Shown here one piece after another: positions 1 to 64,000 of a DNA stretch of 64,000 nucleotides. Within the stretch, counting starts at the first letter, position 1. Every line of letters starts with the position of its first letter. The DNA is taken from NCBI GenBank assembly GCA_902571335.1, contig CACGBT010000005.1, forward strand, positions 1 through 64,000, written 5' to 3'. This DNA comes from an uncultured Prochlorococcus sp. GTDB lineage: Bacteria > Cyanobacteriota > Cyanobacteriia > PCC-6307 > Cyanobiaceae. A model generated the notes under the pieces. It was given only the letters and a program-made list of their open reading frames with translations, did not search any database and was not told the DNA's origin. The translations under genes were made by a program, and so were the position numbers.

Positions 1-162
1 AATTCTGAATCTAATTCTTATAGTAATAAGCCCTCTGGAGCTGAAGGGTGGGAAGATAGAAGCTATGGAAATCCTACTGAAAACTCTGAATTTGAAAGTG
101 GAAGAAGTAGAAGAAGAAGAGGAGTTTCCAGCGAGGGTAATTCCTCAAACAATGAAAATTAG
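1..162 (+). CDS. C-terminal end of a probable RRM RNA-binding protein (partial)
   Basis: Frame 1 is open from the window edge to TAG at 160-162 and gives 53 residues rich in Ser, Asn, Glu, Gly and Arg, with an RRRR patch near the end. This is a low-complexity tail, not a folded domain. Cyanobacterial single-RRM RNA-binding proteins end in this way, with a Gly/Arg/Asn-rich tail that includes a GWEDRSYG-like segment as seen here, and such a gene sits next to dusA in Prochlorococcus as I remember it. The RRM itself lies outside the window, so the family call is inference. The stop overlaps the 3' end of convergent dusA by four bases. Confidence 0.55.
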   Translation, partial: NSESNSYSNKPSGAEGWEDRSYGNPTENSEFESGRSRRRRGVSSEGNSSNNEN

Positions 163-1154
163 TATCCTATTTCTTCAAGCTTATAAGTCAATTCAAGAAG
201 ATATTCAATATTCAATTCTTGTTTTATAGATTTGGTAGAAATTTGATTTCTCCAAATTTTTGCTTTTGGAATACCTTCAACTAAATTTATGAGATGTTTA
301 CAAATATCCCAAGATTTTCCTCCATTAGATAAATGTTCTTCAATATATGGAATTAAGGAGAAAATAATATTTGAAGCTGATTTGGATTTTGTATTGATTC
401 CATATATTTTTTGATCAATTTTAGACCATCTTAAAGGGTGTTTATATACTGATCGTCCAATCATTACACCATCAAAATCATTTAAAGCTTCTATTGAATC
501 ATCAATATTTGTGAAACCACCATTGATTTCTATTAACAATTTGGGATTTAATGTTTTTAATTTTTTTACTACATCATATTTAAGTGGAGGTACTGTTCTG
601 TTTTGTTTCGGATTTAAACCTTTTAATATTGCTTTCCTAGCATGAACTGTAAATCGGTCTGCACCAGCATTTGCAATATGTCGTACGAAATTATTCAAAT
701 TACTGAAACTATCATCCTCGTCTACACCAATCCTATGTTTAATAGTAATTGGTAAGCTGCAGCTATTTTTTAAGGATTCTATGCATTTTGCAACTTGTAC
801 AGGATCTTTCATTAGTGAAGCACCAAAATTTCCTGAACAGACTCTTGGGCTTGGACAACCAACATTAAAGTTTATTTCGTCATAACCCCAATCCTCTGCC
901 ATTTGGGCGGCCTCTTTAAGAGTTTTAGGATCGTCTCCACCAAACTGAATCGATATTGGGTGTTCTTCATTATTAAAATCTAAAAATTTTTTTTTGTTAT
1001 TTGTATAAACTAAACTTTGAGCCACAATCATTTCTGTATATAGGAGAGCTTCAGAACTTATTTTCCTCATTATCATCCTGAAATGTTTATCAGTACAATC
1101 CATCATTGGAGCAATACTTAATTTATGAATATTTTTATTAGAATTAGTACTCAT
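159..1154 (-). CDS. dusA: tRNA-dihydrouridine synthase A (DusA family)
   Basis: FMN enzyme that reduces uridine to dihydrouridine in the tRNA D-loop. The 331-residue length is normal for DusA. Visible family marks: the N-terminal SIAPMMDCTD segment (residues 13-22), the catalytic cysteine in NVGCPS (Cys100), a KHRIGVD substrate/FMN loop around residue 140, an HAR motif around 170 and an INGG phosphate-binding loop around 215. The KHRIG and CPSPRV wording fits the DusA (U20/U20a) branch better than DusB. The start is the ATG at 1152-1154; msrB is transcribed divergently only 32 bases away, so their promoters must overlap. Confidence 0.93.
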   Translation of the reverse strand: MSTNSNKNIHKLSIAPMMDCTDKHFRMIMRKISSEALLYTEMIVAQSLVYTNNKKKFLDFNNEEHPISIQFGGDDPKTLKEAAQMAEDWGYDEINFNVGCPSPRVCSGNFGASLMKDPVQVAKCIESLKNSCSLPITIKHRIGVDEDDSFSNLNNFVRHIANAGADRFTVHARKAILKGLNPKQNRTVPPLKYDVVKKLKTLNPKLLIEINGGFTNIDDSIEALNDFDGVMIGRSVYKHPLRWSKIDQKIYGINTKSKSASNIIFSLIPYIEEHLSNGGKSWDICKHLINLVEGIPKAKIWRNQISTKSIKQELNIEYLLELTYKLEEIGY

Positions 1155-1186
1155 AGAATTAATTATTTTTTTTGTAATTTATATAT

Positions 1187-1681
1187 ATGAATCAATTTTT
1201 ATCAAGAAGAATCTTTATTTTAATTCCTACTATGTCAATTTTAAAAAAAATCTTTAATCCTATGCAAGTCTTAGCTTCTTCCCTTGCTTCTAAAGACGAG
1301 TGGAATTTATCAAAAGATGAATGGAAATCTAGGCTAAGTCCAGAGTCTTATTATATTTTGAGGGAGGAAGGTACTGAAAGAGCTTTTAGTAGTCAATTGA
1401 ATAATGAGAAAAGAAAAGGGGTTTTTCACTGTGCTGGATGTGATTTACCACTTTTTCTGTCAGATAAAAAGTATGATAGTGGCACAGGTTGGCCAAGTTT
1501 TTGGGATTCGATTCAAGGATCAGTTGAAACAAAGGTTGATTTCAAGTTAATTGTCCCAAGAACTGAATATCATTGTTCTAGATGTGGTGGTCATCAAGGT
1601 CATGTCTTCAATGATGGTCCACTTCCTACTGGAAAAAGATACTGTAATAATGGTTTAGCATTGAGGTTTGTTTCTGAGTAA
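1187..1681 (+). CDS. msrB: Peptide-methionine (R)-S-oxide reductase MsrB with N-terminal leader
   Basis: Reduces methionine-R-sulfoxide in proteins. Two CxxC zinc sites (Cys82/85 and Cys130/133) and the catalytic cysteine in RYCNNG (Cys153) are all present, with the GTGWPSF and HxGHVF family signatures. The protein carries about 35 residues ahead of the usual start of the domain: SRRIFI at residues 6-11 resembles a twin-arginine export motif, followed by hydrophobic residues and a possible ALASS-like cleavage site near 30. The hydrophobic stretch is interrupted by Lys-Lys at 20-21, so export is only possible. It stands alone, 75 bases before grpE. Confidence 0.92.
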   Translation: MNQFLSRRIFILIPTMSILKKIFNPMQVLASSLASKDEWNLSKDEWKSRLSPESYYILREEGTERAFSSQLNNEKRKGVFHCAGCDLPLFLSDKKYDSGTGWPSFWDSIQGSVETKVDFKLIVPRTEYHCSRCGGHQGHVFNDGPLPTGKRYCNNGLALRFVSE

Positions 1682-1688
1682 AAACTTG

Positions 1689-1702
1689 TGCGGCCTTCCG
1701 CA
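1689..1702. repeat. Short GC-rich hairpin between msrB and grpE
   Basis: A five-base-pair TGCGG/CCGCA stem with a CCTT loop directly follows the msrB stop. It is far more GC-rich than its surroundings. No T-run follows, so it is at most a weak terminator or a 3'-end stabiliser for the msrB message. Confidence 0.45.
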
Positions 1703-1756
1703 ACTTGTTATATGCATCACTTTATTAGAAGATAGTGTTATTAAATTTTTAGAAAA

Positions 1757-2458
1757 ATGATTGAAAATCAATCAGACAATATTGAAAATAAAGAAAATGA
1801 TGGTTCCAATCAGGATAATTCTCCTGAAGACCAAATAACTGAAAATATTGATTTATCTCCTCAAAAAACAGAAGAAATAAATACTGAAGAATTAAAAAAT
1901 ACTATTTCTAATAATGATGCAAGGTTAGAACAGTTAGAAAAAGAACATGAAACATTAAAAAATCAATATGTAAGAATTTCAGCAGATTTTGATAATTTTA
2001 GAAAAAGGCAGTCTAGAGATCAGGACGATTTAAAAGTTCAACTTGTATCCAAGTCATTAACTGCAATACTCCCAATCGTTGATAATTTTGAAAGAGCAAG
2101 ACAGCAACTTAAACCTGAAAGTGAAGAAGCTCAAGCTCTTCATCGAAGTTATCAGGGATTGTATAAACAACTAGTAGAAGTTTTAAAACAACAAGGAGTC
2201 GCGCCTATGAGAGTTGTTGGGCAGCAATTTGATCCAAATTTACATGAAGCCGTGTTAAGAGAGCCTAGTGAAGAGTTTGAAGAAGATTTTGTTGTAGAAG
2301 AATTACAGCGAGGATATCACCTAGAAGGTAAAATTTTGAGACATGCTTTGGTTAAAGTTTCTATGGGGCCTGGCAAACAAAATTCACAAGAAGAAGTAGA
2401 AAAGGATACAGTTGAAGTGGATGTTACTTCAGAGGAAAATACTTCTGAAGATGTATAG
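1757..2458 (+). CDS. grpE: Nucleotide exchange factor GrpE
   Basis: Exchange factor that releases ADP from DnaK. The 233 residues show the expected layout: a disordered acidic N-terminus (about 1-55), a long coiled-coil helix (about 55-100) with [20 protein letters not shown] sequence, a four-helix dimer region, and a C-terminal beta domain ending in [23 protein letters not shown], the GrpE signature. An extra acidic tail of about 25 residues follows. dnaJ starts 29 bases downstream, so the two are very likely co-transcribed. No HrcA/CIRCE inverted repeat was seen upstream. Confidence 0.95.
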
Positions 2459-2487
2459 ATTCCAGATTTTTACCTGAGCATTATCTA

Positions 2488-3615
2488 ATGGCTGATTTTT
2501 ACCAAATACTTGGAGTTTCAAGAGATGCTGATTCAGATACCTTAAAAAAGGCCTATAGAAAGTTAGCAAGACAATACCATCCCGATGTTAATAAAGAACC
2601 TGGTGCTGAGGATAAATTTAAAGAAATTGGCAAGGCTTATGAAGCGTTAGCTGATCCCGAAACTAGAGCTAGATATGATCAGTTTGGAGAAGCTGGTCTT
2701 GGAGGCGCAGCCGGAATGCCTGATATGGGTGATATGGGCGGGTTTGCAGATTTATTTGAAACTTTTTTTAATGGCTTTGGTGGACAAACTCCACAAGGAG
2801 GAAGAACTCAAAGAAGAGGTCCTCAACAAGGAGATGATTTAAGATATGACCTTAATGTTGATTTTAAGGATGCAATATTCGGTCAACAAAGAGAAATTAA
2901 AATTCCTCATCTTGAGACATGTGAAGTCTGTCGGGGCACAGGTGCTAAACCAGGAACGGGACCAAAAAATTGCACAACATGTGGAGGAAGCGGACAAGTT
3001 AGAAGAGCCACGAGAACACCTTTTGGCAATTTCACACAAGTAGCTGAATGTCCTTCATGTAATGGGGCTGGTCAAATTATCGCAGATCCGTGTTTAAGTT
3101 GTAGTGGTAATGGTGTAAAGCAAGTCAGAAAAAAATTACGAATTAATATTCCTGCAGGAGTTGATACTGGTACTAAATTAAGAGTTTCTGGAGAGGGAAA
3201 TGTTGGCTTAAAAGGTGGCCCTCCAGGAGATCTTTATGTTTTTATAAAGGTTAAGAGTGACTCAAAATTAAAAAGAGATGGTGTGACTATTTATTCAGAA
3301 ATAGCTGTTAGTTATCTACAGGCTATTTTAGGAGATACTGTTGAAATTTCTACTGTTGATGGAAATGTGAATTTAAAAATTCCAAGTGGCACTCAACCAA
3401 ATACAACTCTTTCACTTGAGAATAAAGGGGTACCTAGACTGGGTAATCCAGTTGCAAGAGGAAATCATGAAGTTCTAGTAAAGGTAAAATTACCAACTCG
3501 TATAACTGATGAAGAACGAAAGCTTTTAGAGGGTTTAGCTTCTCAATATTCAGATAAAAATATTAATTCCAGTAGTGGTTTATTTAGTAAATTATTTGGT
3601 AAAGAATCCCAATGA
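2488..3615 (+). CDS. dnaJ: Chaperone DnaJ (type I Hsp40)
   Basis: Co-chaperone that stimulates DnaK ATPase. It is a full type I protein of 375 residues: J-domain with HPD at 31-33, a Gly/Phe/Met-rich linker (about 65-110), four CxxCxGxG zinc-finger repeats beginning at residues 145, 162, 188 and 202 (the last is C-L-S-C-S-G-N-G), then the two beta-barrel substrate-binding domains. It follows grpE directly and its last four bases (ATGA) overlap the start of the TusA-like gene, so translation is probably coupled. Confidence 0.96.
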
Positions 3616-3842
3616 CTTCTTTAAAGCATTTGGATCTTAAATCTGTTCCATGTCCTTTAAATGTCGTCAAAATTAAATTAGCTTTAGAGAAGTTATCCAA
3701 AAATGAACAACTCATAGTTGAACTAGACAAAGGTGAACCAGAAGAAATGGTGTTAAATAATTTAAAAGAGATGGGATATTTCTTTCAAAAAATTAAAAAA
3801 AATGAAAAATTTATAAAAATAAAAATATTTAATGAAAACTAA
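3612..3842 (+). CDS. TusA/SirA-family small sulfur-carrier-like protein
   Basis: 76 residues with the TusA beta-alpha-beta-alpha-beta layout. TusA proteins carry a persulfide on the Cys of a CPxP motif; here the motif is C14-P-L-N, so the cysteine is present but the second proline is Asn. The rest (LDLKS at the start, LDKGEPEE in the middle) fits the family. It overlaps dnaJ by four bases and rsgA by eleven, so it is translated as part of the grpE-dnaJ-rsgA unit. Which acceptor it serves is unknown; a role tied to protein folding or ribosome assembly is only suggested by position. Confidence 0.75.
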
Positions 3843-4749
3843 CGATAAACATTTAGGTTTAGTTACAAAAAAATTTAATGATTTTTTTTTAGTTGATTTA
3901 AAAAATCAAGAAAATTTTGGAGATAGTGAGAGATTTTTATGCAAGGTGAGAAAGTCTATAAATTTCAAAGATCAATTAATCTATGTTGGAGACAAGGTAG
4001 TAATTGATAATATTGATTTAAAAAGCAAACGTGCAGTAATAACAAGTCTAAAAAAAAGAAAAAATTTATTAGCTAGACCTTCAGTAGCAAACATTTCTAA
4101 CATATACATTATTTTTTCTGTTGAAGAGCCAGAGTTAAATTTATCTCAATTGAATAGATTTTTAATATCAGCAGAATCGATGGAAGTTAGTGTCTCGTTG
4201 GTTTTGACAAAGTGTGATTTAATTTCAAATAAAAGAAGATCTTTTTTACTTGATAAATTTAGTGAATGGGGTTATCAAGCAATAACTTTAAATTTACAGA
4301 AAACTGATAATTTTAAAAATTTATTAACTGAGTTAAGGCAAAAAGAGTGTTCAATCATTATGGGCCCATCAGGTGTTGGCAAAACTACTTTGCTTAATAT
4401 GATTATTCCAGGTCTGCAAAATAGCACTGCTCCAGTTTCTAATAAAATAAAGAGAGGTAAAAATACTACTCGAAATGTCGAGTTATTTTCTTTATCAAAT
4501 CAAAGTTACATTGTGGACACTCCTGGTTTTAATATGCAACCTTTAGATGTTGATATTAGGTTGTTGCCAAATCTATATTCAGAAATATATCAACAAGTAA
4601 TCGATGGAAGAATTAAGTGTAAATTTCGTAATTGTTTACATGTAAATGATGAAGGCTGTAATTTAGATAAGTCTTTCGAAAGATATCCTTTTTATAAAGA
4701 AATGATTGAGTCTTCTAAGAGTCACTATTATCAAAACCAGGAAGATTAA
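3832..4749 (+). CDS. rsgA: Small ribosomal subunit biogenesis GTPase RsgA
   Basis: Circularly permuted GTPase that checks late maturation of the 30S subunit. The permuted motif order is visible: an OB-fold N-terminal region, then the specificity motif TKCD (126-129), then the P-loop GPSGVGKT (178-185), then DTPG (229-232). The C-terminal zinc knuckle is complete (Cys263, Cys268, His270, Cys276). At 305 residues it is of normal length. The last 35 bases overlap the convergent ebfC gene. Confidence 0.95.
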
Positions 4750-5065
4750 GATTTAATCCTCCAGTCAAATCATTCATCTTTTCTTTCATAGTTGTAGTAG
4801 ATAATTCATGAGCTTTTTTGAAAGCTTGTAAAATGTTTTCTTCTAGTTTTTCTTTGTCTGAATTTAAAAAATTTTCTTGCACTTCTACCCTTAAAGGAAG
4901 TTGGTTGCCACTTATCCAGACTTTTATCATTTCATCATCACTTTTTCCTTCAATCTCCATATTTTCAAGTTCATCTTGTAATTTTTGAGCATCTTGCTGA
5001 ATTTGTTTAGCTTTTTTAAAAGCTTCTGTAAGTTGTCCAAAGTTAGGAAGTCCAAAACCCGCCAT
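4715..5065 (-). CDS. ebfC: YbaB/EbfC-family nucleoid-associated protein
   Basis: Small DNA-binding protein, 116 residues. The N-terminal [23 protein letters not shown] and the amphipathic first helix followed by a beta sheet with [15 protein letters not shown] are typical of the YbaB/EbfC family, which binds DNA as a tweezer-like dimer. The length is normal. It is the last gene of a murC-murB-ebfC minus-strand run (17 bases after murB). The 3' end overlaps rsgA by 35 bases on the opposite strand. The exact regulatory targets cannot be judged from sequence. Confidence 0.88.
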
Positions 5066-5082
5066 TTTGTATATAAGTTTCT

Positions 5083-5976
5083 TTAATTAGGATAGTCAAA
5101 ACCAATCATTCTTACCTCCGGCTGCAAATAAATTCCTTTGTTTTGTAGCACTTTTTGTTGAATTAAAGTTATTAATTCATAAATATCTTTTGAACTTGCT
5201 GAAGAACTGTTAACTATAAAATTTGAATGCATTGTAGAAATTTCTGCATCACCAACTTTAAATCCTTTTAAACCAATATCATCAATTAATTTTGCTGCAT
5301 AATTATTTTCAGGATTTTTAAAAACACTACCAAAACTTGGTTGATGATATGGCTGCGTTTCTGTTTTTAATTTAAGGTTATTTTTGGTTTTTTGAATTAA
5401 TTGTTCGAGATTTCCATTAGGTTCAAAATGTAATCTTGCACTAATAATTGTTAAATTATTTCTTTGAAAAGAGCTAAATCTATAATCAAAATTGATATCT
5501 TTTTTTTTAATTTCAATTTTTTCACGAGTTTTGTTATTTATTACTTTTACGGAAATAAGATTCTTTGCTAGCGTTAAATTACCAGTTCCAGCATTCATAT
5601 AAATTGCTCCTCCTAATGTTCCTGGAATTCCGATAGCCCATTCACCTCCTTGTAATCTATTTTTAGCAAGAGAATTAGATAATGTTGGGAGCATTACACC
5701 CGCTTCTGCTTCAACAATTCCTGTATTTGGCTCTATTGTTAGTGATTTCATTTTTTTTGTACATATAACTAAACCTTTTATGAAAATATTATTTATTAAA
5801 AGATTTGAACCTGCTCCAATTATCTGGCATCTTTGCTTGTTTAAATTAGCCCATTTTATTAGATATGAAAATTCTTCCATATTTTTTGGCTCAGCAAAAT
5901 ATTCAGCTACTCCTCCCACTTTTATAGTTGTATAATTACTTAAATTACAGTTCTTGGAAAAAATCTTTTTATTCAT
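5083..5976 (-). CDS. murB: UDP-N-acetylenolpyruvoylglucosamine reductase MurB
   Basis: FAD enzyme making UDP-N-acetylmuramic acid, the second step of peptidoglycan precursor synthesis. Family marks are the FAD-binding GAGSNLL (about 56-62), [15 protein letters not shown] (about 116-130), the [10 protein letters not shown] segment with the catalytic serine (about 215-224) and the terminal PEVRMIG with the catalytic Glu. The 297-residue length and lack of the long insertion put it in the type II (short) MurB group. It follows murC by 20 bases in the same operon. Confidence 0.95.
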
Positions 5977-5996
5977 AAATTAGTTAAGTTTTTTAA

Positions 5997-7400
5997 TCAT
6001 TTTTTATTTAAAATTGACCAGAAATTATGACAATCACCAGCTCCCATATTCAAAATTAAATCCCCCTTTTGAGTTAATTTGTAAAAATTTTTTGTAATTT
6101 CATGATAATTATTTATGTAACTAACATTTTTATTTTTTTTATAAATCAGATCAGTGATAATTTTCGCAGTAATTTCATCTTCGTTTGCCTCTCCTGCTCC
6201 AAAAATGCTAGTTATAAAAATATTATCTGCTTTTGATAATTCTTGAGCGAATTCTTTAGCAAATTGCTTTACTCGAGAGTATCTATGAGGTTGGAATATA
6301 GCTATTAATCTACTTTTTTGACATTCTTCATTATTTTTTTGCTTAATAAATAATCTTCCTAATTTAATTGTTTCTTTAATTTCGTTCGGGTGATGTGCAT
6401 AATCATCGTAAAAAAGTCTCTCATCTATTTGGCCTCTGAATTCAAATCTTTTTTTTGGCAGTTTAAGGTATTTTATGTTTTTCTTTATTTCTATAAAATC
6501 TACTCCTATCATTCTTGAAGCTGCTATGGCTGCGGTGATATTAGATAGATTGTGCAATCCTGGAATTGGAATATTTAAACTACTAATAAAATTTCCATTT
6601 TCATAATATTTCCCAATCGTATATTTTGCATTAATTTCAGTCGGAATGATTGCATAAGCTATGTTTTTCGTTGTAATGTTTGACCACTTATTATCCGAAT
6701 AAAAATGATTTCTTAAGGTTTCACAATCATAATTAATTAATAATTTTTTAGAATTCGCAGCGAAACTTTTAAAAGAAGATATTACATCATTTAAATTAGA
6801 AAAATGATCGCAATGATCAAAATCAATATTATTTATTATTCCAATATCAGATTTATATTTATTAATTGTCCCATCAGATTCATCAACTTCAGCTACTAAG
6901 TATTTTGTATTCTCTAAATGACAATTAGAGTTATAGATAGGAATTATTCCTCCAGTTATTGAAGAAGAATTATGTGTACATAACTCAAGCATTGTAGAAA
7001 GAAATGTACTGGTTGATGTTTTTCCATGGCTTCCTGCTACAGCCAATGCAGTGTAAGTTTGCATTAGCATTGCAAGTATCTCAGAACGATGTTTTATTGA
7101 TAAATTTTTTTCTATGCAGTACGAAAATTCTTCATTCTCAGGCTTGATTGCAGAGCTTACTACAAAATTAATCAATTTGTTGGTAAATTTTGAAATAACA
7201 AATTCAATATTTTGTCGAATTTGAGAAGTAAAAATTACTGTACCTAATTTCTCCAATTTTTTAGTTTCATTGTTTTTAACTAAATCAGATCCTGAAACTG
7301 AACAACCTTTTTTAAGTAAACCTATTGCTAATGCTGACATCCCAATACCTCCAATCCCAATAAAATGAAAATGACTTTTCGACAGTAATTTTTTATCCAA
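5997..7400 (-). CDS. murC: UDP-N-acetylmuramate--L-alanine ligase MurC
   Basis: Adds L-Ala to UDP-MurNAc. 467 residues with the three Mur ligase domains: UDP-binding Rossmann start GIGGIGMSALA (about 15-25), central ATPase with AGSHGKTSTS P-loop (about 120), the EVDESDG and NIDFDHCDHF segments, and a C-terminal domain with FQPHRYSR and GAGD. The start is TTG at 7400, nineteen residues before the HFHFIGIGGIG-type core would allow any later one, so this is the likely start. It heads murC-murB-ebfC and faces gap2 across a 192-base divergent intergenic region. Confidence 0.95.
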   Translation of the reverse strand: MDKKLLSKSHFHFIGIGGIGMSALAIGLLKKGCSVSGSDLVKNNETKKLEKLGTVIFTSQIRQNIEFVISKFTNKLINFVVSSAIKPENEEFSYCIEKNLSIKHRSEILAMLMQTYTALAVAGSHGKTSTSTFLSTMLELCTHNSSSITGGIIPIYNSNCHLENTKYLVAEVDESDGTINKYKSDIGIINNIDFDHCDHFSNLNDVISSFKSFAANSKKLLINYDCETLRNHFYSDNKWSNITTKNIAYAIIPTEINAKYTIGKYYENGNFISSLNIPIPGLHNLSNITAAIAASRMIGVDFIEIKKNIKYLKLPKKRFEFRGQIDERLFYDDYAHHPNEIKETIKLGRLFIKQKNNEECQKSRLIAIFQPHRYSRVKQFAKEFAQELSKADNIFITSIFGAGEANEDEITAKIITDLIYKKNKNVSYINNYHEITKNFYKLTQKGDLILNMGAGDCHNFWSILNKK

Positions 7401-7527
7401 TTTTTATCTTTTACTTAAATCAAAATAACTTCTTGGTAAAATTTTGCTATTTTTTCTTAAAAAAAATGTTTTTTTTTCTTGAATTAATACAAAAAAAGAC
7501 TTATTTGCTTAATAAATCAAAAAAACC

Positions 7528-7556
7528 TTACGTTATTGCACAAAATTCAGTATGAT
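7528..7556 (+). promoter_or_regulatory. Probable sigma-70-type promoter of gap2
   Basis: TTACGT (7528-7533) and TATGAT (7551-7556) are separated by 17 bases. Transcription would start near 7563, about 30 bases before the gap2 ATG. The rest of the 7401-7592 region is A/T-rich runs with no other clear signal. Assigned by eye only. Confidence 0.45.
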
Positions 7557-7592
7557 CAGCAACTTAGGTTAATCATTTAGAAATTATTAGTT

Positions 7593-8615
7593 ATGACTTT
7601 GCGTGTTGCAATTAACGGCTTTGGCAGAATTGGTCGAAACTTTATGCGTTGTTGGCTTAGTAGAGGGGCTTACACCAATATTGAAGTAGTTGGAATTAAT
7701 GTTACCTCAGATCCTAAGACTAATGCTCATCTATTAAAGTATGATTCAGTCCTTGGTCAACTTGATGGTGTTGATATTCAATATACTGATGATACTTTTG
7801 TAATTAATAACAAGACAATTAAATGTTTCTCTGATAGAAATCCAATGAATCTCCCTTGGAAAGACTGGGGTGTAGATTTGGTTATTGAATCTACTGGAGT
7901 ATTTAATACAGACGTAGGTGCAAGTAAGCACTTGGAAGTAGGAGCAAAAAAAGTCATCTTAACTGCTCCTGGTAAAGGTGATGGCGTTGGTACTTATGTT
8001 GTTGGAGTCAATGCTGATATGTACAAACATAAAGATTATGATATTTTGAGTAACGCTAGTTGTACAACTAACTGTTTGGCTCCAGTAGTTAAAGTTTTAG
8101 ACCAAACATTTGGGATTAACAAAGGTTTGATGACTACAATTCATAGTTATACAGGGGATCAAAGAATTTTAGATAATAGTCATAGAGATCTAAGAAGGGC
8201 TAGAGCAGCTGCTACAAACATCGTTCCTACTTCTACAGGAGCTGCAAAAGCAGTAGCTCTGGTATACCCAGAAATGAAAGGCAAATTAACGGGAATTGCA
8301 ATGAGAGTTCCAACCCCTAACGTTTCAGCAGTAGATTTTGTTTTTGAATCTTCTAAATCTGTCACGGCTGAAGAAGTCAATAATGCTCTTAAGGAAGCAT
8401 CTCTAAGTTCAATGAAAGGAATTATTAAGTATGGAGATGAACCATTAGTGTCAAGTGATTATGCAGGTACTAATGAATCATCAATTGTAGATAGTGACCT
8501 TACTATGTGCATTGGAGATAACCTTGTAAAGGTTCTAGCATGGTATGACAATGAGTGGGGTTATAGTCAGAGAGTTGTAGATTTAGCAGAGATTGTTGCT
8601 AAAAATTGGGAATAA
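7593..8615 (+). CDS. gap2: Glyceraldehyde-3-phosphate dehydrogenase, Calvin-cycle type (Gap2)
   Basis: Reduces 1,3-bisphosphoglycerate in the Calvin cycle. Rossmann start [10 protein letters not shown] (residues 7-16), the catalytic SNASCTTNC with Cys157, and His184 in [10 protein letters not shown] are all present. Length (340) and the short C-terminus without a CP12-like extension match cyanobacterial Gap2, the dual NADPH/NADH enzyme, rather than glycolytic Gap1. It is a single-gene unit with its own promoter. Its stop abuts the end of convergent thiL with no spacer at all. Confidence 0.95.
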
Positions 8616-9602
8616 TTAAAAGTGTTTAAAAGGTTTGTTATTGAATAATTTATTTTTTTTATTATCTTTAAATTCTATTGACGGTTTGCCATCGGCAAAA
8701 CACCCAATTTCGTAAATATCTTTATCAAGTTTAGATAAATTGCTTGCCCATTTTTTTGGTAATGAGAAAACCAATTCATAGTCTTCACCTCCAAAAAAAT
8801 AATATTCGTCCCATTTATCTCCTTTAGGCCAATCTCTATCTTTAGGTATTTTTTCATAATTTATTATCGCTTTACAGTTGCTAGCTATTGTTAAATCTTG
8901 TAAGGCTTGAAATAGACCATCACTGCTATCAGTGCATCCTACTCTCCTTATTTTTTTATTGGAGCGAGTTTTGAGGAGATTATTTAGAAAATTTGGGTAA
9001 ACTCTAGGGCGACAAAACTGTTTTACGGACTTAATAATTAATCTTTTATTAAGTGAAAATTCATTATCAAAATTAATTTTATTTTGTATCAAAAATCCTA
9101 GCTTGCTAAGACCATGAATTCCTGTAGTCAAGATTATATCTCCTGGTTTACATGCGTTTCTTCGTAATTCAAGTTCACCTTGAATTCCAAAGGCCGTAAT
9201 TGAAATGATTTTTTCATTTCCCTTCGAGCAATCTCCCCCTAGAATCATCCCGCCATATTCTTTTAATGCTTTCTTTATTCCTTTGTATAATTCTTCAACC
9301 CAAATCCACTCAGTTCTAGAAGGAAGAACTAGGCTTATTGTAATACCGATAGTTTGCTTGCTACCACTTGATAATAAGTCAGAGATGTTGCTAACAACTG
9401 CTTTCCACCCAAGGTCCCCAGGACAAATACTAATGTCATTGAAATGAACATTTTCTACCAAAGAATCAGTATTAATAAGTAAATTTTCATTTTTAGTTTT
9501 GATTAAAGCGCAATCATCTGAAATTTGGTTTTTAGGCATAAATTTTCCTAGCCTATTTATTAATTCTTTCTCTCCTATATCTTTTAATATTTCTTTATGC
9601 AT
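8616..9602 (-). CDS. thiL: Thiamine-monophosphate kinase ThiL
   Basis: Phosphorylates thiamine monophosphate to the active diphosphate. The 328 residues have the AIRS/PurM-like fold: DDCALI near residue 30, a DSLVENVHF metal-binding segment around 46, the GGDCSKG loop around 120, and DSSDGL plus GGEDYEL in the C-terminal half. The start (ATG at 9602) overlaps the end of the upstream cyclophilin gene by eight bases, so the two are translated from one message. Confidence 0.93.
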   Translation of the reverse strand: MHKEILKDIGEKELINRLGKFMPKNQISDDCALIKTKNENLLINTDSLVENVHFNDISICPGDLGWKAVVSNISDLLSSGSKQTIGITISLVLPSRTEWIWVEELYKGIKKALKEYGGMILGGDCSKGNEKIISITAFGIQGELELRRNACKPGDIILTTGIHGLSKLGFLIQNKINFDNEFSLNKRLIIKSVKQFCRPRVYPNFLNNLLKTRSNKKIRRVGCTDSSDGLFQALQDLTIASNCKAIINYEKIPKDRDWPKGDKWDEYYFFGGEDYELVFSLPKKWASNLSKLDKDIYEIGCFADGKPSIEFKDNKKNKLFNNKPFKHF

Positions 9603-10686
9603 TTAATTTGAGGTTTTCAATTCCTTCTAAAATATCAACCGAAATTATTTTGTCATCTTTAGTAAGCTCTTCTAATACATCAAATCCATCTACAACGTAA
9701 CCAAAGGCAGCATTCCTCCCATCAATCAAGTTACGACCTGCTGGATTTAATTCTGCTTCATATAAAAAGAAGAAAAATTGCGATGAGCCATCATCAACTG
9801 CGGTATTTGAATGGGACCATCCTAGAGTTCCAAGTGTTGCAAAAGGTAATGTTGGCGTCTCTGTGTAAAGACCTAAATCTTCAAAAGTTTGATTATAAAA
9901 AGTATCTTTTTCATCAGGAATTCTAATTTCTAAGGGAACGTGACGTTCTTCATTTGTTTCAGGATCTATGTAACCAATATCTTCTCCAATTGGATCACCT
10001 GTTTGCAGTACAAAAAATTCTTCTGCTCTGTTGATAGGTAAATCTTTGTAGAAGTTTTTTGAAGATAAATCTATAAATGCTCCTGCTGTAAGTGGAGCGT
10101 TAAATCCATCCACAATAGCTTGCATATCTCCTTTGGAGGTTTTTATATTGACTTTTGCCCTGCCCAGTAATCTTGGTAAATTATCAAATTCATGGGGAAT
10201 AGAGTATGGAAATGCATTTGGTAGAAAATATTCTTCTAACCCACCTATTTTATTTAAAGCATCTCTTCGGGTCGATATAAATGAGTATTTATCTTTTGAT
10301 TTAGAGTAATCTTGAAGACTTTCAAGATTTTCTTTGAGCGCTAAAAATGTTTTTTCAGCAATTTTCTTTTTATCGTTTGGTAATTCTTGAATAATTTTAC
10401 TCTGGTATTTTTTTAGTAAAGATTGACATTTTGTAACAGTTTTCGTAAGAGCAGGCCATCTTCCTCCTCTTACAAGGTCACTAGTTTCTTCCAATTTGTG
10501 TTGAAGTTCTTGCAACTCAACTTGCTTGATAGGGAGTGCGTTTCTGAGGATTGCACCAGGATCTTTTACTGCATTCCCAGTAGGTAAATCAGCTAGTACT
10601 TGAATAGGTTTTAAGAGAAAAACCTGTAAAATAACAAGCGATAGAATTAAGAAAAGTTTGTTCTGATTTGATAAGAATTTTTGCAT
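9595..10686 (-). CDS. Exported cyclophilin-type peptidyl-prolyl isomerase (TLP40/CYP38-like)
   Basis: 363 residues. An N-terminal signal peptide (hydrophobic core about 11-30, likely cleavage after VLA near 32) directs it out of the cytoplasm. An all-helical region (about 40-150) precedes a cyclophilin domain (about 185-360) that contains [30 protein letters not shown] and [14 protein letters not shown]. This layout is that of plant TLP40/CYP38 and its cyanobacterial relatives in the thylakoid lumen, linked to photosystem II assembly. Isomerase activity in this subfamily is doubtful. It is first in a two-gene unit with thiL and is divergent from efp. Confidence 0.85.
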
Positions 10687-10729
10687 AGCACTCTTGCAGG
10701 TTTATGATCCTTGGGGATGTAATACAGGA

Positions 10730-11290
10730 ATGATTTCCAGTAACGATTTTCGCACAGGTACTACCATCGAATTGGATGGACAAGTTTGGCGTGTTGTAGA
10801 ATTTCTACATGTCAAGCCTGGCAAGGGTTCTGCTTTCGTGCGAACAAAATTAAAATCAGTTCAAAGCGGCAATGTGGTTGAAAAAACTTTTCGAGCCGGA
10901 GAATCAGTACAGCAGGCTATCCTTGAGAAGTCTAACCTGCAGCATACTTATGTGGAGTCTGGTGATTATGTTTTTATGGATATGACTAGTTTTGAAGAGA
11001 CAAGACTAACCTCTGAACAAATTGGTAAAGGTGCAAAGTATTTAAAAGAGGGTATGGAGGTTAATGTAATTTTCCATAATGGTAAAGTTTTAGAAGTAGA
11101 ACTCCCAATATCTATTACCTTGAAAGTTACAGAGACTGATCCTGGAGTTAAAGGTGATACTGCTAGTGGGGGCACGAAACCAGCTATTCTAGAAACAGGT
11201 GCTCAAGTTATGGTTCCTTTATTTATTTCTGTTGGTGAAATGATTAAAGTTGATACTCGCAATGACAGTTATCTTGGACGTGAAAATTAA
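10730..11290 (+). CDS. efp: Elongation factor P
   Basis: Relieves ribosome stalling at polyproline. The start is placed at the ATG at 10730, which gives [10 protein letters not shown] and the usual 186 residues; an in-frame TTG at 10694 would add twelve residues that no EF-P has and would leave no room before the divergent cyclophilin gene. The domain-I loop reads PGKG with Lys32 at the tip, the position modified in E. coli-type EF-P. The OB domains end in [17 protein letters not shown] sequence, as expected. The stop TAA shares one base with the accB ATG, so efp-accB is one unit. Confidence 0.95.
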
Positions 11291-11799
11291 TGGCTATGAA
11301 ATTAGATCATGAAGACTTAAATCGCTTAATAGAGAAAATCTCTACAAGTGATATACAAGAGTTCTCGCTAGAGGGAGAGGATTTTAAACTCGAAATAAAA
11401 AGGAATTTATTTGATCAGAATCAATTTAATAATCATAATTTAATTTCTAATACTTCATTTGAAAAACAAAAGATTGTTAATTCAAAATCTATTAATGATA
11501 CTATTCCATTAGTTAATGAGCCTGAAGCGCCTCAGGCGGCACCTCCTGGACGTTCTGATCTCACTGAAATAACATCTCCTATGGTTGGTACGTTTTATAG
11601 GGCTGCAGCGCCTGGTGAGGAGCCATTCGTCGAAGTAGGAAATAATGTAAAAATAGGTCAAACTATTTGTATTTTGGAGGCTATGAAGTTAATGAATGAA
11701 ATTGAATCTGAATTTAACGCTGAAATAGTTGAAATACTCGTTGAAAATGGGACGCCAGTTGAATTTGGTCAAGTTTTAATGCGTGTTAAGCAGTCTTGA
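11290..11799 (+). CDS. accB: Biotin carboxyl carrier protein of acetyl-CoA carboxylase
   Basis: Carries biotin between AccC and the carboxyltransferase in the first step of fatty acid synthesis. 169 residues: a short N-terminal domain, a linker with an APQAAPPG stretch (about 80-87), then the biotinyl domain with EAMKLMN and the biotin-accepting Lys133. Directly coupled to efp (one-base overlap), a pairing common in cyanobacteria. The partner accC is at 52802 on the same strand. The last 24 bases overlap convergent pdxA. Confidence 0.95.
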   Translation: MAMKLDHEDLNRLIEKISTSDIQEFSLEGEDFKLEIKRNLFDQNQFNNHNLISNTSFEKQKIVNSKSINDTIPLVNEPEAPQAAPPGRSDLTEITSPMVGTFYRAAAPGEEPFVEVGNNVKIGQTICILEAMKLMNEIESEFNAEIVEILVENGTPVEFGQVLMRVKQS

Positions 11800-12810
11800 A
11801 TTATTAGTCATTTCTATGGCAGCTTTAATAGCTTCAATCATGCTTTGAGATTGAGCTATTCCTTTACCAGCAATATCAAATCCCGTTCCATGATCTGGAG
11901 ATGTTCTTATAAAAGGTAAACCTATTGTGGTATTGACTGAGTAATTAAGAGCTATTACTTTCATTGGTATTAAACCTTGATCATGATACATAGCAAGAAT
12001 GCCATCATGCTTCTCAGAATCTTTTTCACTCCAGGCTTTTACGGAAGAATTCCAGCAACTATCTGGTGATAGAGGGCCTAATAATTTAATACCTTTATTC
12101 TTTTCATTCCAAGCAAGCAATGCATCATTTAGCCAATCTTTTTCTTCACTACCCAAAATCCCTTCTTCGCCAGCATGGGGGTTTAGTCCTGCCACTTTTA
12201 AAGTAGGTTTATCAATGTAAGTGCTACAAAATTCTTTTAAAAGATCTAATTTAGCATGGATTAATTCTGTAGTTAATTTCTTGGGAACATCACAAAGAGC
12301 TATGTGAGTTGTAGCTAGTAAAGTATTAAATCTCCAACCTGTAATTGGTGATTTTGCTGTGAATAACATTCCAACATTTTTCACTCCACATGATTGTGCT
12401 AAAACTTCAGTCTGGCCGCTGAATTTATGACCAGCTAGTGACCATGATTTTTTGCAAATTGGGCCAGTAACAAGCGCTGAATATGGATATTTTTTTACAA
12501 TTTCAATTGCTTTTTTTAAGTAATAAAAACTTGAATTACCATAGCTGGATTTTGATTCATTTTTAAATGAAGAAATTTCGAGATCATGTATATTTAAATT
12601 TTTAGGATTTGCAAGGTTTTCTAATCCTAAAGATCTAAGTTTTCTATATATATTTTGTAGATTTTTTTTTGACCCAACTAATATAAAGTCAATATTTGCT
12701 GGTATCTCATCAGAACAAAGAGCTTTTAAGATTACTTCCGGTCCAATACCTGACTCATCTCCGACGCTTAATACTACTTTCAATGTCTTATTTGTATTAT
12801 GAAAATTCAT
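11776..12810 (-). CDS. pdxA: 4-hydroxythreonine-4-phosphate dehydrogenase PdxA
   Basis: NAD-dependent enzyme in pyridoxal-phosphate synthesis. The 344 residues contain SVGDESGIGPEV (about 16-27), VTGPICKKS (about 115), the metal-binding histidines in ATTHIAL (about 165), MYHDQGLIPMK (about 275) and RTSPDHGTGFDIAG (about 308). These cover all recognised PdxA signatures. The stop overlaps accB by 24 bases on the opposite strand. A 22-base gap separates it from the upstream epimerase-like gene, so the two probably share a message. Confidence 0.92.
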   Translation of the reverse strand: MNFHNTNKTLKVVLSVGDESGIGPEVILKALCSDEIPANIDFILVGSKKNLQNIYRKLRSLGLENLANPKNLNIHDLEISSFKNESKSSYGNSSFYYLKKAIEIVKKYPYSALVTGPICKKSWSLAGHKFSGQTEVLAQSCGVKNVGMLFTAKSPITGWRFNTLLATTHIALCDVPKKLTTELIHAKLDLLKEFCSTYIDKPTLKVAGLNPHAGEEGILGSEEKDWLNDALLAWNEKNKGIKLLGPLSPDSCWNSSVKAWSEKDSEKHDGILAMYHDQGLIPMKVIALNYSVNTTIGLPFIRTSPDHGTGFDIAGKGIAQSQSMIEAIKAAIEMTNNSRLLNTH

Positions 12811-12832
12811 AAAAAATTTTTAATATATTTTT

Positions 12833-13711
12833 TTAAAATTTTGAATAGCAATTTCTTAAACCTATTTTATAGTTTTTATAAATTAGTTTATATCCAAGAG
12901 TTTCGCATAAAAGACTATTGGAAACTCTTCTATTTTCCATCCAAAAAGATTGAGCCATTGGTGATAATTCTTCTCTTGCATCCTCAAATAATATTGGCTT
13001 TGGCATTGTTAAACCAAGTAAATCGTAGCAATATTGAATAACTTCTATTTGAGAACAGGGTTTATCATCAGCAATATTAATAATTTGGTAAAACTTTAAG
13101 GAATTTCTATTTTGTAATAGGTAGATAATTGCATTTGTAATATCAGCGACATGAATTCTTGAAAATACCTGATTTTTTTTAGAGATAACGCGAATTTTAT
13201 TATTTTTTATTGCTTCAAAAGTGGATCGTCCAGGTCCATAAATACCTGGTAATCTAAAAATTTGTACAGGTAAACCAGATTCAATCCATTCCGTTTCACA
13301 ATTTAACCTCTTATGACTTCTCTTTTGATAAGGGTTTGGCTCATCAAACTCAGACACCCAATCACCTTCTGTATTCCCATAAACTCCTGTCGTAGATAAA
13401 TACCCAACCCATTCAAGGGATAAACTTTTTAACTTATTTTTAAGTCTGCTTAAAACTGGATCATTTCCATTTTTGTCAGGAGGGATGCAACTAAGAATAT
13501 GTGTAACTCCATCAAATATTTTTTTATTAGGAGTCATATCTCTTTCACTGTCAAATAGGAAGCTATTTGGATCTTTTTTTTCAGATCTCGAACTTGTTAA
13601 AGCAGTACAACCTAATTTCCTTATTGTTTTTGCAAAGAAACTGCCGCTGAACCCACAGCCTAAGATTAAAAATTTATTTTTATTATTTAGTGAACTTGCG
13701 GGATTCTTCAT
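12833..13711 (-). CDS. NAD(P)-dependent epimerase/dehydratase-like protein (extended SDR)
   Basis: 292 residues with an N-terminal Rossmann motif GCGFSGSFF (residues 18-26, GxGxxG pattern) and an STTGVYG segment around residue 107 that supplies the SDR Tyr; the usual YxxxK becomes a Lys-poor version, so this is an atypical SDR of the YeeZ-like type. A second conserved piece, RLPGIYGPGRS, lies around 160. Substrate unknown. It sits upstream of pdxA on the same strand. Confidence 0.75.
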   Translation of the reverse strand: MKNPASSLNNKNKFLILGCGFSGSFFAKTIRKLGCTALTSSRSEKKDPNSFLFDSERDMTPNKKIFDGVTHILSCIPPDKNGNDPVLSRLKNKLKSLSLEWVGYLSTTGVYGNTEGDWVSEFDEPNPYQKRSHKRLNCETEWIESGLPVQIFRLPGIYGPGRSTFEAIKNNKIRVISKKNQVFSRIHVADITNAIIYLLQNRNSLKFYQIINIADDKPCSQIEVIQYCYDLLGLTMPKPILFEDAREELSPMAQSFWMENRRVSNSLLCETLGYKLIYKNYKIGLRNCYSKF

Positions 13712-13743
13712 GAGGGGCTATAGTAGTACATATGTATTAATTA

Positions 13744-13974
13744 ATGATGAAGACAGCTGTTAGGCCTGAATTAAAATCAAAAAGTTTTTCCTTTAGCAAA
13801 AGTTATAGTCGTTTGATAGAAAAAGAAACTACTGTAGTTGATTTTAAATTCTACCAAAAATTATTTGTCATTCTTATTTCATTTTCGACAATTTTAATAT
13901 TCCCAGAATCTCCAAAAGAATTGGGAAGTATTTGTGAGACTTATAATTCTAGAAAAATATGTAATGTTTGGTAG
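13744..13974 (+). CDS. Small predicted membrane protein, lineage-specific
   Basis: 76 residues (75 if the second ATG is used). A basic, serine-rich N-terminus is followed by one hydrophobic segment (FYQKLFVILISFSTILIF, about 37-54) and a short tail with two cysteines (in SICET and KICNV). No family recognised. It is divergent from the epimerase-like gene and ends one base before the convergent HNH gene, which suggests a real, tightly packed gene. Codon use looks like its neighbours. Confidence 0.6.
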   Translation: MMKTAVRPELKSKSFSFSKSYSRLIEKETTVVDFKFYQKLFVILISFSTILIFPESPKELGSICETYNSRKICNVW

Positions 13975-14373
13975 TCAAGCTGCTTTAAATTCTGATTCAT
14001 CTTTTTCGTAATTTTGATTTACCTTAAAATTAGGATTCGCCCATTGCAGTAATCTTACAGCTAATCTCAAATCTCCTTCTAACCATGCTCTTATAGCCAT
14101 TGCTCTTCGAGGATCATAAAATTTTTGTTTTCTATACCAATACAAAGCATTTTCATCTGATTTATCTCCATTACACGAAAGACATGCTGGTACGCAGTTT
14201 TCTGTAGTACTTAAGCCGCCTTGACTACGTGGTAAAACATGATCAATAGATTCAGATGGTTTTCCGCAATATATACAACTTTTTCCTGTAAATCTATGAA
14301 TAGATTTTCGCCATTGTCTAAATCTCAATTTAGGGCATAAATCCTCTAAAAACACCGCATCGTTAATATGCAT
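13975..14373 (-). CDS. HNH endonuclease-fold protein
   Basis: 132 residues with a classic HNH core: CIYCG (Cys33, Cys36), IDHVLPRSQGG (His45, the metal/catalytic pair D44-H45), and CLSCNGDKSD (Cys64, Cys67, Asn68). The two CxxC pairs bind a structural zinc. Cyanobacteria keep such a stand-alone HNH protein with the HVLPRSQGG motif as a core gene, so it is probably not a mobile homing enzyme; its target is unknown. It ends immediately beside the small membrane protein gene. Confidence 0.82.
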   Translation of the reverse strand: MHINDAVFLEDLCPKLRFRQWRKSIHRFTGKSCIYCGKPSESIDHVLPRSQGGLSTTENCVPACLSCNGDKSDENALYWYRKQKFYDPRRAMAIRAWLEGDLRLAVRLLQWANPNFKVNQNYEKDESEFKAA

Positions 14374-14535
14374 TCAGAACATTTAGTTAATAGAATAATG
14401 GCTTGTTTACATCAAAAGTCAATATAAATTAATGCTTCTTTGAGCCAAATTCTTCACAAAAGTGAAATTTAGTGTGTTTGGATACAAAAAGGTATTTTTT
14501 AAATTTTAAAAATTATTATCCCTTTAGAAACTTAA

Positions 14536-14997
14536 TTAATAACTATATCTATCAAGTGTTTCATCAGTAAATTCTTCAGAAATTTCTTCATTAGCTTCCT
14601 CTAATTCTTTTTCTAATTTTTTTCTTTTATTTTCTCTATCTTTTGCTTCTTTTTCTTTTCTTTCTTCTTCTTTTTCTAAATCTCTTAATAGTTTTCTATT
14701 GGGATGAAGATTATCTAGATATTCAACGCAGTAACTAAATTTTTCTCTTTCTCTAATTACTGTTTCAGTAATTTGCGCTGCTGCATTTTTAGGTGAAACT
14801 TTGAATAATCCTCCCTTTTGCTTTTTTATATAAGAATAGGCCGCATCCCAGCTACTTTCATGGTCATTACCACCCTCTCTCATAGTACAAAAAATTTCTG
14901 CCCCAAATGAACTTGCATTTACCCTTGAAGTAGTAAAAGATAGAGGAGTGACAATTCCTAACGCTAAAAATATAAGTTTTTTCTTAAATCTTTTCAT
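14536..14997 (-). CDS. Secreted or periplasmic protein of unknown function
   Basis: 153 residues. A clear signal peptide (KRFKKK then a hydrophobic core, about 8-24, probable cleavage after VNA near residue 28). The middle has two cysteines (in EIFCT and FSYCV) that could form a disulfide, and an Ala/Asn-rich segment. The last 50 residues are a highly charged Glu/Lys coiled coil. I recall similar small exported proteins across marine picocyanobacteria but no function. No operon partner; 162 bases separate it from the HNH gene. Confidence 0.7.
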   Translation of the reverse strand: MKRFKKKLIFLALGIVTPLSFTTSRVNASSFGAEIFCTMREGGNDHESSWDAAYSYIKKQKGGLFKVSPKNAAAQITETVIREREKFSYCVEYLDNLHPNRKLLRDLEKEEERKEKEAKDRENKRKKLEKELEEANEEISEEFTDETLDRYSY

Positions 14998-15053
14998 TGA
15001 ACTTTTATCTTCTACTTAAAAATATCTTTTATTGTGCATATGTCTATAGAAAT

Positions 15054-15566
15054 TTATGATTTTATTACTCCAAATAAATTCAGGCATTTCACAACTAAAG
15101 GAAGAATTAAAAGTACAGTAATCAATCTTACAGCATGTAAAGTAGCAACTGCAGCCCCTACTCCATATTCTGACCCTACTAGACTCATGCCGCTAATGCC
15201 TCCTGGTGCGGCACCAAGAATTGTAGTTATCACATCTATATTAAGTAATCTGCTTGTCCATAATCCAATTGCTAATCCTGTAAAAACTAAAGTAAAAGTT
15301 ATTAAGATGGCAGGTCTCCATAAGATCTGAAGATCAACCAACGATTCTTTGGTTAATGATGTGCCAATAACTGTTCCAATTCCTATTTCTAATATTGTTC
15401 TCGTTCCAATTGGCCACTCTGCTATATCGAATTTACCAGTTATGCTAAGTATGCTTGCTCCTATTAAAGCACCTGCAAGAGGAGCCGCAGGAATACCTGT
15501 TTTTAGAGCTAAAGCTCCAAAAATACTACCTGCAAGTAAGTAATAAATAAGATTTATGTTTGGCAT
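15054..15566 (-). CDS. AbrB-type integral membrane protein, single repeat
   Basis: 170 residues, almost entirely hydrophobic, with about five membrane segments. The family mark GAAPGGISGM lies near residue 118. Classic AbrB-family membrane proteins (formerly annotated as ammonia-monooxygenase-related) are about 350 residues, made of two such repeats; this one is a single repeat, as is common in cyanobacteria, where it may act as a dimer. Not related to the AbrB DNA-binding regulator. Transport substrate unknown. Confidence 0.72.
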   Translation of the reverse strand: MPNINLIYYLLAGSIFGALALKTGIPAAPLAGALIGASILSITGKFDIAEWPIGTRTILEIGIGTVIGTSLTKESLVDLQILWRPAILITFTLVFTGLAIGLWTSRLLNIDVITTILGAAPGGISGMSLVGSEYGVGAAVATLHAVRLITVLLILPLVVKCLNLFGVIKS

Positions 15567-15698
15567 GAAATTGAGAGATGTTTGGTCATAATATTAGAAA
15601 AAATTTCTTTTGCTTGGGTCATATAGTCAAATAATATTTTTGTTTTCCTCTCATAATGTCCCCTTTTGTTGGCATAATGATATAAAGCATGAATTTTT

Positions 15699-15896
15699 AT
15701 GTCTTCACAAATTTCATACAAAGATAATAAAAACCGCATAAAGAAAAAATTATCTTTTTTTGAGGGTGGTCACCAGCTTGAAAAATTAGAGTTTGCCCTT
15801 GCAATAGCGCAAACTAAGGGTGATGAAAAAAAATCTATCGTTCTTAGAAAAAAGATCGTTGAATTAGGCGGAAATATTGAAGAGCCTGGGACATAA
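15699..15896 (+). CDS. Small conserved-looking soluble protein
   Basis: 65 residues: a basic N-terminus, then a predicted helical pair (FFEGGHQLEKLEFALAIAQ and KKSIVLRKKIVELGG) and an EEPGT end. The helices are amphipathic and the frame has normal codon use, so it looks real. The start at 15699 is the only ATG available. It stops one base before the end of the convergent aminotransferase gene. Function unknown. Confidence 0.6.
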   Translation: MSSQISYKDNKNRIKKKLSFFEGGHQLEKLEFALAIAQTKGDEKKSIVLRKKIVELGGNIEEPGT

Positions 15897-15897
15897 T

Positions 15898-17061
15898 TTA
15901 ATTGTTTCCAAGGTACTTCGAGGCAACTACTAATGCTTCACCAGCTTGTTGAGCGGATATTTTTTTTAAGTCAAGAAGCGTTTTACTGATAGCAGAAATT
16001 ACTGTAATAATGTCCCTGTCGTTTACATAACCCAAGTGACCAACTCTAAATATTTTCCCCTTTAAATGATCTTGACCACCAGCTAGTAAAATATCAAAAT
16101 TATTCTTTATTGTTTTTCTAAATTCCTCAGCATCAATTTCTTCAGTTTTTATTGCGGTAATTGAAGGGCTTAAATGTTCTTCATCAGCAAATAATTTTAG
16201 ATTTAAAGCCTTTACAGCATTACTCATAGCTAATTTATGTTTATTGTGTCTAGAGAAAATGTTATCTAGGCCTTCTTCTCTCATCATTTTTAAAGCTTCA
16301 TCTAAAGCAAAAACCAAATTAACTGCTGGAGTATATGGATTACTGTTACTTAAAAGACTCTTTCTGTAGGATTTTAAATTTAAATAAAATTTAGGTAAAT
16401 TAGACTTTTCTGCAGCTTCCCATGCTTTTTGGCTAATTGCTATAAAACTTAAGCCAGGAGGTATCATATATCCCTTTTGAGATCCTGAAGCAACTATATC
16501 TAACTTCCATTCATCTACTGGAACATTGCAAGCTCCAAGACTTGTAACGCAGTCAACAATAGATAAGGCTGTTTTGTGGTCACGAATATATGAACTTATA
16601 GTTTCTAGATCATTAATTACTCCTGTTGAGGTTTCAGAATGCGTTAAAATGACTGCCTTTATTTCTTTTTGTTTATCTTCCTCTAATACTTTTTTGAATT
16701 CTTTTGGATCAAGTGTAGTACCCCATTCGGATTCAATTTTTATAACTTCCAAGCCAAACTCTTTGGCAACTTTTACCCATCTTTCGCCAAATTTTCCATT
16801 TTCTCCACAAATTACTTTATCTCCCTTACTTAAGGTATTTATTATTCCAGCTTCCATTGCAGCAGTTCCACTACCAGTAATTGTTAAAACATCATTTTGA
16901 GTTTGATGGAGCCATTGTAAATTTTGAGAAGTACTTTTTACGAGATCCTGGAATTCTTTACTGCGATGACCTATTGGATGCTTACTTAATGCTTGTAAAA
17001 CTTTTTCTGGAACTGGTGTGGGTCCAGGAATCATCAATGATAATTTTTGTTGTATGGCCAC
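15898..17061 (-). CDS. Serine/alanine-glyoxylate aminotransferase-type PLP enzyme
   Basis: Class-V aminotransferase of 387 residues. PGPTPVPEKVLQALSKHPIGHRSKEF-type N-terminus (the PGPTPVP piece is at 12-18), a glycine-rich GSGTAAMEAG cofactor loop near 63, and the Schiff-base lysine in SGSQKGYM near 195. Such enzymes transaminate glyoxylate, the photorespiratory product, with Ser or Ala as donor. Older annotations call the same family a soluble-hydrogenase small subunit, which is misleading. Divergent from cbiD. Confidence 0.85.
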   Translation of the reverse strand: MAIQQKLSLMIPGPTPVPEKVLQALSKHPIGHRSKEFQDLVKSTSQNLQWLHQTQNDVLTITGSGTAAMEAGIINTLSKGDKVICGENGKFGERWVKVAKEFGLEVIKIESEWGTTLDPKEFKKVLEEDKQKEIKAVILTHSETSTGVINDLETISSYIRDHKTALSIVDCVTSLGACNVPVDEWKLDIVASGSQKGYMIPPGLSFIAISQKAWEAAEKSNLPKFYLNLKSYRKSLLSNSNPYTPAVNLVFALDEALKMMREEGLDNIFSRHNKHKLAMSNAVKALNLKLFADEEHLSPSITAIKTEEIDAEEFRKTIKNNFDILLAGGQDHLKGKIFRVGHLGYVNDRDIITVISAISKTLLDLKKISAQQAGEALVVASKYLGNN

Positions 17062-17121
17062 TTTTTGTTAAATAGGTCATTCTTAGATTAGTTCTCATTA
17101 TATATTTTTCAATTACTTGAT

Positions 17122-18231
17122 TTGAAAAAAGGATTTTCTTTACCATTGTGGGTTGCTGGAGCGGCTAGGTCAGCATTAAAAAAACTAGTAGGTTTGCCAT
17201 TTGAGAATTATGAACTAATAAAAATTCCTAATAAAAAAGAAATAAAAATCGAGATTCATTCTGTTGGTTTAATTAAAGATGATTCTCATGCATTAGGAAT
17301 TACTTTTGCAAAGTCTGGCTTAGATCTGGACATTACCCAAAACTTAGAAATATGGACAATAGCTTCTTTAGAAAAAATTCCTATTAATAATTCTGTTCAA
17401 ATAAATCCAATAAATATTATTGCTGGATTTGGTGTTGGTGTAAAAAAGAATACTTCAGAGATATGCATTTCTGATTTTGCTAAAGAAGTTTTATATGAAA
17501 ATTTATTAGATACTATTCCAGAGGGTTTTCATTTAAAATTAGAAATTATTTTTCCAAATGGCAAGTTTTTAGCTGAAAGAACTAGCAATAAGTCATTTGG
17601 TATCGTGGATGGATTATCTATTATTGGAACTTCTGCTGAGACTTATTCGAGTGCTTCACCAGATCAATTAGAAGAAGCTAAAACTAAGCTGGCAAAGCTA
17701 ATTCAATCCAATTTTAAAGGGAAAGTTGTTTTTGTTATTGGTGAAAATGGGTTGAATTTAGCAAAAACTCATAACGTTAAGCTACCAATTATCAAGGTTG
17801 GTAATTGGATAGGACCGTTACTAGTTGATGCTGCAATAAAACATGTTAAAACTGTAATTCTCTTTGGTTATCACGGAAAATTAATTAAATTAGCTGGTGG
17901 TATTTTTCATACACATAATCATTTGGCTGATGGAAGAATTGAGATTCTTGTTTATTTAGCTGTTCAAGAAAAGGTACCACTTGAAATAATAGACAATTTA
18001 TCTGACTTAAATAATCTTGAAGAAGCACTATTAATACTTGAGAGCTTTGATAAATCTATAGCTCAGAAAATTTTTTTAAATTTATCTAATACTATTGAAA
18101 AGCGATCTTTTGCATATGTAAATAGGTATGTAAAAACAGATATGGAGATCGCATCAATCATTTTTGATAGAAAAAGAGAAATTAGGTGGGCTGGAATTAA
18201 CGGTAGTAAGTATATTTCTCATTTTCAATGA
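17122..18231 (+). CDS. cbiD: Cobalt-precorrin-5B C1-methyltransferase CbiD
   Basis: Methylates C1 in anaerobic (early cobalt) cobalamin synthesis. 369 residues. The start is TTG at 17122, giving KKGFSLPLWVAGAARSAL, which matches the CbiD N-terminal GFTLPVWV-type signature; there is no ATG nearby. Later marks include AGFGVGVKK (about 113), IGTSAETYS (about 175) and GYHGKLIKLAGGIFHTHN (about 250), the CbiD core. guaA follows after 53 bases on the same strand. Confidence 0.93.
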   Translation: MKKGFSLPLWVAGAARSALKKLVGLPFENYELIKIPNKKEIKIEIHSVGLIKDDSHALGITFAKSGLDLDITQNLEIWTIASLEKIPINNSVQINPINIIAGFGVGVKKNTSEICISDFAKEVLYENLLDTIPEGFHLKLEIIFPNGKFLAERTSNKSFGIVDGLSIIGTSAETYSSASPDQLEEAKTKLAKLIQSNFKGKVVFVIGENGLNLAKTHNVKLPIIKVGNWIGPLLVDAAIKHVKTVILFGYHGKLIKLAGGIFHTHNHLADGRIEILVYLAVQEKVPLEIIDNLSDLNNLEEALLILESFDKSIAQKIFLNLSNTIEKRSFAYVNRYVKTDMEIASIIFDRKREIRWAGINGSKYISHFQ

Positions 18232-18284
18232 ATTTATTTTTGATTGATTATGCTTTTGTAAATTAATTGAGCTAACTTTTATAC

Positions 18285-19871
18285 ATGAATCAAAAATCTC
18301 TAAAAAAAGAACGAGATCCTGCAATACTAATTTTAGATTTCGGATCTCAATATTCTGAATTGATTGCAAGAAGAATAAGAGAAACTAATGTTTTTTCTCT
18401 TGTAGTAAGTAACCGCATTTCAATTGAAGAAATTAATGAAATTAATCCTAAAGGGATAATTTTGAGTGGAGGCCCAAATTCTGTCTATGAAGATAATGCA
18501 CCAAAATGTGATGCAAAAATTTTTGATTTAGGAATTCCTATTCTTGGCATATGCTACGGAATGCAATTAATGGTTATGGAACTTGGAGGATCTGTTACTG
18601 CAGCGACTAAAAAAGCTGAGTATGGTAGAGCACCAATAAATATAGATTTAGAAAGTGACCTCCTTACTAATGTATTAGATAAATCCATAATGTGGATGAG
18701 TCATGGCGATTCAATAAATTTTTTACCTGAAGGATTTAATAAAATTGCACATACGGAGAATACACTTCATGCTGCAATTTCAAATGATGTAAAGAAATTA
18801 TATGGCGTACAATTCCATCCTGAAGTAATTCATTCAGAGTTTGGGATGACTGTAATTAAAAATTTTGTTTATGGCATTTCCTGTTGTGCGGCTGATTGGA
18901 CAACTGAAACCTACATAGAGGAAACTATTCCTAGGATACGAGAGCAAGTTGGTAATAAAAAAGTTTTGCTTGCTTTGTCAGGAGGAGTTGATTCGTCAAC
19001 TCTTGCTTTTTTACTTAATAAAGCGATTGGAAATAAGCTTACATGCATGTTTATTGACCAAGGTTTTATGCGAAAAGGTGAACCTGAATTTTTAATGAAT
19101 TTTTTTGATAAGAAATTTCATATTAAGGTTGAATATATTAATGCTCGGGAAAGGTTTATTGCAAAATTAAAAGGAATTTCTGATCCAGAACAAAAAAGGA
19201 AAATTATTGGAGAAGAATTTATTAGAGTTTTTGAAGAAGAAAGTAATAGATTAGGACCTTTTCAATATCTAGCACAAGGTACTCTTTATCCTGATGTTAT
19301 TGAAAGTGCTGGTACTAATATAGATCCCAAGACTGGAGAAAGAATAGCTGTAAAAATAAAAAGTCATCATAATGTTGGCGGATTACCTAAAGATTTGCAA
19401 TTTAAATTAGTCGAGCCATTAAGAAAACTTTTTAAGGATGAAGTTCGCAAATTAGGAGCGGCCTTAGGTTTGCCTGATGAAATTATAAAAAGGCATCCAT
19501 TCCCGGGACCAGGGCTGGCAATCAGAATTTTGGGAGAGGTTAATAATGAAAAACTTGACTGTTTAAGAGATGCGGATTGGATAGTACGTGACGAAATTAA
19601 AAAAGCAGGTCTTTACAATGAAATTTGGCAAGCTTTTGCAGTATTGTTACCAGTAAAAACTGTAGGAGTTATGGGTGATAAAAGGACTTATGCATGGCCA
19701 ATAGTTTTACGTTGTGTCTCTAGTGAAGATGGTATGACAGCAGACTGGTCAAAAATTCCTTTTCCGATTTTAGAGCGAATTTCTAATAGGATCGTAAATG
19801 AAGTAGTTTCAGTTAACAGAGTTGTTTATGATATTACAAGCAAACCTCCAGGAACTATTGAGTGGGAATAA
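18285..19871 (+). CDS. guaA: GMP synthase (glutamine-hydrolysing)
   Basis: Aminates XMP to GMP. 528 residues in the normal two-part arrangement: class I glutamine amidotransferase (about 10-210) with nucleophile Cys in GICYGMQ (about 86) and the His/Glu pair in [12 protein letters not shown]-pyrophosphatase domain with LSGGVDSS P-loop (about 233); C-terminal dimerisation domain ending in KPPGTIEWE. It is the last conserved gene before an accessory patch. Confidence 0.97.
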
Positions 19872-19969
19872 ATTGCTTTTAAAAACCTAGTTATAACTTT
19901 AATTTATCGGTTTATCACACACACAATCTCCAATTCTTAATACCTGATACCAAGGGTTTTCGGGCGTCA

Positions 19970-19990
19970 GTTTGTCACGGGTTTGTCATG
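19970..19990 (+). repeat. Tandem 11-base direct repeat upstream of the TPR-protease gene
   Basis: GTTTGTCACGG is followed at once by GTTTGTCATGA, two units one helical turn apart. The same pair, GTTTGTCACGG-GTTCGTCACGT, recurs at 21494-21515 and a related single unit GTTTGTTACGA at 21554. An 11-base period suits protein binding on one DNA face. What binds is unknown. Confidence 0.5.
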
Positions 19991-20095
19991 AACACTTTTG
20001 CTTCTCTCTTAAGAGAAATCGTATAAAGTCTGTTTTCTCTACAGTTGGTATATTGATTTAAAGTAATTTTGTTATGAAAAAAAGAACTGCTTTTA
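19981..20095 (+). repeat. Leader module, copy 1 (promoter region and first codons of the TPR-protease gene)
   Basis: This stretch matches 21554-21670 with few changes over the parts that align. Shared in order: GTTTGTcAtGAAC; a perfect 12-base palindrome TCTCTTAAGAGA (20005-20016) with AATCGTA after it; CTCTACA(G/A)TTG(G/A)TATATT, whose TATATT (20049-20054) is a good -10 box; then the start codon and the AAAAAGAACTGCTTTT coding bases. Distance from palindrome to ATG is 69 bases here and 71 in copy 2. The palindrome is a plausible operator. Confidence 0.7.
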
Positions 20096-21411
20096 TTGGG
20101 GCATTATTATCTTTAATTCCTATAGGTCAACCATTTTTAGTTAAAGGAGGTGTCAGTCTATTAACTTCAGCATTCGTTGTCCTTCATCATGAAAAAGTTA
20201 ATGCAGAAAGCGCACAATTTTTCATTAATCGTGGCGTTGATAAGTTAGATGCAGAAGATTACGAAGGAGCGATATCTGACTTTACAGAGGCAATAAAAAT
20301 TAATCCAAAAAATGGGGATGTTTACTATAACCGTGGAATTGCAAAAGAAGATTTAGAAGATTACAAAGGTGCAATATCTGATTATACAGAAGCAATAAGA
20401 ATCAATTCAAAAGATGGAGATGCCTACAATAATCGTGGAAATGCAAAATTAAATTTAGAAGATTACAAAGGAGCGATATCTGACTTTACAGAGGCAATAA
20501 AAATTAATCCAAAACATGAATTTGCTTATTCTAATCGTGGAATTGCAAAAGAAAATTTAGAAGATTACAAAGGTGCAATATCTGACTTTACAGAGGCAAT
20601 AAAAATCAATCCAAAAGATGGAGAGAGTTATATGGATCGTAGTTTCAATAAAGAATCAATAGGAGATATTAAAGGTGCAGTATTTGATAAAAATAAAGGA
20701 CTAGAAATATTTGCGAAAAATATAAAAAATAAGGTTAAATTTTCTACTAAAGATATACTTTACACCGACGTTTCATCTGACCCTTTATTAAGAGGTTTTA
20801 ATAAATATGCTGGATTTGATGGTAATACTTATACAAGACCAATTACATATTACATTCACGATAAAAACGGCAAACTAAATTCTAAATTATTACCAAAATA
20901 CTTTAAGAAAACCTATGAACACTCTTTAGATGAAGAGAAATTTATTGTAAATTTTATTTCTAAGATTGATAAATATATTGACCTTGATTTTGAAAGAGTT
21001 GATTCAAAGAATGACGCAATGATAAGAATATATAAAACTAACATACATGAAGATACTTATGGGATGGCGTCTGATAATGGAGATGATGTTCCAGACAAAT
21101 GGTTTCGATTAGATGTCGCGTGGGGTGACACTCCAATGGATATTCCAAAATTAAAAAAATATCCTACTTTATCCGTAGATAGTGCCTATACAATAGTTCA
21201 TGAATTAGGACATGCCCTTGGTTTGGCGCATTTTGATAAGGGTTGTGGAAAATACTGTAAATCTAATTTTGATCCCGAAGATATGAGAATTAATAGTAAT
21301 AAGACAGTGATGTCTTACAATAATTTTCTATATCCAGTAGATGATATGTTTGTAACGGAATTTGATTTAAAAGCATTAAGAAAAGTATGGGGAGTTGAAA
21401 AAGATAAGTAA
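20074..21411 (+). CDS. Exported TPR-repeat protein fused to a metzincin-type zinc metalloprotease
   Basis: 445 residues. A signal peptide (KKR, hydrophobic about 6-37, probable cleavage after VNA at 44) is followed by four near-identical 34-residue TPRs (47-80, 81-114, 115-148, 149-182) and a degenerate fifth (183-212). A linker leads to a catalytic domain with HExxHxxGxxH exactly in place (His376, Glu377, His380, Gly383, His386) and a metzincin Met-turn VMSY (Met413), so zinc binding and peptidase activity are likely. The closest named fold is the matrixin/M10-like group. It acts outside the cytoplasm; substrate unknown. Flanked by accessory DNA and repeats, no operon partner. The leader and signal peptide resemble a recurring TPR family of picocyanobacteria. 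Confidence 0.78.
   Translation: MKKRTAFIGALLSLIPIGQPFLVKGGVSLLTSAFVVLHHEKVNAESAQFFINRGVDKLDAEDYEGAISDFTEAIKINPKNGDVYYNRGIAKEDLEDYKGAISDYTEAIRINSKDGDAYNNRGNAKLNLEDYKGAISDFTEAIKINPKHEFAYSNRGIAKENLEDYKGAISDFTEAIKINPKDGESYMDRSFNKESIGDIKGAVFDKNKGLEIFAKNIKNKVKFSTKDILYTDVSSDPLLRGFNKYAGFDGNTYTRPITYYIHDKNGKLNSKLLPKYFKKTYEHSLDEEKFIVNFISKIDKYIDLDFERVDSKNDAMIRIYKTNIHEDTYGMASDNGDDVPDKWFRLDVAWGDTPMDIPKLKKYPTLSVDSAYTIVHELGHALGLAHFDKGCGKYCKSNFDPEDMRINSNKTVMSYNNFLYPVDDMFVTEFDLKALRKVWGVEKDK
20212..20619 (+). repeat. Four tandem 102-base repeats encoding TPR units
   Basis: Four 102-base units encode TPR1-4. Stretches such as GGAGCGATATCTGACTTTAC and GAGGCAATAAAAATTAATCC recur nearly unchanged between units at the DNA level, not only in protein, which points to recent unit duplication. 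Copy number could vary between strains by recombination. Confidence 0.75.
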
Positions 21412-21493
21412 ATTTCGCGTTGAAAATAATAATGTATTCTTTACAATTAGTTCATCTAATTACGAAGAAAAATATAAAGAATGGATGTCTTCG

Positions 21494-21515
21494 GTTTGTC
21501 ACGGGTTCGTCACGT
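21494..21515 (+). repeat. Second copy of the tandem 11-base direct repeat
   Basis: GTTTGTCACGG followed by GTTCGTCACGT, matching 19970-19990 with three changes. Here it lies about 64 bases from the TCTCTTAAGAGA palindrome, against about 14 in copy 1, so this part of the duplication has been rearranged. Confidence 0.5.
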
Positions 21516-21553
21516 ATGACATAGTAACGGAATTACTGGGATTTTAACCTATC

Positions 21554-21679
21554 TGTTTGTTACGAACCTAATTGACCGTCTCTTAAGAGAAATCGTAGAA
21601 AGTTTCTTCTCTCTACAATTGATATATTTAATAATATTTCTATATTAATATGCGAAAAAGAACTGCTTTTCGGCGATAA
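21554..21679 (+). pseudogene. Decayed second copy of the TPR-gene leader (copy 2)
   Basis: The region repeats the leader of the upstream TPR-protease gene: GTTTGTTACGAAC, palindrome TCTCTTAAGAGA (21579-21590), AATCGTAGAAAGT, CTCTACAATTGATATATT, and an ATG at 21650 giving MRKRTAF, the same signal-peptide start as MKKRTAF. The frame then hits TAA at 21677 after nine residues. So promoter, operator-like palindrome and start codon survive but the gene body is gone. The remaining DNA in the 403-base gap 21412-21814 holds two short protein-like open frames (21395-21547 and 21687-21779) and no intact gene. Confidence 0.7.
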
Positions 21680-21814
21680 AATCTAAGGTGGTTTTAAGTG
21701 GGAATTTTTGGTTGCTAAATTCAATGATGCATACGTATCTCAAGAGGCCAAATTTGCTGATTTTTTTGAGAGGAACTAAAGGTTATCAGGTTTTCTGGAC
21801 AAGTGTTATTGATA

Positions 21815-23299
21815 TTAATACTTCAGGTCTTTATATTTACTCTTTTGAGTAATGATTTCCATTGCAGGTCTAAGCATTTCTTTATAGTTTTCCCAACCTC
21901 CTAAAGATTTTGTATTGATTGGCGAACGAACCTGAACATTGCTTCTTGTTGAGACTTTACGATTATTTAAATGTGGTGATAGATATAAATCATTCCACTT
22001 CCAACCTAACCAACTAATTAATGACTTTATCTCTTCTGAAGGATGAGTCACTAATTTATCGTAATTTAATGCGTATATATGATTTTTAAATTCTTTTTTG
22101 TATATTTGCATTATCTCCTCTTGATCAAAATAAACTGCAGCAGAATCAACCAAACTTGAAGAAAAATTATTCCCTGCTCCGAAATGTGCTCTATACATTG
22201 AAAGGATATTATCTAAAGGATTTCTATAGCAATGTATTATTTTTGCTTTAGGAATTGATTTTGCAATTATGCCTGCATATTGATAATTAAATAACCATTT
22301 ATTTGTTGTGAATTTTTTATTTTCGGTTATTTCTAACTTTTTCCAATATATTTCACTAAGGTCTGTTTTTTTTTCGGATTCTTTATATTCTCTATATGCT
22401 TTTTCAAAGATATTGACTTCTCCAAGATCTATTACATTAGAATTCAAACTTATGATTGATTCAACCAGAGTAGAACCACATCTTGGTATTCCTACAATAA
22501 ATATTGACATTGGATAATTTTCAAATTCTTTTTTATTTCTCTCGAAATTATCTGAGGATATTTTCAATTTTTTAGTTTTATTGATTAATAAATTTGCTTC
22601 AGATTTATTCATTTTAAGTTTGATATTATTTGCAGTGATAAGATTTTCAGCACTTTTTTCATACTTTTTTTCTTTATGAAAAATATTTGATCTTGCAAAA
22701 AAAATATTCACTAACTCTCTATTATTTTTATTTTTTAAAAGACTTTTAGAAAAGAGTTGATTGTGCCATTTTGGAGTTGTATCAGTAGAATACATAGTTG
22801 ATAATGATAAGTATGCATCAGTAAAATGAGGGTTAGCTTCAAGTGCTTTTTGATTATATGAATCTGCCTCTTTAAATCTGCCCAGATCTTTTAAAATAAA
22901 TCCAAGATTATAGTGAGCAGCGGCAAAGTTTGATTTAAGTTTTATTGCTTTTTTAAGTTCTAATTCTGCTTTTTGCAAATTTCCTTGACCAATAAACAAA
23001 ACTGCAAGATTATAGTAGGCATTGGCATATTTGGGATTTAAAGAAATTGCTTTTTTAAGTTCTAATTCTGCTTCTTTATATTTTCCGACTTCGTTTAGGA
23101 ATATTCCATAATTCGAAAAAACTCTATAGTCTTTTATTCCATTTTTAATAAGATATGAATAGTATTTTGCTGCTTCTAATTTCCTTCCAAGTGCTTGAAG
23201 TTTGAATGCTTTTTCAATCAATAGATCAATATTTACTATCTCTTCATTTTTTTGTTTTTTTATTTTCTTTGATTGGTTATTTTCTCCAAAACCTTTCAT
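21815..23299 (-). CDS. TPR-repeat sulfotransferase
   Basis: 494 residues. About 1-28 is a Lys-rich start (MKGFGENNQ), 29-180 is TPR-type helical repeats including NPKYANAYYNLAV and SNFAAAHYNLGF, and the C-terminal 240 residues are a sulfotransferase: PAPS 5'-phosphosulfate loop GIPRCGSTLVE (about 272-282), GEVNIFEKA around 295, and the 3'-phosphate motif YRNPLDNILSMYR around 360. This TPR plus sulfotransferase build resembles bacterial relatives of tyrosylprotein sulfotransferases, which use PAPS to sulfate proteins or glycans. No signal peptide was seen. It lies in the accessory patch next to the exported TPR protease, in the opposite direction; the acceptor is unknown. Confidence 0.82.
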   Translation of the reverse strand: MKGFGENNQSKKIKKQKNEEIVNIDLLIEKAFKLQALGRKLEAAKYYSYLIKNGIKDYRVFSNYGIFLNEVGKYKEAELELKKAISLNPKYANAYYNLAVLFIGQGNLQKAELELKKAIKLKSNFAAAHYNLGFILKDLGRFKEADSYNQKALEANPHFTDAYLSLSTMYSTDTTPKWHNQLFSKSLLKNKNNRELVNIFFARSNIFHKEKKYEKSAENLITANNIKLKMNKSEANLLINKTKKLKISSDNFERNKKEFENYPMSIFIVGIPRCGSTLVESIISLNSNVIDLGEVNIFEKAYREYKESEKKTDLSEIYWKKLEITENKKFTTNKWLFNYQYAGIIAKSIPKAKIIHCYRNPLDNILSMYRAHFGAGNNFSSSLVDSAAVYFDQEEIMQIYKKEFKNHIYALNYDKLVTHPSEEIKSLISWLGWKWNDLYLSPHLNNRKVSTRSNVQVRSPINTKSLGGWENYKEMLRPAMEIITQKSKYKDLKY

Positions 23300-23459
23300 T
23301 GATTTAAAAAGATAATTTCTTTATAGCGATTATAGTCTTAACGCAAAGTTTTGATAAATTGTTTGCGAATTAGATAATGATTAATTTATTTGTAATTTCT
23401 AACTAATTCTCTAAAATAATTTTAGAAAAATTTTTTAACTTACATAATGTTGTTGATAC

Positions 23460-23519
23460 TTTTGCTTAGTACTTCTTTTAAGCAAAATTTACTCATTTCT
23501 TAGTAAGAAATTGGAGTAA
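23460..23519. repeat. Two adjacent strong inverted repeats in the 23300-23576 gap
   Basis: First hairpin: TTTTGCTTA (23460-23468) pairs perfectly with TAAGCAAAA (23479-23487), loop of ten. Second: TTACTC (23489-23494) pairs with GAGTAA (23514-23519) and, inside it, ATTTCT (23495-23500) with AGAAAT (23506-23511), leaving a two-base bulge and a five-base loop. A third AT palindrome is at 23410-23426. The 277-base gap holds no gene. The hairpins lie 57 bases ahead of the Cas4-like gene and could form an mRNA leader structure or mark a small RNA. Confidence 0.55.
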
Positions 23520-23576
23520 TGAAACTAACAAGTCGTGGTAAATTATCAAATTTTGTAAATTAGATTTAAAAACGTA

Positions 23577-24290
23577 ATGAGCGAAATTATTAAATTAAGT
23601 AGATCCACTGTTGAAAAATATCTTAGTTGTCCGAGATGTTGTGTACTCGACAAAAAATATCAAATAAAACCTCCATCGCTGCCTTTTAGTTTAAATATAG
23701 CTGTAGACAATTTATGTAAAAATGAATTTGATCATTACAGAAGAATTCAGGAGCCACATCCTTTATTCATTGAAAATGGTATTGATGCTGTTCCATTCAA
23801 ACACAACGATTTAGAACGCTGGAGAAGTAATTTTAAAGGGATAAGATACAAATCAACTGAGCATAATTATGATTTTGGTGGGGCTGTTGATGATATTTGG
23901 CAAAAAAAAAATGGTGAACTTATAATCGTTGATGTAAAAGCGACATCAAGAAATAATTTTGATTGGTCTGAGACTTTTCATAAATACGAATATGCAAAGG
24001 CTTATAAGAGACAATTGGAAATGTATCAGTGGTTATTTAAGAAAAACGGTTTTCAAGTTTCTAATGAAGCATATCTTTTATACTTTAATGGCAAAAAAAA
24101 TGAACAGTTTTTTAATAATCAATTAAATTTTGATGTAAATCTCATTAGATTAGAGTGTTCAACATCATGGGTCGAACGTAAGATACTCGATACAGTTAAT
24201 TTATTGCGTTCAGAGAATTTCCCAAAACCTTCATTAAGTTGTGAATACTGTAATTATTTAAAAAAGCGTTGGCAGTTATCAAAAAATTAA
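23577..24290 (+). CDS. Cas4/RecB-like PD-(D/E)XK nuclease, stand-alone
   Basis: 237 residues. Nuclease signature: Asp in GGAVDD (104-106), VDVK (Asp119, Lys121) and the RecB-type QxxxY (Gln146, Tyr150). Cysteines at 18, 21 and 22 near the start and at 193, 222 and 225 near the end are arranged as in Cas4/AddB-type nucleases that hold an iron-sulfur cluster, so the N-terminal SCPR and C-terminal CEYC segments probably share one. No CRISPR repeats or cas genes occur in the window. The role is likely in DNA repair or recombination. Starts at ATG 23577. Confidence 0.78.
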   Translation: MSEIIKLSRSTVEKYLSCPRCCVLDKKYQIKPPSLPFSLNIAVDNLCKNEFDHYRRIQEPHPLFIENGIDAVPFKHNDLERWRSNFKGIRYKSTEHNYDFGGAVDDIWQKKNGELIIVDVKATSRNNFDWSETFHKYEYAKAYKRQLEMYQWLFKKNGFQVSNEAYLLYFNGKKNEQFFNNQLNFDVNLIRLECSTSWVERKILDTVNLLRSENFPKPSLSCEYCNYLKKRWQLSKN

Positions 24291-24371
24291 TATTCAAATA
24301 AAATTTTTTTGAGAATTCTGGAAAATTATTAAATAAAAGATAATCTTGAATTAGATTCTTAATTTAGACTT

Positions 24372-24980
24372 TTGATAAATTTGAAAAACTCTGACAAAAA
24401 GATAACCAAACATCTTCAACAAGATTTAGTAAAAATATCTGGTAAAACAATTTTTATTAATCCTTTTTTGTATTGGAGAAGATTTGATGAAAACACTAAT
24501 AGATGGCTTAGAGAACCTGGTCAAATGTCAGAGGATCAGATTCATCCCAATAGGAATCGTTTTTATCCAGAACTAGAGTGGGCCGAATTAAGTCATGAAC
24601 AAAAACTAATCAAAGATGCAACTATTGAGATGTTTTTAAAAACTCTTGAATTGATAAGTACATTTCATCCTTATCTTACTTCAGGGCAGTTATTAGAAGT
24701 TGAAAGAAAAATGGCGATTATAAAAAAGAAGCCTTTTGAAAAGTGGGTTACAAAATCTTTCGCCAAAAAAGCAAAATTATTAGAAAATGAAAAAAGAAAA
24801 TTTCAAAGAGAAAGGTTTTTTAGTTGCTGGAAGGAATGGTTTAGTCTTGAAAATACTCAACAAGCTCTTTTACCATTAATCGTAATAATATTCCTTTCAA
24901 CATTTATAGGGTGGTCATTAGGAATATCTAAAAATAGTTGTAATCCTTATTTTGAACAAAATTTAAAACAGTTAAATTAA
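24372..24980 (+). CDS. Conserved-looking protein with C-terminal membrane anchor
   Basis: 202 residues if read from TTG at 24372 (another in-frame TTG at 24381 gives 199). A soluble part rich in Trp/Phe/Tyr/Arg with FLYWRRFDE and PNRNRFYPELEWAEL segments is followed by a charged helix (about 118-150) and one strong membrane segment (about 166-186) near the end, with a short tail. No family recognised. It lies between the Cas4-like nuclease and a short ORF on the same strand, so may be part of one transcript. Confidence 0.65.
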   Translation: MINLKNSDKKITKHLQQDLVKISGKTIFINPFLYWRRFDENTNRWLREPGQMSEDQIHPNRNRFYPELEWAELSHEQKLIKDATIEMFLKTLELISTFHPYLTSGQLLEVERKMAIIKKKPFEKWVTKSFAKKAKLLENEKRKFQRERFFSCWKEWFSLENTQQALLPLIVIIFLSTFIGWSLGISKNSCNPYFEQNLKQLN

Positions 24981-25076
24981 TAAGTTTGTAATATCGAATA
25001 AATATTATTTTGAAAAAATAAATTTTTTATTTAATATTGGAACATATAGAATACTCAAGTAAAAAATTAAAAGTTT

Positions 25077-25226
25077 ATGAATAAAGAATTCGTTCCAGAT
25101 AATAATGAAAATGAATTGTTTACTCTGAAAAATGAAGAGATCGATTATAAAAAATTAATTACTAGACTTAAAGATATAAGTTCAACCATTGCTTTACTAG
25201 AAAAAAAATATCTAGATAAATTTTAA
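25077..25226 (+). CDS. Small acidic helical protein, 49 residues
   Basis: ATG at 25077 to TAA at 25224-25226. The product starts MNKEFVPDNNE and ends with a helix containing KKLITRLKDISSTIALLEKKY, a heptad-like pattern. It stops five bases before the TTG start of the PBP2 gene, in the spacing of co-translated genes, which supports it being real. Too short to assign a family. Confidence 0.5.
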   Translation: MNKEFVPDNNENELFTLKNEEIDYKKLITRLKDISSTIALLEKKYLDKF

Positions 25227-25231
25227 ATTTT

Positions 25232-27022
25232 TTGATAAAGCTTAATTCTAATAAAAAACTTATTTCATTAAAAAGACAACCACTAGTCTTACTTATTTTT
25301 TCTTCTGTTTCCTTTTTATTGATTCTATTTAGGTTAATTTTTTTACAACTTTTAAATTATGAATCTTTTAAGAAAATGTCTGATGATAATAGGATCAGAC
25401 TTATTTCTTCACAGCCAATAAGGGGAAAAATACTAGATAAAAATGGTTATGTTTTAGCAGATAGTAGAGTTAAATATTCTTTAATAGTAAAGCCTCAATC
25501 TGTTAATAAAAGCAATTGGGAAAAAAATAAATCAAGTATTTCTAATTTGCTAAATATTGATAGTAATTTAATTCAAAAAAAATACTCTGATGGTCTAAAA
25601 AATCAGAAACTTTCAGTAATTATTCTTGACGATTTAAATGTAGATCAATTAATAAAATTCAAGGAAAATGAAGTTAATTTAATTAGTTTTGAAATAGCTA
25701 CCAATTTAATTAGAAATTATCCTTATAAATCCCTTGCTGCCCATGTAATTGGTTATACGCAGCCAATTACTGAATCAGAATATAAATTCTTATCTAAGAA
25801 GGGTTATAAATTAAATGACTTAATAGGAAGAACTGGAATTGAATATGTTTACGAAGATTTTATAAGAGGTGAATGGGGCGGAGAAATGGTTGAAGTGAAT
25901 TCATTAGGAAAATTTCAAAGATCATTGGGTATAAGACCTTCAGTCCAAGGTAATGATATTCAACTAACAATCGATCTTAATCTGCAGTTAGTTGCTGAGG
26001 AAGTTCTTAAAGATAAAAAAGCTGGAGCGATAATTGTAATGGATCCAAGAGATGGTGCAATAAGAGCAATGGCAAGTAAACCTACATTCGATTTAAATTT
26101 TTTCTCAAAGGATTTTAAACCTGAGAAAGAATATAATACACTTTTTAATTCTCCTGAAAAACCTTTATTTAATAGAGCATTAAATGCCTACGATCCAGGA
26201 AGCGTTTGGAAAATTGTAACGGCTTTAGCTGGCTTGGAAAGTGGAAAATTCCCTAGAGAAACAATGTTAGATACGAAACCATGTATCACTTATGGAAGCC
26301 AATGTTTCAGGGAACACAATGATTTAGGTTTTGGTGTAATAGGTTATGAAGATGCTTTAAGAGTTTCGAGTAATACATTTTTTTATCAAGTCGGATATGG
26401 TGCAGGAGTTGATGAAATTCATAATGTTTCTAGAAAACTTGGTTTTAATTCTTTATCTGGAATTGAAATTTCTGAACAAGAAAATAAAGGATTAGTAGCA
26501 AGTAGTGAGTGGGCTAAAAAAGGTAGAGGATGGGGGCAACCAGGAAGAACTCCATGGGTCCCAGAAGATATTGCGAGTATGTCTATTGGACAATTTGTTG
26601 TTCAAGTTACTCCTATTCAATTAGCTAGAGCATATGCTGCGATTGCAAACGGAGGTTATCTAGTTACTCCTTATTTAGCCAAAAAAGAGGATGAAAATTT
26701 CTCAGAGAAAAAGCGTCTTAAAATTGACATTGATCCGGATAATATTCAGTTGATAAAAGACGGTCTTAGGAAAGTAGTAGAGTCTGGTACAGGAGTATCA
26801 ATGAATTATGGAGTTTCAAATTTACCTCCTGTTTCAGGTAAAACTGGAACTGCTGAAGATGGTGAAGGTGGCTTAGATCACGCTTGGTTCGTTTGCTATA
26901 CTCCTTCTGAAAATAGTGAGTTGCTTGTGGTTGCTTTTGCCCAAAATACTCCAGGTGGAGGGTCTGTACATGCACTTCCTATGGCTAGGCAAATTATAAA
27001 AGTTTGGAATGAAAACAATTGA
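25232..27022 (+). CDS. mrdA: Class B penicillin-binding protein, PBP2 type
   Basis: Transpeptidase that crosslinks peptidoglycan. 596 residues: one N-terminal membrane anchor (about 18-41), the PBP dimerisation region with NRIRLISSQPIRGKILDKNG at 53-72 that is typical of PBP2 (cell-elongation) proteins, and the transpeptidase domain with SVWK (Ser324 nucleophile, Lys327), SSN (379-381) and KTGT (538-541). All three catalytic motifs are intact. The start is TTG at 25232, directly after the 49-residue ORF. The PBP3/FtsI alternative is less likely from the N-terminal wording. Confidence 0.88.
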   Translation: MIKLNSNKKLISLKRQPLVLLIFSSVSFLLILFRLIFLQLLNYESFKKMSDDNRIRLISSQPIRGKILDKNGYVLADSRVKYSLIVKPQSVNKSNWEKNKSSISNLLNIDSNLIQKKYSDGLKNQKLSVIILDDLNVDQLIKFKENEVNLISFEIATNLIRNYPYKSLAAHVIGYTQPITESEYKFLSKKGYKLNDLIGRTGIEYVYEDFIRGEWGGEMVEVNSLGKFQRSLGIRPSVQGNDIQLTIDLNLQLVAEEVLKDKKAGAIIVMDPRDGAIRAMASKPTFDLNFFSKDFKPEKEYNTLFNSPEKPLFNRALNAYDPGSVWKIVTALAGLESGKFPRETMLDTKPCITYGSQCFREHNDLGFGVIGYEDALRVSSNTFFYQVGYGAGVDEIHNVSRKLGFNSLSGIEISEQENKGLVASSEWAKKGRGWGQPGRTPWVPEDIASMSIGQFVVQVTPIQLARAYAAIANGGYLVTPYLAKKEDENFSEKKRLKIDIDPDNIQLIKDGLRKVVESGTGVSMNYGVSNLPPVSGKTGTAEDGEGGLDHAWFVCYTPSENSELLVVAFAQNTPGGGSVHALPMARQIIKVWNENN

Positions 27023-27044
27023 TATTTTGTTTAATTTTTAAAGT

Positions 27045-27569
27045 TTAAGTTTGTAATTTTTTCATTTGTAAAAGTCTTTGAATAATATCTTCAATAGTTT
27101 TTGTATTTATAGGTTTACTATATGAAGACAAAAGTTGTCTTCCTAATACTTGACTTCCTAAATGCACTAATTGAATTCGTAATGAGGTAAGTAGTTCTAA
27201 CCCTATGCCACCAGAAAATGTTGCAATTGCAATCGGTTGACCATTAAATAAATTCCTAAAGTCATCTCCCGAAATAGAAAGCCATGCTATGAAGTTGGAG
27301 AGAATGGGAGGTATAGATCCATTATATTCAGGCGCACAAATCACCCACCTTTCAATCTTGAAAAGCTTTTTTTTTAATTCTTCTATTTCATTTGGAATAT
27401 TTTCTTTGCTGTGAATTCTTGGATTAAATAATGGAATATCAAGAGTAGTAAGATCTAAAATTTCAGAACTTATTTTCAGTTCATTACTTTTTTCAAGAAA
27501 TTTTTCAGAAAGTTCTAGATTTTTACCACAACTAGCCGTAATGATTATTAAATCTTTTGTTTCAGTCAT
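27045..27569 (-). CDS. NADPH-dependent FMN reductase-like flavoprotein
   Basis: 174 residues with the flavodoxin-like NAD(P)H:FMN reductase core: an N-terminal phosphate-binding loop, APEYNGSIPPILSNFIAWLS near residue 83 (the family's PEYN mark) and FSGGIG near 128. It is the third gene of a flv3-flv1 run, 17 bases after flv1, so it may supply reduced flavin or electrons to the diiron proteins, which is inference from position. Confidence 0.85.
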   Translation of the reverse strand: MTETKDLIIITASCGKNLELSEKFLEKSNELKISSEILDLTTLDIPLFNPRIHSKENIPNEIEELKKKLFKIERWVICAPEYNGSIPPILSNFIAWLSISGDDFRNLFNGQPIAIATFSGGIGLELLTSLRIQLVHLGSQVLGRQLLSSYSKPINTKTIEDIIQRLLQMKKLQT

Positions 27570-27586
27570 AAATTAGATAAATAAAT

Positions 27587-29389
27587 TTAATAGTTAGCAC
27601 CTGTTTTGCGGTGATGAACTGCCGTTAGACTATCGGATTTTAGTATATTACCGTGTAGTACTTCGGCGTAAATTACCCAATGATCTCCACATTCCATTCT
27701 CTCTTTTACAGAAGCATCTAACCATGCGAGAGATTCAGGAATGATTATCTGTTTATTAGGAGTTAATTCAATATTTATTCCTTCAAATCTATCTTCTCCA
27801 GGTGCAAAGGGTTTTGTGAATCTTTTTAAAGGTTCTTTAAAATCTTTTTCACTAAGAATATTTAATGCGAATGAATCTCCTATTTGCAGAAGAGACTCTA
27901 CCGATCTATCTTTTGCTACTGCAATACTTAACCCAGGCGGAGAAAAACTTGCTTGACTAACCCAAGATGCAAGCATGGCTCCCTTGATATTATTCTCATC
28001 TTTGCCTTTAGATGCTGTCAGGACGCAAAGTGAACCAATTACTCTTCCAAGAGCTTGTAGCTTTGGATCCGTTTTGCTTGTAATCATTCCAGTATCTGAT
28101 TTTCTGGGTTTTTTCTTTGCTTTTTTTATAATTTTTCTTCCAAAGTGAGTTCCTATTTCTTCTAACTCTTTAATCTTTGGTTTATTTGGACTAAATTTAA
28201 TCCTAATAGGGTCAAAACTAAACTTAAAACCACCGTCTTTTAATTTTGTTTCAAGTAAATCTATAGCTTCGCCGCTCCACCCAAAACTGCCAAAAATTCC
28301 CACTGGCTTATCTCTATTGCCCTCTGCTAACAATGTTCCAAGTGCACTAACTATTGGAGTTGGGGCGTGACCACCCAATGTGGGAGAGCCTATTAAATAT
28401 CCATCTGCATTTTGGATAGATTTTACAAGTACATCATTAGGTGTAAATTCACAATTAATACTTTCAACTTCTACAGAGGTTCTATTTATCCCTTTTGCCA
28501 ATGCATCGCCTATTGAGGCTGTGTTTCCATATGCACTTGCATATATCAGGGCGATTTTATGATTATTGGTTGAGAGATTCTCTCCCCATCTAACATAATC
28601 ATTTAAAAAGCTTTTTAAGCTATATTCGATCGCGGGACCATGTAATGGTGCAATAGTTTTAATGTCATAATCGGCAATTTTTTCAGTGATTGATACCACT
28701 TGATTAGACATTGGTGCCATCAAACAATCATAAAAGTGTTTTCTATCAATTTCTGTACTAATTCGATTTGTTTCAGACCAATATTCAGATGCAATGTGTG
28801 CAGAGAAAATTTTTTCACTTAGAAGTATTTCTTGATTACGTTCATAAATTATTAGTCCTCCAGGCCAACGTGCAGTTGGTATAGGAATTAACTCTAGTGA
28901 AATATTGTCTAATTCTAAATTAAGTTCTTTTTTGATTATGTTAATTTCAGGTAATTGAATTTCAATGAATTCTTTTAAGTTAGGATTTCTTTGATTCCAA
29001 AGTTCGCTAATAAGTTTATAACCTGGATTAGAGCAAGTAATAGTGATGTTTTGAAATTGGGTGCTTATACTCTTTATAGTTTCAATAATTTGGGGATTAA
29101 TATGACCAGAAATGAAGTTTATTTTACCTAAATTAAATTGATCGCAAAACCTAGAAATTACTTTATTAAACGAATCTAAATATTTTTTCTCAGGTGGATG
29201 AATAATAAAAAGTTCCTCATGACTTCTAATGAAAAAGGTATTAAAAGAGGTCCCTTTTTCAAGGTTAAATTCAAGTTCAAATCTTTCTTTATTTTGGTCT
29301 AAGAATCTTACACACGAAAAATTTTCAGTAATTTCAAATTCTGATAAATTTTGATTTTCTGCAAGTGAGCCTATATTGATATCTGACAT
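27587..29389 (-). CDS. flv1: Flavodiiron protein Flv1 (non-canonical diiron site)
   Basis: 600 residues in three parts: a beta-lactamase-like domain (about 1-265), flavodoxin domain (about 280-430) with SAYGNTASIGDALAKG, and a C-terminal flavin-reductase-like domain (about 440-600). Cyanobacterial Flv1 partners Flv3 to reduce O2 to water with photosystem I electrons. The diiron ligands are degenerate: HxExDH is GHINPQI, the next His is Arg in TARWPGG, and the bridging Asp is Lys in SEKIFS. That is the usual Flv1 difference, and separates it from its neighbour. Overlap-free 16-base spacing to flv3. Confidence 0.92.
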   Translation of the reverse strand: MSDINIGSLAENQNLSEFEITENFSCVRFLDQNKERFELEFNLEKGTSFNTFFIRSHEELFIIHPPEKKYLDSFNKVISRFCDQFNLGKINFISGHINPQIIETIKSISTQFQNITITCSNPGYKLISELWNQRNPNLKEFIEIQLPEINIIKKELNLELDNISLELIPIPTARWPGGLIIYERNQEILLSEKIFSAHIASEYWSETNRISTEIDRKHFYDCLMAPMSNQVVSITEKIADYDIKTIAPLHGPAIEYSLKSFLNDYVRWGENLSTNNHKIALIYASAYGNTASIGDALAKGINRTSVEVESINCEFTPNDVLVKSIQNADGYLIGSPTLGGHAPTPIVSALGTLLAEGNRDKPVGIFGSFGWSGEAIDLLETKLKDGGFKFSFDPIRIKFSPNKPKIKELEEIGTHFGRKIIKKAKKKPRKSDTGMITSKTDPKLQALGRVIGSLCVLTASKGKDENNIKGAMLASWVSQASFSPPGLSIAVAKDRSVESLLQIGDSFALNILSEKDFKEPLKRFTKPFAPGEDRFEGINIELTPNKQIIIPESLAWLDASVKERMECGDHWVIYAEVLHGNILKSDSLTAVHHRKTGANY

Positions 29390-29405
29390 TTCAAAGACTT
29401 ATTTT

Positions 29406-31181
29406 CTAATAGTGATTAGCAACTTTTCTGTGATGAACTGCTGTCTTGCATGATAAGTCAGAAACATTACCATTTTCAACAATTCCGTAAATTATCCAAT
29501 GGTCTGGAGTCTCTAGCCTGGAACTAACTTTACAATCTAAAAAGGCGAGTGAATCTGAAAGAACTGGTCCTCCTTCAGCGATGTTGCTAATTAGATCTAC
29601 ATCTGCAAATCTATCAGCTCCAGGGGCAAATCTTTTTAAAAAATGTCTGAACATTTTTTGATAGTTATCTTCTCTCAGAATATTCACAACAAAACCTTTC
29701 CCAACTTGCATATATGATTCAATAGCCCTATCTTTTGCTACTGCAACTGTAATACCTGGCGGAGAAAAGCTTGCTTGACTAACCCAACTTGCGACCATTG
29801 CACTTTGTCTAAATGTAGAACCTTCGCCTTGGCTTGCTGTAACTACATATAATCCACCACTTAATCTCCCTAACGCTTTATCTAAATTTGAGTCAAGGCT
29901 CTTCATAGAAGCAATATTCTTCTTTTTATTGATCAATTGGCCCAAGTCAGTTCCAGCTTCTTCGAATTGTTGATAAACAATGGGATCTGGAATATTTTTG
30001 ACTCTTAAGGGAGAGAAAGCTTCTTTTTGACCAAGTTCTCTTAATTTATTTGCTAAGGAATCTATAGGTTCATCATTTCCTCCAAATGCATCATAAATTG
30101 CAGTAAATTGTTTTGGTTTTAGTGCTGCAAATAAAGTACCGAGAGATTCTTTTAATTCATTATCTGAGTCTACTGGCCATGTGGGAATGACTACTGCTTT
30201 TGATTCGGAAATTAAACTTGTTAATTCTTGCGGGTCAGAAGATCTTAAATCAATTAACTGAACCTGAGCATCTGCTTTGCTTATTCCATGAGATATCGCT
30301 TGACTTAGTCGATCACAATAACCATAGTCGCTTATGTAGCACACTGACACAAAATCGTTGCCTTTGCTTTTATTACTACTCCATTCTAGATATTTTCCTT
30401 TCCAAAAATTGACCTGATTATGGAGCAAAGGCCCATGACCAACGGCTATTGTTTTTAATTCAGGTAGCTTATCTATTCTTTTTATTGCCTGCATAACGCT
30501 TCTAGCGTTTGGACCCATAAGGCAATCGTAATAAAAACGGAAATCATCGTATATTTCTTTTTGATCAGTATCAAAAAATTCGTCAGAACAATAATGGAGT
30601 CCAAATGCATCGCATGTATAGAGAACATTTGTGCTGTGATCATATGAAAATATGGTATCTGGCCAATGTAAATTTGGTGCACTTATAAATTCAATATTGT
30701 GTTCTAAACCACTATTAGGATTAGTTCCGAGATTTAAAAACTCTCCACTCTTAACCTCTAGACGTTTAAAGGGAATATGTATTTGGTCTTCAATAAATTT
30801 AAGTGCTAATTTTGATCCAACTACTGTGATATTTTGGTTTAATTCTAAAAGATTACCTATTAAACCAGAATGATCAGGTTCTGTATGGCTAGTAATGAGA
30901 TAATCAACTTCTTGCGGATTTACCATTTTCAGTAATTCTTCAAACCATAATTCTTCGAATTTTGCGTGACTAGTATCAATAATTGCTAGTTTCTCACCTT
31001 TAATAATGAAACTATTGTAAGTAGTTCCATTTCTTAAACCAAATTCAATATCAAATCTACTGCGATCCCAATCCAAAGATCTTATGGAACAAGAATCATC
31101 AGCAAAGTTTTGAGATTGAACCGTCAACTTGTTATTAGTTTGTGCCAATTTAGAATTACTTGTCTGGGCAGAGGCTATCAT
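29406..31181 (-). CDS. flv3: Flavodiiron protein Flv3 (canonical diiron site)
   Basis: 591 residues, same three-domain form as Flv1. The metal ligands are intact: HTEPDHSG (HxExDH), LHWPDT, TCDAFG and GHGPLLH. Flavodoxin domain has SDYGYCDRLSQAISHG and the C-terminal flavin reductase domain has SQASFSPPG, as in Flv1. With Flv1 it should form the photosystem I electron sink (Mehler-like reaction). First gene of the flv3-flv1-flavin reductase run; divergent from alaS with 119 bases between. Confidence 0.93.
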   Translation of the reverse strand: MIASAQTSNSKLAQTNNKLTVQSQNFADDSCSIRSLDWDRSRFDIEFGLRNGTTYNSFIIKGEKLAIIDTSHAKFEELWFEELLKMVNPQEVDYLITSHTEPDHSGLIGNLLELNQNITVVGSKLALKFIEDQIHIPFKRLEVKSGEFLNLGTNPNSGLEHNIEFISAPNLHWPDTIFSYDHSTNVLYTCDAFGLHYCSDEFFDTDQKEIYDDFRFYYDCLMGPNARSVMQAIKRIDKLPELKTIAVGHGPLLHNQVNFWKGKYLEWSSNKSKGNDFVSVCYISDYGYCDRLSQAISHGISKADAQVQLIDLRSSDPQELTSLISESKAVVIPTWPVDSDNELKESLGTLFAALKPKQFTAIYDAFGGNDEPIDSLANKLRELGQKEAFSPLRVKNIPDPIVYQQFEEAGTDLGQLINKKKNIASMKSLDSNLDKALGRLSGGLYVVTASQGEGSTFRQSAMVASWVSQASFSPPGITVAVAKDRAIESYMQVGKGFVVNILREDNYQKMFRHFLKRFAPGADRFADVDLISNIAEGGPVLSDSLAFLDCKVSSRLETPDHWIIYGIVENGNVSDLSCKTAVHHRKVANHY

Positions 31182-31300
31182 AGAATAATTAGCTTTATAA
31201 ATTAACTTTAGTTATATAGAATATAAATTCGCGTGATTATTTTTGCGAAATAACCGAAATTACGCTTTTCTTTAATTTTTAATCTTCTTATTCTGGATAA

Positions 31301-33961
31301 ATGACATCTCAACTAATTAAAAAAATAGTTACTGGAGATGAGATAAGAAATGCCTTTTTAAAATTTTACAGTGAAAAATTACATAAAATCATTCCAAGTT
31401 CATCTTTGATTCCAGATGACCCCACGGTTATGCTCACAATTGCTGGAATGCTACCTTTTAAACCAGTTTTTTTAGGTTTAAAAGAAAGACCATCAAAAAG
31501 GGCTACATCTAGCCAAAAGTGCATCAGAACAAATGATATAGAAAACGTTGGAGTTACAGCTAGACACCACACTTTTTTTGAAATGCTTGGTAATTTTTCT
31601 TTTGGAGATTATTTTAAACGAGAGGCTATTCAATGGGCTTGGGAATTAGTTACTAATATTTATCAACTTTCTGTTGAAAATATAATTGTGAGTGTTTTTC
31701 ACGAAGACGAAGAGTCTGCAAAAATTTGGAGAGATGAAATTGGTATTCATCCAGATAGGATAGTGAAACTAGGTGAGGAAGATAATTTTTGGTCATCTGG
31801 CAAAACAGGTCCATGTGGACCTTGTTCAGAACTTTATTATGATTTTCAACCTGAAAAGGGTCTGAAGAATATTGATTTAGAAGATGGAGATCGTTTTATT
31901 GAATTTTATAATCTTGTTTTTATGCAATATAATCGTGATCCTCATGGAAAATTGACAGATTTAAAATTTAAAAATATTGATACAGGAATGGGTCTTGAAA
32001 GAATGGCTCAAATATTGCAAAAAAAGAAAAATAATTATGAGACAGATTTAATTTTTCCTATCATTCAAAAAACTTGTGAGATTGCAAATATTGATTATTT
32101 TTCTTCAGATGATAAAAGCAAAATTTCTTTAAAAATTATTGGAGATCATACAAGAGCTGTTATTCATTTAATTTCCGATGGAGTAGCAGCAAGTAATCTT
32201 GGCAGGGGATATATATTAAGAAGGCTTATTAGAAGAATGGTTAGACATGGGAGATTATTAGGAATAACAAATGAATTTTTACCGCATATTGCTACTGTCG
32301 GGATCAATTTAATGCAAAATAATTTTCCCGATTTAAAAAATAATAATGATTTAATTTTAAATGAGATAAAAATTGAAGAAGTAAGGTTTAGAGAAACTCT
32401 TGAAAGGGGAGAGAAATTGCTAGATGAGGTAATTTCTTCTGGGCAGAAATTAATTTCTGGTTTTAAAGCTTTTGAACTTTATGATACATATGGATTTCCT
32501 TTAGAACTTACTGTAGAGATTGCTGAAGAAAATAGTATCAGAGTAGATTTAAAGGGTTTTGAAGATGCAATGAATTCACAAAAAGAGAGAGCTAAAGCTG
32601 CTTCAAGTAATATTGATTTGACATTAGAGGGATCATTAGAGCGAGAAATAGATCTTTTTAATAAAACTGTTTTTAAAGGTTATGATTCACTTCTCTCGGA
32701 AGCTGAAATAAAGGGTATTTTCCTCGATTCAACTTTAGTTAAGCAAGCAAATGAAGGTCAGAAAGTTTTAATTGTTCTTGATCAGACAACTTTTTATGGA
32801 GAATCTGGCGGTCAAGTTGGTGATATTGGAACGATATTTTCTAAAGATGTAGATGTCCTTGTTGATAATGTTATTCGAAAGAAAAATGTTTTTTTACATT
32901 ACGGTACGATCAAAAAAGGAATACTATCTATTGGACAAAAAGTTAAGACTAATGTTAAATCCTCCAATAGAGCTAAGGCTGCGGCAAATCATACAGCTAC
33001 CCATTTATTGCAATCTGCTCTCAAATCAATTGTGAATGAAAGTGTTGGACAAAAAGGTTCATTAGTAGCCTTTAATAAATTAAGATTTGACTTTAATTCT
33101 TCTAATCCTATTTCTAAAGATCAAATTTCTAAGATTGAAACTCTAGTGAACTCCTGGATTATGGAAAATCATGCTATTGAAATAAAAAATATGTCAAAGA
33201 ATAAGGCTCTTGAAAAGGGCGCAGTGGCCATGTTTGGAGAAAAATATGATGATCAAGTGCGTGTTGTTAATGTGCCAGGAGTTTCAATGGAATTATGTGG
33301 CGGCACACATGTTAGAACTACATCTGAATTAGGTTCTTTCAAAATAATCAGCGAGGAAGGAATCTCATCCGGAGTTAGAAGAATTGAAGCATTATCCGGT
33401 CAATCAGCATTCGAATATTTCAGTGAACGAAATGCTTTAGTAAATCAACTAAGTGATTTGTTAAAAGCAAATCCTAATCAACTTTTCGAAAGGGTTAATA
33501 ATTTGCAAGCAGAACTTTTAAATAAAAATAAAGAGATACAAAAAATGAAAGATGAAATTGCCTTTTTTAAATACTCTTCAATAAAATCATCCGCAGAAAT
33601 CGTAAATTCTTTTTCAATATTAGTAAATCAGATTGATGGCTTAGATGGAAATTCTTTGCAATCTGCAGCACTAAATTTAACTTCTCATTTAGGGAATAAA
33701 GCTATTGTGATTCTCGGGGGAATACCAAATCCAGAAAACAGAAAGTTGTTATTTGTAGTTTCTTTAGGAGATGATGTAGTAAAAACAGGATTGCATGCAG
33801 GGAAATTAATTAATGAGATTGCAAGAATTTGTTCGGGAGGTGGAGGAGGAAAGCCCAATTTTGCCCAAGCAGGTGCTAAAGATATTGATAAGTTAAGTGA
33901 TGCTTTAGATTATGCTAAAGATCATTTGCAAAAAACATTAGAAAGTTATTCAGATAAATAA
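31301..33961 (+). CDS. alaS: Alanyl-tRNA synthetase
   Basis: 886 residues, full length. Class II catalytic part with [27 protein letters not shown] motif 2 (about 34) and [12 protein letters not shown] (about 303); editing domain with HTATHLL (about 565) and CGGTH (about 666) zinc site; C-Ala domain ending in [14 protein letters not shown]. It reads the G3-U70 pair, which the tmRNA at 43.5 kb also carries. The last 16 bases overlap convergent speA. Confidence 0.97.
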
Positions 33962-35898
33962 CTACTTTTTCTGAGACTTATTTCGATTTGATCAATTAAT
34001 TTCCTTGCTTCTTCAATAGTTAATTTTTTTTGATCAATTGCTGATTCAGTATTAATACGTATCGATTCGACTAAAGAAGCGGAACTATAATCTAATAATT
34101 GTAAAATTTCAGTTTTACTATCCTCTTTAATAATATTTTTTACCTTATATGAATCATTTTGGTTTATATCAATATGAACTACGTTTGTATTGCCGAATAA
34201 ATTGTGCAAGTTTCCTAATGCTTCTTGATAGGCTCCAGTCATGAAAATTCCAATTAGATAATCTTTATCTTGCTCTGGCTCATGTAAATTTAGTAATGAT
34301 TTAATTTTCCCATTATCAATAAAACTATTTAATTTCCCATCTGAATCACAAGTTAAATCTGCAAAGTTTCCTTTGCAGAATGGTTCTTCTAAATGCCTAT
34401 GTATAGGTAATATTGGGAAAATCTGATTGATTGCCCAGCTATCGGGAATAGATTTAAAGATAGACAAATTTGCATAATAAGTTGAAGCTAGAGTTTCTGT
34501 AATTTCAAACAAATCAGGGTGATTGATATCATCGTTATTAAGGTTATTATTATTAGCAATTTCTTTTGCGCAAGCCCAGGTAATTTCTTCGGCATAAGCT
34601 CTTTCGGCTAAACTTAAAAATCCTAATCTAAAAGCGACTAAGCAATCTTCTTTAAATTTTTTTGCATCGTTCCATAGTTCAATTATTTGAGATAAATTTA
34701 TCTTTTTATTTTTAAGTTTTTTTAATTCATAGAAAGTTTCAAGTAAATTTGAAATAATTAACGATTGATTTTTTTCATTATTAATTTTTTGGATTGAGCT
34801 GACATGGCTTGTTCCTAAGACATTAAAAATTAAAACTGAACAATGACTAATTATTGCTCTTCCGCTTTCTGAGATTATAGTAGGATGCTCAATATTATTT
34901 AATTCACATGAATCTTTAATGGTTGCAATTACATCGTTAGCATAATTTTGAAGAGAATAATTTGTAGAAGTGTTGGAGGAAGTTTTAGTTCCATCGAAAT
35001 CTATTCCTAAGCCACCCCCAACGTCGATATATTGCATAGGGGCGCCTAATTTGCATAGTTCAACATATATTTGACTAGCTTCTTGTAATGCGTCTTTGAT
35101 TACAGCAATATCACTTATTTGACTTCCTATATGAAAATGAAGCAATTTCATTTCGTTTATCAGATTTGCTTCTTTAAGTTCTTTTATTGTTGACATAATT
35201 TCTGGGATTGATAATCCAAATTTGGAATTATCTCCAATAGATTTACTCCACCTACCGCTACTTTTACTTGATAACTTTGCTCTAATCCCTATCAATGGAG
35301 TTGCGTTAAGAGTATGAACTGCTTGAATAATTCTTTTGACTTCATCTCTTTGTTCAATAACTATTATTGGATTTTTGCCGAGCTTCCTGGCCAAAGTAGC
35401 AATCTCAATATATTTTTCATCTTTATATCCGTTGCATATTAATAATGAATTTTGGTTTTCAAGAAGTGCAAGGCCAATTAATAGTTCTGATTTACTTCCT
35501 ACTTCTAAACCAAAATTCCATGGGCTACCGAGTTCTATTATCTTTTCCAGTACATTCTTCTGTTGATTACATTTAACAGGAAAAACGCCTTGATAAATAT
35601 TATTGTATTGATAGGTTTTTATTGCTTTTAAAAAAGCTTCATGCAATGCATGTATTCGATCTTTCAAGATATCGTTGAATCTTATAGTTAATGGAGGATT
35701 TATTTCTCTACTTTTAAGTTCCGTGACAAGCTTAAAAAGATCAATCTTGTTTGCAGATTTTATATCTTTAGCTACTGATATATTTCCTTTGGAATTTATA
35801 GAAAAATATTTATCTCCCCATTTGTCTATGTTGTAAGTCGCAATACTATCTTCAATAGTCCAAATATTCTTTAATTTTTTTGGCTCAAAATTGGTCAA
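33946..35898 (-). CDS. speA: Biosynthetic arginine decarboxylase SpeA
   Basis: PLP enzyme making agmatine for polyamine synthesis. 650 residues: PLP lysine in VFPVKCNQQ (about 103), HIGSQ (about 255), [10 protein letters not shown] (about 291) and the C-terminal part with [18 protein letters not shown] (about 560). Length and four-helix-insert arrangement match the plant/bacterial biosynthetic form. The start ATG at 35898 leaves 122 bases to divergent ndk. Confidence 0.94.
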
Positions 35899-36020
35899 TT
35901 GATGTCTTAGTGATTAATAAATGTTTTTGAAAATAACTCAAAACAATATCTTTTATTTTAATGATTACTTGCCAAGTTACCACCTAAAAGTTGAATATAC
36001 TTAGAGTGATTATTAATTAA

Positions 36021-36479
36021 ATGACTAAAGAGAGAACCTTTATTGCAATTAAACCAGATGGAGTTCAAAGAGGATACGTTGCTGAAATTATTGGCAGATT
36101 TGAAAAAAAAGGATTTAAATTGGTTGGATTAAAGCAATTAATTCCCTCAAAAGATCTTGCTCAAAATCATTATGGAATACATAGCGAAAGACCCTTTTTT
36201 GGTGATTTAGTAGAATTTATTTCAAGTGGTCCTGTTGTGGCAATGGTTTGGGAAGGCGAAGGGGTTATATTGAGTGCTAGAAAACTAATAGGAGCAACAA
36301 AACCTCTTGAAGCAGAGCCTGGAACAATTAGAGGAGATTTAGCTATTGATATTGGGCGGAATATTATTCATGGTTCTGATGGAGCAGATACAGCAAAATT
36401 TGAAATTGATCTATGGTTTAACGAAGAGGAATTATGTGAGTGGGAAACTTCTGATTTGAAATGGCGATCTGAAAATTAA
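36021..36479 (+). CDS. ndk: Nucleoside diphosphate kinase
   Basis: 152 residues, complete. [15 protein letters not shown] at the start, active-site histidine His117 in NIIHGSDG, and WFNEEEL near the end. Moves phosphate from ATP to other nucleoside diphosphates. A short single gene; its stop is three bases from the convergent glycine-oxidase-like gene. Confidence 0.97.
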
Positions 36480-36482
36480 AAT

Positions 36483-37592
36483 TTAAATCTCAAATCTATC
36501 TAAACTAAATTTCTCTAAAAAACTTTTTTCTGATTCTTTGAGAATTTTATTTTGAACTATTTTCAAAAGAAGATCACTTGTTATTGCAGAAAATAAAACT
36601 CCATTTCTGTAATGTCCTGTAGCTATAAAAAGGTTTTCAATTTTTGATTTTCCAATTATTGGTTTAAGATCTGGAGTGCAAGGTCTAAATCCCCACCAAT
36701 GTTCCATTTGTGGCCAATTAATAGCTTCTGGTAATAATGAGCGAATACCTTCTTGCAGTTGTTTTATTCCGTTAGGAGTATTACCCTTATTAAATTTTGA
36801 ATCTTTTTCAACAGTCGCTCCAACGATAATAAGTCCATCATCACGAGGAACTAGATAAGTTTTTGGACCAAAGATAACTCTTTTTAAAAAATTTGTTGGA
36901 CCTTGTATTGATAGCATTTGTCCCTTTACAGGAAAGACTGGAATATTATTAAAAATTTTTTTACTCCAAGCACCACTACATATAATTGCTTTTTCGCAGT
37001 TAATTTTTTTTTGTTCTCCAGTGGCACATAAAACTGTTGCACCAGTAATTTTGTTTTTGTCTAATGTCAAATCCTTTACTTCTGAACCTTCTTGAAATTC
37101 GACTCCATGCAAGGAGCATGCTCTTTCAAGAGCACGCATAAGTCTTCTTCGGTTATCTATTTGACCATCTTGTTCAAAAAGTAAACCATGTTTCCAAATA
37201 GAATTCATTCCATTAATTTCTGTTTGAAGATCTTTGTGATTTAAATATTTTCCATATTCATAAGTGGGAAACGCTTCAAGATCTTCTTTATTTTGAAAAG
37301 GAACTATGATGCCACATTTTTTTAAACCGCATTTAATATTGCTATCTTGTTCAATACTTTTAATCCACTTTGGAATTAGACTTTGACTCTCTTGGCCAAA
37401 TTTTAGCAATTCATCTTCGAGCCCTTCGGCATGAGTAGCTAACATACCTGCAGCAACAAATCCAGCTGATTCATTTCTGTTTTTGCTTAAAACTATAACC
37501 TTAAAGTTATTTCTAGAAAATTCATAAGCAATAGATAAACCTACAAGTCCACCGCCAATAATTAATATTGAATTTTTTGTTTCTTGTGTCAT
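36483..37592 (-). CDS. FAD-dependent glycine/D-amino-acid oxidase-like protein (ThiO-like)
   Basis: 369 residues with an N-terminal FAD motif GGGLVGLSIAYEFSRNN (residues 13-29), a VAAGMLATHAE segment near 46, VKGQMLSIQG near 222 and a C-terminal WWGFRPCTPDLKPIIG and TGHYRNGVLF, all shared with ThiO-type glycine oxidases. ThiO makes the iminoglycine for thiazole synthesis; whether this enzyme does so or oxidises another amine is not fixed by sequence. Confidence 0.75.
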   Translation of the reverse strand: MTQETKNSILIIGGGLVGLSIAYEFSRNNFKVIVLSKNRNESAGFVAAGMLATHAEGLEDELLKFGQESQSLIPKWIKSIEQDSNIKCGLKKCGIIVPFQNKEDLEAFPTYEYGKYLNHKDLQTEINGMNSIWKHGLLFEQDGQIDNRRRLMRALERACSLHGVEFQEGSEVKDLTLDKNKITGATVLCATGEQKKINCEKAIICSGAWSKKIFNNIPVFPVKGQMLSIQGPTNFLKRVIFGPKTYLVPRDDGLIIVGATVEKDSKFNKGNTPNGIKQLQEGIRSLLPEAINWPQMEHWWGFRPCTPDLKPIIGKSKIENLFIATGHYRNGVLFSAITSDLLLKIVQNKILKESEKSFLEKFSLDRFEI

Positions 37593-37671
37593 TTAATAAT
37601 TAATATTTTTATTTGTGTTTTGGTCCTCTTTTTCTTTATATCCAATAATATTAATAAAGAGACTTTTGATA

Positions 37672-39144
37672 ATGAACAATTTTGAATCTTGGGAAGCTGT
37701 GATTGGTTTGGAAACTCATGTACAGCTTAATACGAAAAGTAAAATATTCACATCTGCTTCAACAGCTTTTGGTGATGCACCTAATACCCATATAGATCCT
37801 ATAGTTTGTGGGTTACCAGGAACTCTTCCAGTTTTGAATGAGACTGTTCTTGAGTATGCTGTAAAAACTTCGTTAGCATTAAATTTAGATGTTGCAGAAC
37901 ATTGTAAATTTGATAGAAAACAATATTTTTATCCTGATCTGCCTAAAAATTATCAAATTTCACAATTTGATGAGCCACTAGCAGAAAATGGCTGGTTAGA
38001 GGTTGAAATAATTGAAAAGGACAAAGAACCCTATATTAAAAGAATTGGTATAGAAAGGCTACATATGGAAGAAGATGCTGGAAAACTAGTCCATTCAGGT
38101 AGTGATAGATTAGCTGGTTCTAAGTATTCTTTAGTTGATTACAATCGTGCTGGAATAGCACTTTGTGAGATTGTAAGTAAACCAGATATTAGATCTGGTA
38201 AAGAGGCATCTGAATATGCTTCAGAGATTAGAAGAACAGTTAAATATCTAGGAGTATCAGACGGAAATATGCAAGAGGGTTCTTTGCGATGTGATGTCAA
38301 TATTTCAGTTAGAAAAGGACCTAATGCTCCTTTTGGTACCAAAGTGGAAATAAAGAATATGAATTCATTTTCTGCAATTCAAAAGGCTTGTGATTATGAA
38401 ATAGCCAGACAAATAGAAGTTTACGAAAATGGAGGAAAAATTTTCCAAGAAACAAGGTTATGGGATGAAGCTAAGCAATTAACAAAAAGTATGAGAATGA
38501 AAGAAGGCAGCAGTGACTATAGATATTTCCCTGACCCTGACTTAGGACCAATTGAAATAACAAAAGCCCAAAAAGAAATATGGTTAAAAGAACTTCCTGA
38601 ATTACCTTCAAAGAAAAGAAATAAATACGTAAGTGAATTTGGGTTATCTGCATATGATGCAAGGGTAATTTCTGATGAAATTAACATGGCAAATTTTTTT
38701 GAAGAAACAGTAGCTAATGGTGCTGAGGTCAAACTTGCTTCAAATTGGGTAACAAGTGATATAGTTGGTTATTTAAAAGCAAATAAATTAAGTTTTAATG
38801 ACTTAAAACTTAGTCCTGAAAATCTTGCTGAAATGATTAGCATGATTTCAAATAAAACTATCAGTGGAAAAATTGCAAAGGAAATTTTACCTGAACTAAT
38901 TCAAAAAAATATTTCTCCTAAAAAATTAGTTGAAGAAAAAGGGTTAGCTATGATATCTGATTCTTCAAGTATTTTACCAATAATTGATGAACTTATAACT
39001 GAATATCCAGATGAGGTTAAATCATTTAGAAATGGTAAAACTAAATTACTTGGTTTTTTTGTTGGTCAACTTATGAAAAGAACAAAAGGTAAAGCTGATC
39101 CTAAACTTGCAAATAAACTTCTTGCAGAAAAATTGAGTAGCTAA
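37672..39144 (+). CDS. gatB: Aspartyl/glutamyl-tRNA amidotransferase subunit B
   Basis: Part of GatCAB, which turns Glu-tRNA(Gln) into Gln-tRNA(Gln). The start is the ATG at 37672, giving MNNFESWEAVIGLETHVQL and 490 residues, the family norm; the in-frame TTG at 37615 would add 19 residues of no family match. Marks: IGLETHVQLNT near 11, PDLPKNYQISQ near 83, and a C-terminal YqeY/GatB domain. No gatA or gatC is in the window. Confidence 0.95.
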   Translation: MNNFESWEAVIGLETHVQLNTKSKIFTSASTAFGDAPNTHIDPIVCGLPGTLPVLNETVLEYAVKTSLALNLDVAEHCKFDRKQYFYPDLPKNYQISQFDEPLAENGWLEVEIIEKDKEPYIKRIGIERLHMEEDAGKLVHSGSDRLAGSKYSLVDYNRAGIALCEIVSKPDIRSGKEASEYASEIRRTVKYLGVSDGNMQEGSLRCDVNISVRKGPNAPFGTKVEIKNMNSFSAIQKACDYEIARQIEVYENGGKIFQETRLWDEAKQLTKSMRMKEGSSDYRYFPDPDLGPIEITKAQKEIWLKELPELPSKKRNKYVSEFGLSAYDARVISDEINMANFFEETVANGAEVKLASNWVTSDIVGYLKANKLSFNDLKLSPENLAEMISMISNKTISGKIAKEILPELIQKNISPKKLVEEKGLAMISDSSSILPIIDELITEYPDEVKSFRNGKTKLLGFFVGQLMKRTKGKADPKLANKLLAEKLSS

Positions 39145-39148
39145 AGCT

Positions 39149-39766
39149 TCAAAGAAGATCTCTTATTGTCTTGATCCATTTATTTTGACCATCTGAATTA
39201 TCTAAAATAATGTCTGAAAATTTTCTTTTTTCTTCAAAACTTAATTGAAGATTTATAGAGTCATATGCTTCTTTTTCGCTAATTTTATCTCTTTTGATAA
39301 GTCTTTTTTTTTGTAGTTCTTTAGGACATTTAACTAACCATATTTCATTGCAAATATCTTCAAATTTTGCTTCAAACAATAATGGAATAACCAATATTAT
39401 AGTTTGATTATTTCTGTATTGACTACATTCTTCTATCATTCTTTCTTTAATTAAGGGATGAAGTAGTTTTTCAATCCATTCCTTGCTTGCTGAATGTTTA
39501 AAAATAATATTCCTTAAAAGTTTTCTGTTTATTTCCCTTTCTGAATTGCTTGTATTATCAATAATTTTATTTCCAAAATAATCTAAAATTTTCTTATATC
39601 CATATGTATTTGGTTTGATTAATTCTCTTGAAAAATGATCTGCATCTAATATTGGTATGTTTTTATGTTCTCTAATGTAATTAGTTATGGTTGTCTTACC
39701 ACTTGCAATACCTCCTGTTAAACCAATCCTTCTTTGGTCGTTTTTTAATTTTTGAAGAATATCCAT
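39149..39766 (-). CDS. coaE: Dephospho-CoA kinase
   Basis: Last step of coenzyme A synthesis. 205 residues: P-loop GLTGGIASGKTTITN (about 18-32), DADHFSRELIKP (about 41), and a LIDxKxP-like VIPLLFEAKFED near 125. Complete. It abuts gatB convergently (four bases) and is divergent from argJ. Confidence 0.92.
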   Translation of the reverse strand: MDILQKLKNDQRRIGLTGGIASGKTTITNYIREHKNIPILDADHFSRELIKPNTYGYKKILDYFGNKIIDNTSNSEREINRKLLRNIIFKHSASKEWIEKLLHPLIKERMIEECSQYRNNQTIILVIPLLFEAKFEDICNEIWLVKCPKELQKKRLIKRDKISEKEAYDSINLQLSFEEKRKFSDIILDNSDGQNKWIKTIRDLL

Positions 39767-39842
39767 ATATTTAATAATAATCTAATTACTTAGTTTCTTT
39801 AGTATTAAAGAATAGTTAGTATGAATTAAAATACCAAAAAGT

Positions 39843-41081
39843 TTGAGCCAGTTAGATTCCAATTGGTCGTTTGTTGATGACAGTAAGGTAACACCTAAGG
39901 GGTTTCTTTTTGCTGGGATATCTGCTGGTTTAAAAGCTTCTAATAAAAAAGATTTAGCACTAATACTTGCTCCAGAAGGAAGTATTTTTAGTGGGATGTT
40001 TACCCAATCAATAGTTCGAGCTTATTGTGTGGATATTTGTGAGGAAAGGATTAAAACAACTTCAGGTTTTGTAAGAGCAATACTTATTAATTCTGGTCAA
40101 GCAAATGCCTGTACAGGAAATCTTGGCATTCAACATTTTCAAATTGCTACAAGAAAGATTGCGGAACTTTTAGCAATAAAAGAAGAAGAGGTTTTAATGT
40201 GCTCAACTGGTGTAATTGGTGTTCCAATACAAATAAATGATTTAGTAAAAAATTTACCGAATTTAGTTAGTGATTTAAAGGGCAATAATTTTGAAAATGC
40301 AGCAGAAGCAATTTTAACTACTGATTTGACTTTGAAAAAAGTGTCAATAGAGACAATTATTCAAGGTAGAAAAATAAAAATAGCAGGATTTGCAAAAGGT
40401 TCCGGAATGATTTATCCCAACATGGCTACAATGCTTGCTTTTCTAACCTGTGATGCGGGTATTCCAAAAAAAGAATGGGACAAAATGATTGCTATTGCGG
40501 TTAAAAAATCTTTTAATGCAATATCAGTTGATGGAGAGACAAGCACAAATGATTCTTTTGTTGGAATAAATGCAGGAGAGAAAATTGAAAAAAGGTTTTT
40601 CCCAATTATCCAACAAGGGATTGATATTGCATGTCAGAACTTGGCAAAAAATATTGCAAGGGACGGAGAGGGTGCAAATTGTTTATTAGAAGTTTTGGTT
40701 CAAGGAGCAAAAAATACAAATGATGCAATTATGCTCGCGAAATCTATTTGTAATTCTGCATTGGTCAAAACTGCGATACATGGTTGTGATCCGAATTGGG
40801 GACGAATCATTTCTGCTGCAGGCAATTCTGGAGTTAAATTTAATTTAAATGATGTTGATTTGTATATAGGAAACGCTCAGATTTTGGAAAACGGCAAGTT
40901 AAATACATATGATCCACAAAAAGTCACAGACTATATTAAGTCCAGAATGAAAGGAAGATATTTAGTAGATGATATTGTAAAAATTATGCTTAATCTTAAT
41001 TCTGGCGAATCGAAAGGCACTGCTTGGGGGTGCGATCTTTCTAAAAAGTATGTTGAAATAAATAGCGAATATACTACTTAA
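39843..41081 (+). CDS. argJ: Bifunctional glutamate N-acetyltransferase/N-acetylglutamate synthase ArgJ
   Basis: Arginine synthesis; recycles acetyl groups and can also make acetylglutamate. 412 residues. The self-cleavage threonine is in NMATMLAF (Thr196), with the FAKGSGMIYP sequence just before. Start is TTG at 39843. SGEGANCL-type and GCDPNWGRI marks are present in the beta half. It overlaps the convergent small membrane protein by eight bases. Confidence 0.95.
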   Translation: MSQLDSNWSFVDDSKVTPKGFLFAGISAGLKASNKKDLALILAPEGSIFSGMFTQSIVRAYCVDICEERIKTTSGFVRAILINSGQANACTGNLGIQHFQIATRKIAELLAIKEEEVLMCSTGVIGVPIQINDLVKNLPNLVSDLKGNNFENAAEAILTTDLTLKKVSIETIIQGRKIKIAGFAKGSGMIYPNMATMLAFLTCDAGIPKKEWDKMIAIAVKKSFNAISVDGETSTNDSFVGINAGEKIEKRFFPIIQQGIDIACQNLAKNIARDGEGANCLLEVLVQGAKNTNDAIMLAKSICNSALVKTAIHGCDPNWGRIISAAGNSGVKFNLNDVDLYIGNAQILENGKLNTYDPQKVTDYIKSRMKGRYLVDDIVKIMLNLNSGESKGTAWGCDLSKKYVEINSEYTT

Positions 41082-41316
41082 GTTTTAGTAAATCTAATGG
41101 TAGATATTCATTCATATAAAGAAACAGTATTGTTAGAGTTCCAATTACAGAGCCTATAAAACCTCCAAAAAAATTAACTAAAAATCCAGATTGTCTAGTT
41201 ATTGCTTTTTCGTTTTTTTCTTCTTCAAAATTAGGAGAATCAACTACTTTTAAGCGCTTATTGGTTGTTGGTTGTTTAAGTTGTTGGTGTCGGATGAGGG
41301 CTTCGAAATCAGGCAT
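41074..41316 (-). CDS. Small protein with C-terminal membrane segment
   Basis: 80 residues from the ATG at 41316 (an earlier in-frame ATG at 41340 is deeper inside the ParA gene). Charged start MPDFEALIRHQQ, a Lys/Glu-rich middle, then one Gly-rich hydrophobic segment (about 48-70, FFGGFIGSVIGTLTILFLY). It overlaps the end of the ParA-like gene by 67 bases in another frame, so if real it is translationally tied to it. Confidence 0.55.
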   Translation of the reverse strand: MPDFEALIRHQQLKQPTTNKRLKVVDSPNFEEEKNEKAITRQSGFLVNFFGGFIGSVIGTLTILFLYMNEYLPLDLLKLK

Positions 41317-41921
41317 GGAATTTGTGAGGCAATTGAACAATAAGCAGACCAGCCCGTCATTCGACGAGGATCTGATCTACCTAAATCGTCTACAGCTTCA
41401 AATACAGCATTGCCCGAGGCTTCTGCTTTATCAAATGCTGAAAGTAAGGGTATAAATGTATCAAAAACATACAAACCAAAATTTTTTAGAGCTGCTTTGG
41501 CTTGTTGCGCTGCTTTTTGCTGTCTAAAATCAACTTTTACTATTACTACTGCATGGTTAACTTTTAAGTTGCTTAATAAATTAGCTAGTTCAACAGTTAA
41601 TTCTACTGATCTTGCTTTTGCAGTTGTAGGTAAGATAACTAAATCTGAACCATACGCTAAGTGTTTAAGTTCTTCTTGATCACTGCTAGCTTGGCCATCA
41701 GTTATTACAATTTCTGACGATCTTGATGCTTTAGCAGCTGAACTGACGGGGAAAACTGGAAATGGAAGATTTCCTCTTGATGCGTATGCTAATGCAGATC
41801 TATTCTTGTCGGCATCAACTATGCAAACTTTTTTACCTTCAGAATGCCAAACACTAGCAAGGTGAATACTTGTGCAGGTCTTGGCCACACCCCCTTTTTG
41901 TCCGCAAACGGTAATGAACAA
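41250..41921 (-). CDS. ParA/MinD-family ATPase
   Basis: 223 residues with the deviant Walker A KGGVAKT (residues 9-15), the signature lysine of the ParA family, and a DADKNRSAL switch I. Members move or position DNA or protein complexes. It is short for ParA (usually 250+) and no ParB gene is beside it, so its cargo is unknown; a carboxysome or cell-division role is only a guess. Divergent from the aldo/keto reductase. Confidence 0.8.
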   Translation of the reverse strand: MFITVCGQKGGVAKTCTSIHLASVWHSEGKKVCIVDADKNRSALAYASRGNLPFPVFPVSSAAKASRSSEIVITDGQASSDQEELKHLAYGSDLVILPTTAKARSVELTVELANLLSNLKVNHAVVIVKVDFRQQKAAQQAKAALKNFGLYVFDTFIPLLSAFDKAEASGNAVFEAVDDLGRSDPRRMTGWSAYCSIASQIPCLISKPSSDTNNLNNQQPISA

Positions 41922-42071
41922 TTTTTTATTTTTATTTCTTTTACTTTGGAGAATAATTTCTTAATGTCAAGAGAAATTGATTTTTAATGCTTTAAAACTT
42001 ATTTTTTGAAATATTTTAAAGAAGTTAATATTTTTAGATAACCTTATAAAGTTCCTTATTTAAATTATCTA

Positions 42072-43034
42072 GTGAAGAAAAGAATTGGATTAGGTACGTG
42101 GTCTTGGGGGAATAAGCTTTTCTGGAATTACCAATCTACAAATGACGATGATTTATGTGAAACATATAATGAAGCGTTACGAAGAGGTTTCGATTTAATT
42201 GATACTGCAGATTCTTACGGGACTGGGAATCTTCAGGGTAGAAGTGAATTGTTGATAGGCAAATTTTTACTAAATACTCCCTTAGCAAAGAAAAAAAGAA
42301 TTCAAGTAGCAACAAAACTTGCCCCTTATCCCTGGAGAATAGGTAACAGAGGTTTTAATAAACCTTTTTTGAAAAGTTTAGAAAGACTTAATAACAAATT
42401 AGATATAGTGCAATTACATTGGTCAACTGCAAAATACAATCCTTGGCAGGAATTAGGGCTGTTGAATAATCTTTGCGATTTAAAAGATCAAGGCTTTGAT
42501 TTTCAAATCGGCTTATCAAATATAGGCCCTAAAAGATTGATTAAATTAATTAATTTCTTGGCAAAAAGAGATCAGAGCCTAAAGAGTGTTCAGATACAGT
42601 TTTCTTTACTTGCTCCCGATTTAGGAAAACAATATCAGGTAAAAAAAATTTGCGAAGAAAATAATATTGATTTCTTTGCTTATAGTCCTTTATCCTTTGG
42701 AATACTTTGTATGGATCCAGATAAAGAAGAACATAAAGAAAAAAGTTTTATTCGTAATACATTATTTGAAAACTATAAAAAACCAACATATGAATTGCGG
42801 AGGTGTTTAAAAAGAATTGCAAATCAAAGATCAGTTTCCCAAGCTCAAGTAGCAATTAATTGGTGTTGTTATCAAGGAGTTATTCCACTCGTTGGAATGC
42901 GAAAAAAATCTCAAGTTATTGATGTATCGAATGTATTCAAGTGGAATTTAAATAAAAATGAATTTAAAGTGCTTGCGGAATTTTCTAAAAAATGTTTAAA
43001 AAAAATGCCTAAAAATCCTTTTTCAAGTATTTAA
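42072..43034 (+). CDS. Aldo/keto reductase
   Basis: 320 residues, (beta/alpha)8 reductase. Catalytic tetrad visible: Asp in DTADSYG (about 44-50, which also supplies the Tyr), Lys in KLAPYPW (about 82), His in LHWSTA (about 116). C-terminal GMRKKSQV fits NADP binding. The start is GTG at 42072. Substrate unknown; related cyanobacterial proteins are annotated only as oxidoreductases. Confidence 0.85.
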   Translation: MKKRIGLGTWSWGNKLFWNYQSTNDDDLCETYNEALRRGFDLIDTADSYGTGNLQGRSELLIGKFLLNTPLAKKKRIQVATKLAPYPWRIGNRGFNKPFLKSLERLNNKLDIVQLHWSTAKYNPWQELGLLNNLCDLKDQGFDFQIGLSNIGPKRLIKLINFLAKRDQSLKSVQIQFSLLAPDLGKQYQVKKICEENNIDFFAYSPLSFGILCMDPDKEEHKEKSFIRNTLFENYKKPTYELRRCLKRIANQRSVSQAQVAINWCCYQGVIPLVGMRKKSQVIDVSNVFKWNLNKNEFKVLAEFSKKCLKKMPKNPFSSI

Positions 43035-43042
43035 TTAAATTT

Positions 43043-43180
43043 TTAGCTAGATATCTTTTTATTTTTTTTTATTTGACAACTACTATTCCATAGTTCAGTG
43101 GGAAATTTTTCGCCAGTGAATCTAATAACTTTAGGTTTCAGATTTATTATCAAGTCATCTAGGTTTTTATTAGGTTCCAT
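43043..43180 (-). CDS. Small basic protein, 45 residues
   Basis: ATG at 43180 to TAA at 43043-43045. It starts MEPNKNLDDLI, has a FTGEKFPTELWN segment in the middle with typical coding bias, and ends in a lysine-rich tail (KKNKK). Its stop is nine bases past the end of the aldo/keto reductase on the other strand. The amino acid make-up is protein-like and it fills an otherwise empty 150-base gap. An inverted repeat AAGATAA...TTATCTT at 43204-43230 is just upstream. No family recognised. Confidence 0.6.
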   Translation of the reverse strand: MEPNKNLDDLIINLKPKVIRFTGEKFPTELWNSSCQIKKNKKISS

Positions 43181-43335
43181 TGTTAAGGATTTTGGTTTCT
43201 AATAAGATAAATTAATTTAAAACTTATCTTCTCAGTATTTATACTTATAAAATTAAAAAAAATCTTTTTAATACAAGCATTTGCAGCAATATTTACATAC
43301 TAATAAATTATCTATTACAACTTGTTAGTTATTTA

Positions 43336-43361
43336 AAAAAAGTGGAGTCCTTCCAGACTCC
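43336..43361 (-). terminator. Rho-independent terminator of ssrA
   Basis: On the minus strand a six-base-pair stem (GGAGTC/GACTCC, 43344-43349 with 43356-43361) with a six-base loop is followed by CA and a run of seven T (complement of A at 43335-43341). It is the best terminator in the window and ends the tmRNA precursor. Confidence 0.85.
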
Positions 43362-43615
43362 TCGTATCATTTGGTTGATAAGGCTGATATAACCCCATCT
43401 CCTTTAGGATCAAGCAGCAACTGGTGCTGTTTGACGGGAGAAACTAACGATTTTGTTAGCATTTGTGTTTTTGCTCTAACCGAGCCGGCTTCAGTCACCT
43501 TCCTTATGCCCCGTCGAAACCATTACAACCCCAAATAGTGGAGTTGAGCGGAATCGAACCGCTGTCCGAAACATCGGTTGAGATCACCTAGTCCAATTGG
43601 ACATTTATATTCTGA
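43342..43615 (-). ncRNA. ssrA: Circularly permuted two-piece tmRNA
   Basis: Rescues stalled ribosomes and tags the nascent peptide. Read on the minus strand the order is permuted: first the tRNA 3' half, with T-arm (AGCGG stem, TTCGATT loop, CCGCT) and acceptor strand CAACTCC plus A73 at 43539, then only six bases (43538-43533), then the 5' half GGGGTTG from 43532 with TTTCGAC following. The two acceptor strands pair over seven positions with G3-U70, the alanine identity pair. No CCA is encoded. The resume codon and tag frame (43460-43410) encode ANKIVSFSRQTAPVAA then TGA. The 5' boundary of the precursor (about 43615) is uncertain; a hairpin TGTCCAATTGGACA lies near 43595. Confidence 0.93.
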
Positions 43616-43662
43616 CAGGCAAAATGGTTATTGAATAGTTTTTTTACTAAGTTTTATCGTAT

Positions 43663-44787
43663 ATGAATGTAGTGGCATCATCTCCGGAAGGACTAGAGAA
43701 ATCTTTAGCAGAAGAAATTTCAAATTTAGGCGGTTTTAATATTAATACTTATAAAAGATTTATTAATTTTGAATGTGATTTTGAAACTTTTTATAGAGTT
43801 CATTTCTATTCCAGATTAGCTTTTCGTTTTTATAGAGAAATTGCAAGTTTTAATTGCTATGACAAGCAATCTTTATATGCGGGGGTTAGAGATTCATTTG
43901 ATTGGTTAAATTGGTTGCACTTTGATAAAACGTTTAATGTTCAAGTAACTGGGAGAACATCTTCTTTAAGTCATACTCATTTCACTGCTCTTGAAGTAAA
44001 AAATTCTATAACTGATTTGCAACAGGCAGTTTGGAATAAAAGATCAAATATTTCACTAACTAATCCTGATTTTATAATTCATCTGCATTTAAATAATAAT
44101 AAAGCAATTCTCAGTCTTCAAAGTAGCGTTGAAAGCTTACATAAAAGAGGCTATAGACCCGCAATTGGAAATGCTCCATTAAAAGAAAATTTAGCTTCTG
44201 GATTGATAAATATGACTCAATGGAATGGCAAAGTTCCCTTAATAGATTTTATGTGTGGCTCAGGAACTTTTTTAATTGAGGCAGTCAACCAATTCCTTGG
44301 AGTTCCCATAAATATTGATCAAGTATATCTTTTTGAGAATTGGTTGGACTTTAGGAAAGATATTTATCTTAATGAAAAAAATAAGGCAAAAAATAAAATT
44401 ATAAATTATGAAAAATTACCAACAATAATAGGGTGTGAAATTAATAAAAAGGTTTTTGAGCAGGCGAATGTAAACATATCATTAGCTGGACTCGAAAATT
44501 ATATTGAGCTTATAAATAATGATTTTTTAGCACTCCAATTAAGTTGCACACCTGGAAAAATCATATGTAATCCTCCATACGGCAAAAAATTAGGCGATGA
44601 AAATGAATTGATTTGTTTATATGAACAAATGGGAATATTCCTAAAGAATAATTTTTCAGGTTGGGAATTTTGGCTGCTAAGTGGAAATCCAAAACTAACA
44701 AAATATTTGAAAATGAAATCTTCATTGAAAATTCCTGTTAGTAATGGGGGGATAGATTGTAGATGGATAAAGTATTTAATTAGGTAA
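43663..44787 (+). CDS. THUMP-domain RNA methyltransferase, RlmL N-terminal type
   Basis: 374 residues: N-terminal ferredoxin-like/THUMP part (about 1-160), then a Rossmann methyltransferase with DFMCGSGTFLIEA (SAM loop, near 190) and the NPPYGKK catalytic motif near 305. That is the layout of the RlmL N-terminal half, which makes m2G2445 in 23S rRNA; older annotations call it an N6-adenine DNA methylase, which is unlikely with THUMP. The start is ATG at 43663, 48 bases from the tmRNA start on the other strand. Confidence 0.83.
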   Translation: MNVVASSPEGLEKSLAEEISNLGGFNINTYKRFINFECDFETFYRVHFYSRLAFRFYREIASFNCYDKQSLYAGVRDSFDWLNWLHFDKTFNVQVTGRTSSLSHTHFTALEVKNSITDLQQAVWNKRSNISLTNPDFIIHLHLNNNKAILSLQSSVESLHKRGYRPAIGNAPLKENLASGLINMTQWNGKVPLIDFMCGSGTFLIEAVNQFLGVPINIDQVYLFENWLDFRKDIYLNEKNKAKNKIINYEKLPTIIGCEINKKVFEQANVNISLAGLENYIELINNDFLALQLSCTPGKIICNPPYGKKLGDENELICLYEQMGIFLKNNFSGWEFWLLSGNPKLTKYLKMKSSLKIPVSNGGIDCRWIKYLIR

Positions 44788-44788
44788 T

Positions 44789-45190
44789 TTATTTTTTGCC
44801 TAAAACGGCCTTTGTTGTCTTGCCTAATCCCTCTAATGTTTGAGGGAGATATGGTCCTTTAGCTAATTTTCCTCCAAGCTTCAAACTTAAGCCTGCAAGA
44901 AATAAATCGATAAAGATTATGAGTAATAAATTATATTCAATATTCCAGTTATTATATTTCGCTAGAAAAAGATAAAAAATAATATGGATGCAAATTAGTA
45001 CTAATAATAATAATGTGCTGCCAATTGCCAAAAATATTCCACCACTAATTAATCTTCTTTTTTCTCTATCTACTTCTTGAAGGGCTATTCTGACATGCAA
45101 ATCCATCACTGAACTTGCGATGGCTGAAATTCTGGAGGCTGTATTTGCAAAGTTTTTATTTTTTGGGTTTTCCATATTATTTTCTGCCAC
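44789..45190 (-). CDS. YqjE-like (DUF1469, holin-superfamily) membrane protein
   Basis: 133 residues: hydrophilic start, an amphipathic helix with RIALQEVDREKRRL near 35-48, two membrane segments (about 50-74 and 86-106) and a basic C-terminus. That matches the PF07332 family of YqjE. Its start overlaps the end of the gene upstream by 14 bases, so the two are one unit. Function unknown. Confidence 0.7.
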   Translation of the reverse strand: MAENNMENPKNKNFANTASRISAIASSVMDLHVRIALQEVDREKRRLISGGIFLAIGSTLLLLVLICIHIIFYLFLAKYNNWNIEYNLLLIIFIDLFLAGLSLKLGGKLAKGPYLPQTLEGLGKTTKAVLGKK

Positions 45191-45638
45191 TGTTTAGGAG
45201 ACTTCCTATTAGTAAACCAATACCAGCTGCAATAGCAATAGATAATAGTGGTTTTTTTCTTATTGGATTTTCTATTTTTGGTCTAAGTGTATTGTTAAGT
45301 TCTTCTAATAATTCTTCCAATTGACTTTCAATAGGCTCTATTTTTTCTGATATTTCCCAATTGTTTTCTCTTATTGAATCAATGATTTCAAATAGTTGGC
45401 TCTTTATTCCAATTGCTGAGGTTCCACTATGGCTAGCTATTACTTCAACTAAATCATCAATACTCCCTTTTGTGGCTTCAAGGGTTTGTTGTGCAATGTT
45501 AGGCCATTTTTCTTTTATTAAAGGTATTAAACTGTCAATTTTTTCAAGTAACCATTTTTCCAAGATAACTTCTTTTTCAGGAAGATCAGATTTATCTTCA
45601 TTTTCTTCTACTTCTTTGGGAGGATGGTAAGTCTCCAT
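45177..45638 (-). CDS. YqjD/DUF883-like membrane-anchored protein
   Basis: 153 residues: a long charged coiled-coil part (about 20-125) and one Gly-rich C-terminal membrane segment (RKKPLLSIAIAAGIGLLIGSLL, about 127-150) followed by basic residues, the pattern of YqjD/ElaB proteins, which bind ribosomes to the inner membrane in E. coli. The YqjD-YqjE pairing and gene order are the same here. Sequence likeness is by pattern, not by a strong motif. Confidence 0.6.
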   Translation of the reverse strand: METYHPPKEVEENEDKSDLPEKEVILEKWLLEKIDSLIPLIKEKWPNIAQQTLEATKGSIDDLVEVIASHSGTSAIGIKSQLFEIIDSIRENNWEISEKIEPIESQLEELLEELNNTLRPKIENPIRKKPLLSIAIAAGIGLLIGSLLNSGRK

Positions 45639-45808
45639 CTTTTAAACTTATTTATTTTAAGATTAGACCCTATTTTCTTAATTTGGAACCCTTATCTAAA
45701 GAATTGTGCGATTTATGTAGAATAAAGACATATAAAAGTTTATTTACATTTTATTTATCTACTCTGTTCTGTAAGAAGGTTTTGTTAAGCTATTACTGAA
45801 TTTATTAA

Positions 45809-45964
45809 ATGAGTTTAAATTTCATCATGGATATTACATTTGCATCATTAATTTTTGCATCTCGCACAATCCCTACAGATTTTGGATTAGTAGCTGCAGC
45901 TATCGCTGGAGCTGGAAGTTTGCTATTCATTGCTTTAAGATTTGTTCCTGACGCAAGTAATTAA
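45809..45964 (+). CDS. Small single-span membrane protein, 51 residues
   Basis: ATG at 45809 to TAA at 45962-45964 (45 residues if the ATG at codon 7 is used). A short hydrophobic start is followed by SRTIPTDFG and one clear membrane segment (LVAAAIAGAGSLLFIALRF, about 27-45) with a short polar tail. It looks like a small photosynthetic-membrane subunit, but does not match PsaM, PsbX, PetM or Psb30 as I remember them. The 407-base gap 45639-46045 holds only this gene. Confidence 0.6.
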   Translation: MSLNFIMDITFASLIFASRTIPTDFGLVAAAIAGAGSLLFIALRFVPDASN

Positions 45965-46045
45965 ACAACAGGAAACATCTCTTAGAAAATATACTTTACT
46001 CAACTTTGTTTTGAAAATAGATTCGATTTATTTATCAACTAGATA

Positions 46046-46408
46046 ATGAATAAATGGGTTTTGCTTGAACATAAAGTTTATTCTGCTAAAGCTGTAGATA
46101 TTCATTATGATTTTCTTGTTGAAAATGGGATAGATTGTCTAACTTGGAAATTTTTAAAACTACCTTTATTAAATCAAGCTTCTATAGGAATTTCTAAGCA
46201 GCCAAATCATAGACTTTTATGGTTATCCAGGATAGAACATGAACTTTCTGATAATAGAGGGTTTGTTAAAAGAATTGATCATGGAATATTTAAAAACGTT
46301 TCTGATAAATTGGACTCTGAATATTATCGATTCATTTTGGATGGTGAACTTCTTTCTGGGTTGTTTGAAATTTCGGGTAATTTTTGTAGATTGAGCAAAA
46401 ATTATTAA
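46046..46408 (+). CDS. LigD 3'-phosphoesterase-like small protein
   Basis: 120 residues. The start reads WVLLEHKVYSAKAVDIHYDF, matching the LigD phosphoesterase pattern (a His, then HYDF) seen in bacterial NHEJ ligases, and an EH around residue 70 may be the third His. The Arg after HYDF is Leu here and the domain is short (about 150 residues in LigD), so activity is uncertain. No Ku or LigD ligase is in the window. It lies 76 bases ahead of smc on the same strand. Confidence 0.5.
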   Translation: MNKWVLLEHKVYSAKAVDIHYDFLVENGIDCLTWKFLKLPLLNQASIGISKQPNHRLLWLSRIEHELSDNRGFVKRIDHGIFKNVSDKLDSEYYRFILDGELLSGLFEISGNFCRLSKNY

Positions 46409-46484
46409 TATTCATATATAAATAAACGTAATATTTCTATTGAGAATTTTTGCAAATTAGTTATTCTTATTTAGCTATTGAGAC

Positions 46485-49400
46485 TTGAGATTGGTACATA
46501 TCAATCAGGTCGAGTTTGAAAATTTTAAATCTTTTGGGGGAAATGTAAAAATTCCTCTTGAAGAAGGTTTTACGGTGGTTACGGGCCCTAACGGTTCTGG
46601 GAAAAGTAATATTTTAGATGGAATTTTATTCTGTTTAGGTCTAGCTAATAGTAGAGGGATGAGGGCTGAAAGATTACCAGATCTAATAAATAACTCCAAA
46701 GTTAAAGAGGGTAAGTCATCAGAAACATCTGTATCAGTAAAATTTAATATTCAAGATTGGTCTCCCAGAGAGGACCTTCCGCCTTTGGAACTAGAAGAAG
46801 AAGAAATTGCCCTTAATAAAGGTCAAAAAGAATGGGTAGTTTCTAGAAAATTAAGGCTTATGCCAGGTGGTTCTTATGCTTCTACTTATACTTCTGATGG
46901 CAAACAATGTACCTTGCAACAAATACAGAGAATATTAAGAGATATTAGTGTTGATCCTGAGGGCAGCAATGTTGTTATGCAGGGTGATGTTACAAGAATA
47001 GTATCAATGAATAATAAGGAGAGGAGAAATCTTATTGATGAATTAGCAGGAGTCGCACTTTTTGATACAAGAATAGAACAAACTAATGCAAAATTAAATG
47101 ACGTTTTCGAAAGACAAGAAAGATGTGAAATTTTAGAAAATGAATTGCAATCTACTAAAAATAAGCTTGAAAAAGAATGTGAAAAAGCAAAGCGATATAA
47201 AGAGTTAAAGGCAAAACTATTACAAATAACGGAATTAGAGAAAGTTCTTATTTTTGAAAAACAAGTTAAACATGTTGAATCTATAGAAAAAAAAGAAAGT
47301 GAAATTGAAAAAAATAAAATTTTATTTAATAAACAAAAAGAATCTATTAATAAAGAAATATCAGTCTTAGAAGATGCTTTGAAAATACTTGTTGATGAGC
47401 TTAAGGAGAAAGGCGAGGATAAATTGATTAAAGTGAATTCTGATATTGGAAGTATTAATTCTAGCTTGAGAGAACTTGATAGGATATCAAGTCTGAATAA
47501 AGAAGAAGGTATTAAATTACAAAAGCAGAGAGATGAAATTGAAATTTCTAAAAGAAATATTGAGTCAGAAAAGATGAGAAAAGAAAATTTCGATGATAAT
47601 TTATTAAATCAATTGAACTTGCAAATTGATGATCTCACTCTAAGACATAAACTATCCAGAAAAAAACTTTCTGATGCGGCTGGAGAATCCGGAGAATTTT
47701 CAAAACAAAGTATCAAATTAAACGCTGAGCTTGAAAGTATAAAAACTCAAATTAATCCTTTGGAAATTAAAATAAGGAAAATTGAAGAAGAAACTATTCA
47801 AAATAATATACAAAAAGATGAGATATTGTCACAGATCGAATCCTTAGACTTAGAAAAGCAGAAACTTTTTCAGGTAAATCAAAGCAAAAAAGAGACATCC
47901 GATACAAAGAATAAAAACTTGGCAAGTAACAGCGCAGAAATTAATTCTTTAAAAAATGAAATTGATGTATTAATTAAAACTAAATCAAGGCTAAATAATG
48001 AGCAATTAAGGCTTGAAAAGGATTTATCTAGATTCGAAAGCAGGAAGGAAGCTTTAAACGAATCTAGAGGTTCATATGCTCTCAGAATTCTCTTAGAGGC
48101 AGGGTTAGAAGGTATACATGGTTATGTAGCTCAACTTGGAGAGGTCAGCGAGAAAAATAGATATGCATTAGAAATTGCTGCTGGAAATAGGTTAGGACAA
48201 ATTGTTGTTGATAATGATCATATTGCTGCTAAAGCAATTGAAATTCTTAAAAAGAAGAAAGCGGGAAGATTAACTTTTTTACCTTTAAATAGAATTAAAA
48301 GTCAAAAAAAGAATTATGCAATTTCAAGATTTGAAAATAACAGGGAGAATGGATTTATTGATAAAGCTATTAATCTAATTACTTTTGATGAAGTCTATTC
48401 AGATGTTTTTCGATATGTTTTTGGAGATACTTTGGTTTTTTCAGACTTATCCTCAGCTAGGTTATCTACTCAAAAAAATAGGTTGGTTACCTTAAGTGGT
48501 GAATTATTAGAAGCAAGTGGAGCTATTACAGGAGGTAGTAGGTTAAATAAAGACTTGGCTTATAGGTTTGGAATTAATAACGATATTGATGACTCCAGTC
48601 CTATAAAAGAAAGATTATTAGTTATCGAAGAAGCTTTAAAAGAGTCAAATAATGATTTGATAATAAAAAATAATAGACTTAGTAAATTAAATTCTAACCG
48701 CAGTCAAATTATTGAGGATTGTGCTTCATTTAATAAAGAAATTGAAGTAAATCAAGATTCTTTTAAAGTTGTCTCGCAAAGAATTGAGGATTGTAAATCT
48801 AGATTAATTAAACTTGATACTGCTAATAATTTATTAGTTAACGAGTTAGGTCATTTAAAAGATGAATTGAAGCCTTATCACGATAAGTTTAATCAATTAC
48901 AAACCATTCAAAAGGCAAATTATGAAAAAAATCAAAAATCATCTTTAATAGCTTTTAATGACGATTTTAATAATCTTGATAAAAAACTTGAATTATTTAT
49001 TAAGGAGAGAAATACGTTACTAGATCAAAAGAATCAATTTGCTTTAGATAAAGAGCGTATCAATAATTCATTAAAAATTACTTTACTACAAGAAAAAAAC
49101 TTGCAGGAATCTATTAAACAACTCGCAATTTCTCATAGTGAATGGATAGAAAAAAGAGATGAATTTAAAAAAGAGCTTTTAGATCTCGATAATCAAAAAA
49201 ATTCTCTAGAGAGGGATTTAGGTTTATTGAGAAGGAAAAGAGATGAATTAAACTCTTCAATTTCAAATAAAAGACAAGAATATAATAACTATCTCTTGAA
49301 GCTTGAATATCTTGAGAGGGATATGCATTCTCTTAAAGAAGAAATGAGGAGCGAAAAAATAAAATTAGAAAATTATAAAAAAGATTTACCTAATCCATCC

Positions 49401-50075
49401 CCTCAGTTTGGAGAATATGAAGGGAAGAGTCTTGAATCTTTGCAATCAGAAATTTCGATCATAAACGCAAAACTACAAAGCTTAGAACCTGTTAATATGT
49501 TGGCTCTTGATGAACTAGAAGAATTAATTGAGAGATTAAATGGTTTGAAAGAAAAATTAGAAATTCTGTCTAACGAAAGATCCGAATTATTGCTGAGAAT
49601 AGAAACCGTATCTACGATGCGTCAGGAGGCTTTTATGCAAGCATTTACAGAAGTAGATAAACATTTTAGAGAAATTTTTGCAAATTTATCTGATGGAGAT
49701 GGATTTCTTCAACTTGAAAATTCTAATTCTCCTTTAGAAGGAGGATTAACTTTAGTGGCTCATCCTAAGGGAAAAAATGTCAGAAGATTAGCATCTATGT
49801 CAGGTGGTGAAAAATCGTTAACTGCTTTAAGTTTTTTATTTGCTTTGCAAAAGTATAAACCTTCTCCTTTTTATGCATTAGATGAGGTTGATAGTTTTTT
49901 AGATGGTATTAATGTTGAAAGGTTGTCAAAACTAATATCGAATCAGTCATCAAATGCTCAATTTATAGTCGTCAGTCATAGAAGGCCTATGATTAGTGCG
50001 TCTGAACGAACAATTGGTGTTGCGCAAGCAAGAGGTGCTAATACTCAAGTTCTTGGGTTACCAAATGCTGCATAA
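46485..50075 (+). CDS. smc: Chromosome partition protein SMC
   Basis: 1196 residues. Walker A GPNGSGKS (residues 34-41), two long coiled-coil arms with a hinge around 525-650 (GIHGYVAQLGEVS and the second half with LGQIVVDNDH), and the C-terminal ABC signature SMSGGEKS followed by Walker B ALDEVDSFLD. Condenses and segregates the chromosome. The start is TTG at 46485 (a second in-frame TTG at 46491 is possible). A PRC-barrel gene follows 45 bases later. Confidence 0.96.
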   Translation: MRLVHINQVEFENFKSFGGNVKIPLEEGFTVVTGPNGSGKSNILDGILFCLGLANSRGMRAERLPDLINNSKVKEGKSSETSVSVKFNIQDWSPREDLPPLELEEEEIALNKGQKEWVVSRKLRLMPGGSYASTYTSDGKQCTLQQIQRILRDISVDPEGSNVVMQGDVTRIVSMNNKERRNLIDELAGVALFDTRIEQTNAKLNDVFERQERCEILENELQSTKNKLEKECEKAKRYKELKAKLLQITELEKVLIFEKQVKHVESIEKKESEIEKNKILFNKQKESINKEISVLEDALKILVDELKEKGEDKLIKVNSDIGSINSSLRELDRISSLNKEEGIKLQKQRDEIEISKRNIESEKMRKENFDDNLLNQLNLQIDDLTLRHKLSRKKLSDAAGESGEFSKQSIKLNAELESIKTQINPLEIKIRKIEEETIQNNIQKDEILSQIESLDLEKQKLFQVNQSKKETSDTKNKNLASNSAEINSLKNEIDVLIKTKSRLNNEQLRLEKDLSRFESRKEALNESRGSYALRILLEAGLEGIHGYVAQLGEVSEKNRYALEIAAGNRLGQIVVDNDHIAAKAIEILKKKKAGRLTFLPLNRIKSQKKNYAISRFENNRENGFIDKAINLITFDEVYSDVFRYVFGDTLVFSDLSSARLSTQKNRLVTLSGELLEASGAITGGSRLNKDLAYRFGINNDIDDSSPIKERLLVIEEALKESNNDLIIKNNRLSKLNSNRSQIIEDCASFNKEIEVNQDSFKVVSQRIEDCKSRLIKLDTANNLLVNELGHLKDELKPYHDKFNQLQTIQKANYEKNQKSSLIAFNDDFNNLDKKLELFIKERNTLLDQKNQFALDKERINNSLKITLLQEKNLQESIKQLAISHSEWIEKRDEFKKELLDLDNQKNSLERDLGLLRRKRDELNSSISNKRQEYNNYLLKLEYLERDMHSLKEEMRSEKIKLENYKKDLPNPSPQFGEYEGKSLESLQSEISIINAKLQSLEPVNMLALDELEELIERLNGLKEKLEILSNERSELLLRIETVSTMRQEAFMQAFTEVDKHFREIFANLSDGDGFLQLENSNSPLEGGLTLVAHPKGKNVRRLASMSGGEKSLTALSFLFALQKYKPSPFYALDEVDSFLDGINVERLSKLISNQSSNAQFIVVSHRRPMISASERTIGVAQARGANTQVLGLPNAA

Positions 50076-50120
50076 ACACACTTTTTTAAATTTATACGTC
50101 AGAATGATAAAAAGAAATTT

Positions 50121-51164
50121 ATGAGCTTGTCTAACACATCTGCTAATAAGAATCTCCCTAACTCGGTTCCTAGTGAACGTCTATGGTTAAGGTCAGAATT
50201 AATGGGCACACAAGTGATAACTACTGATACTGGAAGGCGGTTAGGCGTAGTTGGCGAAGTGGTTGTTGATATCGATAGAAGAGAGGTGGTCGCTTTGGGA
50301 CTAAGAGATAATCCACTTACAAGATTTCTACCAGGTTTGCCAAAATGGATGCCTTTAGAAAGTATAAAGCAGGTTGGAGATGTCATATTAGTTGACTCCC
50401 TTGATTCTTTGAGTGAGAATTTTTCTCCAGAAAGATATGGGAAGGTAATTAATTGTCAGGTGATTACAGAATCTGGACAACTTTTAGGAAGAGTTCTTGG
50501 CTTTTCTTTTGATATTGAGACTGGGGATTTGATATCTCTTGTTATGGGTGCAGTTGGTGTTCCGCTTTTAGGTGAGGGAGTTTTAAGTACTTGGGAAATA
50601 CCTGTTGAGGAAATTGTAAGTAGCGGTACCGATCGGATTATTGTTTATGAAGGTGCTGAAGAGAAATTAAAGCAACTAAGTAGTGGACTACTTGAGAAAC
50701 TTGGAGTCGGGGGTTCTTCATGGGATGAAAGGGAAGCAAATGGATACACAGCAAATCTTGTACCTGTTGAGAATCAGTTACTTTCAGGTTCTGAATCAGA
50801 ACAGCAAAATAATTTGGTCGAAGAAAATGAAGAAGTTTTTGAACAAGATGATTATGAAGATGATTATGAAGATGAACTGGAATATGTTGAAATAAAGGGT
50901 TCTTCAGAGGAAACAAATAACAGAAAAAAGCTATACATGGATAATGATTATTCTGATCAGATTGAGTATCAAAATAGTATTAATCAAATAGATGAAAAAA
51001 ACAATATTGATTTTAAGCAAAAGAAACAATCAACTACTAATTTAGCTTCGAAAAGACCAATTCAAAATTCAACTGAAACTTTAGATATTGAACCACTAGA
51101 TGAACAAAATTTAGTTCAAGATAATAAAAAATCAGAAAAGTTTGAAATTGATGACCCCTGGTAA
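50121..51164 (+). CDS. PRC-barrel domain protein with acidic tail
   Basis: 347 residues. Two PRC-barrel domains: about 22-95 (GRRLGVVGEVVVDIDRREVVALGLRDN) and about 105-190 (GQLLGRVLGFSFDIETGDLISLVMG). The rest is low-complexity and strongly acidic (about 220-347). PRC-barrels bind RNA, ribosomes (as in RimM) or photosynthetic membranes. The pairing with smc recurs in cyanobacteria as I remember it. Specific role unknown. Confidence 0.75.
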   Translation: MSLSNTSANKNLPNSVPSERLWLRSELMGTQVITTDTGRRLGVVGEVVVDIDRREVVALGLRDNPLTRFLPGLPKWMPLESIKQVGDVILVDSLDSLSENFSPERYGKVINCQVITESGQLLGRVLGFSFDIETGDLISLVMGAVGVPLLGEGVLSTWEIPVEEIVSSGTDRIIVYEGAEEKLKQLSSGLLEKLGVGGSSWDEREANGYTANLVPVENQLLSGSESEQQNNLVEENEEVFEQDDYEDDYEDELEYVEIKGSSEETNNRKKLYMDNDYSDQIEYQNSINQIDEKNNIDFKQKKQSTTNLASKRPIQNSTETLDIEPLDEQNLVQDNKKSEKFEIDDPW

Positions 51165-51167
51165 TTG

Positions 51168-52433
51168 TTAAAGTTTCTTTATTGAATTAAGAACTATAGA
51201 AGCAAGTTTTTTTGCAGCACCTCCATCGCCTCTTTCTTTACGTAGATTATCCCTAATACTTTTTAATTGATCTCTATTTTTTATAAGAAATAATACTTCT
51301 TTTGCAATTTTTTTTGGTGAAATATTACCTATCCTTTCAGGGACAATCATTCTTTTAGCTTTAATATTTGGCCAAGCAAAAAATTTCTTTTTTTTAAAAT
51401 AGAAATTTTTGATTATAAAAGTTAGGAATCTATTTATAAATGAAATTTTTCCAATTACTCCAAAAATACCATCCCAGGCATTCATCATATTTAAATGTTG
51501 AGTTGGCAGAACAACTAACATAGGAAGACTAATTGCTGCTAATTCTGCAGTATTTGCTCCGACAGTTGTAATTGCAAGATCACATTCTTTTAATATTTCA
51601 TAGCAAGGATGTTTCTTGATTAAATAAATCTTTGTATTTTTTGATGTTTCAATTACATAATCAAAACGAGAGTCTTTGAAGTTTTTTATTGTTTTGATTT
51701 TTGATGAGTAATATTTGGCAATTGGATTTTTGTTGCTTTGAAAAAATAAATATTCACTTTTATCAGTAGTTGGGGCAATGGGAATTATAAAATTTATATT
51801 TTGATTTTCTTCAGCAATATGATCTGCAACTTCTAAGAAGAAAGGAATTCCAACAGAAAGTTTTGCTTTCTTAGAACCAGGCAACAATGCAATATGAAGT
51901 TTCTCTTTATTTTTTAATGATATTTCGCTATTAAGTTTGATATCTGCCATCAAATCGCCAATGACCTTACATTTATATTTGTATCTTTTAGGTATTGACT
52001 CTTTTACTTTTACATTCATAGCAGCAATTGCGTTGGTCCATTTAGGCCATCGCGAAACCCATTCAGCATATGTGATATTTAAATAACCTAATCTTTTAGC
52101 TAATAAAATACTCCAAAATTGATCCCCACCAAGGAAAATAACCACCCCTTTTTTTGGCCAATATGCAAAAGAATGTGGCTTTATTAATAATTTCCAAAAA
52201 CTTTTGGATTTTGTAATTAATTCGAATTTATTCCATGAATTTGCAACTAAAAATTCTTTACCAGTGGCATTTGGGCAAGGAACAAGAACTAATCTAAGAG
52301 TGAAATCGTGTTTATCGCCATCAATTAGTGATTTATTTACTTTGTTAAGCTCATCTATTACAGGATTTACCCATGTAGTTAATTCACCAGGACCATTGGA
52401 AATTATAACTACTGCAACTGATTTTTTTTTCAT
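51168..52433 (-). CDS. Lipid-A-disaccharide synthase-related protein (LpxB-like)
   Basis: 421 residues from the ATG at 52433, which gives MKKKSVAVVIISNGPGELTTW and matches the family start. An ORF can be read from 52556, but that extra part is the tRNA-Leu gene in translation and must be left out; an ATG at 52454 is a lesser alternative. Marks: ISNGPGEL near 12, LLPGSKKAK near 190, and TTVGANTAELAA near 296 as in LpxB-type glycosyltransferases. Cyanobacteria keep this alongside or instead of true LpxB; substrate unproven. Confidence 0.75.
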   Translation of the reverse strand: MKKKSVAVVIISNGPGELTTWVNPVIDELNKVNKSLIDGDKHDFTLRLVLVPCPNATGKEFLVANSWNKFELITKSKSFWKLLIKPHSFAYWPKKGVVIFLGGDQFWSILLAKRLGYLNITYAEWVSRWPKWTNAIAAMNVKVKESIPKRYKYKCKVIGDLMADIKLNSEISLKNKEKLHIALLPGSKKAKLSVGIPFFLEVADHIAEENQNINFIIPIAPTTDKSEYLFFQSNKNPIAKYYSSKIKTIKNFKDSRFDYVIETSKNTKIYLIKKHPCYEILKECDLAITTVGANTAELAAISLPMLVVLPTQHLNMMNAWDGIFGVIGKISFINRFLTFIIKNFYFKKKKFFAWPNIKAKRMIVPERIGNISPKKIAKEVLFLIKNRDQLKSIRDNLRKERGDGGAAKKLASIVLNSIKKL

Positions 52434-52458
52434 TGCAGTCAAACCAGAATACATTAAA

Positions 52459-52540
52459 TGCGGACGGCGAGACTTGAACTCGCAAGGCCGAAGCCACACG
52501 CTCCTTAGACGTGCGCGTCTACCAATTCCGCCACGTCCGC
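52459..52540 (-). tRNA. tRNA-Leu, anticodon AAG
   Basis: Minus-strand tRNA of 82 bases: acceptor GCGGACG/CGTCCGC with A73, D-stem GCG/CGC, anticodon stem CACGT/GCGTG with loop CTAAGGA, a class II variable arm with a GGC-TTCG-GCC hairpin, and T-arm GCGAG-TTCAAGT-CTCGC. U33 precedes the anticodon and G37 follows, as for CUN-reading leucine tRNAs. Position 34 is A. No CCA encoded. Confidence 0.95.
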
Positions 52541-52801
52541 AAAGGGTTTTCAGCAACCGAGGGATACCTAAACCTTAAAAATATAATACATTATTGGCTG
52601 AAATAAGCATGTAGTTAGAAAAGAGTATTTTTGAATATCATGAATAATTTTTCTATTGCATAAAACAAATATTTATACATATATAACGTTTGAGGTTGTA
52701 TTGTAAAAAATGTCCTCTGATTACTAAAAAAATTTGTTGAATACTTTGGCAAATAATTTTTTATTTTAAGTCATTTCATTTCTTCAATTTTAATTTTCAT
52801 A

Positions 52802-54151
52802 ATGGTTGAAAAAGTTTTAATTGCTAATCGTGGAGAAATAGCTTTACGAATTGTCAGAAGTTGTAGAGAACTAGGCATTGCAACAGTTGCAGTTTTTAGC
52901 ACTGTAGATAAAAAAGCATTGCATGTTCAGCTTGCTGATGAGGCGGTTTGCGTCGGAGATTCATTAAGTAATAAGAGTTATTTAAATATTCCAAATATAC
53001 TTGCGGCTGCTACATCAAGAGGAGTTGATGCTATTCATCCTGGTTATGGATTTCTTGCGGAAAATGATAAATTTGCTGAGATGTGTAACGATCACGGCAT
53101 AGTTTTTATTGGCCCATCTCCTAAAGCTATTAGATCTATGGGAGATAAATCTACAGCTAAAGAAACTATGGAAGCAGTTGGGGTTCCAACAGTACCAGGT
53201 AGTAAAGGCTTGTTATCAAATGTTGATGAGGCTTATAAATTGGCAGATGATATTGGCTATCCGGTAATTATTAAAGCGACTGCTGGCGGAGGTGGAAGAG
53301 GTATGAGGTTGGTTGAAAACTCTAATAATCTTGAAAAAATGTTTAAAGCAGCTCAAGGTGAAGCAGAAGCAGCTTTTGGTAATGATGGTTTATATATGGA
53401 GAAATTTATAAAGAAGCCTAGACATGTAGAAATTCAAATTTTGGCCGATAGGTCGGGTAATGTTGTTCACTTAGGAGAGCGAGATTGTTCAGTTCAAAGA
53501 AGACATCAGAAGTTATTAGAAGAGTCTCCCAGTCCTGCAATTAACCCTAAGCTAAGAAAAAAAATGGGGAACGCAGCTATTGCTGCTGCAAAAAGTATTG
53601 GCTACGAAGGAGCGGGAACAGTTGAATTTTTAGTTGATGATGATGATAATTTTTATTTTATGGAAATGAATACTAGGATTCAAGTTGAACATCCTGTTAC
53701 TGAAATGGTTACAGGGGTAGATTTAATAGCTGAGCAAATTAAAATCGCAAGCGGAGCAAATTTGGAATTTAATCAGGATGATATCCATTTAAACGGTCAT
53801 GCCATTGAATGTAGAATCAATGCTGAAGATCCTTCTCACAATTTCCGACCATCACCTGGAAAAATAACTGGGTGGCTTCCTCCTGGTGGCCCTGGTGTAA
53901 GGGTGGATAGTCATGTGTATACAGGCTATGAAATACCTCCTTTCTATGACTCATTAATTGGTAAATTAATAGTCTGGGGAAAAGATCGTAATACTGCAAT
54001 TAAACGTATGAATAGGGCTTTAAATGAATGTGCTGTCACTGGTATTCCTACAACAATTAACTTTCATCTAACTTTACTGAATAAATCTAAATTTAAGCAG
54101 GGTAAGATACATACAAAATATGTAGAAGAAGAATTATTGCCAAATTACTGA
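52802..54151 (+). CDS. accC: Biotin carboxylase subunit of acetyl-CoA carboxylase
   Basis: 449 residues. N-terminal domain with [14 protein letters not shown]-grasp loop [12 protein letters not shown] (about 159-170), active-site [12 protein letters not shown] (about 231) and [15 protein letters not shown] (about 287). Carboxylates biotin on AccB (11290). Preceded by a 245-base gap (52557-52801) with only A/T-rich DNA and no confident signal. The stop lies in a palindrome shared with the convergent YggT gene. Confidence 0.96.
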
Positions 54152-54170
54152 GAAATAATTAATTATTTCT
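54151..54170. terminator. Perfect 20-base palindrome between accC and yggT
   Basis: AGAAATAATTAATTATTTCT is a perfect inverted repeat that covers the last base of the accC stop and the whole 17-base gap up to the YggT stop. A bidirectional terminator for the convergent pair is likely, though the stem is all A/T except its end pairs. Confidence 0.5.
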
Positions 54171-54474
54171 ATGAAATATGTGTATGTAATGCAAGTTTTA
54201 TAAGCCCTTGCTGACCGACTAAAATTTCTCTTAAAAAGCTTATAACTCCGATCCAAATTACGGGTCCAACATCAACGCCTCCAATAGGAGGAATTAGTTT
54301 TCTTGTTAAGTTAAGAATAGAGCTTGATGGTATTGAAATTAATACCCATAAACCTTTACTTAAATCAATTTTTGGGTACCAAGTAAGTATTAATCTTATT
54401 AGAAAAACTATAGTTAGATATGAAAGAGAAATTCCTAAACCAATATCTAAAATTAGAAGAGAGTTTACAAGCAA
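54169..54474 (-). CDS. YggT-family membrane protein
   Basis: 101 residues, start TTG at 54474. Two hydrophobic regions (about 5-30 and 66-84) around a YPKIDLSKGLWVLISIPSSS segment typical of YggT proteins, which have been linked to thylakoid nucleoid distribution and membrane maintenance. Convergent with accC and divergent from psbX. Confidence 0.8.
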   Translation of the reverse strand: MLVNSLLILDIGLGISLSYLTIVFLIRLILTWYPKIDLSKGLWVLISIPSSSILNLTRKLIPPIGGVDVGPVIWIGVISFLREILVGQQGLIKLALHTHIS

Positions 54475-54513
54475 GAAATCACAATTATTTAATTCATCTT
54501 AATAAATAACCCA

Positions 54514-54541
54514 TTGAAACGTATTTAATTCGTATTATAAA
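54514..54541 (+). promoter_or_regulatory. Probable psbX promoter
   Basis: TTGAAA (54514-54519) and TATAAA (54536-54541) with 16 bases between. Transcription would start near 54548, leaving a leader of about 15 bases ahead of the GTG start. Assigned by eye. Confidence 0.4.
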
Positions 54542-54562
54542 TTGAGAATTTAATATTTAAAA

Positions 54563-54748
54563 GTGTTTCAAATCTCAAATTTATTACTAGCCGCAGATTT
54601 TTCTGCTGAAGTTGCAAATAATTCAGCAGTTGGAATGATAGGTAGTTTTATTGCGGCTGCCTTACTTATCGTTATTCCAGCCTCTGCATTTTTGATTTTT
54701 GTTAGCCAGAAAGATTCCCTTGATCGTACTTCTACAGGAAGACGCTAG
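54563..54748 (+). CDS. psbX: Photosystem II reaction centre protein PsbX
   Basis: 61 residues from GTG at 54563. The C-terminal 37 residues (membrane segment [25 protein letters not shown]) match PsbX of cyanobacteria and plastids, with the typical IPA...IFVSQKD ending. The N-terminal 24 residues are longer than in Synechocystis PsbX (39 residues) and may be a leader. Stabilises the QB side of photosystem II. ycf66 follows on the same strand. Confidence 0.85.
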
Positions 54749-54761
54749 TTTTTGTAGAAGT
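54728..54761 (+). terminator. Stem-loop at the psbX 3' end
   Basis: ACTTCTACA (54728-54736) pairs perfectly over nine bases with TGTAGAAGT (54753-54761), a loop of sixteen that contains the stop codon, followed by TTT. It could be a weak terminator or protect the psbX mRNA end. Confidence 0.4.
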
Positions 54762-54827
54762 TTTAAGTACACTATATATATAGGGGATATAAGTAACCCT
54801 TAAAAAATAAATTTTTGGAGAAAGAAT

Positions 54828-55757
54828 GTGGTCAATGCTAGTCTCAATTGGGCCAGTATTGTTGGTATAGTTCTCGCCGTATGTGGAGGAGGCCTTTATT
54901 TCTTGAGGTCGTTTAAGCCTGCCTTAGCAAGGGATTATGATGTTTTCTTTGCGGCAATTGGACTTTTGTGTGGAGGAATATTATTTTTTCAAGGCTGGAG
55001 GTTAGATCCTATTCTTCAGTTTGGTCAGTTTTTGCTTGCAGGAACTACAGTTTTTTTCGCATATGAAAGTGTGCGATTGAGGGGAGTTGCTACTGATCAA
55101 GCTAGAAGATCATCTTATTTTGATGATGATCCTATTTCTGATGGCCCAAGAAATTCTAGAGGCCGGTTTAATGACGATTATGATAGGTTTGAAGAATCTG
55201 AAAGACCATCAAGAAGATTTAAACCTCAAGAAGATGAATTTGAAGAAGACTATATGGAGGGGAGATCTCGTAGGAGGAATGTTTCAAGAGCGATACCCTC
55301 TGCTGCAGCAAGTAGAAGTAGGCCATCTACAAGGGAAATAAGTCAGTTTGAAAATGACGAACCTATAAGAAGGAGAAGACAGACTTCTGAAAATAGAAAT
55401 AGTAAACAACCAGAAACAAATAACTTTGGTGAAAGAAGAAATTTATCTCGCGATGAAGTTAAAACAGGGTCTAGACCCAGAATGAATCGTACAGTTTCTA
55501 GACAAGATAATATCTCTGATCCTAGTGATTCTTCCCCATTAAGAAAGAAACCTACTAGATCCTCTATTAGGCCGCAAACTTCAACAACTCAAGTAGAAGA
55601 AGCTTCATTTAAAGATGCTAATCAAGCCAAAAAACCACGTGAGACTCGTAGAGTGAGCTCTTCAGCTAGATCAAGTTCAAAAAATCAAAATAGTAGATAT
55701 AACGTTGGAACAAATAAGAAGAAACCAAGAGATAACAGTTCTAGATTTGATGATTAA
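54828..55757 (+). CDS. ycf66: Ycf66-family membrane protein
   Basis: 309 residues from GTG at 54828 (GGAG lies about eight bases ahead). The first 85 residues have three membrane segments with ASLNWASIVGIVLAVCGGGLYFLR-type sequence as in plastid Ycf66; the rest is a long Arg/Ser/Asp/Glu-rich disordered tail (about 90-309), a Prochlorococcus-type extension. The ATG at 54826 is in another frame. Function of Ycf66 unknown. Confidence 0.85.
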   Translation: MVNASLNWASIVGIVLAVCGGGLYFLRSFKPALARDYDVFFAAIGLLCGGILFFQGWRLDPILQFGQFLLAGTTVFFAYESVRLRGVATDQARRSSYFDDDPISDGPRNSRGRFNDDYDRFEESERPSRRFKPQEDEFEEDYMEGRSRRRNVSRAIPSAAASRSRPSTREISQFENDEPIRRRRQTSENRNSKQPETNNFGERRNLSRDEVKTGSRPRMNRTVSRQDNISDPSDSSPLRKKPTRSSIRPQTSTTQVEEASFKDANQAKKPRETRRVSSSARSSSKNQNSRYNVGTNKKKPRDNSSRFDD

Positions 55758-56033
55758 TTATAAGATTCCTGCCCATTTTAAAAACGATTGTTTACTAAAT
55801 AATTCAATCAATACTATTGCAAGGAAGCCAATCATTGCAAACCTTCCATTAGTTATTTCAGAATAACTACTCCATCCAAATTTATATTCATCTTTAATTT
55901 CTATAGATTTTTCATCTAATTTATTGTCTTCAATTTGTTCATTGATCTGATTCTGATCTTTTTGCTCTTCTATAAAACTCTCATTCTCTAAATTAGTGAC
56001 TTCTGAGTTAGTTTGTTCTTCTTTAGAATTCAT
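55758..56033 (-). CDS. hli: High-light-inducible protein (Hli/Scp) with acidic N-terminal extension
   Basis: 91 residues. The last 40 hold the chlorophyll-binding helix EITNGRFAMIGFLAIVLIEL (ExxNGRxAMxGF), which pairs as dimers to quench excess light energy. The first 50 are an acidic Glu/Asn/Gln stretch that most Hlips (about 40-70 residues) lack. Its stop abuts that of ycf66 with no gap. Confidence 0.88.
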   Translation of the reverse strand: MNSKEEQTNSEVTNLENESFIEEQKDQNQINEQIEDNKLDEKSIEIKDEYKFGWSSYSEITNGRFAMIGFLAIVLIELFSKQSFLKWAGIL

Positions 56034-56041
56034 TTTTTTTG

Positions 56042-58024
56042 TTAATCCTTAAAATTATACTTATCAGAAGTCAATAATTTCCAGTCTCCTTGTCCATTTA
56101 ATTCTAAAATATTTTCGTGAAAATCTTTTAAGCTAGGTCTATGTCCAACACTTATTAGAGAAAGTTCTCGTTCCTTTAGTAAACTATATAGTTTTTTTTC
56201 AGTGTTAATATCTAAAGCACTTGTTGCTTCATCAAGTACTGCAAATCTTGGAGAATTTAGTAATAGTCTTGCAAAAGCCAATCTTTGTTGCTCTCCTAGG
56301 GAAAGAATTCGTGGCCAATCTTGTTTGATATCAAGATTAGGATACCGATCCACTAAGGTTTTTAAATTTACTTCATGTAGTACAGAAGTAAGATGTTCAT
56401 CACTAAATTTCTTAACTTCTGTGGGATAACATAATTGTTCTCTTAAAGAACCAAGTAACATATATGGTTTTTGAGGTATGAATAATAATTCCCCAATTTT
56501 TGGTTTTTTAATTACTCCCTGATCGGGTTCCCATAAACCACTAATCATTCTTAGTAAAGATGTTTTTCCGCACCCAGATGGTCCTACAACCAAAAGTGAT
56601 TGATTATTGTCGATACTTAAATTTAAATTTTTAATGATTGTTTTATTTGATCCTGGTGGGCAAAGGTCAGCATTATTAATAAGAATTGAGGGGTAGTCTG
56701 AAATAACGTTTTGATTACTTGTTGGGTTGGTTTGACTAATTGATTCAACTTTTGATTGGAATCCTTCTAATCTGCCAATGCCAGCAGTAAATTTTGCAAG
56801 TTCTTCGATTTGATTAACAATGAAAAATAACGAACCTTCAACCATTCCAAATGCAAAGCTTGCCTGAATAAAGCGTCCATAATCAATATCACCTTTAAAG
56901 TAAGGGATTGCCATTATTAAATATGGAAAGAAATTTCCAGCATAATTAATGGATCTTCTCATGACGTCTATTATTACTCTCCATATAATCAGTAAATTAA
57001 AGTTTCTCACCACTTCTCCTAAGCGCCTTTCAGTTTCACTTCGTTCAGGATTCTCCCCAGAGTAAAAGGCTATTGATTCAGCATTATCTCTAATATGTAC
57101 CAAGCCATATCGAAAATCCGCTTCATATCTAAGTTGATCAAAATCAATCTTTACAAGATTTTTTCCAGCAATTAAGAGGATAGAAGTTGCAAATGCAGCA
57201 TAACCAAATAAAGAAAAAGTAAGTGTTGTACTAATACTCCATAAAATAAGAATATTAAGTGAAAATGTTAGTAGGGCATCAAAAATACCTAATGTGAAAG
57301 AGAGACTTTGCCCGGTAAAAGCTCGGGTATCATCTGTGATTCTTTGATCGGGATTATCTACATCGGTTTGTTCTTCGTCATTGGGATTTAACTGGTAATA
57401 AGCTTTATTAGTCATATAATCTTTGACTAGACTTTTTGAAAGCCATTCTCTCCAAATTATTCCTAACTTATATGTAAAAAATATTTGTGAAACACGTATT
57501 GGTAGAGCCACAGCGAAACAACAAGCATAAATCCCCAATATCCGATAAAACCCATCTTCTTGTTTTTCTACTAAAGCATTTGTTAAATCTCTCGCAATGA
57601 AACCAATACCTGCGTTTATTCCGTTTACAGCTAAAAGCATTAATACGATTATCGCAAGAAATAACCAATGTAACCATCTACGGTTTTTTAATTGACGTCT
57701 TAAGCTAAAAAAGCTCCCTGATCCAATTAAAAATAAGGTAGAGAAAAGCAATCCCCAGCTGCCAGCCCATATCGAATTGACTGTACTTACTACACCTCCG
57801 AAATACTTTTCAAGAAAAATTGGTTGAAAGCTTTCAAAAAAACTGATTATTCCTGTAAGACCAACAAGTACTACTCCGCCAACACAAAATATAAGAGAAA
57901 TCAAAAGCCAAATGAATTGAAATCCATTGCATTGATCTATGGGAAGAAAAAACGGCTGAGATAGCTTCCTTAATTTTTGTAATTGGTAGAGTATTTTGGA
58001 TTTATTATTAACTGCTTTATTCAT
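56042..58024 (-). CDS. ABC transporter with fused membrane and ATPase parts (SbmA/BacA- or ABCD-like)
   Basis: 660 residues. Six membrane segments (about 30-390; EEQTDVDNPDQRITDDTRAFTG near 215 is the EAA-like loop of this family), then an ATPase with Walker A GPSGCGKTS (about 485), LSLGEQQRLAFARLL signature (about 580) and FAVLDEATSALD. Relatives move peptides, vitamin B12 or fatty acyl compounds; substrate here unknown. The 92-residue gene is just upstream. Confidence 0.82.
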   Translation of the reverse strand: MNKAVNNKSKILYQLQKLRKLSQPFFLPIDQCNGFQFIWLLISLIFCVGGVVLVGLTGIISFFESFQPIFLEKYFGGVVSTVNSIWAGSWGLLFSTLFLIGSGSFFSLRRQLKNRRWLHWLFLAIIVLMLLAVNGINAGIGFIARDLTNALVEKQEDGFYRILGIYACCFAVALPIRVSQIFFTYKLGIIWREWLSKSLVKDYMTNKAYYQLNPNDEEQTDVDNPDQRITDDTRAFTGQSLSFTLGIFDALLTFSLNILILWSISTTLTFSLFGYAAFATSILLIAGKNLVKIDFDQLRYEADFRYGLVHIRDNAESIAFYSGENPERSETERRLGEVVRNFNLLIIWRVIIDVMRRSINYAGNFFPYLIMAIPYFKGDIDYGRFIQASFAFGMVEGSLFFIVNQIEELAKFTAGIGRLEGFQSKVESISQTNPTSNQNVISDYPSILINNADLCPPGSNKTIIKNLNLSIDNNQSLLVVGPSGCGKTSLLRMISGLWEPDQGVIKKPKIGELLFIPQKPYMLLGSLREQLCYPTEVKKFSDEHLTSVLHEVNLKTLVDRYPNLDIKQDWPRILSLGEQQRLAFARLLLNSPRFAVLDEATSALDINTEKKLYSLLKERELSLISVGHRPSLKDFHENILELNGQGDWKLLTSDKYNFKD

Positions 58025-58066
58025 TACTCGACTAGTGTTATGAAATAAATTATAACTTTTAGCAGT

Positions 58067-58345
58067 CTATTGACCAAAGCCAATAAATGAAAGTGCCCAG
58101 TCAGGTAAATTCAAGTAATTCAAGATTGTTGCATCAAATTCATGAACTTTTGGAAAATATTTATCTATTGCCCACCATAGTAGAAAAGGTAGATTAAATA
58201 AAATTTGTAATTGCCATTTATAAGTTAAAACGTTCCAAATTTTTATTAACTTAGTTTTGAGTGAATCATCTAGATCTTCCCAATTTTTTGAGATTAAATT
58301 GAATAAATTTTTAGATTCTGTATTTAAGGACTCTGGTGTATTCAT
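58067..58345 (-). CDS. Small protein, helical with possible membrane segment
   Basis: 92 residues. A charged helix (about 1-40) is followed by a Trp/Phe/Leu-rich stretch (about 42-62, WQLQILFNLPFLLWWAI) that may sit in or on the membrane, and a C-terminus with LNLPDWALSFIGFG. No family recognised. It lies between HIT and the ABC gene on the same strand. Confidence 0.6.
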   Translation of the reverse strand: MNTPESLNTESKNLFNLISKNWEDLDDSLKTKLIKIWNVLTYKWQLQILFNLPFLLWWAIDKYFPKVHEFDATILNYLNLPDWALSFIGFGQ

Positions 58346-58391
58346 TTTGTTTTTATTTATTTATAACCCATTAATATTTCTTTCGAGAGTT

Positions 58392-58733
58392 TTAACCTGG
58401 AGGCCAATTCATTTTTCTTCCAGATAAAAAATGAATATGTAAATGGAAAACTGTTTGTCCAGATTCTGCTCCAGTGTTAATTACTGTTCTCCAATTAGTT
58501 AAATTTTTTGATTTAGCTATTTTGCTACCAACGAAAAGTAAATGCCCTAATAAATTTGTATCTTGCTCCATACACTCTAATAAACTGATTATTGGCTTTT
58601 TAGGAATCACTAAAAAATGTATTGGAGCTTGTGCTTGGATATCATTAAACGCAATACATAAATTATCTTCATAAAGCTTATCGCAGGGTATTTCTTCATT
58701 AATGATTTTTTGAAATATTGTTGTTTCAGTCAT
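58392..58733 (-). CDS. HIT-family (HINT-like) protein
   Basis: 113 residues. The catalytic HxHxH is at 97-101 (HLHIH), with FNDIQAQAPIHFLVIPKKPI near 29-48. HINT enzymes split phosphoramidates of AMP or GMP. Complete. def ends four bases upstream, so the two are one unit. Confidence 0.9.
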   Translation of the reverse strand: MTETTIFQKIINEEIPCDKLYEDNLCIAFNDIQAQAPIHFLVIPKKPIISLLECMEQDTNLLGHLLFVGSKIAKSKNLTNWRTVINTGAESGQTVFHLHIHFLSGRKMNWPPG

Positions 58734-58737
58734 TAAA

Positions 58738-59343
58738 TTAATTAATTGAGATAACGTCTTTTTCGTTAAACCCTTCTTTTAAAAGTTCTTTGTTCAAATC
58801 ATCTTTTGATGTAACTCTATCTACAAATAATATTCCATTTAAGTGATCCATTTCGTGTTGAATACACCTCGCTAGAAGTCCATCTGCTTTCATTTTACGT
58901 GGTCGTCCCATTTCATCTCTAAATTTTAATTTTATAGTTGATGGCCTTACTACATTCAAATAGACGCCAGGTATACTCAAGCAGCCTTCTTCGTATGAAT
59001 TAAGGGTTGTTCCAAAGTCTGTAATTTCTGGATTGATTAATATTAAAGGTTCTGCGGCTGAATCTTCAAAGTTTACGTCTATGACAAGAAGCTCTTTGTT
59101 GATTCCAATTTGAGGTGCAGCAAGTCCAATTCCTTTAGCTGCATACATGCTTTGAAGCATTTCTCTAGCAAGTTTTCTAATCGATTCGTCAACTTTAGTT
59201 ATTCTTTTGGAATTTTGTCTCAATACATCATCACCAAGTTTATAAATGTCTAGAGATGGCTTACCTGGTTGTTCTTTTACAATTTTTTCTGCGTTTCCAT
59301 TTGTTCTTGACTTTTTTGCAAGTTGTGAAAAATGGTTTGCCAC
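58738..59343 (-). CDS. def: Peptide deformylase
   Basis: Removes the formyl group from new proteins. 201 residues: GIGLAAPQIG (about 70-79), EEGCLSIPG with the metal Cys (about 118-126), and HEMDHLNG with two metal His and the catalytic Glu (about 163-170). The first 40 residues are extra, as in other cyanobacterial deformylases. Divergent from the S9 peptidase gene with 80 bases between. Confidence 0.93.
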   Translation of the reverse strand: MANHFSQLAKKSRTNGNAEKIVKEQPGKPSLDIYKLGDDVLRQNSKRITKVDESIRKLAREMLQSMYAAKGIGLAAPQIGINKELLVIDVNFEDSAAEPLILINPEITDFGTTLNSYEEGCLSIPGVYLNVVRPSTIKLKFRDEMGRPRKMKADGLLARCIQHEMDHLNGILFVDRVTSKDDLNKELLKEGFNEKDVISIN

Positions 59344-59423
59344 GTTAAAAAAAAGGTTTTTACTTAAGAGTTTAGCTATAAAAATACTAGCACTTTAATT
59401 TGCATTCTTTATAGTTTTTTTCA

Positions 59424-61349
59424 ATGAGTAATGATGATCAGTTAAATGTTAGGCAAACTGTATCTAAAAAAAAATCTTTTAAGGAATTAACTATTGTTAG
59501 GAATATCATTTTTTGGATTGATCCTGTTGGTGAAGGTCAAAATGAAAATGCTATTTTTGCAAGACCATTTAATGAAAAAGAAGCGTTTCCTCAGAAATTA
59601 ACAAGTAAAAAATATAATATTAAAAATAACTTTCATGGATATGGTGGTAAATCCTATAAATGTATATATTTAAAAAATAATTTTTATTTGATATGGATAG
59701 ATCAGATTACCAACGCAGTATGGTTTCAAATTTTTAAAGAGGTAGCATCAAACTATAGAATTCAAAAAAGATATCTCGATTCAGTTCAAGAACCGAAACA
59801 ACTCTCTAAATCAATTGATGGAAATTTCGATTCTTCATTTGTTATTTCTCAAAAAAATTTTTTGTATGGTATTTGTGAAATAAATAATAGAGATTACTTA
59901 TTTTCTTTAAACTTAAAAAAAACTAAACAAGATATTTACCGAATAAAAAAATTTAAAAATTTCGCTGGAGAATTATCTTCTAATACTTCTGTTAGCTTGC
60001 TTTCTTGGATCGAGTGGGATTCTCCAAACATGCCATGGGAGAAAAATGATCTTTGTTTTGCTCAAATTGACTTAGATGGAGAGATAACAAAAATAAAAAA
60101 ATTCTCAGATAAGCTGATTAATGCCAAAAAAAATGTTTCTTTTTTTCAACCTTATTGGATAAGTGAAAATCTTTTAGTATGTTCTGAAGATAGTTCTGGA
60201 TGGTGGAACTTATTGTTTTTAGATGCTAGTAAAATTGAGAATATTTTTATTAAAAAAAGGGTAGAAAGAAATTTTGTTGAATATGGAGTACCTCAGTGGG
60301 TCTCAGGAATAATATTTTTTTCAGGGGATATAAAAGATTTATTTTGTTTAGCAAAAAAAGAAAATAATTTAGTAATTGAACAATATGAAGATCTACAATT
60401 CGTTAAAGAATTTTCTACTCCTTTTACCTCAATAAGTGATTTTAGTGTTTTTGAGAAGAAAGTAGTTTTGAAAGGTAATGGATCTGATTTTCTTGGAAAT
60501 TTACTTGAAATTGATTGTAAAAAAGAAGTTTTATCAAATGTTTTTGAGGAAATAAATTATGAATATATAAAAGATTGTTCAAAACCTGAATCTTTTTGGT
60601 TTAAAGGTTTTGAAGATAAATCTACTCATTCTTTTTTATATAGGCCGCTTGTTGAAAAATTTAGAAAACCACCGCTTTTTGTTAGAGCTCATAGTGGACC
60701 AACTTCATTTTTTGATGGATCATATAATTCTGAAGTTCAATATTGGACGTCGAAGGGTTTTTTTGTTGCTGAAGTCAATTATGGAGGATCATCAGGATTT
60801 GGCAAAGCATATAGAGAGAGGTTGAATTATAAATGGGGTATTGTTGATTCTTATGATTGCAAAGCACTAGCTCTTGAATTGATTAAATCAAATCAAGTAG
60901 ATAGTGAAAAAGTAGTAATTTTTGGGAATAGCGCTGGTGGGTTAACTGCTCTAAATTGTTTATTATATGGGTCTATTTTTACAGCAGCAATTTGTAAATA
61001 TCCTGTTATTGATTTGAAGGATATGCATTACAACACCCATAGGTTTGAAAAAGATTATTTAAATTCTTTGGTAGGAAATTATGCAAAAAATCATGATGAC
61101 TATATAAATAGATCACCGATAAATTATATTAACAAAATAAAAAAACCTATCTTATTGTTTCATGGAAAAAAAGATATAGTTATTTCTTATAAACAAACTT
61201 TAAAAATTCAACAAATTTTGATTCGAAATAATAGATATTCAGAAGTTATTTTTTTTGATAATGAAGGCCACGGGTTTAGAAATATTGAAAATAAAGAAGT
61301 AGTAATGCAAAAATCTCAGGAATTTTTAAAAAATGCTTTGAATATTTAA
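59424..61349 (+). CDS. Prolyl-oligopeptidase-family (S9) serine peptidase
   Basis: 641 residues: a beta-propeller-like N-terminal part (about 1-390) and an alpha/beta hydrolase domain. Nucleophile in GNSAGG (near 503), Asp in FHGKKDIVIS (near 585) and His in NEGHGF (near 615) make up the triad. Substrate probably short peptides. No signal peptide seen. Its stop overlaps convergent sufS by four bases. Confidence 0.85.
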   Translation: MSNDDQLNVRQTVSKKKSFKELTIVRNIIFWIDPVGEGQNENAIFARPFNEKEAFPQKLTSKKYNIKNNFHGYGGKSYKCIYLKNNFYLIWIDQITNAVWFQIFKEVASNYRIQKRYLDSVQEPKQLSKSIDGNFDSSFVISQKNFLYGICEINNRDYLFSLNLKKTKQDIYRIKKFKNFAGELSSNTSVSLLSWIEWDSPNMPWEKNDLCFAQIDLDGEITKIKKFSDKLINAKKNVSFFQPYWISENLLVCSEDSSGWWNLLFLDASKIENIFIKKRVERNFVEYGVPQWVSGIIFFSGDIKDLFCLAKKENNLVIEQYEDLQFVKEFSTPFTSISDFSVFEKKVVLKGNGSDFLGNLLEIDCKKEVLSNVFEEINYEYIKDCSKPESFWFKGFEDKSTHSFLYRPLVEKFRKPPLFVRAHSGPTSFFDGSYNSEVQYWTSKGFFVAEVNYGGSSGFGKAYRERLNYKWGIVDSYDCKALALELIKSNQVDSEKVVIFGNSAGGLTALNCLLYGSIFTAAICKYPVIDLKDMHYNTHRFEKDYLNSLVGNYAKNHDDYINRSPINYINKIKKPILLFHGKKDIVISYKQTLKIQQILIRNNRYSEVIFFDNEGHGFRNIENKEVVMQKSQEFLKNALNI

Positions 61350-62599
61350 GAATTTATTTTTAGAAAATCAATAGTATCTTTTAATTTTTCTATAAACATA
61401 TCAATTTCTTCCTTATTGGTTGTGAAATTCATGCTGATTCTAGCTGTTGATTTAATTCCAATGTATCTGTGAAGAGGTTGACAGCAATGGTGACCACTTC
61501 TGATGCAAATTCCTTTTGAATCAAGAATTTCGGCAATATCGTTTGAATGTATATTTTTTACATAAAAGGTGGCAAGTGATGCTCTTTCTGGATCTATCTT
61601 GGGTGATGGACCTATGATTTCAACATTTTTTATTGCACTTAATTTTTCAAATAAATATTTAGTAATATTCTTTTCATATTCATGAATTTCATTCAATCCT
61701 ATAGTGTTTATGTAGTTAATTGCTTCTGCAAGACCTATTGCTTCCGCAATGGCTGGAGTTCCAGCTTCAAATTTATGTGGTAACTCTGCCCAAGTACTTG
61801 TCTCTTCAAAAACATCTTGAATCATTTCGCCACCTCCAAAGAGAGGAGGAATTTTTTCTAGTATTTCTTTTCTTGACCAAAGGAAACCAATACCTGTAGG
61901 ACCGCAAAGCTTATGTCCTGATCCAGCTAAAAAATCTATATTAAGATCAATAACATCTAAGTTTTGATGGGCCAAACTTTGACATGCATCTATTAATACT
62001 AAAGAACCTTTTTGTTTAGCTAATTTAGTGATCTCTTTGATGGGATTACAGCAACCTAGAGTATTACTAACATGTACTAGGCTAACTAGCTTAGTTCTAG
62101 ATGTTAGTTTTGATTTAAAATCGTCTATATCTAATTTCCCATTTTTATCTATACCTATAAATTTTAATTTGCAATTATTTTTTGCTGCAACCATTTGCCA
62201 CGGAACAATATTGCTATGATGTTCCATTATTGATAAGAGAATTTCATCGTTTTCTTTTAATGAAGATTCGCCCCATGATCTAGCAGCTAGATTGATCGCC
62301 TCAGTTGCATTTCTTGTGAAAATAATTTCTTTTGTTGAATTCGCTTTTATAAATTTGCTAATTAAATATCTTGCATTTTCAAATTCTTCTGTCGCTTTAG
62401 CACTTAATTGATGTGCGCCTCTATGTACATTGGCATTAAAGTTTCTATAGTATTCATTAATTTTTTCTAAGACTTGTATTGGTTTTTGAGTGGTTGCAGC
62501 ATGGTCTAAATAAATAATTTGCTCACTACTTTTTAAGTTCTTATTTAAAAGAGGAAAGTCTTTCTTTATTATTTCAGGAAAATTTTGAATTGTTTCCAT
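61346..62599 (-). CDS. sufS: Cysteine desulfurase SufS
   Basis: Supplies sulfur for iron-sulfur cluster assembly. 417 residues: YLDHAATTQKP near 29, HxSNIVPW near 127, PLP lysine in GSGHKLCGP (near 231) and the persulfide cysteine in RSGHHCCQPL (near 372). It belongs to group II (SufS). The start shares one base with the end of sufD. Confidence 0.95.
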   Translation of the reverse strand: METIQNFPEIIKKDFPLLNKNLKSSEQIIYLDHAATTQKPIQVLEKINEYYRNFNANVHRGAHQLSAKATEEFENARYLISKFIKANSTKEIIFTRNATEAINLAARSWGESSLKENDEILLSIMEHHSNIVPWQMVAAKNNCKLKFIGIDKNGKLDIDDFKSKLTSRTKLVSLVHVSNTLGCCNPIKEITKLAKQKGSLVLIDACQSLAHQNLDVIDLNIDFLAGSGHKLCGPTGIGFLWSRKEILEKIPPLFGGGEMIQDVFEETSTWAELPHKFEAGTPAIAEAIGLAEAINYINTIGLNEIHEYEKNITKYLFEKLSAIKNVEIIGPSPKIDPERASLATFYVKNIHSNDIAEILDSKGICIRSGHHCCQPLHRYIGIKSTARISMNFTTNKEEIDMFIEKLKDTIDFLKINS

Positions 62600-63816
62600 T
62601 AATTTTCATTTAGAAGTTTATCAAGCAAATCCCATCTATCTTTTGAAACGGGAATAAATGAAATTATTTCTTGAAAGTAAGAACTTAATTGTAGTTTACT
62701 TGCTTCTTTTAATGTGATCCCTCTTGTTCGCATATAAAAAAGTTCTTCTTCATTTAGTTGTGAAATTGTAGCTCCATGTTTGCATTTGACATCATCAGCA
62801 ATTATTTCTAATTGAGGTTTGGTATCTATTTGTGCGAGATTTGATAAAAGTAAATTTCTGCTTAATTGAGAAGCATCAGTTTTCTGGGCAATTTTCGGAA
62901 CTATTATTGAACCTTCAAATATTGCATGTGATTTATCGTCAGCGAGTGATTTATTTATTTGATCTAGAAATCCATTTGGTCCATCAAAGTCTATTTTTGT
63001 ATAGGTAGAAATTTGTTCATCTTTTTTTGTTATTTGCATACCTTTGATATTGGTTCTAGCGTTTCCTTCAGATTGCTTAATACGAATTTCAAATCTTGCA
63101 TAATTAAATTTAAAATGTAGAGATCCTAAATTGTATTCGCTATTTTTTTGTTGAATTACATTGAGAGAATTTAATAGATTTGATTTGTTTAAACCGTAAG
63201 AAACAACACCATGGTTTAGGGAACTATTTTCTTCTAAACAAAAGAACGTTGATTGAGATAATGAAGAGTTGTCTTCACCAAGATTTACTTGTAATAATTC
63301 AACATTACAATTCTTTTCACAAAATATTATCAGGGTTTTTGCGTTTAAAGAATTACTTGATGCATGACTAAAAATTTCAATAGGAGGAATTTTTGATCCA
63401 TTTATTTTTAATCCCAAAATATTATTTTTACAACTTAAAGATAGATTTAGTAGGTCACTCCAATTGTCGTTTTGATTAAAAAAAGATATCTGTTCCTTTA
63501 TATATTTTAGTAATTCATCCTCCCTTAATTGCTGTATTGAATAATTTTTATCTATTAACTTAATTTGGCAATTCTCACCAATTATTAATCTAATAGTACT
63601 TTGAGAATTTTCCGGAAATGGCATATCAAATTTTGAATTGTTTCCATAAACTGAGTAATCTAAACAGTTTGATAATTTTGATTTATTTGAAAGCCTCCAT
63701 TGTTCACTTCTAAGATTGGGGAGGGGACTTGATTGTAATTTATCTAGACAGATTTTTTGTATTTCTGTTTGATTATCAATCGATTTATAGGTTTTTATTT
63801 TTTCAATAATTTCCAT
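62599..63816 (-). CDS. sufD: Fe-S cluster assembly protein SufD
   Basis: 405 residues. The C-terminal beta-helix part contains the family stretch LEIIADDVKCKHGATISQL and EELFYMRTRGI. SufD forms the SufBCD scaffold with SufB and SufC. One-base overlap with sufS and four bases after sufC. Confidence 0.92.
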   Translation of the reverse strand: MEIIEKIKTYKSIDNQTEIQKICLDKLQSSPLPNLRSEQWRLSNKSKLSNCLDYSVYGNNSKFDMPFPENSQSTIRLIIGENCQIKLIDKNYSIQQLREDELLKYIKEQISFFNQNDNWSDLLNLSLSCKNNILGLKINGSKIPPIEIFSHASSNSLNAKTLIIFCEKNCNVELLQVNLGEDNSSLSQSTFFCLEENSSLNHGVVSYGLNKSNLLNSLNVIQQKNSEYNLGSLHFKFNYARFEIRIKQSEGNARTNIKGMQITKKDEQISTYTKIDFDGPNGFLDQINKSLADDKSHAIFEGSIIVPKIAQKTDASQLSRNLLLSNLAQIDTKPQLEIIADDVKCKHGATISQLNEEELFYMRTRGITLKEASKLQLSSYFQEIISFIPVSKDRWDLLDKLLNEN

Positions 63817-63820
63817 TTAT

Positions 63821-64000
63821 TTAGGTCTCTTTTATAAAGTTATCAGTCCATTCATACCCTTTCTTCTCAAGCTCTAGAGCAAGATCGCTCTCACCAGTTT
63901 TTATAATTTGTCCGTCTGACATAACATGGACATAATTTGGTTTAATTTCATCTAATAATCTTTGATAGTGGGTAATAAGTATAATTCCAGTTTGTGCATT
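63821..64000 (-). CDS. sufC: Fe-S cluster assembly ATPase SufC (partial, C-terminal end)
   Basis: Reverse strand from the edge is open for 59 residues to TAA at 63821-63823. It reads [18 protein letters not shown], the SufC H-loop with THYQRLL, then [11 protein letters not shown] and WTDNFIKET. The Walker motifs lie outside the window. It precedes sufD by four bases, giving the usual sufBCDS order. Confidence 0.9.

Follow-up and report, generated by a model that had tools for sequence, protein, structure and literature searches.

The permuted tmRNA gene of an uncultured Prochlorococcus-like cyanobacterium is of a known type and has a linker of ordinary length

Background

The minus strand of the 64,000-nucleotide stretch of DNA analysed here (the window) carries a tmRNA gene (ssrA) in which the 3' half of the tRNA-like domain lies ahead of the 5' half, with six bases between the two. 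An earlier note on this DNA had taken the shortness of this join for the outstanding feature of the gene. Is the join an oddity of this genome, or does it come with the gene type?

The two-piece tmRNA of Prochlorococcus and marine Synechococcus was reportedly described by Gaudin et al. in 2002. A single uncut RNA in vivo, the outcome that the earlier note had named as speaking against its reading, is contradicted for other Prochlorococcus strains by Northern blots, which according to the available text confirm two separate tmRNA molecules (Axmann et al. 2005, PMC1242208; the blot legend names MIT 9313, SS120 and MED4). An excerpt of a 2018 review disagrees, describing the Prochlorococcus tmRNA, against the 2005 blots, as not experimentally analysed (PMC6202907). 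The ssrA RNA of Prochlorococcus is long-lived, lasting over 20 min (PMC2897979, accessible portion), and a 2025 tmRNA database gives, in its accessible text, 11,946 unique permuted genes and mentions that the CCA position does not always encode CCA (PMC11915505).

Results and discussion

We are highly confident that the window gene is the chromosomal ssrA of a Prochlorococcus-like cyanobacterium, that it belongs to the known cyanobacterial permuted type, and that its transcript is predicted to be cleaved at the six-base linker, giving two RNAs, one acceptor and one tag-coding, which would re-pair as a working tmRNA. What can be read in the DNA itself comprises the gene order, an acceptor stem with an invariant G3-U70 pair, the T-arm, covariation in the helix between the two pieces, the tag frame, the absence of CCA and a terminator-like 3' end. 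In the covariance search that the earlier note had proposed, the Rfam cyanobacterial model (RF01851, cyano_tmRNA; gathering cut-off 70 bits) matches positions 43618-43345 over its full length (model 1-288) with 299 bits and an E value of 1.3e-86. ARAGORN calls a permuted tmRNA (tmRNA*) with the tag ANKIVSFSRQTAPVAA at the same place, and the permuted tmRNA model of Rfam (RF04321, tmRNA_permuted) matches 43588-43410 with 142.2 bits. The gene, acceptor piece first, is therefore placed at 43345..43618 on the minus strand by RF01851 and ARAGORN; the note had the locus right but its limits, 43342-43615, three bases off. No second RF01851 match is present in the genome, which is 87% complete. Among the same-genus genomes searched, 34 of 37 have a match above the Rfam cut-off. 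Five genomes that are 93-99% complete (G425, G432, G449, G106 and G225) gave no match to RF01851, through either assembly gaps or loss.

Read along the minus strand, the acceptor-piece strand of the long helix joining the two pieces (43567..43588; Rfam structure and covariation) is followed by the T-arm (AGCGGTTCGATTCCGCT, 43547..43563), by the 3' strand of the acceptor stem, CAACTCC (43546-43540), with the discriminator A73 (43539; together 43539..43546), by the linker CTATTT (43533..43538; sequence and same-genus pattern searches), which is predicted to be removed, and by the 5' strand of the acceptor stem, GGGGTTG (43526..43532), whose G1 is the predicted start of the coding piece. The T-arm and both acceptor strands are assigned from sequence and Rfam. 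The coding-piece strand of the inter-piece helix lies at 43493..43513 (again Rfam structure and covariation), and the tag reading frame with its stop follows the resume codon at 43410..43460 (sequence and ARAGORN); the tag is common to 110 of 209 tag readings from related loci. The order of 3' half before 5' half, and with it the two-piece type claimed in the note, is thus borne out by the sequence order, by ARAGORN and by RF01851, and we likewise confirm that no CCA is encoded after A73 and that the tag is intact.

In gene order, structure, tag type and lack of an encoded CCA, the gene agrees with the RF01851 two-piece tmRNA of Prochlorococcus and marine Synechococcus, and there is no family-defining difference. 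The permuted tmRNAs of Alphaproteobacteria and Betaproteobacteria, merged in RF04321 according to the accessible part of PMC11915505, share the circular permutation and the two-piece product, but the RF04321 consensus contains CCA and a longer linker and the window gene has neither. Permuted tRNA genes of algae and archaea, as described in the accessible sections of a 2014 review (PMC3978253), likewise have the 3' half first and an intervening sequence, of 1-74 bases, between the acceptor strands; as with the tmRNA, CCA is not encoded in C. merolae and RNase P and tRNase Z are the proposed processing enzymes. These tRNAs, however, are religated through a circular intermediate, whereas the tmRNA stays in two pieces (PMC3978253, same sections). 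The window ssrA is an already known, well supported gene type with an ordinary linker, and it is useful to know it as an ordinary member of that type.

Pairing was followed in an alignment of 67 distinct genes, namely the window gene, its relatives from the same and other genera and five cyanophage copies. It was limited to linkers of up to 20 bases, with longer-linker genes and loci L061-L180 left out, and 66 pairs were counted, the Rfam pairs plus A73/U-1. Changes on both sides occur in 31 of the 66 pairs, as compared to 12.2 (sd 2.0) in shuffled alignments, none of 500 of which scored as high; further pair types number 71 against 64.0 in shuffles (2 of 500 as high), and 90.6% of cells pair, against 31.2-50.3% in slid controls. 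The ssrA observation is far beyond chance. Covariation is seen in helices 2, 3 and 5. The inter-piece helices 2 and 3 are paired in 99.6% and 97.6% of cells, with both-side changes in 7 of their 17 pairs, and helix 4, the T-arm, in 100%. In the acceptor pair of columns 83-113 GC, AU, CG and UA all occur. The G3-U70 wobble is the alanine signal, and it is invariant in all 67 aligned genes; the gene thus has the tRNA-like domain with G3-U70 and the helix pairing the two pieces that characterize the family. By contrast with these figures, only 50.9% of cells pair in helix 7, an Rfam hairpin of the coding piece, several pairs of which are not formed in most genes. A73/U-1 lacks conservation as a pair, being A-U in 56 of 67 genes and unpaired in 11, with no compensating change; 20 of 31 tRNA genes of this genome are likewise preceded by T at -1. 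The minimum-energy fold of the window gene alone contains the acceptor stem and the T-arm (z -2.45) and lacks the inter-piece helix.

Could the copy be decayed or non-functional? We found no point in favour of this, and we regard it as wholly improbable: the Rfam match is full-length at 299 bits, the base pairs are kept among relatives, the tag is intact, the gene is the only RF01851 match in the 87%-complete genome, and the same genome encodes SmpB (PF01668, 191.7 bits).

The working gene would give rise to a single precursor. From the upstream sequence its transcription probably starts at about 43622-43628, near 43625, downstream of a predicted -10 element TATTCA (43632..43637, minus strand). 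The element lies within the block CTATTCAAT, which is invariant in 60/60 distinct upstream regions of close relatives, picked by the motifs CAACTCCA..GGGGTTG and CAGAATATAAATG; since the sigma-70 promoter scan found none on the minus strand, it stands as a prediction. The transcript probably ends near 43335, in the T-run after the last hairpin. This hairpin, GGAGTCT-GGAA-GGACTCC followed by ACTTTTTTTA (43334..43361, minus strand), resembles an intrinsic terminator and is supported by the terminator scan (one found, 0.2 expected), the fold and the last Rfam stem; a run of at least five T follows it in 43 of the 60 close relatives and in 107 of 205 loci of the wider set. A gene whose 374-aa methyltransferase product is similar to the initial half of RlmKL (309.3 bits, short of the cut-off of 466) lies at 43663-44787 on the plus strand. 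As it is divergent and its start is 44 bases from the tmRNA match, the two genes likely share a short promoter region.

The question of the linker is settled by its length in relatives, the comparison that the note itself had asked for. A permuted pattern with a linker of 0-30 bases was found in 213 of 266 same-genus genomes, and in 168 of the 266 an exact pattern gives exactly six bases. An initial locus pattern overlooked 16 loci, and a looser one recovered the 11 of them that were true genes. Among the matches listed for the genus, CTATTT is the commonest linker, and the other lengths are 5, 7, 9 and 10. Records named Prochlorococcus contain CTATTT, too, and include contigs from this genus (e.g. 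L116 and G011:C28), for which reason we call the genus Prochlorococcus-like. It could still be argued that the join is unusual and derived in this genome and needs a special processing route, for six bases are fewer than in the loop of the Rfam cyanobacterial consensus, and sampled linkers measure 8-68 bases in 28 of the 30 other genera measured. But this is very unlikely. Besides the same-genus majority with six, the linkers of all six loci of genus g79 measure five bases (four loci) or six (two), genus g61 has six, g53 and g68 contribute single rows of six, and in cyanophages the linker is five or six bases long. Outside the family, one cyanobacterial genome (a single contig of 4,659,019 bases) has seven, CCAACTC, with the CCA encoded among them (L256, G048:C1:2366030-2366924, tag ATNNVVPFARARATVAA), and permuted tRNA gene linkers of five bases and even one are published (PMC3978253, accessible sections). 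As a claim of rarity, the unusual join is refuted by the genus-wide counts. Six bases are a common linker length in the genus, indeed its norm, and not a special device; the note's main point of interest therefore falls. Five is the shortest length seen: a 0-4-base pattern matched 4 of 400 family genomes, in each case by chance inside a longer linker.

The phage-borne copies deserve a description of their own. The Synechococcus phages S-SSM7, Sf-FS3, S-CAM1 and S-CAM3 carry permuted tmRNA genes of the cyanobacterial type (109.4-143.3 bits; L248:1979-2281, L249:1952-2241, L250:1961-2229 and L251:1961-2230, respectively), all with five-base linkers. They are without tmRNA annotation in the fetched stretches, and the annotations of S-SSM7 and S-CAM3 place a hypothetical protein over the gene. 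The uncultivated viral contig IMGVR_UViG_3300025889_004673 has another such gene (L181:768-1010, minus strand; 159.3 bits, tag ANNIVSFRRTAVAV) with the six-base linker CTTCAT, found also in Synechococcus sp. 8F6 (L138), and bears a tRNA cluster and long frames which by eye resemble NrdA, NrdB and primase. Among 50,697 phage records, 14 DNA matches to the window gene and 16 to the Sf-FS3 gene were obtained. Two-piece tmRNAs in phages had already been counted by a 2022 survey (PMC9004378, accessible text).

How might the two ends at the linker be made? The genome encodes RNase P RNA (255.4 bits), the RNase P protein and RNase Z (383.2 bits; cut-off 292.95). It also has two members of the poly(A) polymerase / tRNA nucleotidyltransferase family, one matching best a model for the A-adding tRNA nucleotidyltransferase and the other one for CCA, both well below curated cut-offs; the two together suggest, though they do not prove, separate A- and CC-adding enzymes. 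In the precursor the linker would cap the acceptor stem, A73 pairing with U-1 in the predicted fold so that five bases remain in the loop. The cut in front of G1 would fall to RNase P and that after A73, or one base later with C74 kept, to tRNase Z. Once the two nucleotidyltransferase-like proteins had completed CCA, the acceptor piece would be charged by alanyl-tRNA synthetase on G3-U70, and together with SmpB the paired pieces would free stalled ribosomes and append the tag. We infer that RNase P and tRNase Z make the ends, as well as their order and the later addition of CCA. The review of permuted tRNAs, in the sections available, treats the removal of very short intervening sequences as an open question (PMC3978253).

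The first linker base, position 74, bears on the choice of enzyme. A pyrimidine, T or C, occupies it in all 211 loci that have a linker and, as some genomes are included twice, also in 106/106 distinct linkers, against 32.7% purine inside linkers. None of the 31 sampled genera has a purine there (simple binomial about 5e-6, overstated given relatedness), and C is the base in 21 of 31 measured loci of the genus. Within this genome, where 31 of 32 tRNA matches were compared, position 74 is a pyrimidine in all 31 tRNA genes, 30 of which encode no CCA. With these two traits shared, the acceptor end of the tmRNA looks like the CCA-less tRNA ends of this organism, a likeness that by analogy favours cleavage by tRNase Z after A73. 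In work on the Synechocystis RNase Z, C at 74 is said to move the cut by one base, and C74 could be kept after cleavage. The accessible part of a survey reports that tRNase Z is inhibited most by C74 when it is part of CCA (PMC3161902). The note had left the 3' end to tRNase Z or an exonuclease; its view that tRNA-end enzymes are the likely processors stands, and between the two candidates the base-74 pyrimidine shared with the examined tRNA genes leans, indirectly, towards tRNase Z. Exonuclease trimming of the linker after the RNase P cut at G1, with no tRNase Z, is the less probable route, although RNase P would by that cut leave the linker as an ordinary 3' trailer of six bases.

On the favoured route by RNase P and tRNase Z, one may speculate, with more doubt than confidence, that selection maintains the linker as a minimal cassette for processing. 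Five bases would then be its lower bound, and its first base would have to be a pyrimidine for tRNase Z to act; the C usual there in this genus would survive cleavage and supply the first C of CCA, leaving a single C for the CC-adding enzyme to add. Streamlined picocyanobacteria of two genera and cyanophages would have reached the same limit of five to six bases, imposed by the sharing of a single capped acceptor stem between RNase P and tRNase Z. The five-base limit and the pyrimidine rule are possible, if modest, leads. Our literature search brought up no account of linker length in cyanobacterial tmRNA, nor of its base 74, and we claim no novelty for either.

Two tRNA genes may be mentioned in addition. 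The one examined tRNA gene with an encoded CCA is of the initiator type (L238 of genome G000); its first base is C and its first pair is mismatched, both of them traits of initiator tRNAs. Finally, a tRNA-Leu gene with the anticodon AAG lies in the window at 52459-52540 on the minus strand, and A is an unusual first anticodon base for a bacterial leucine tRNA.
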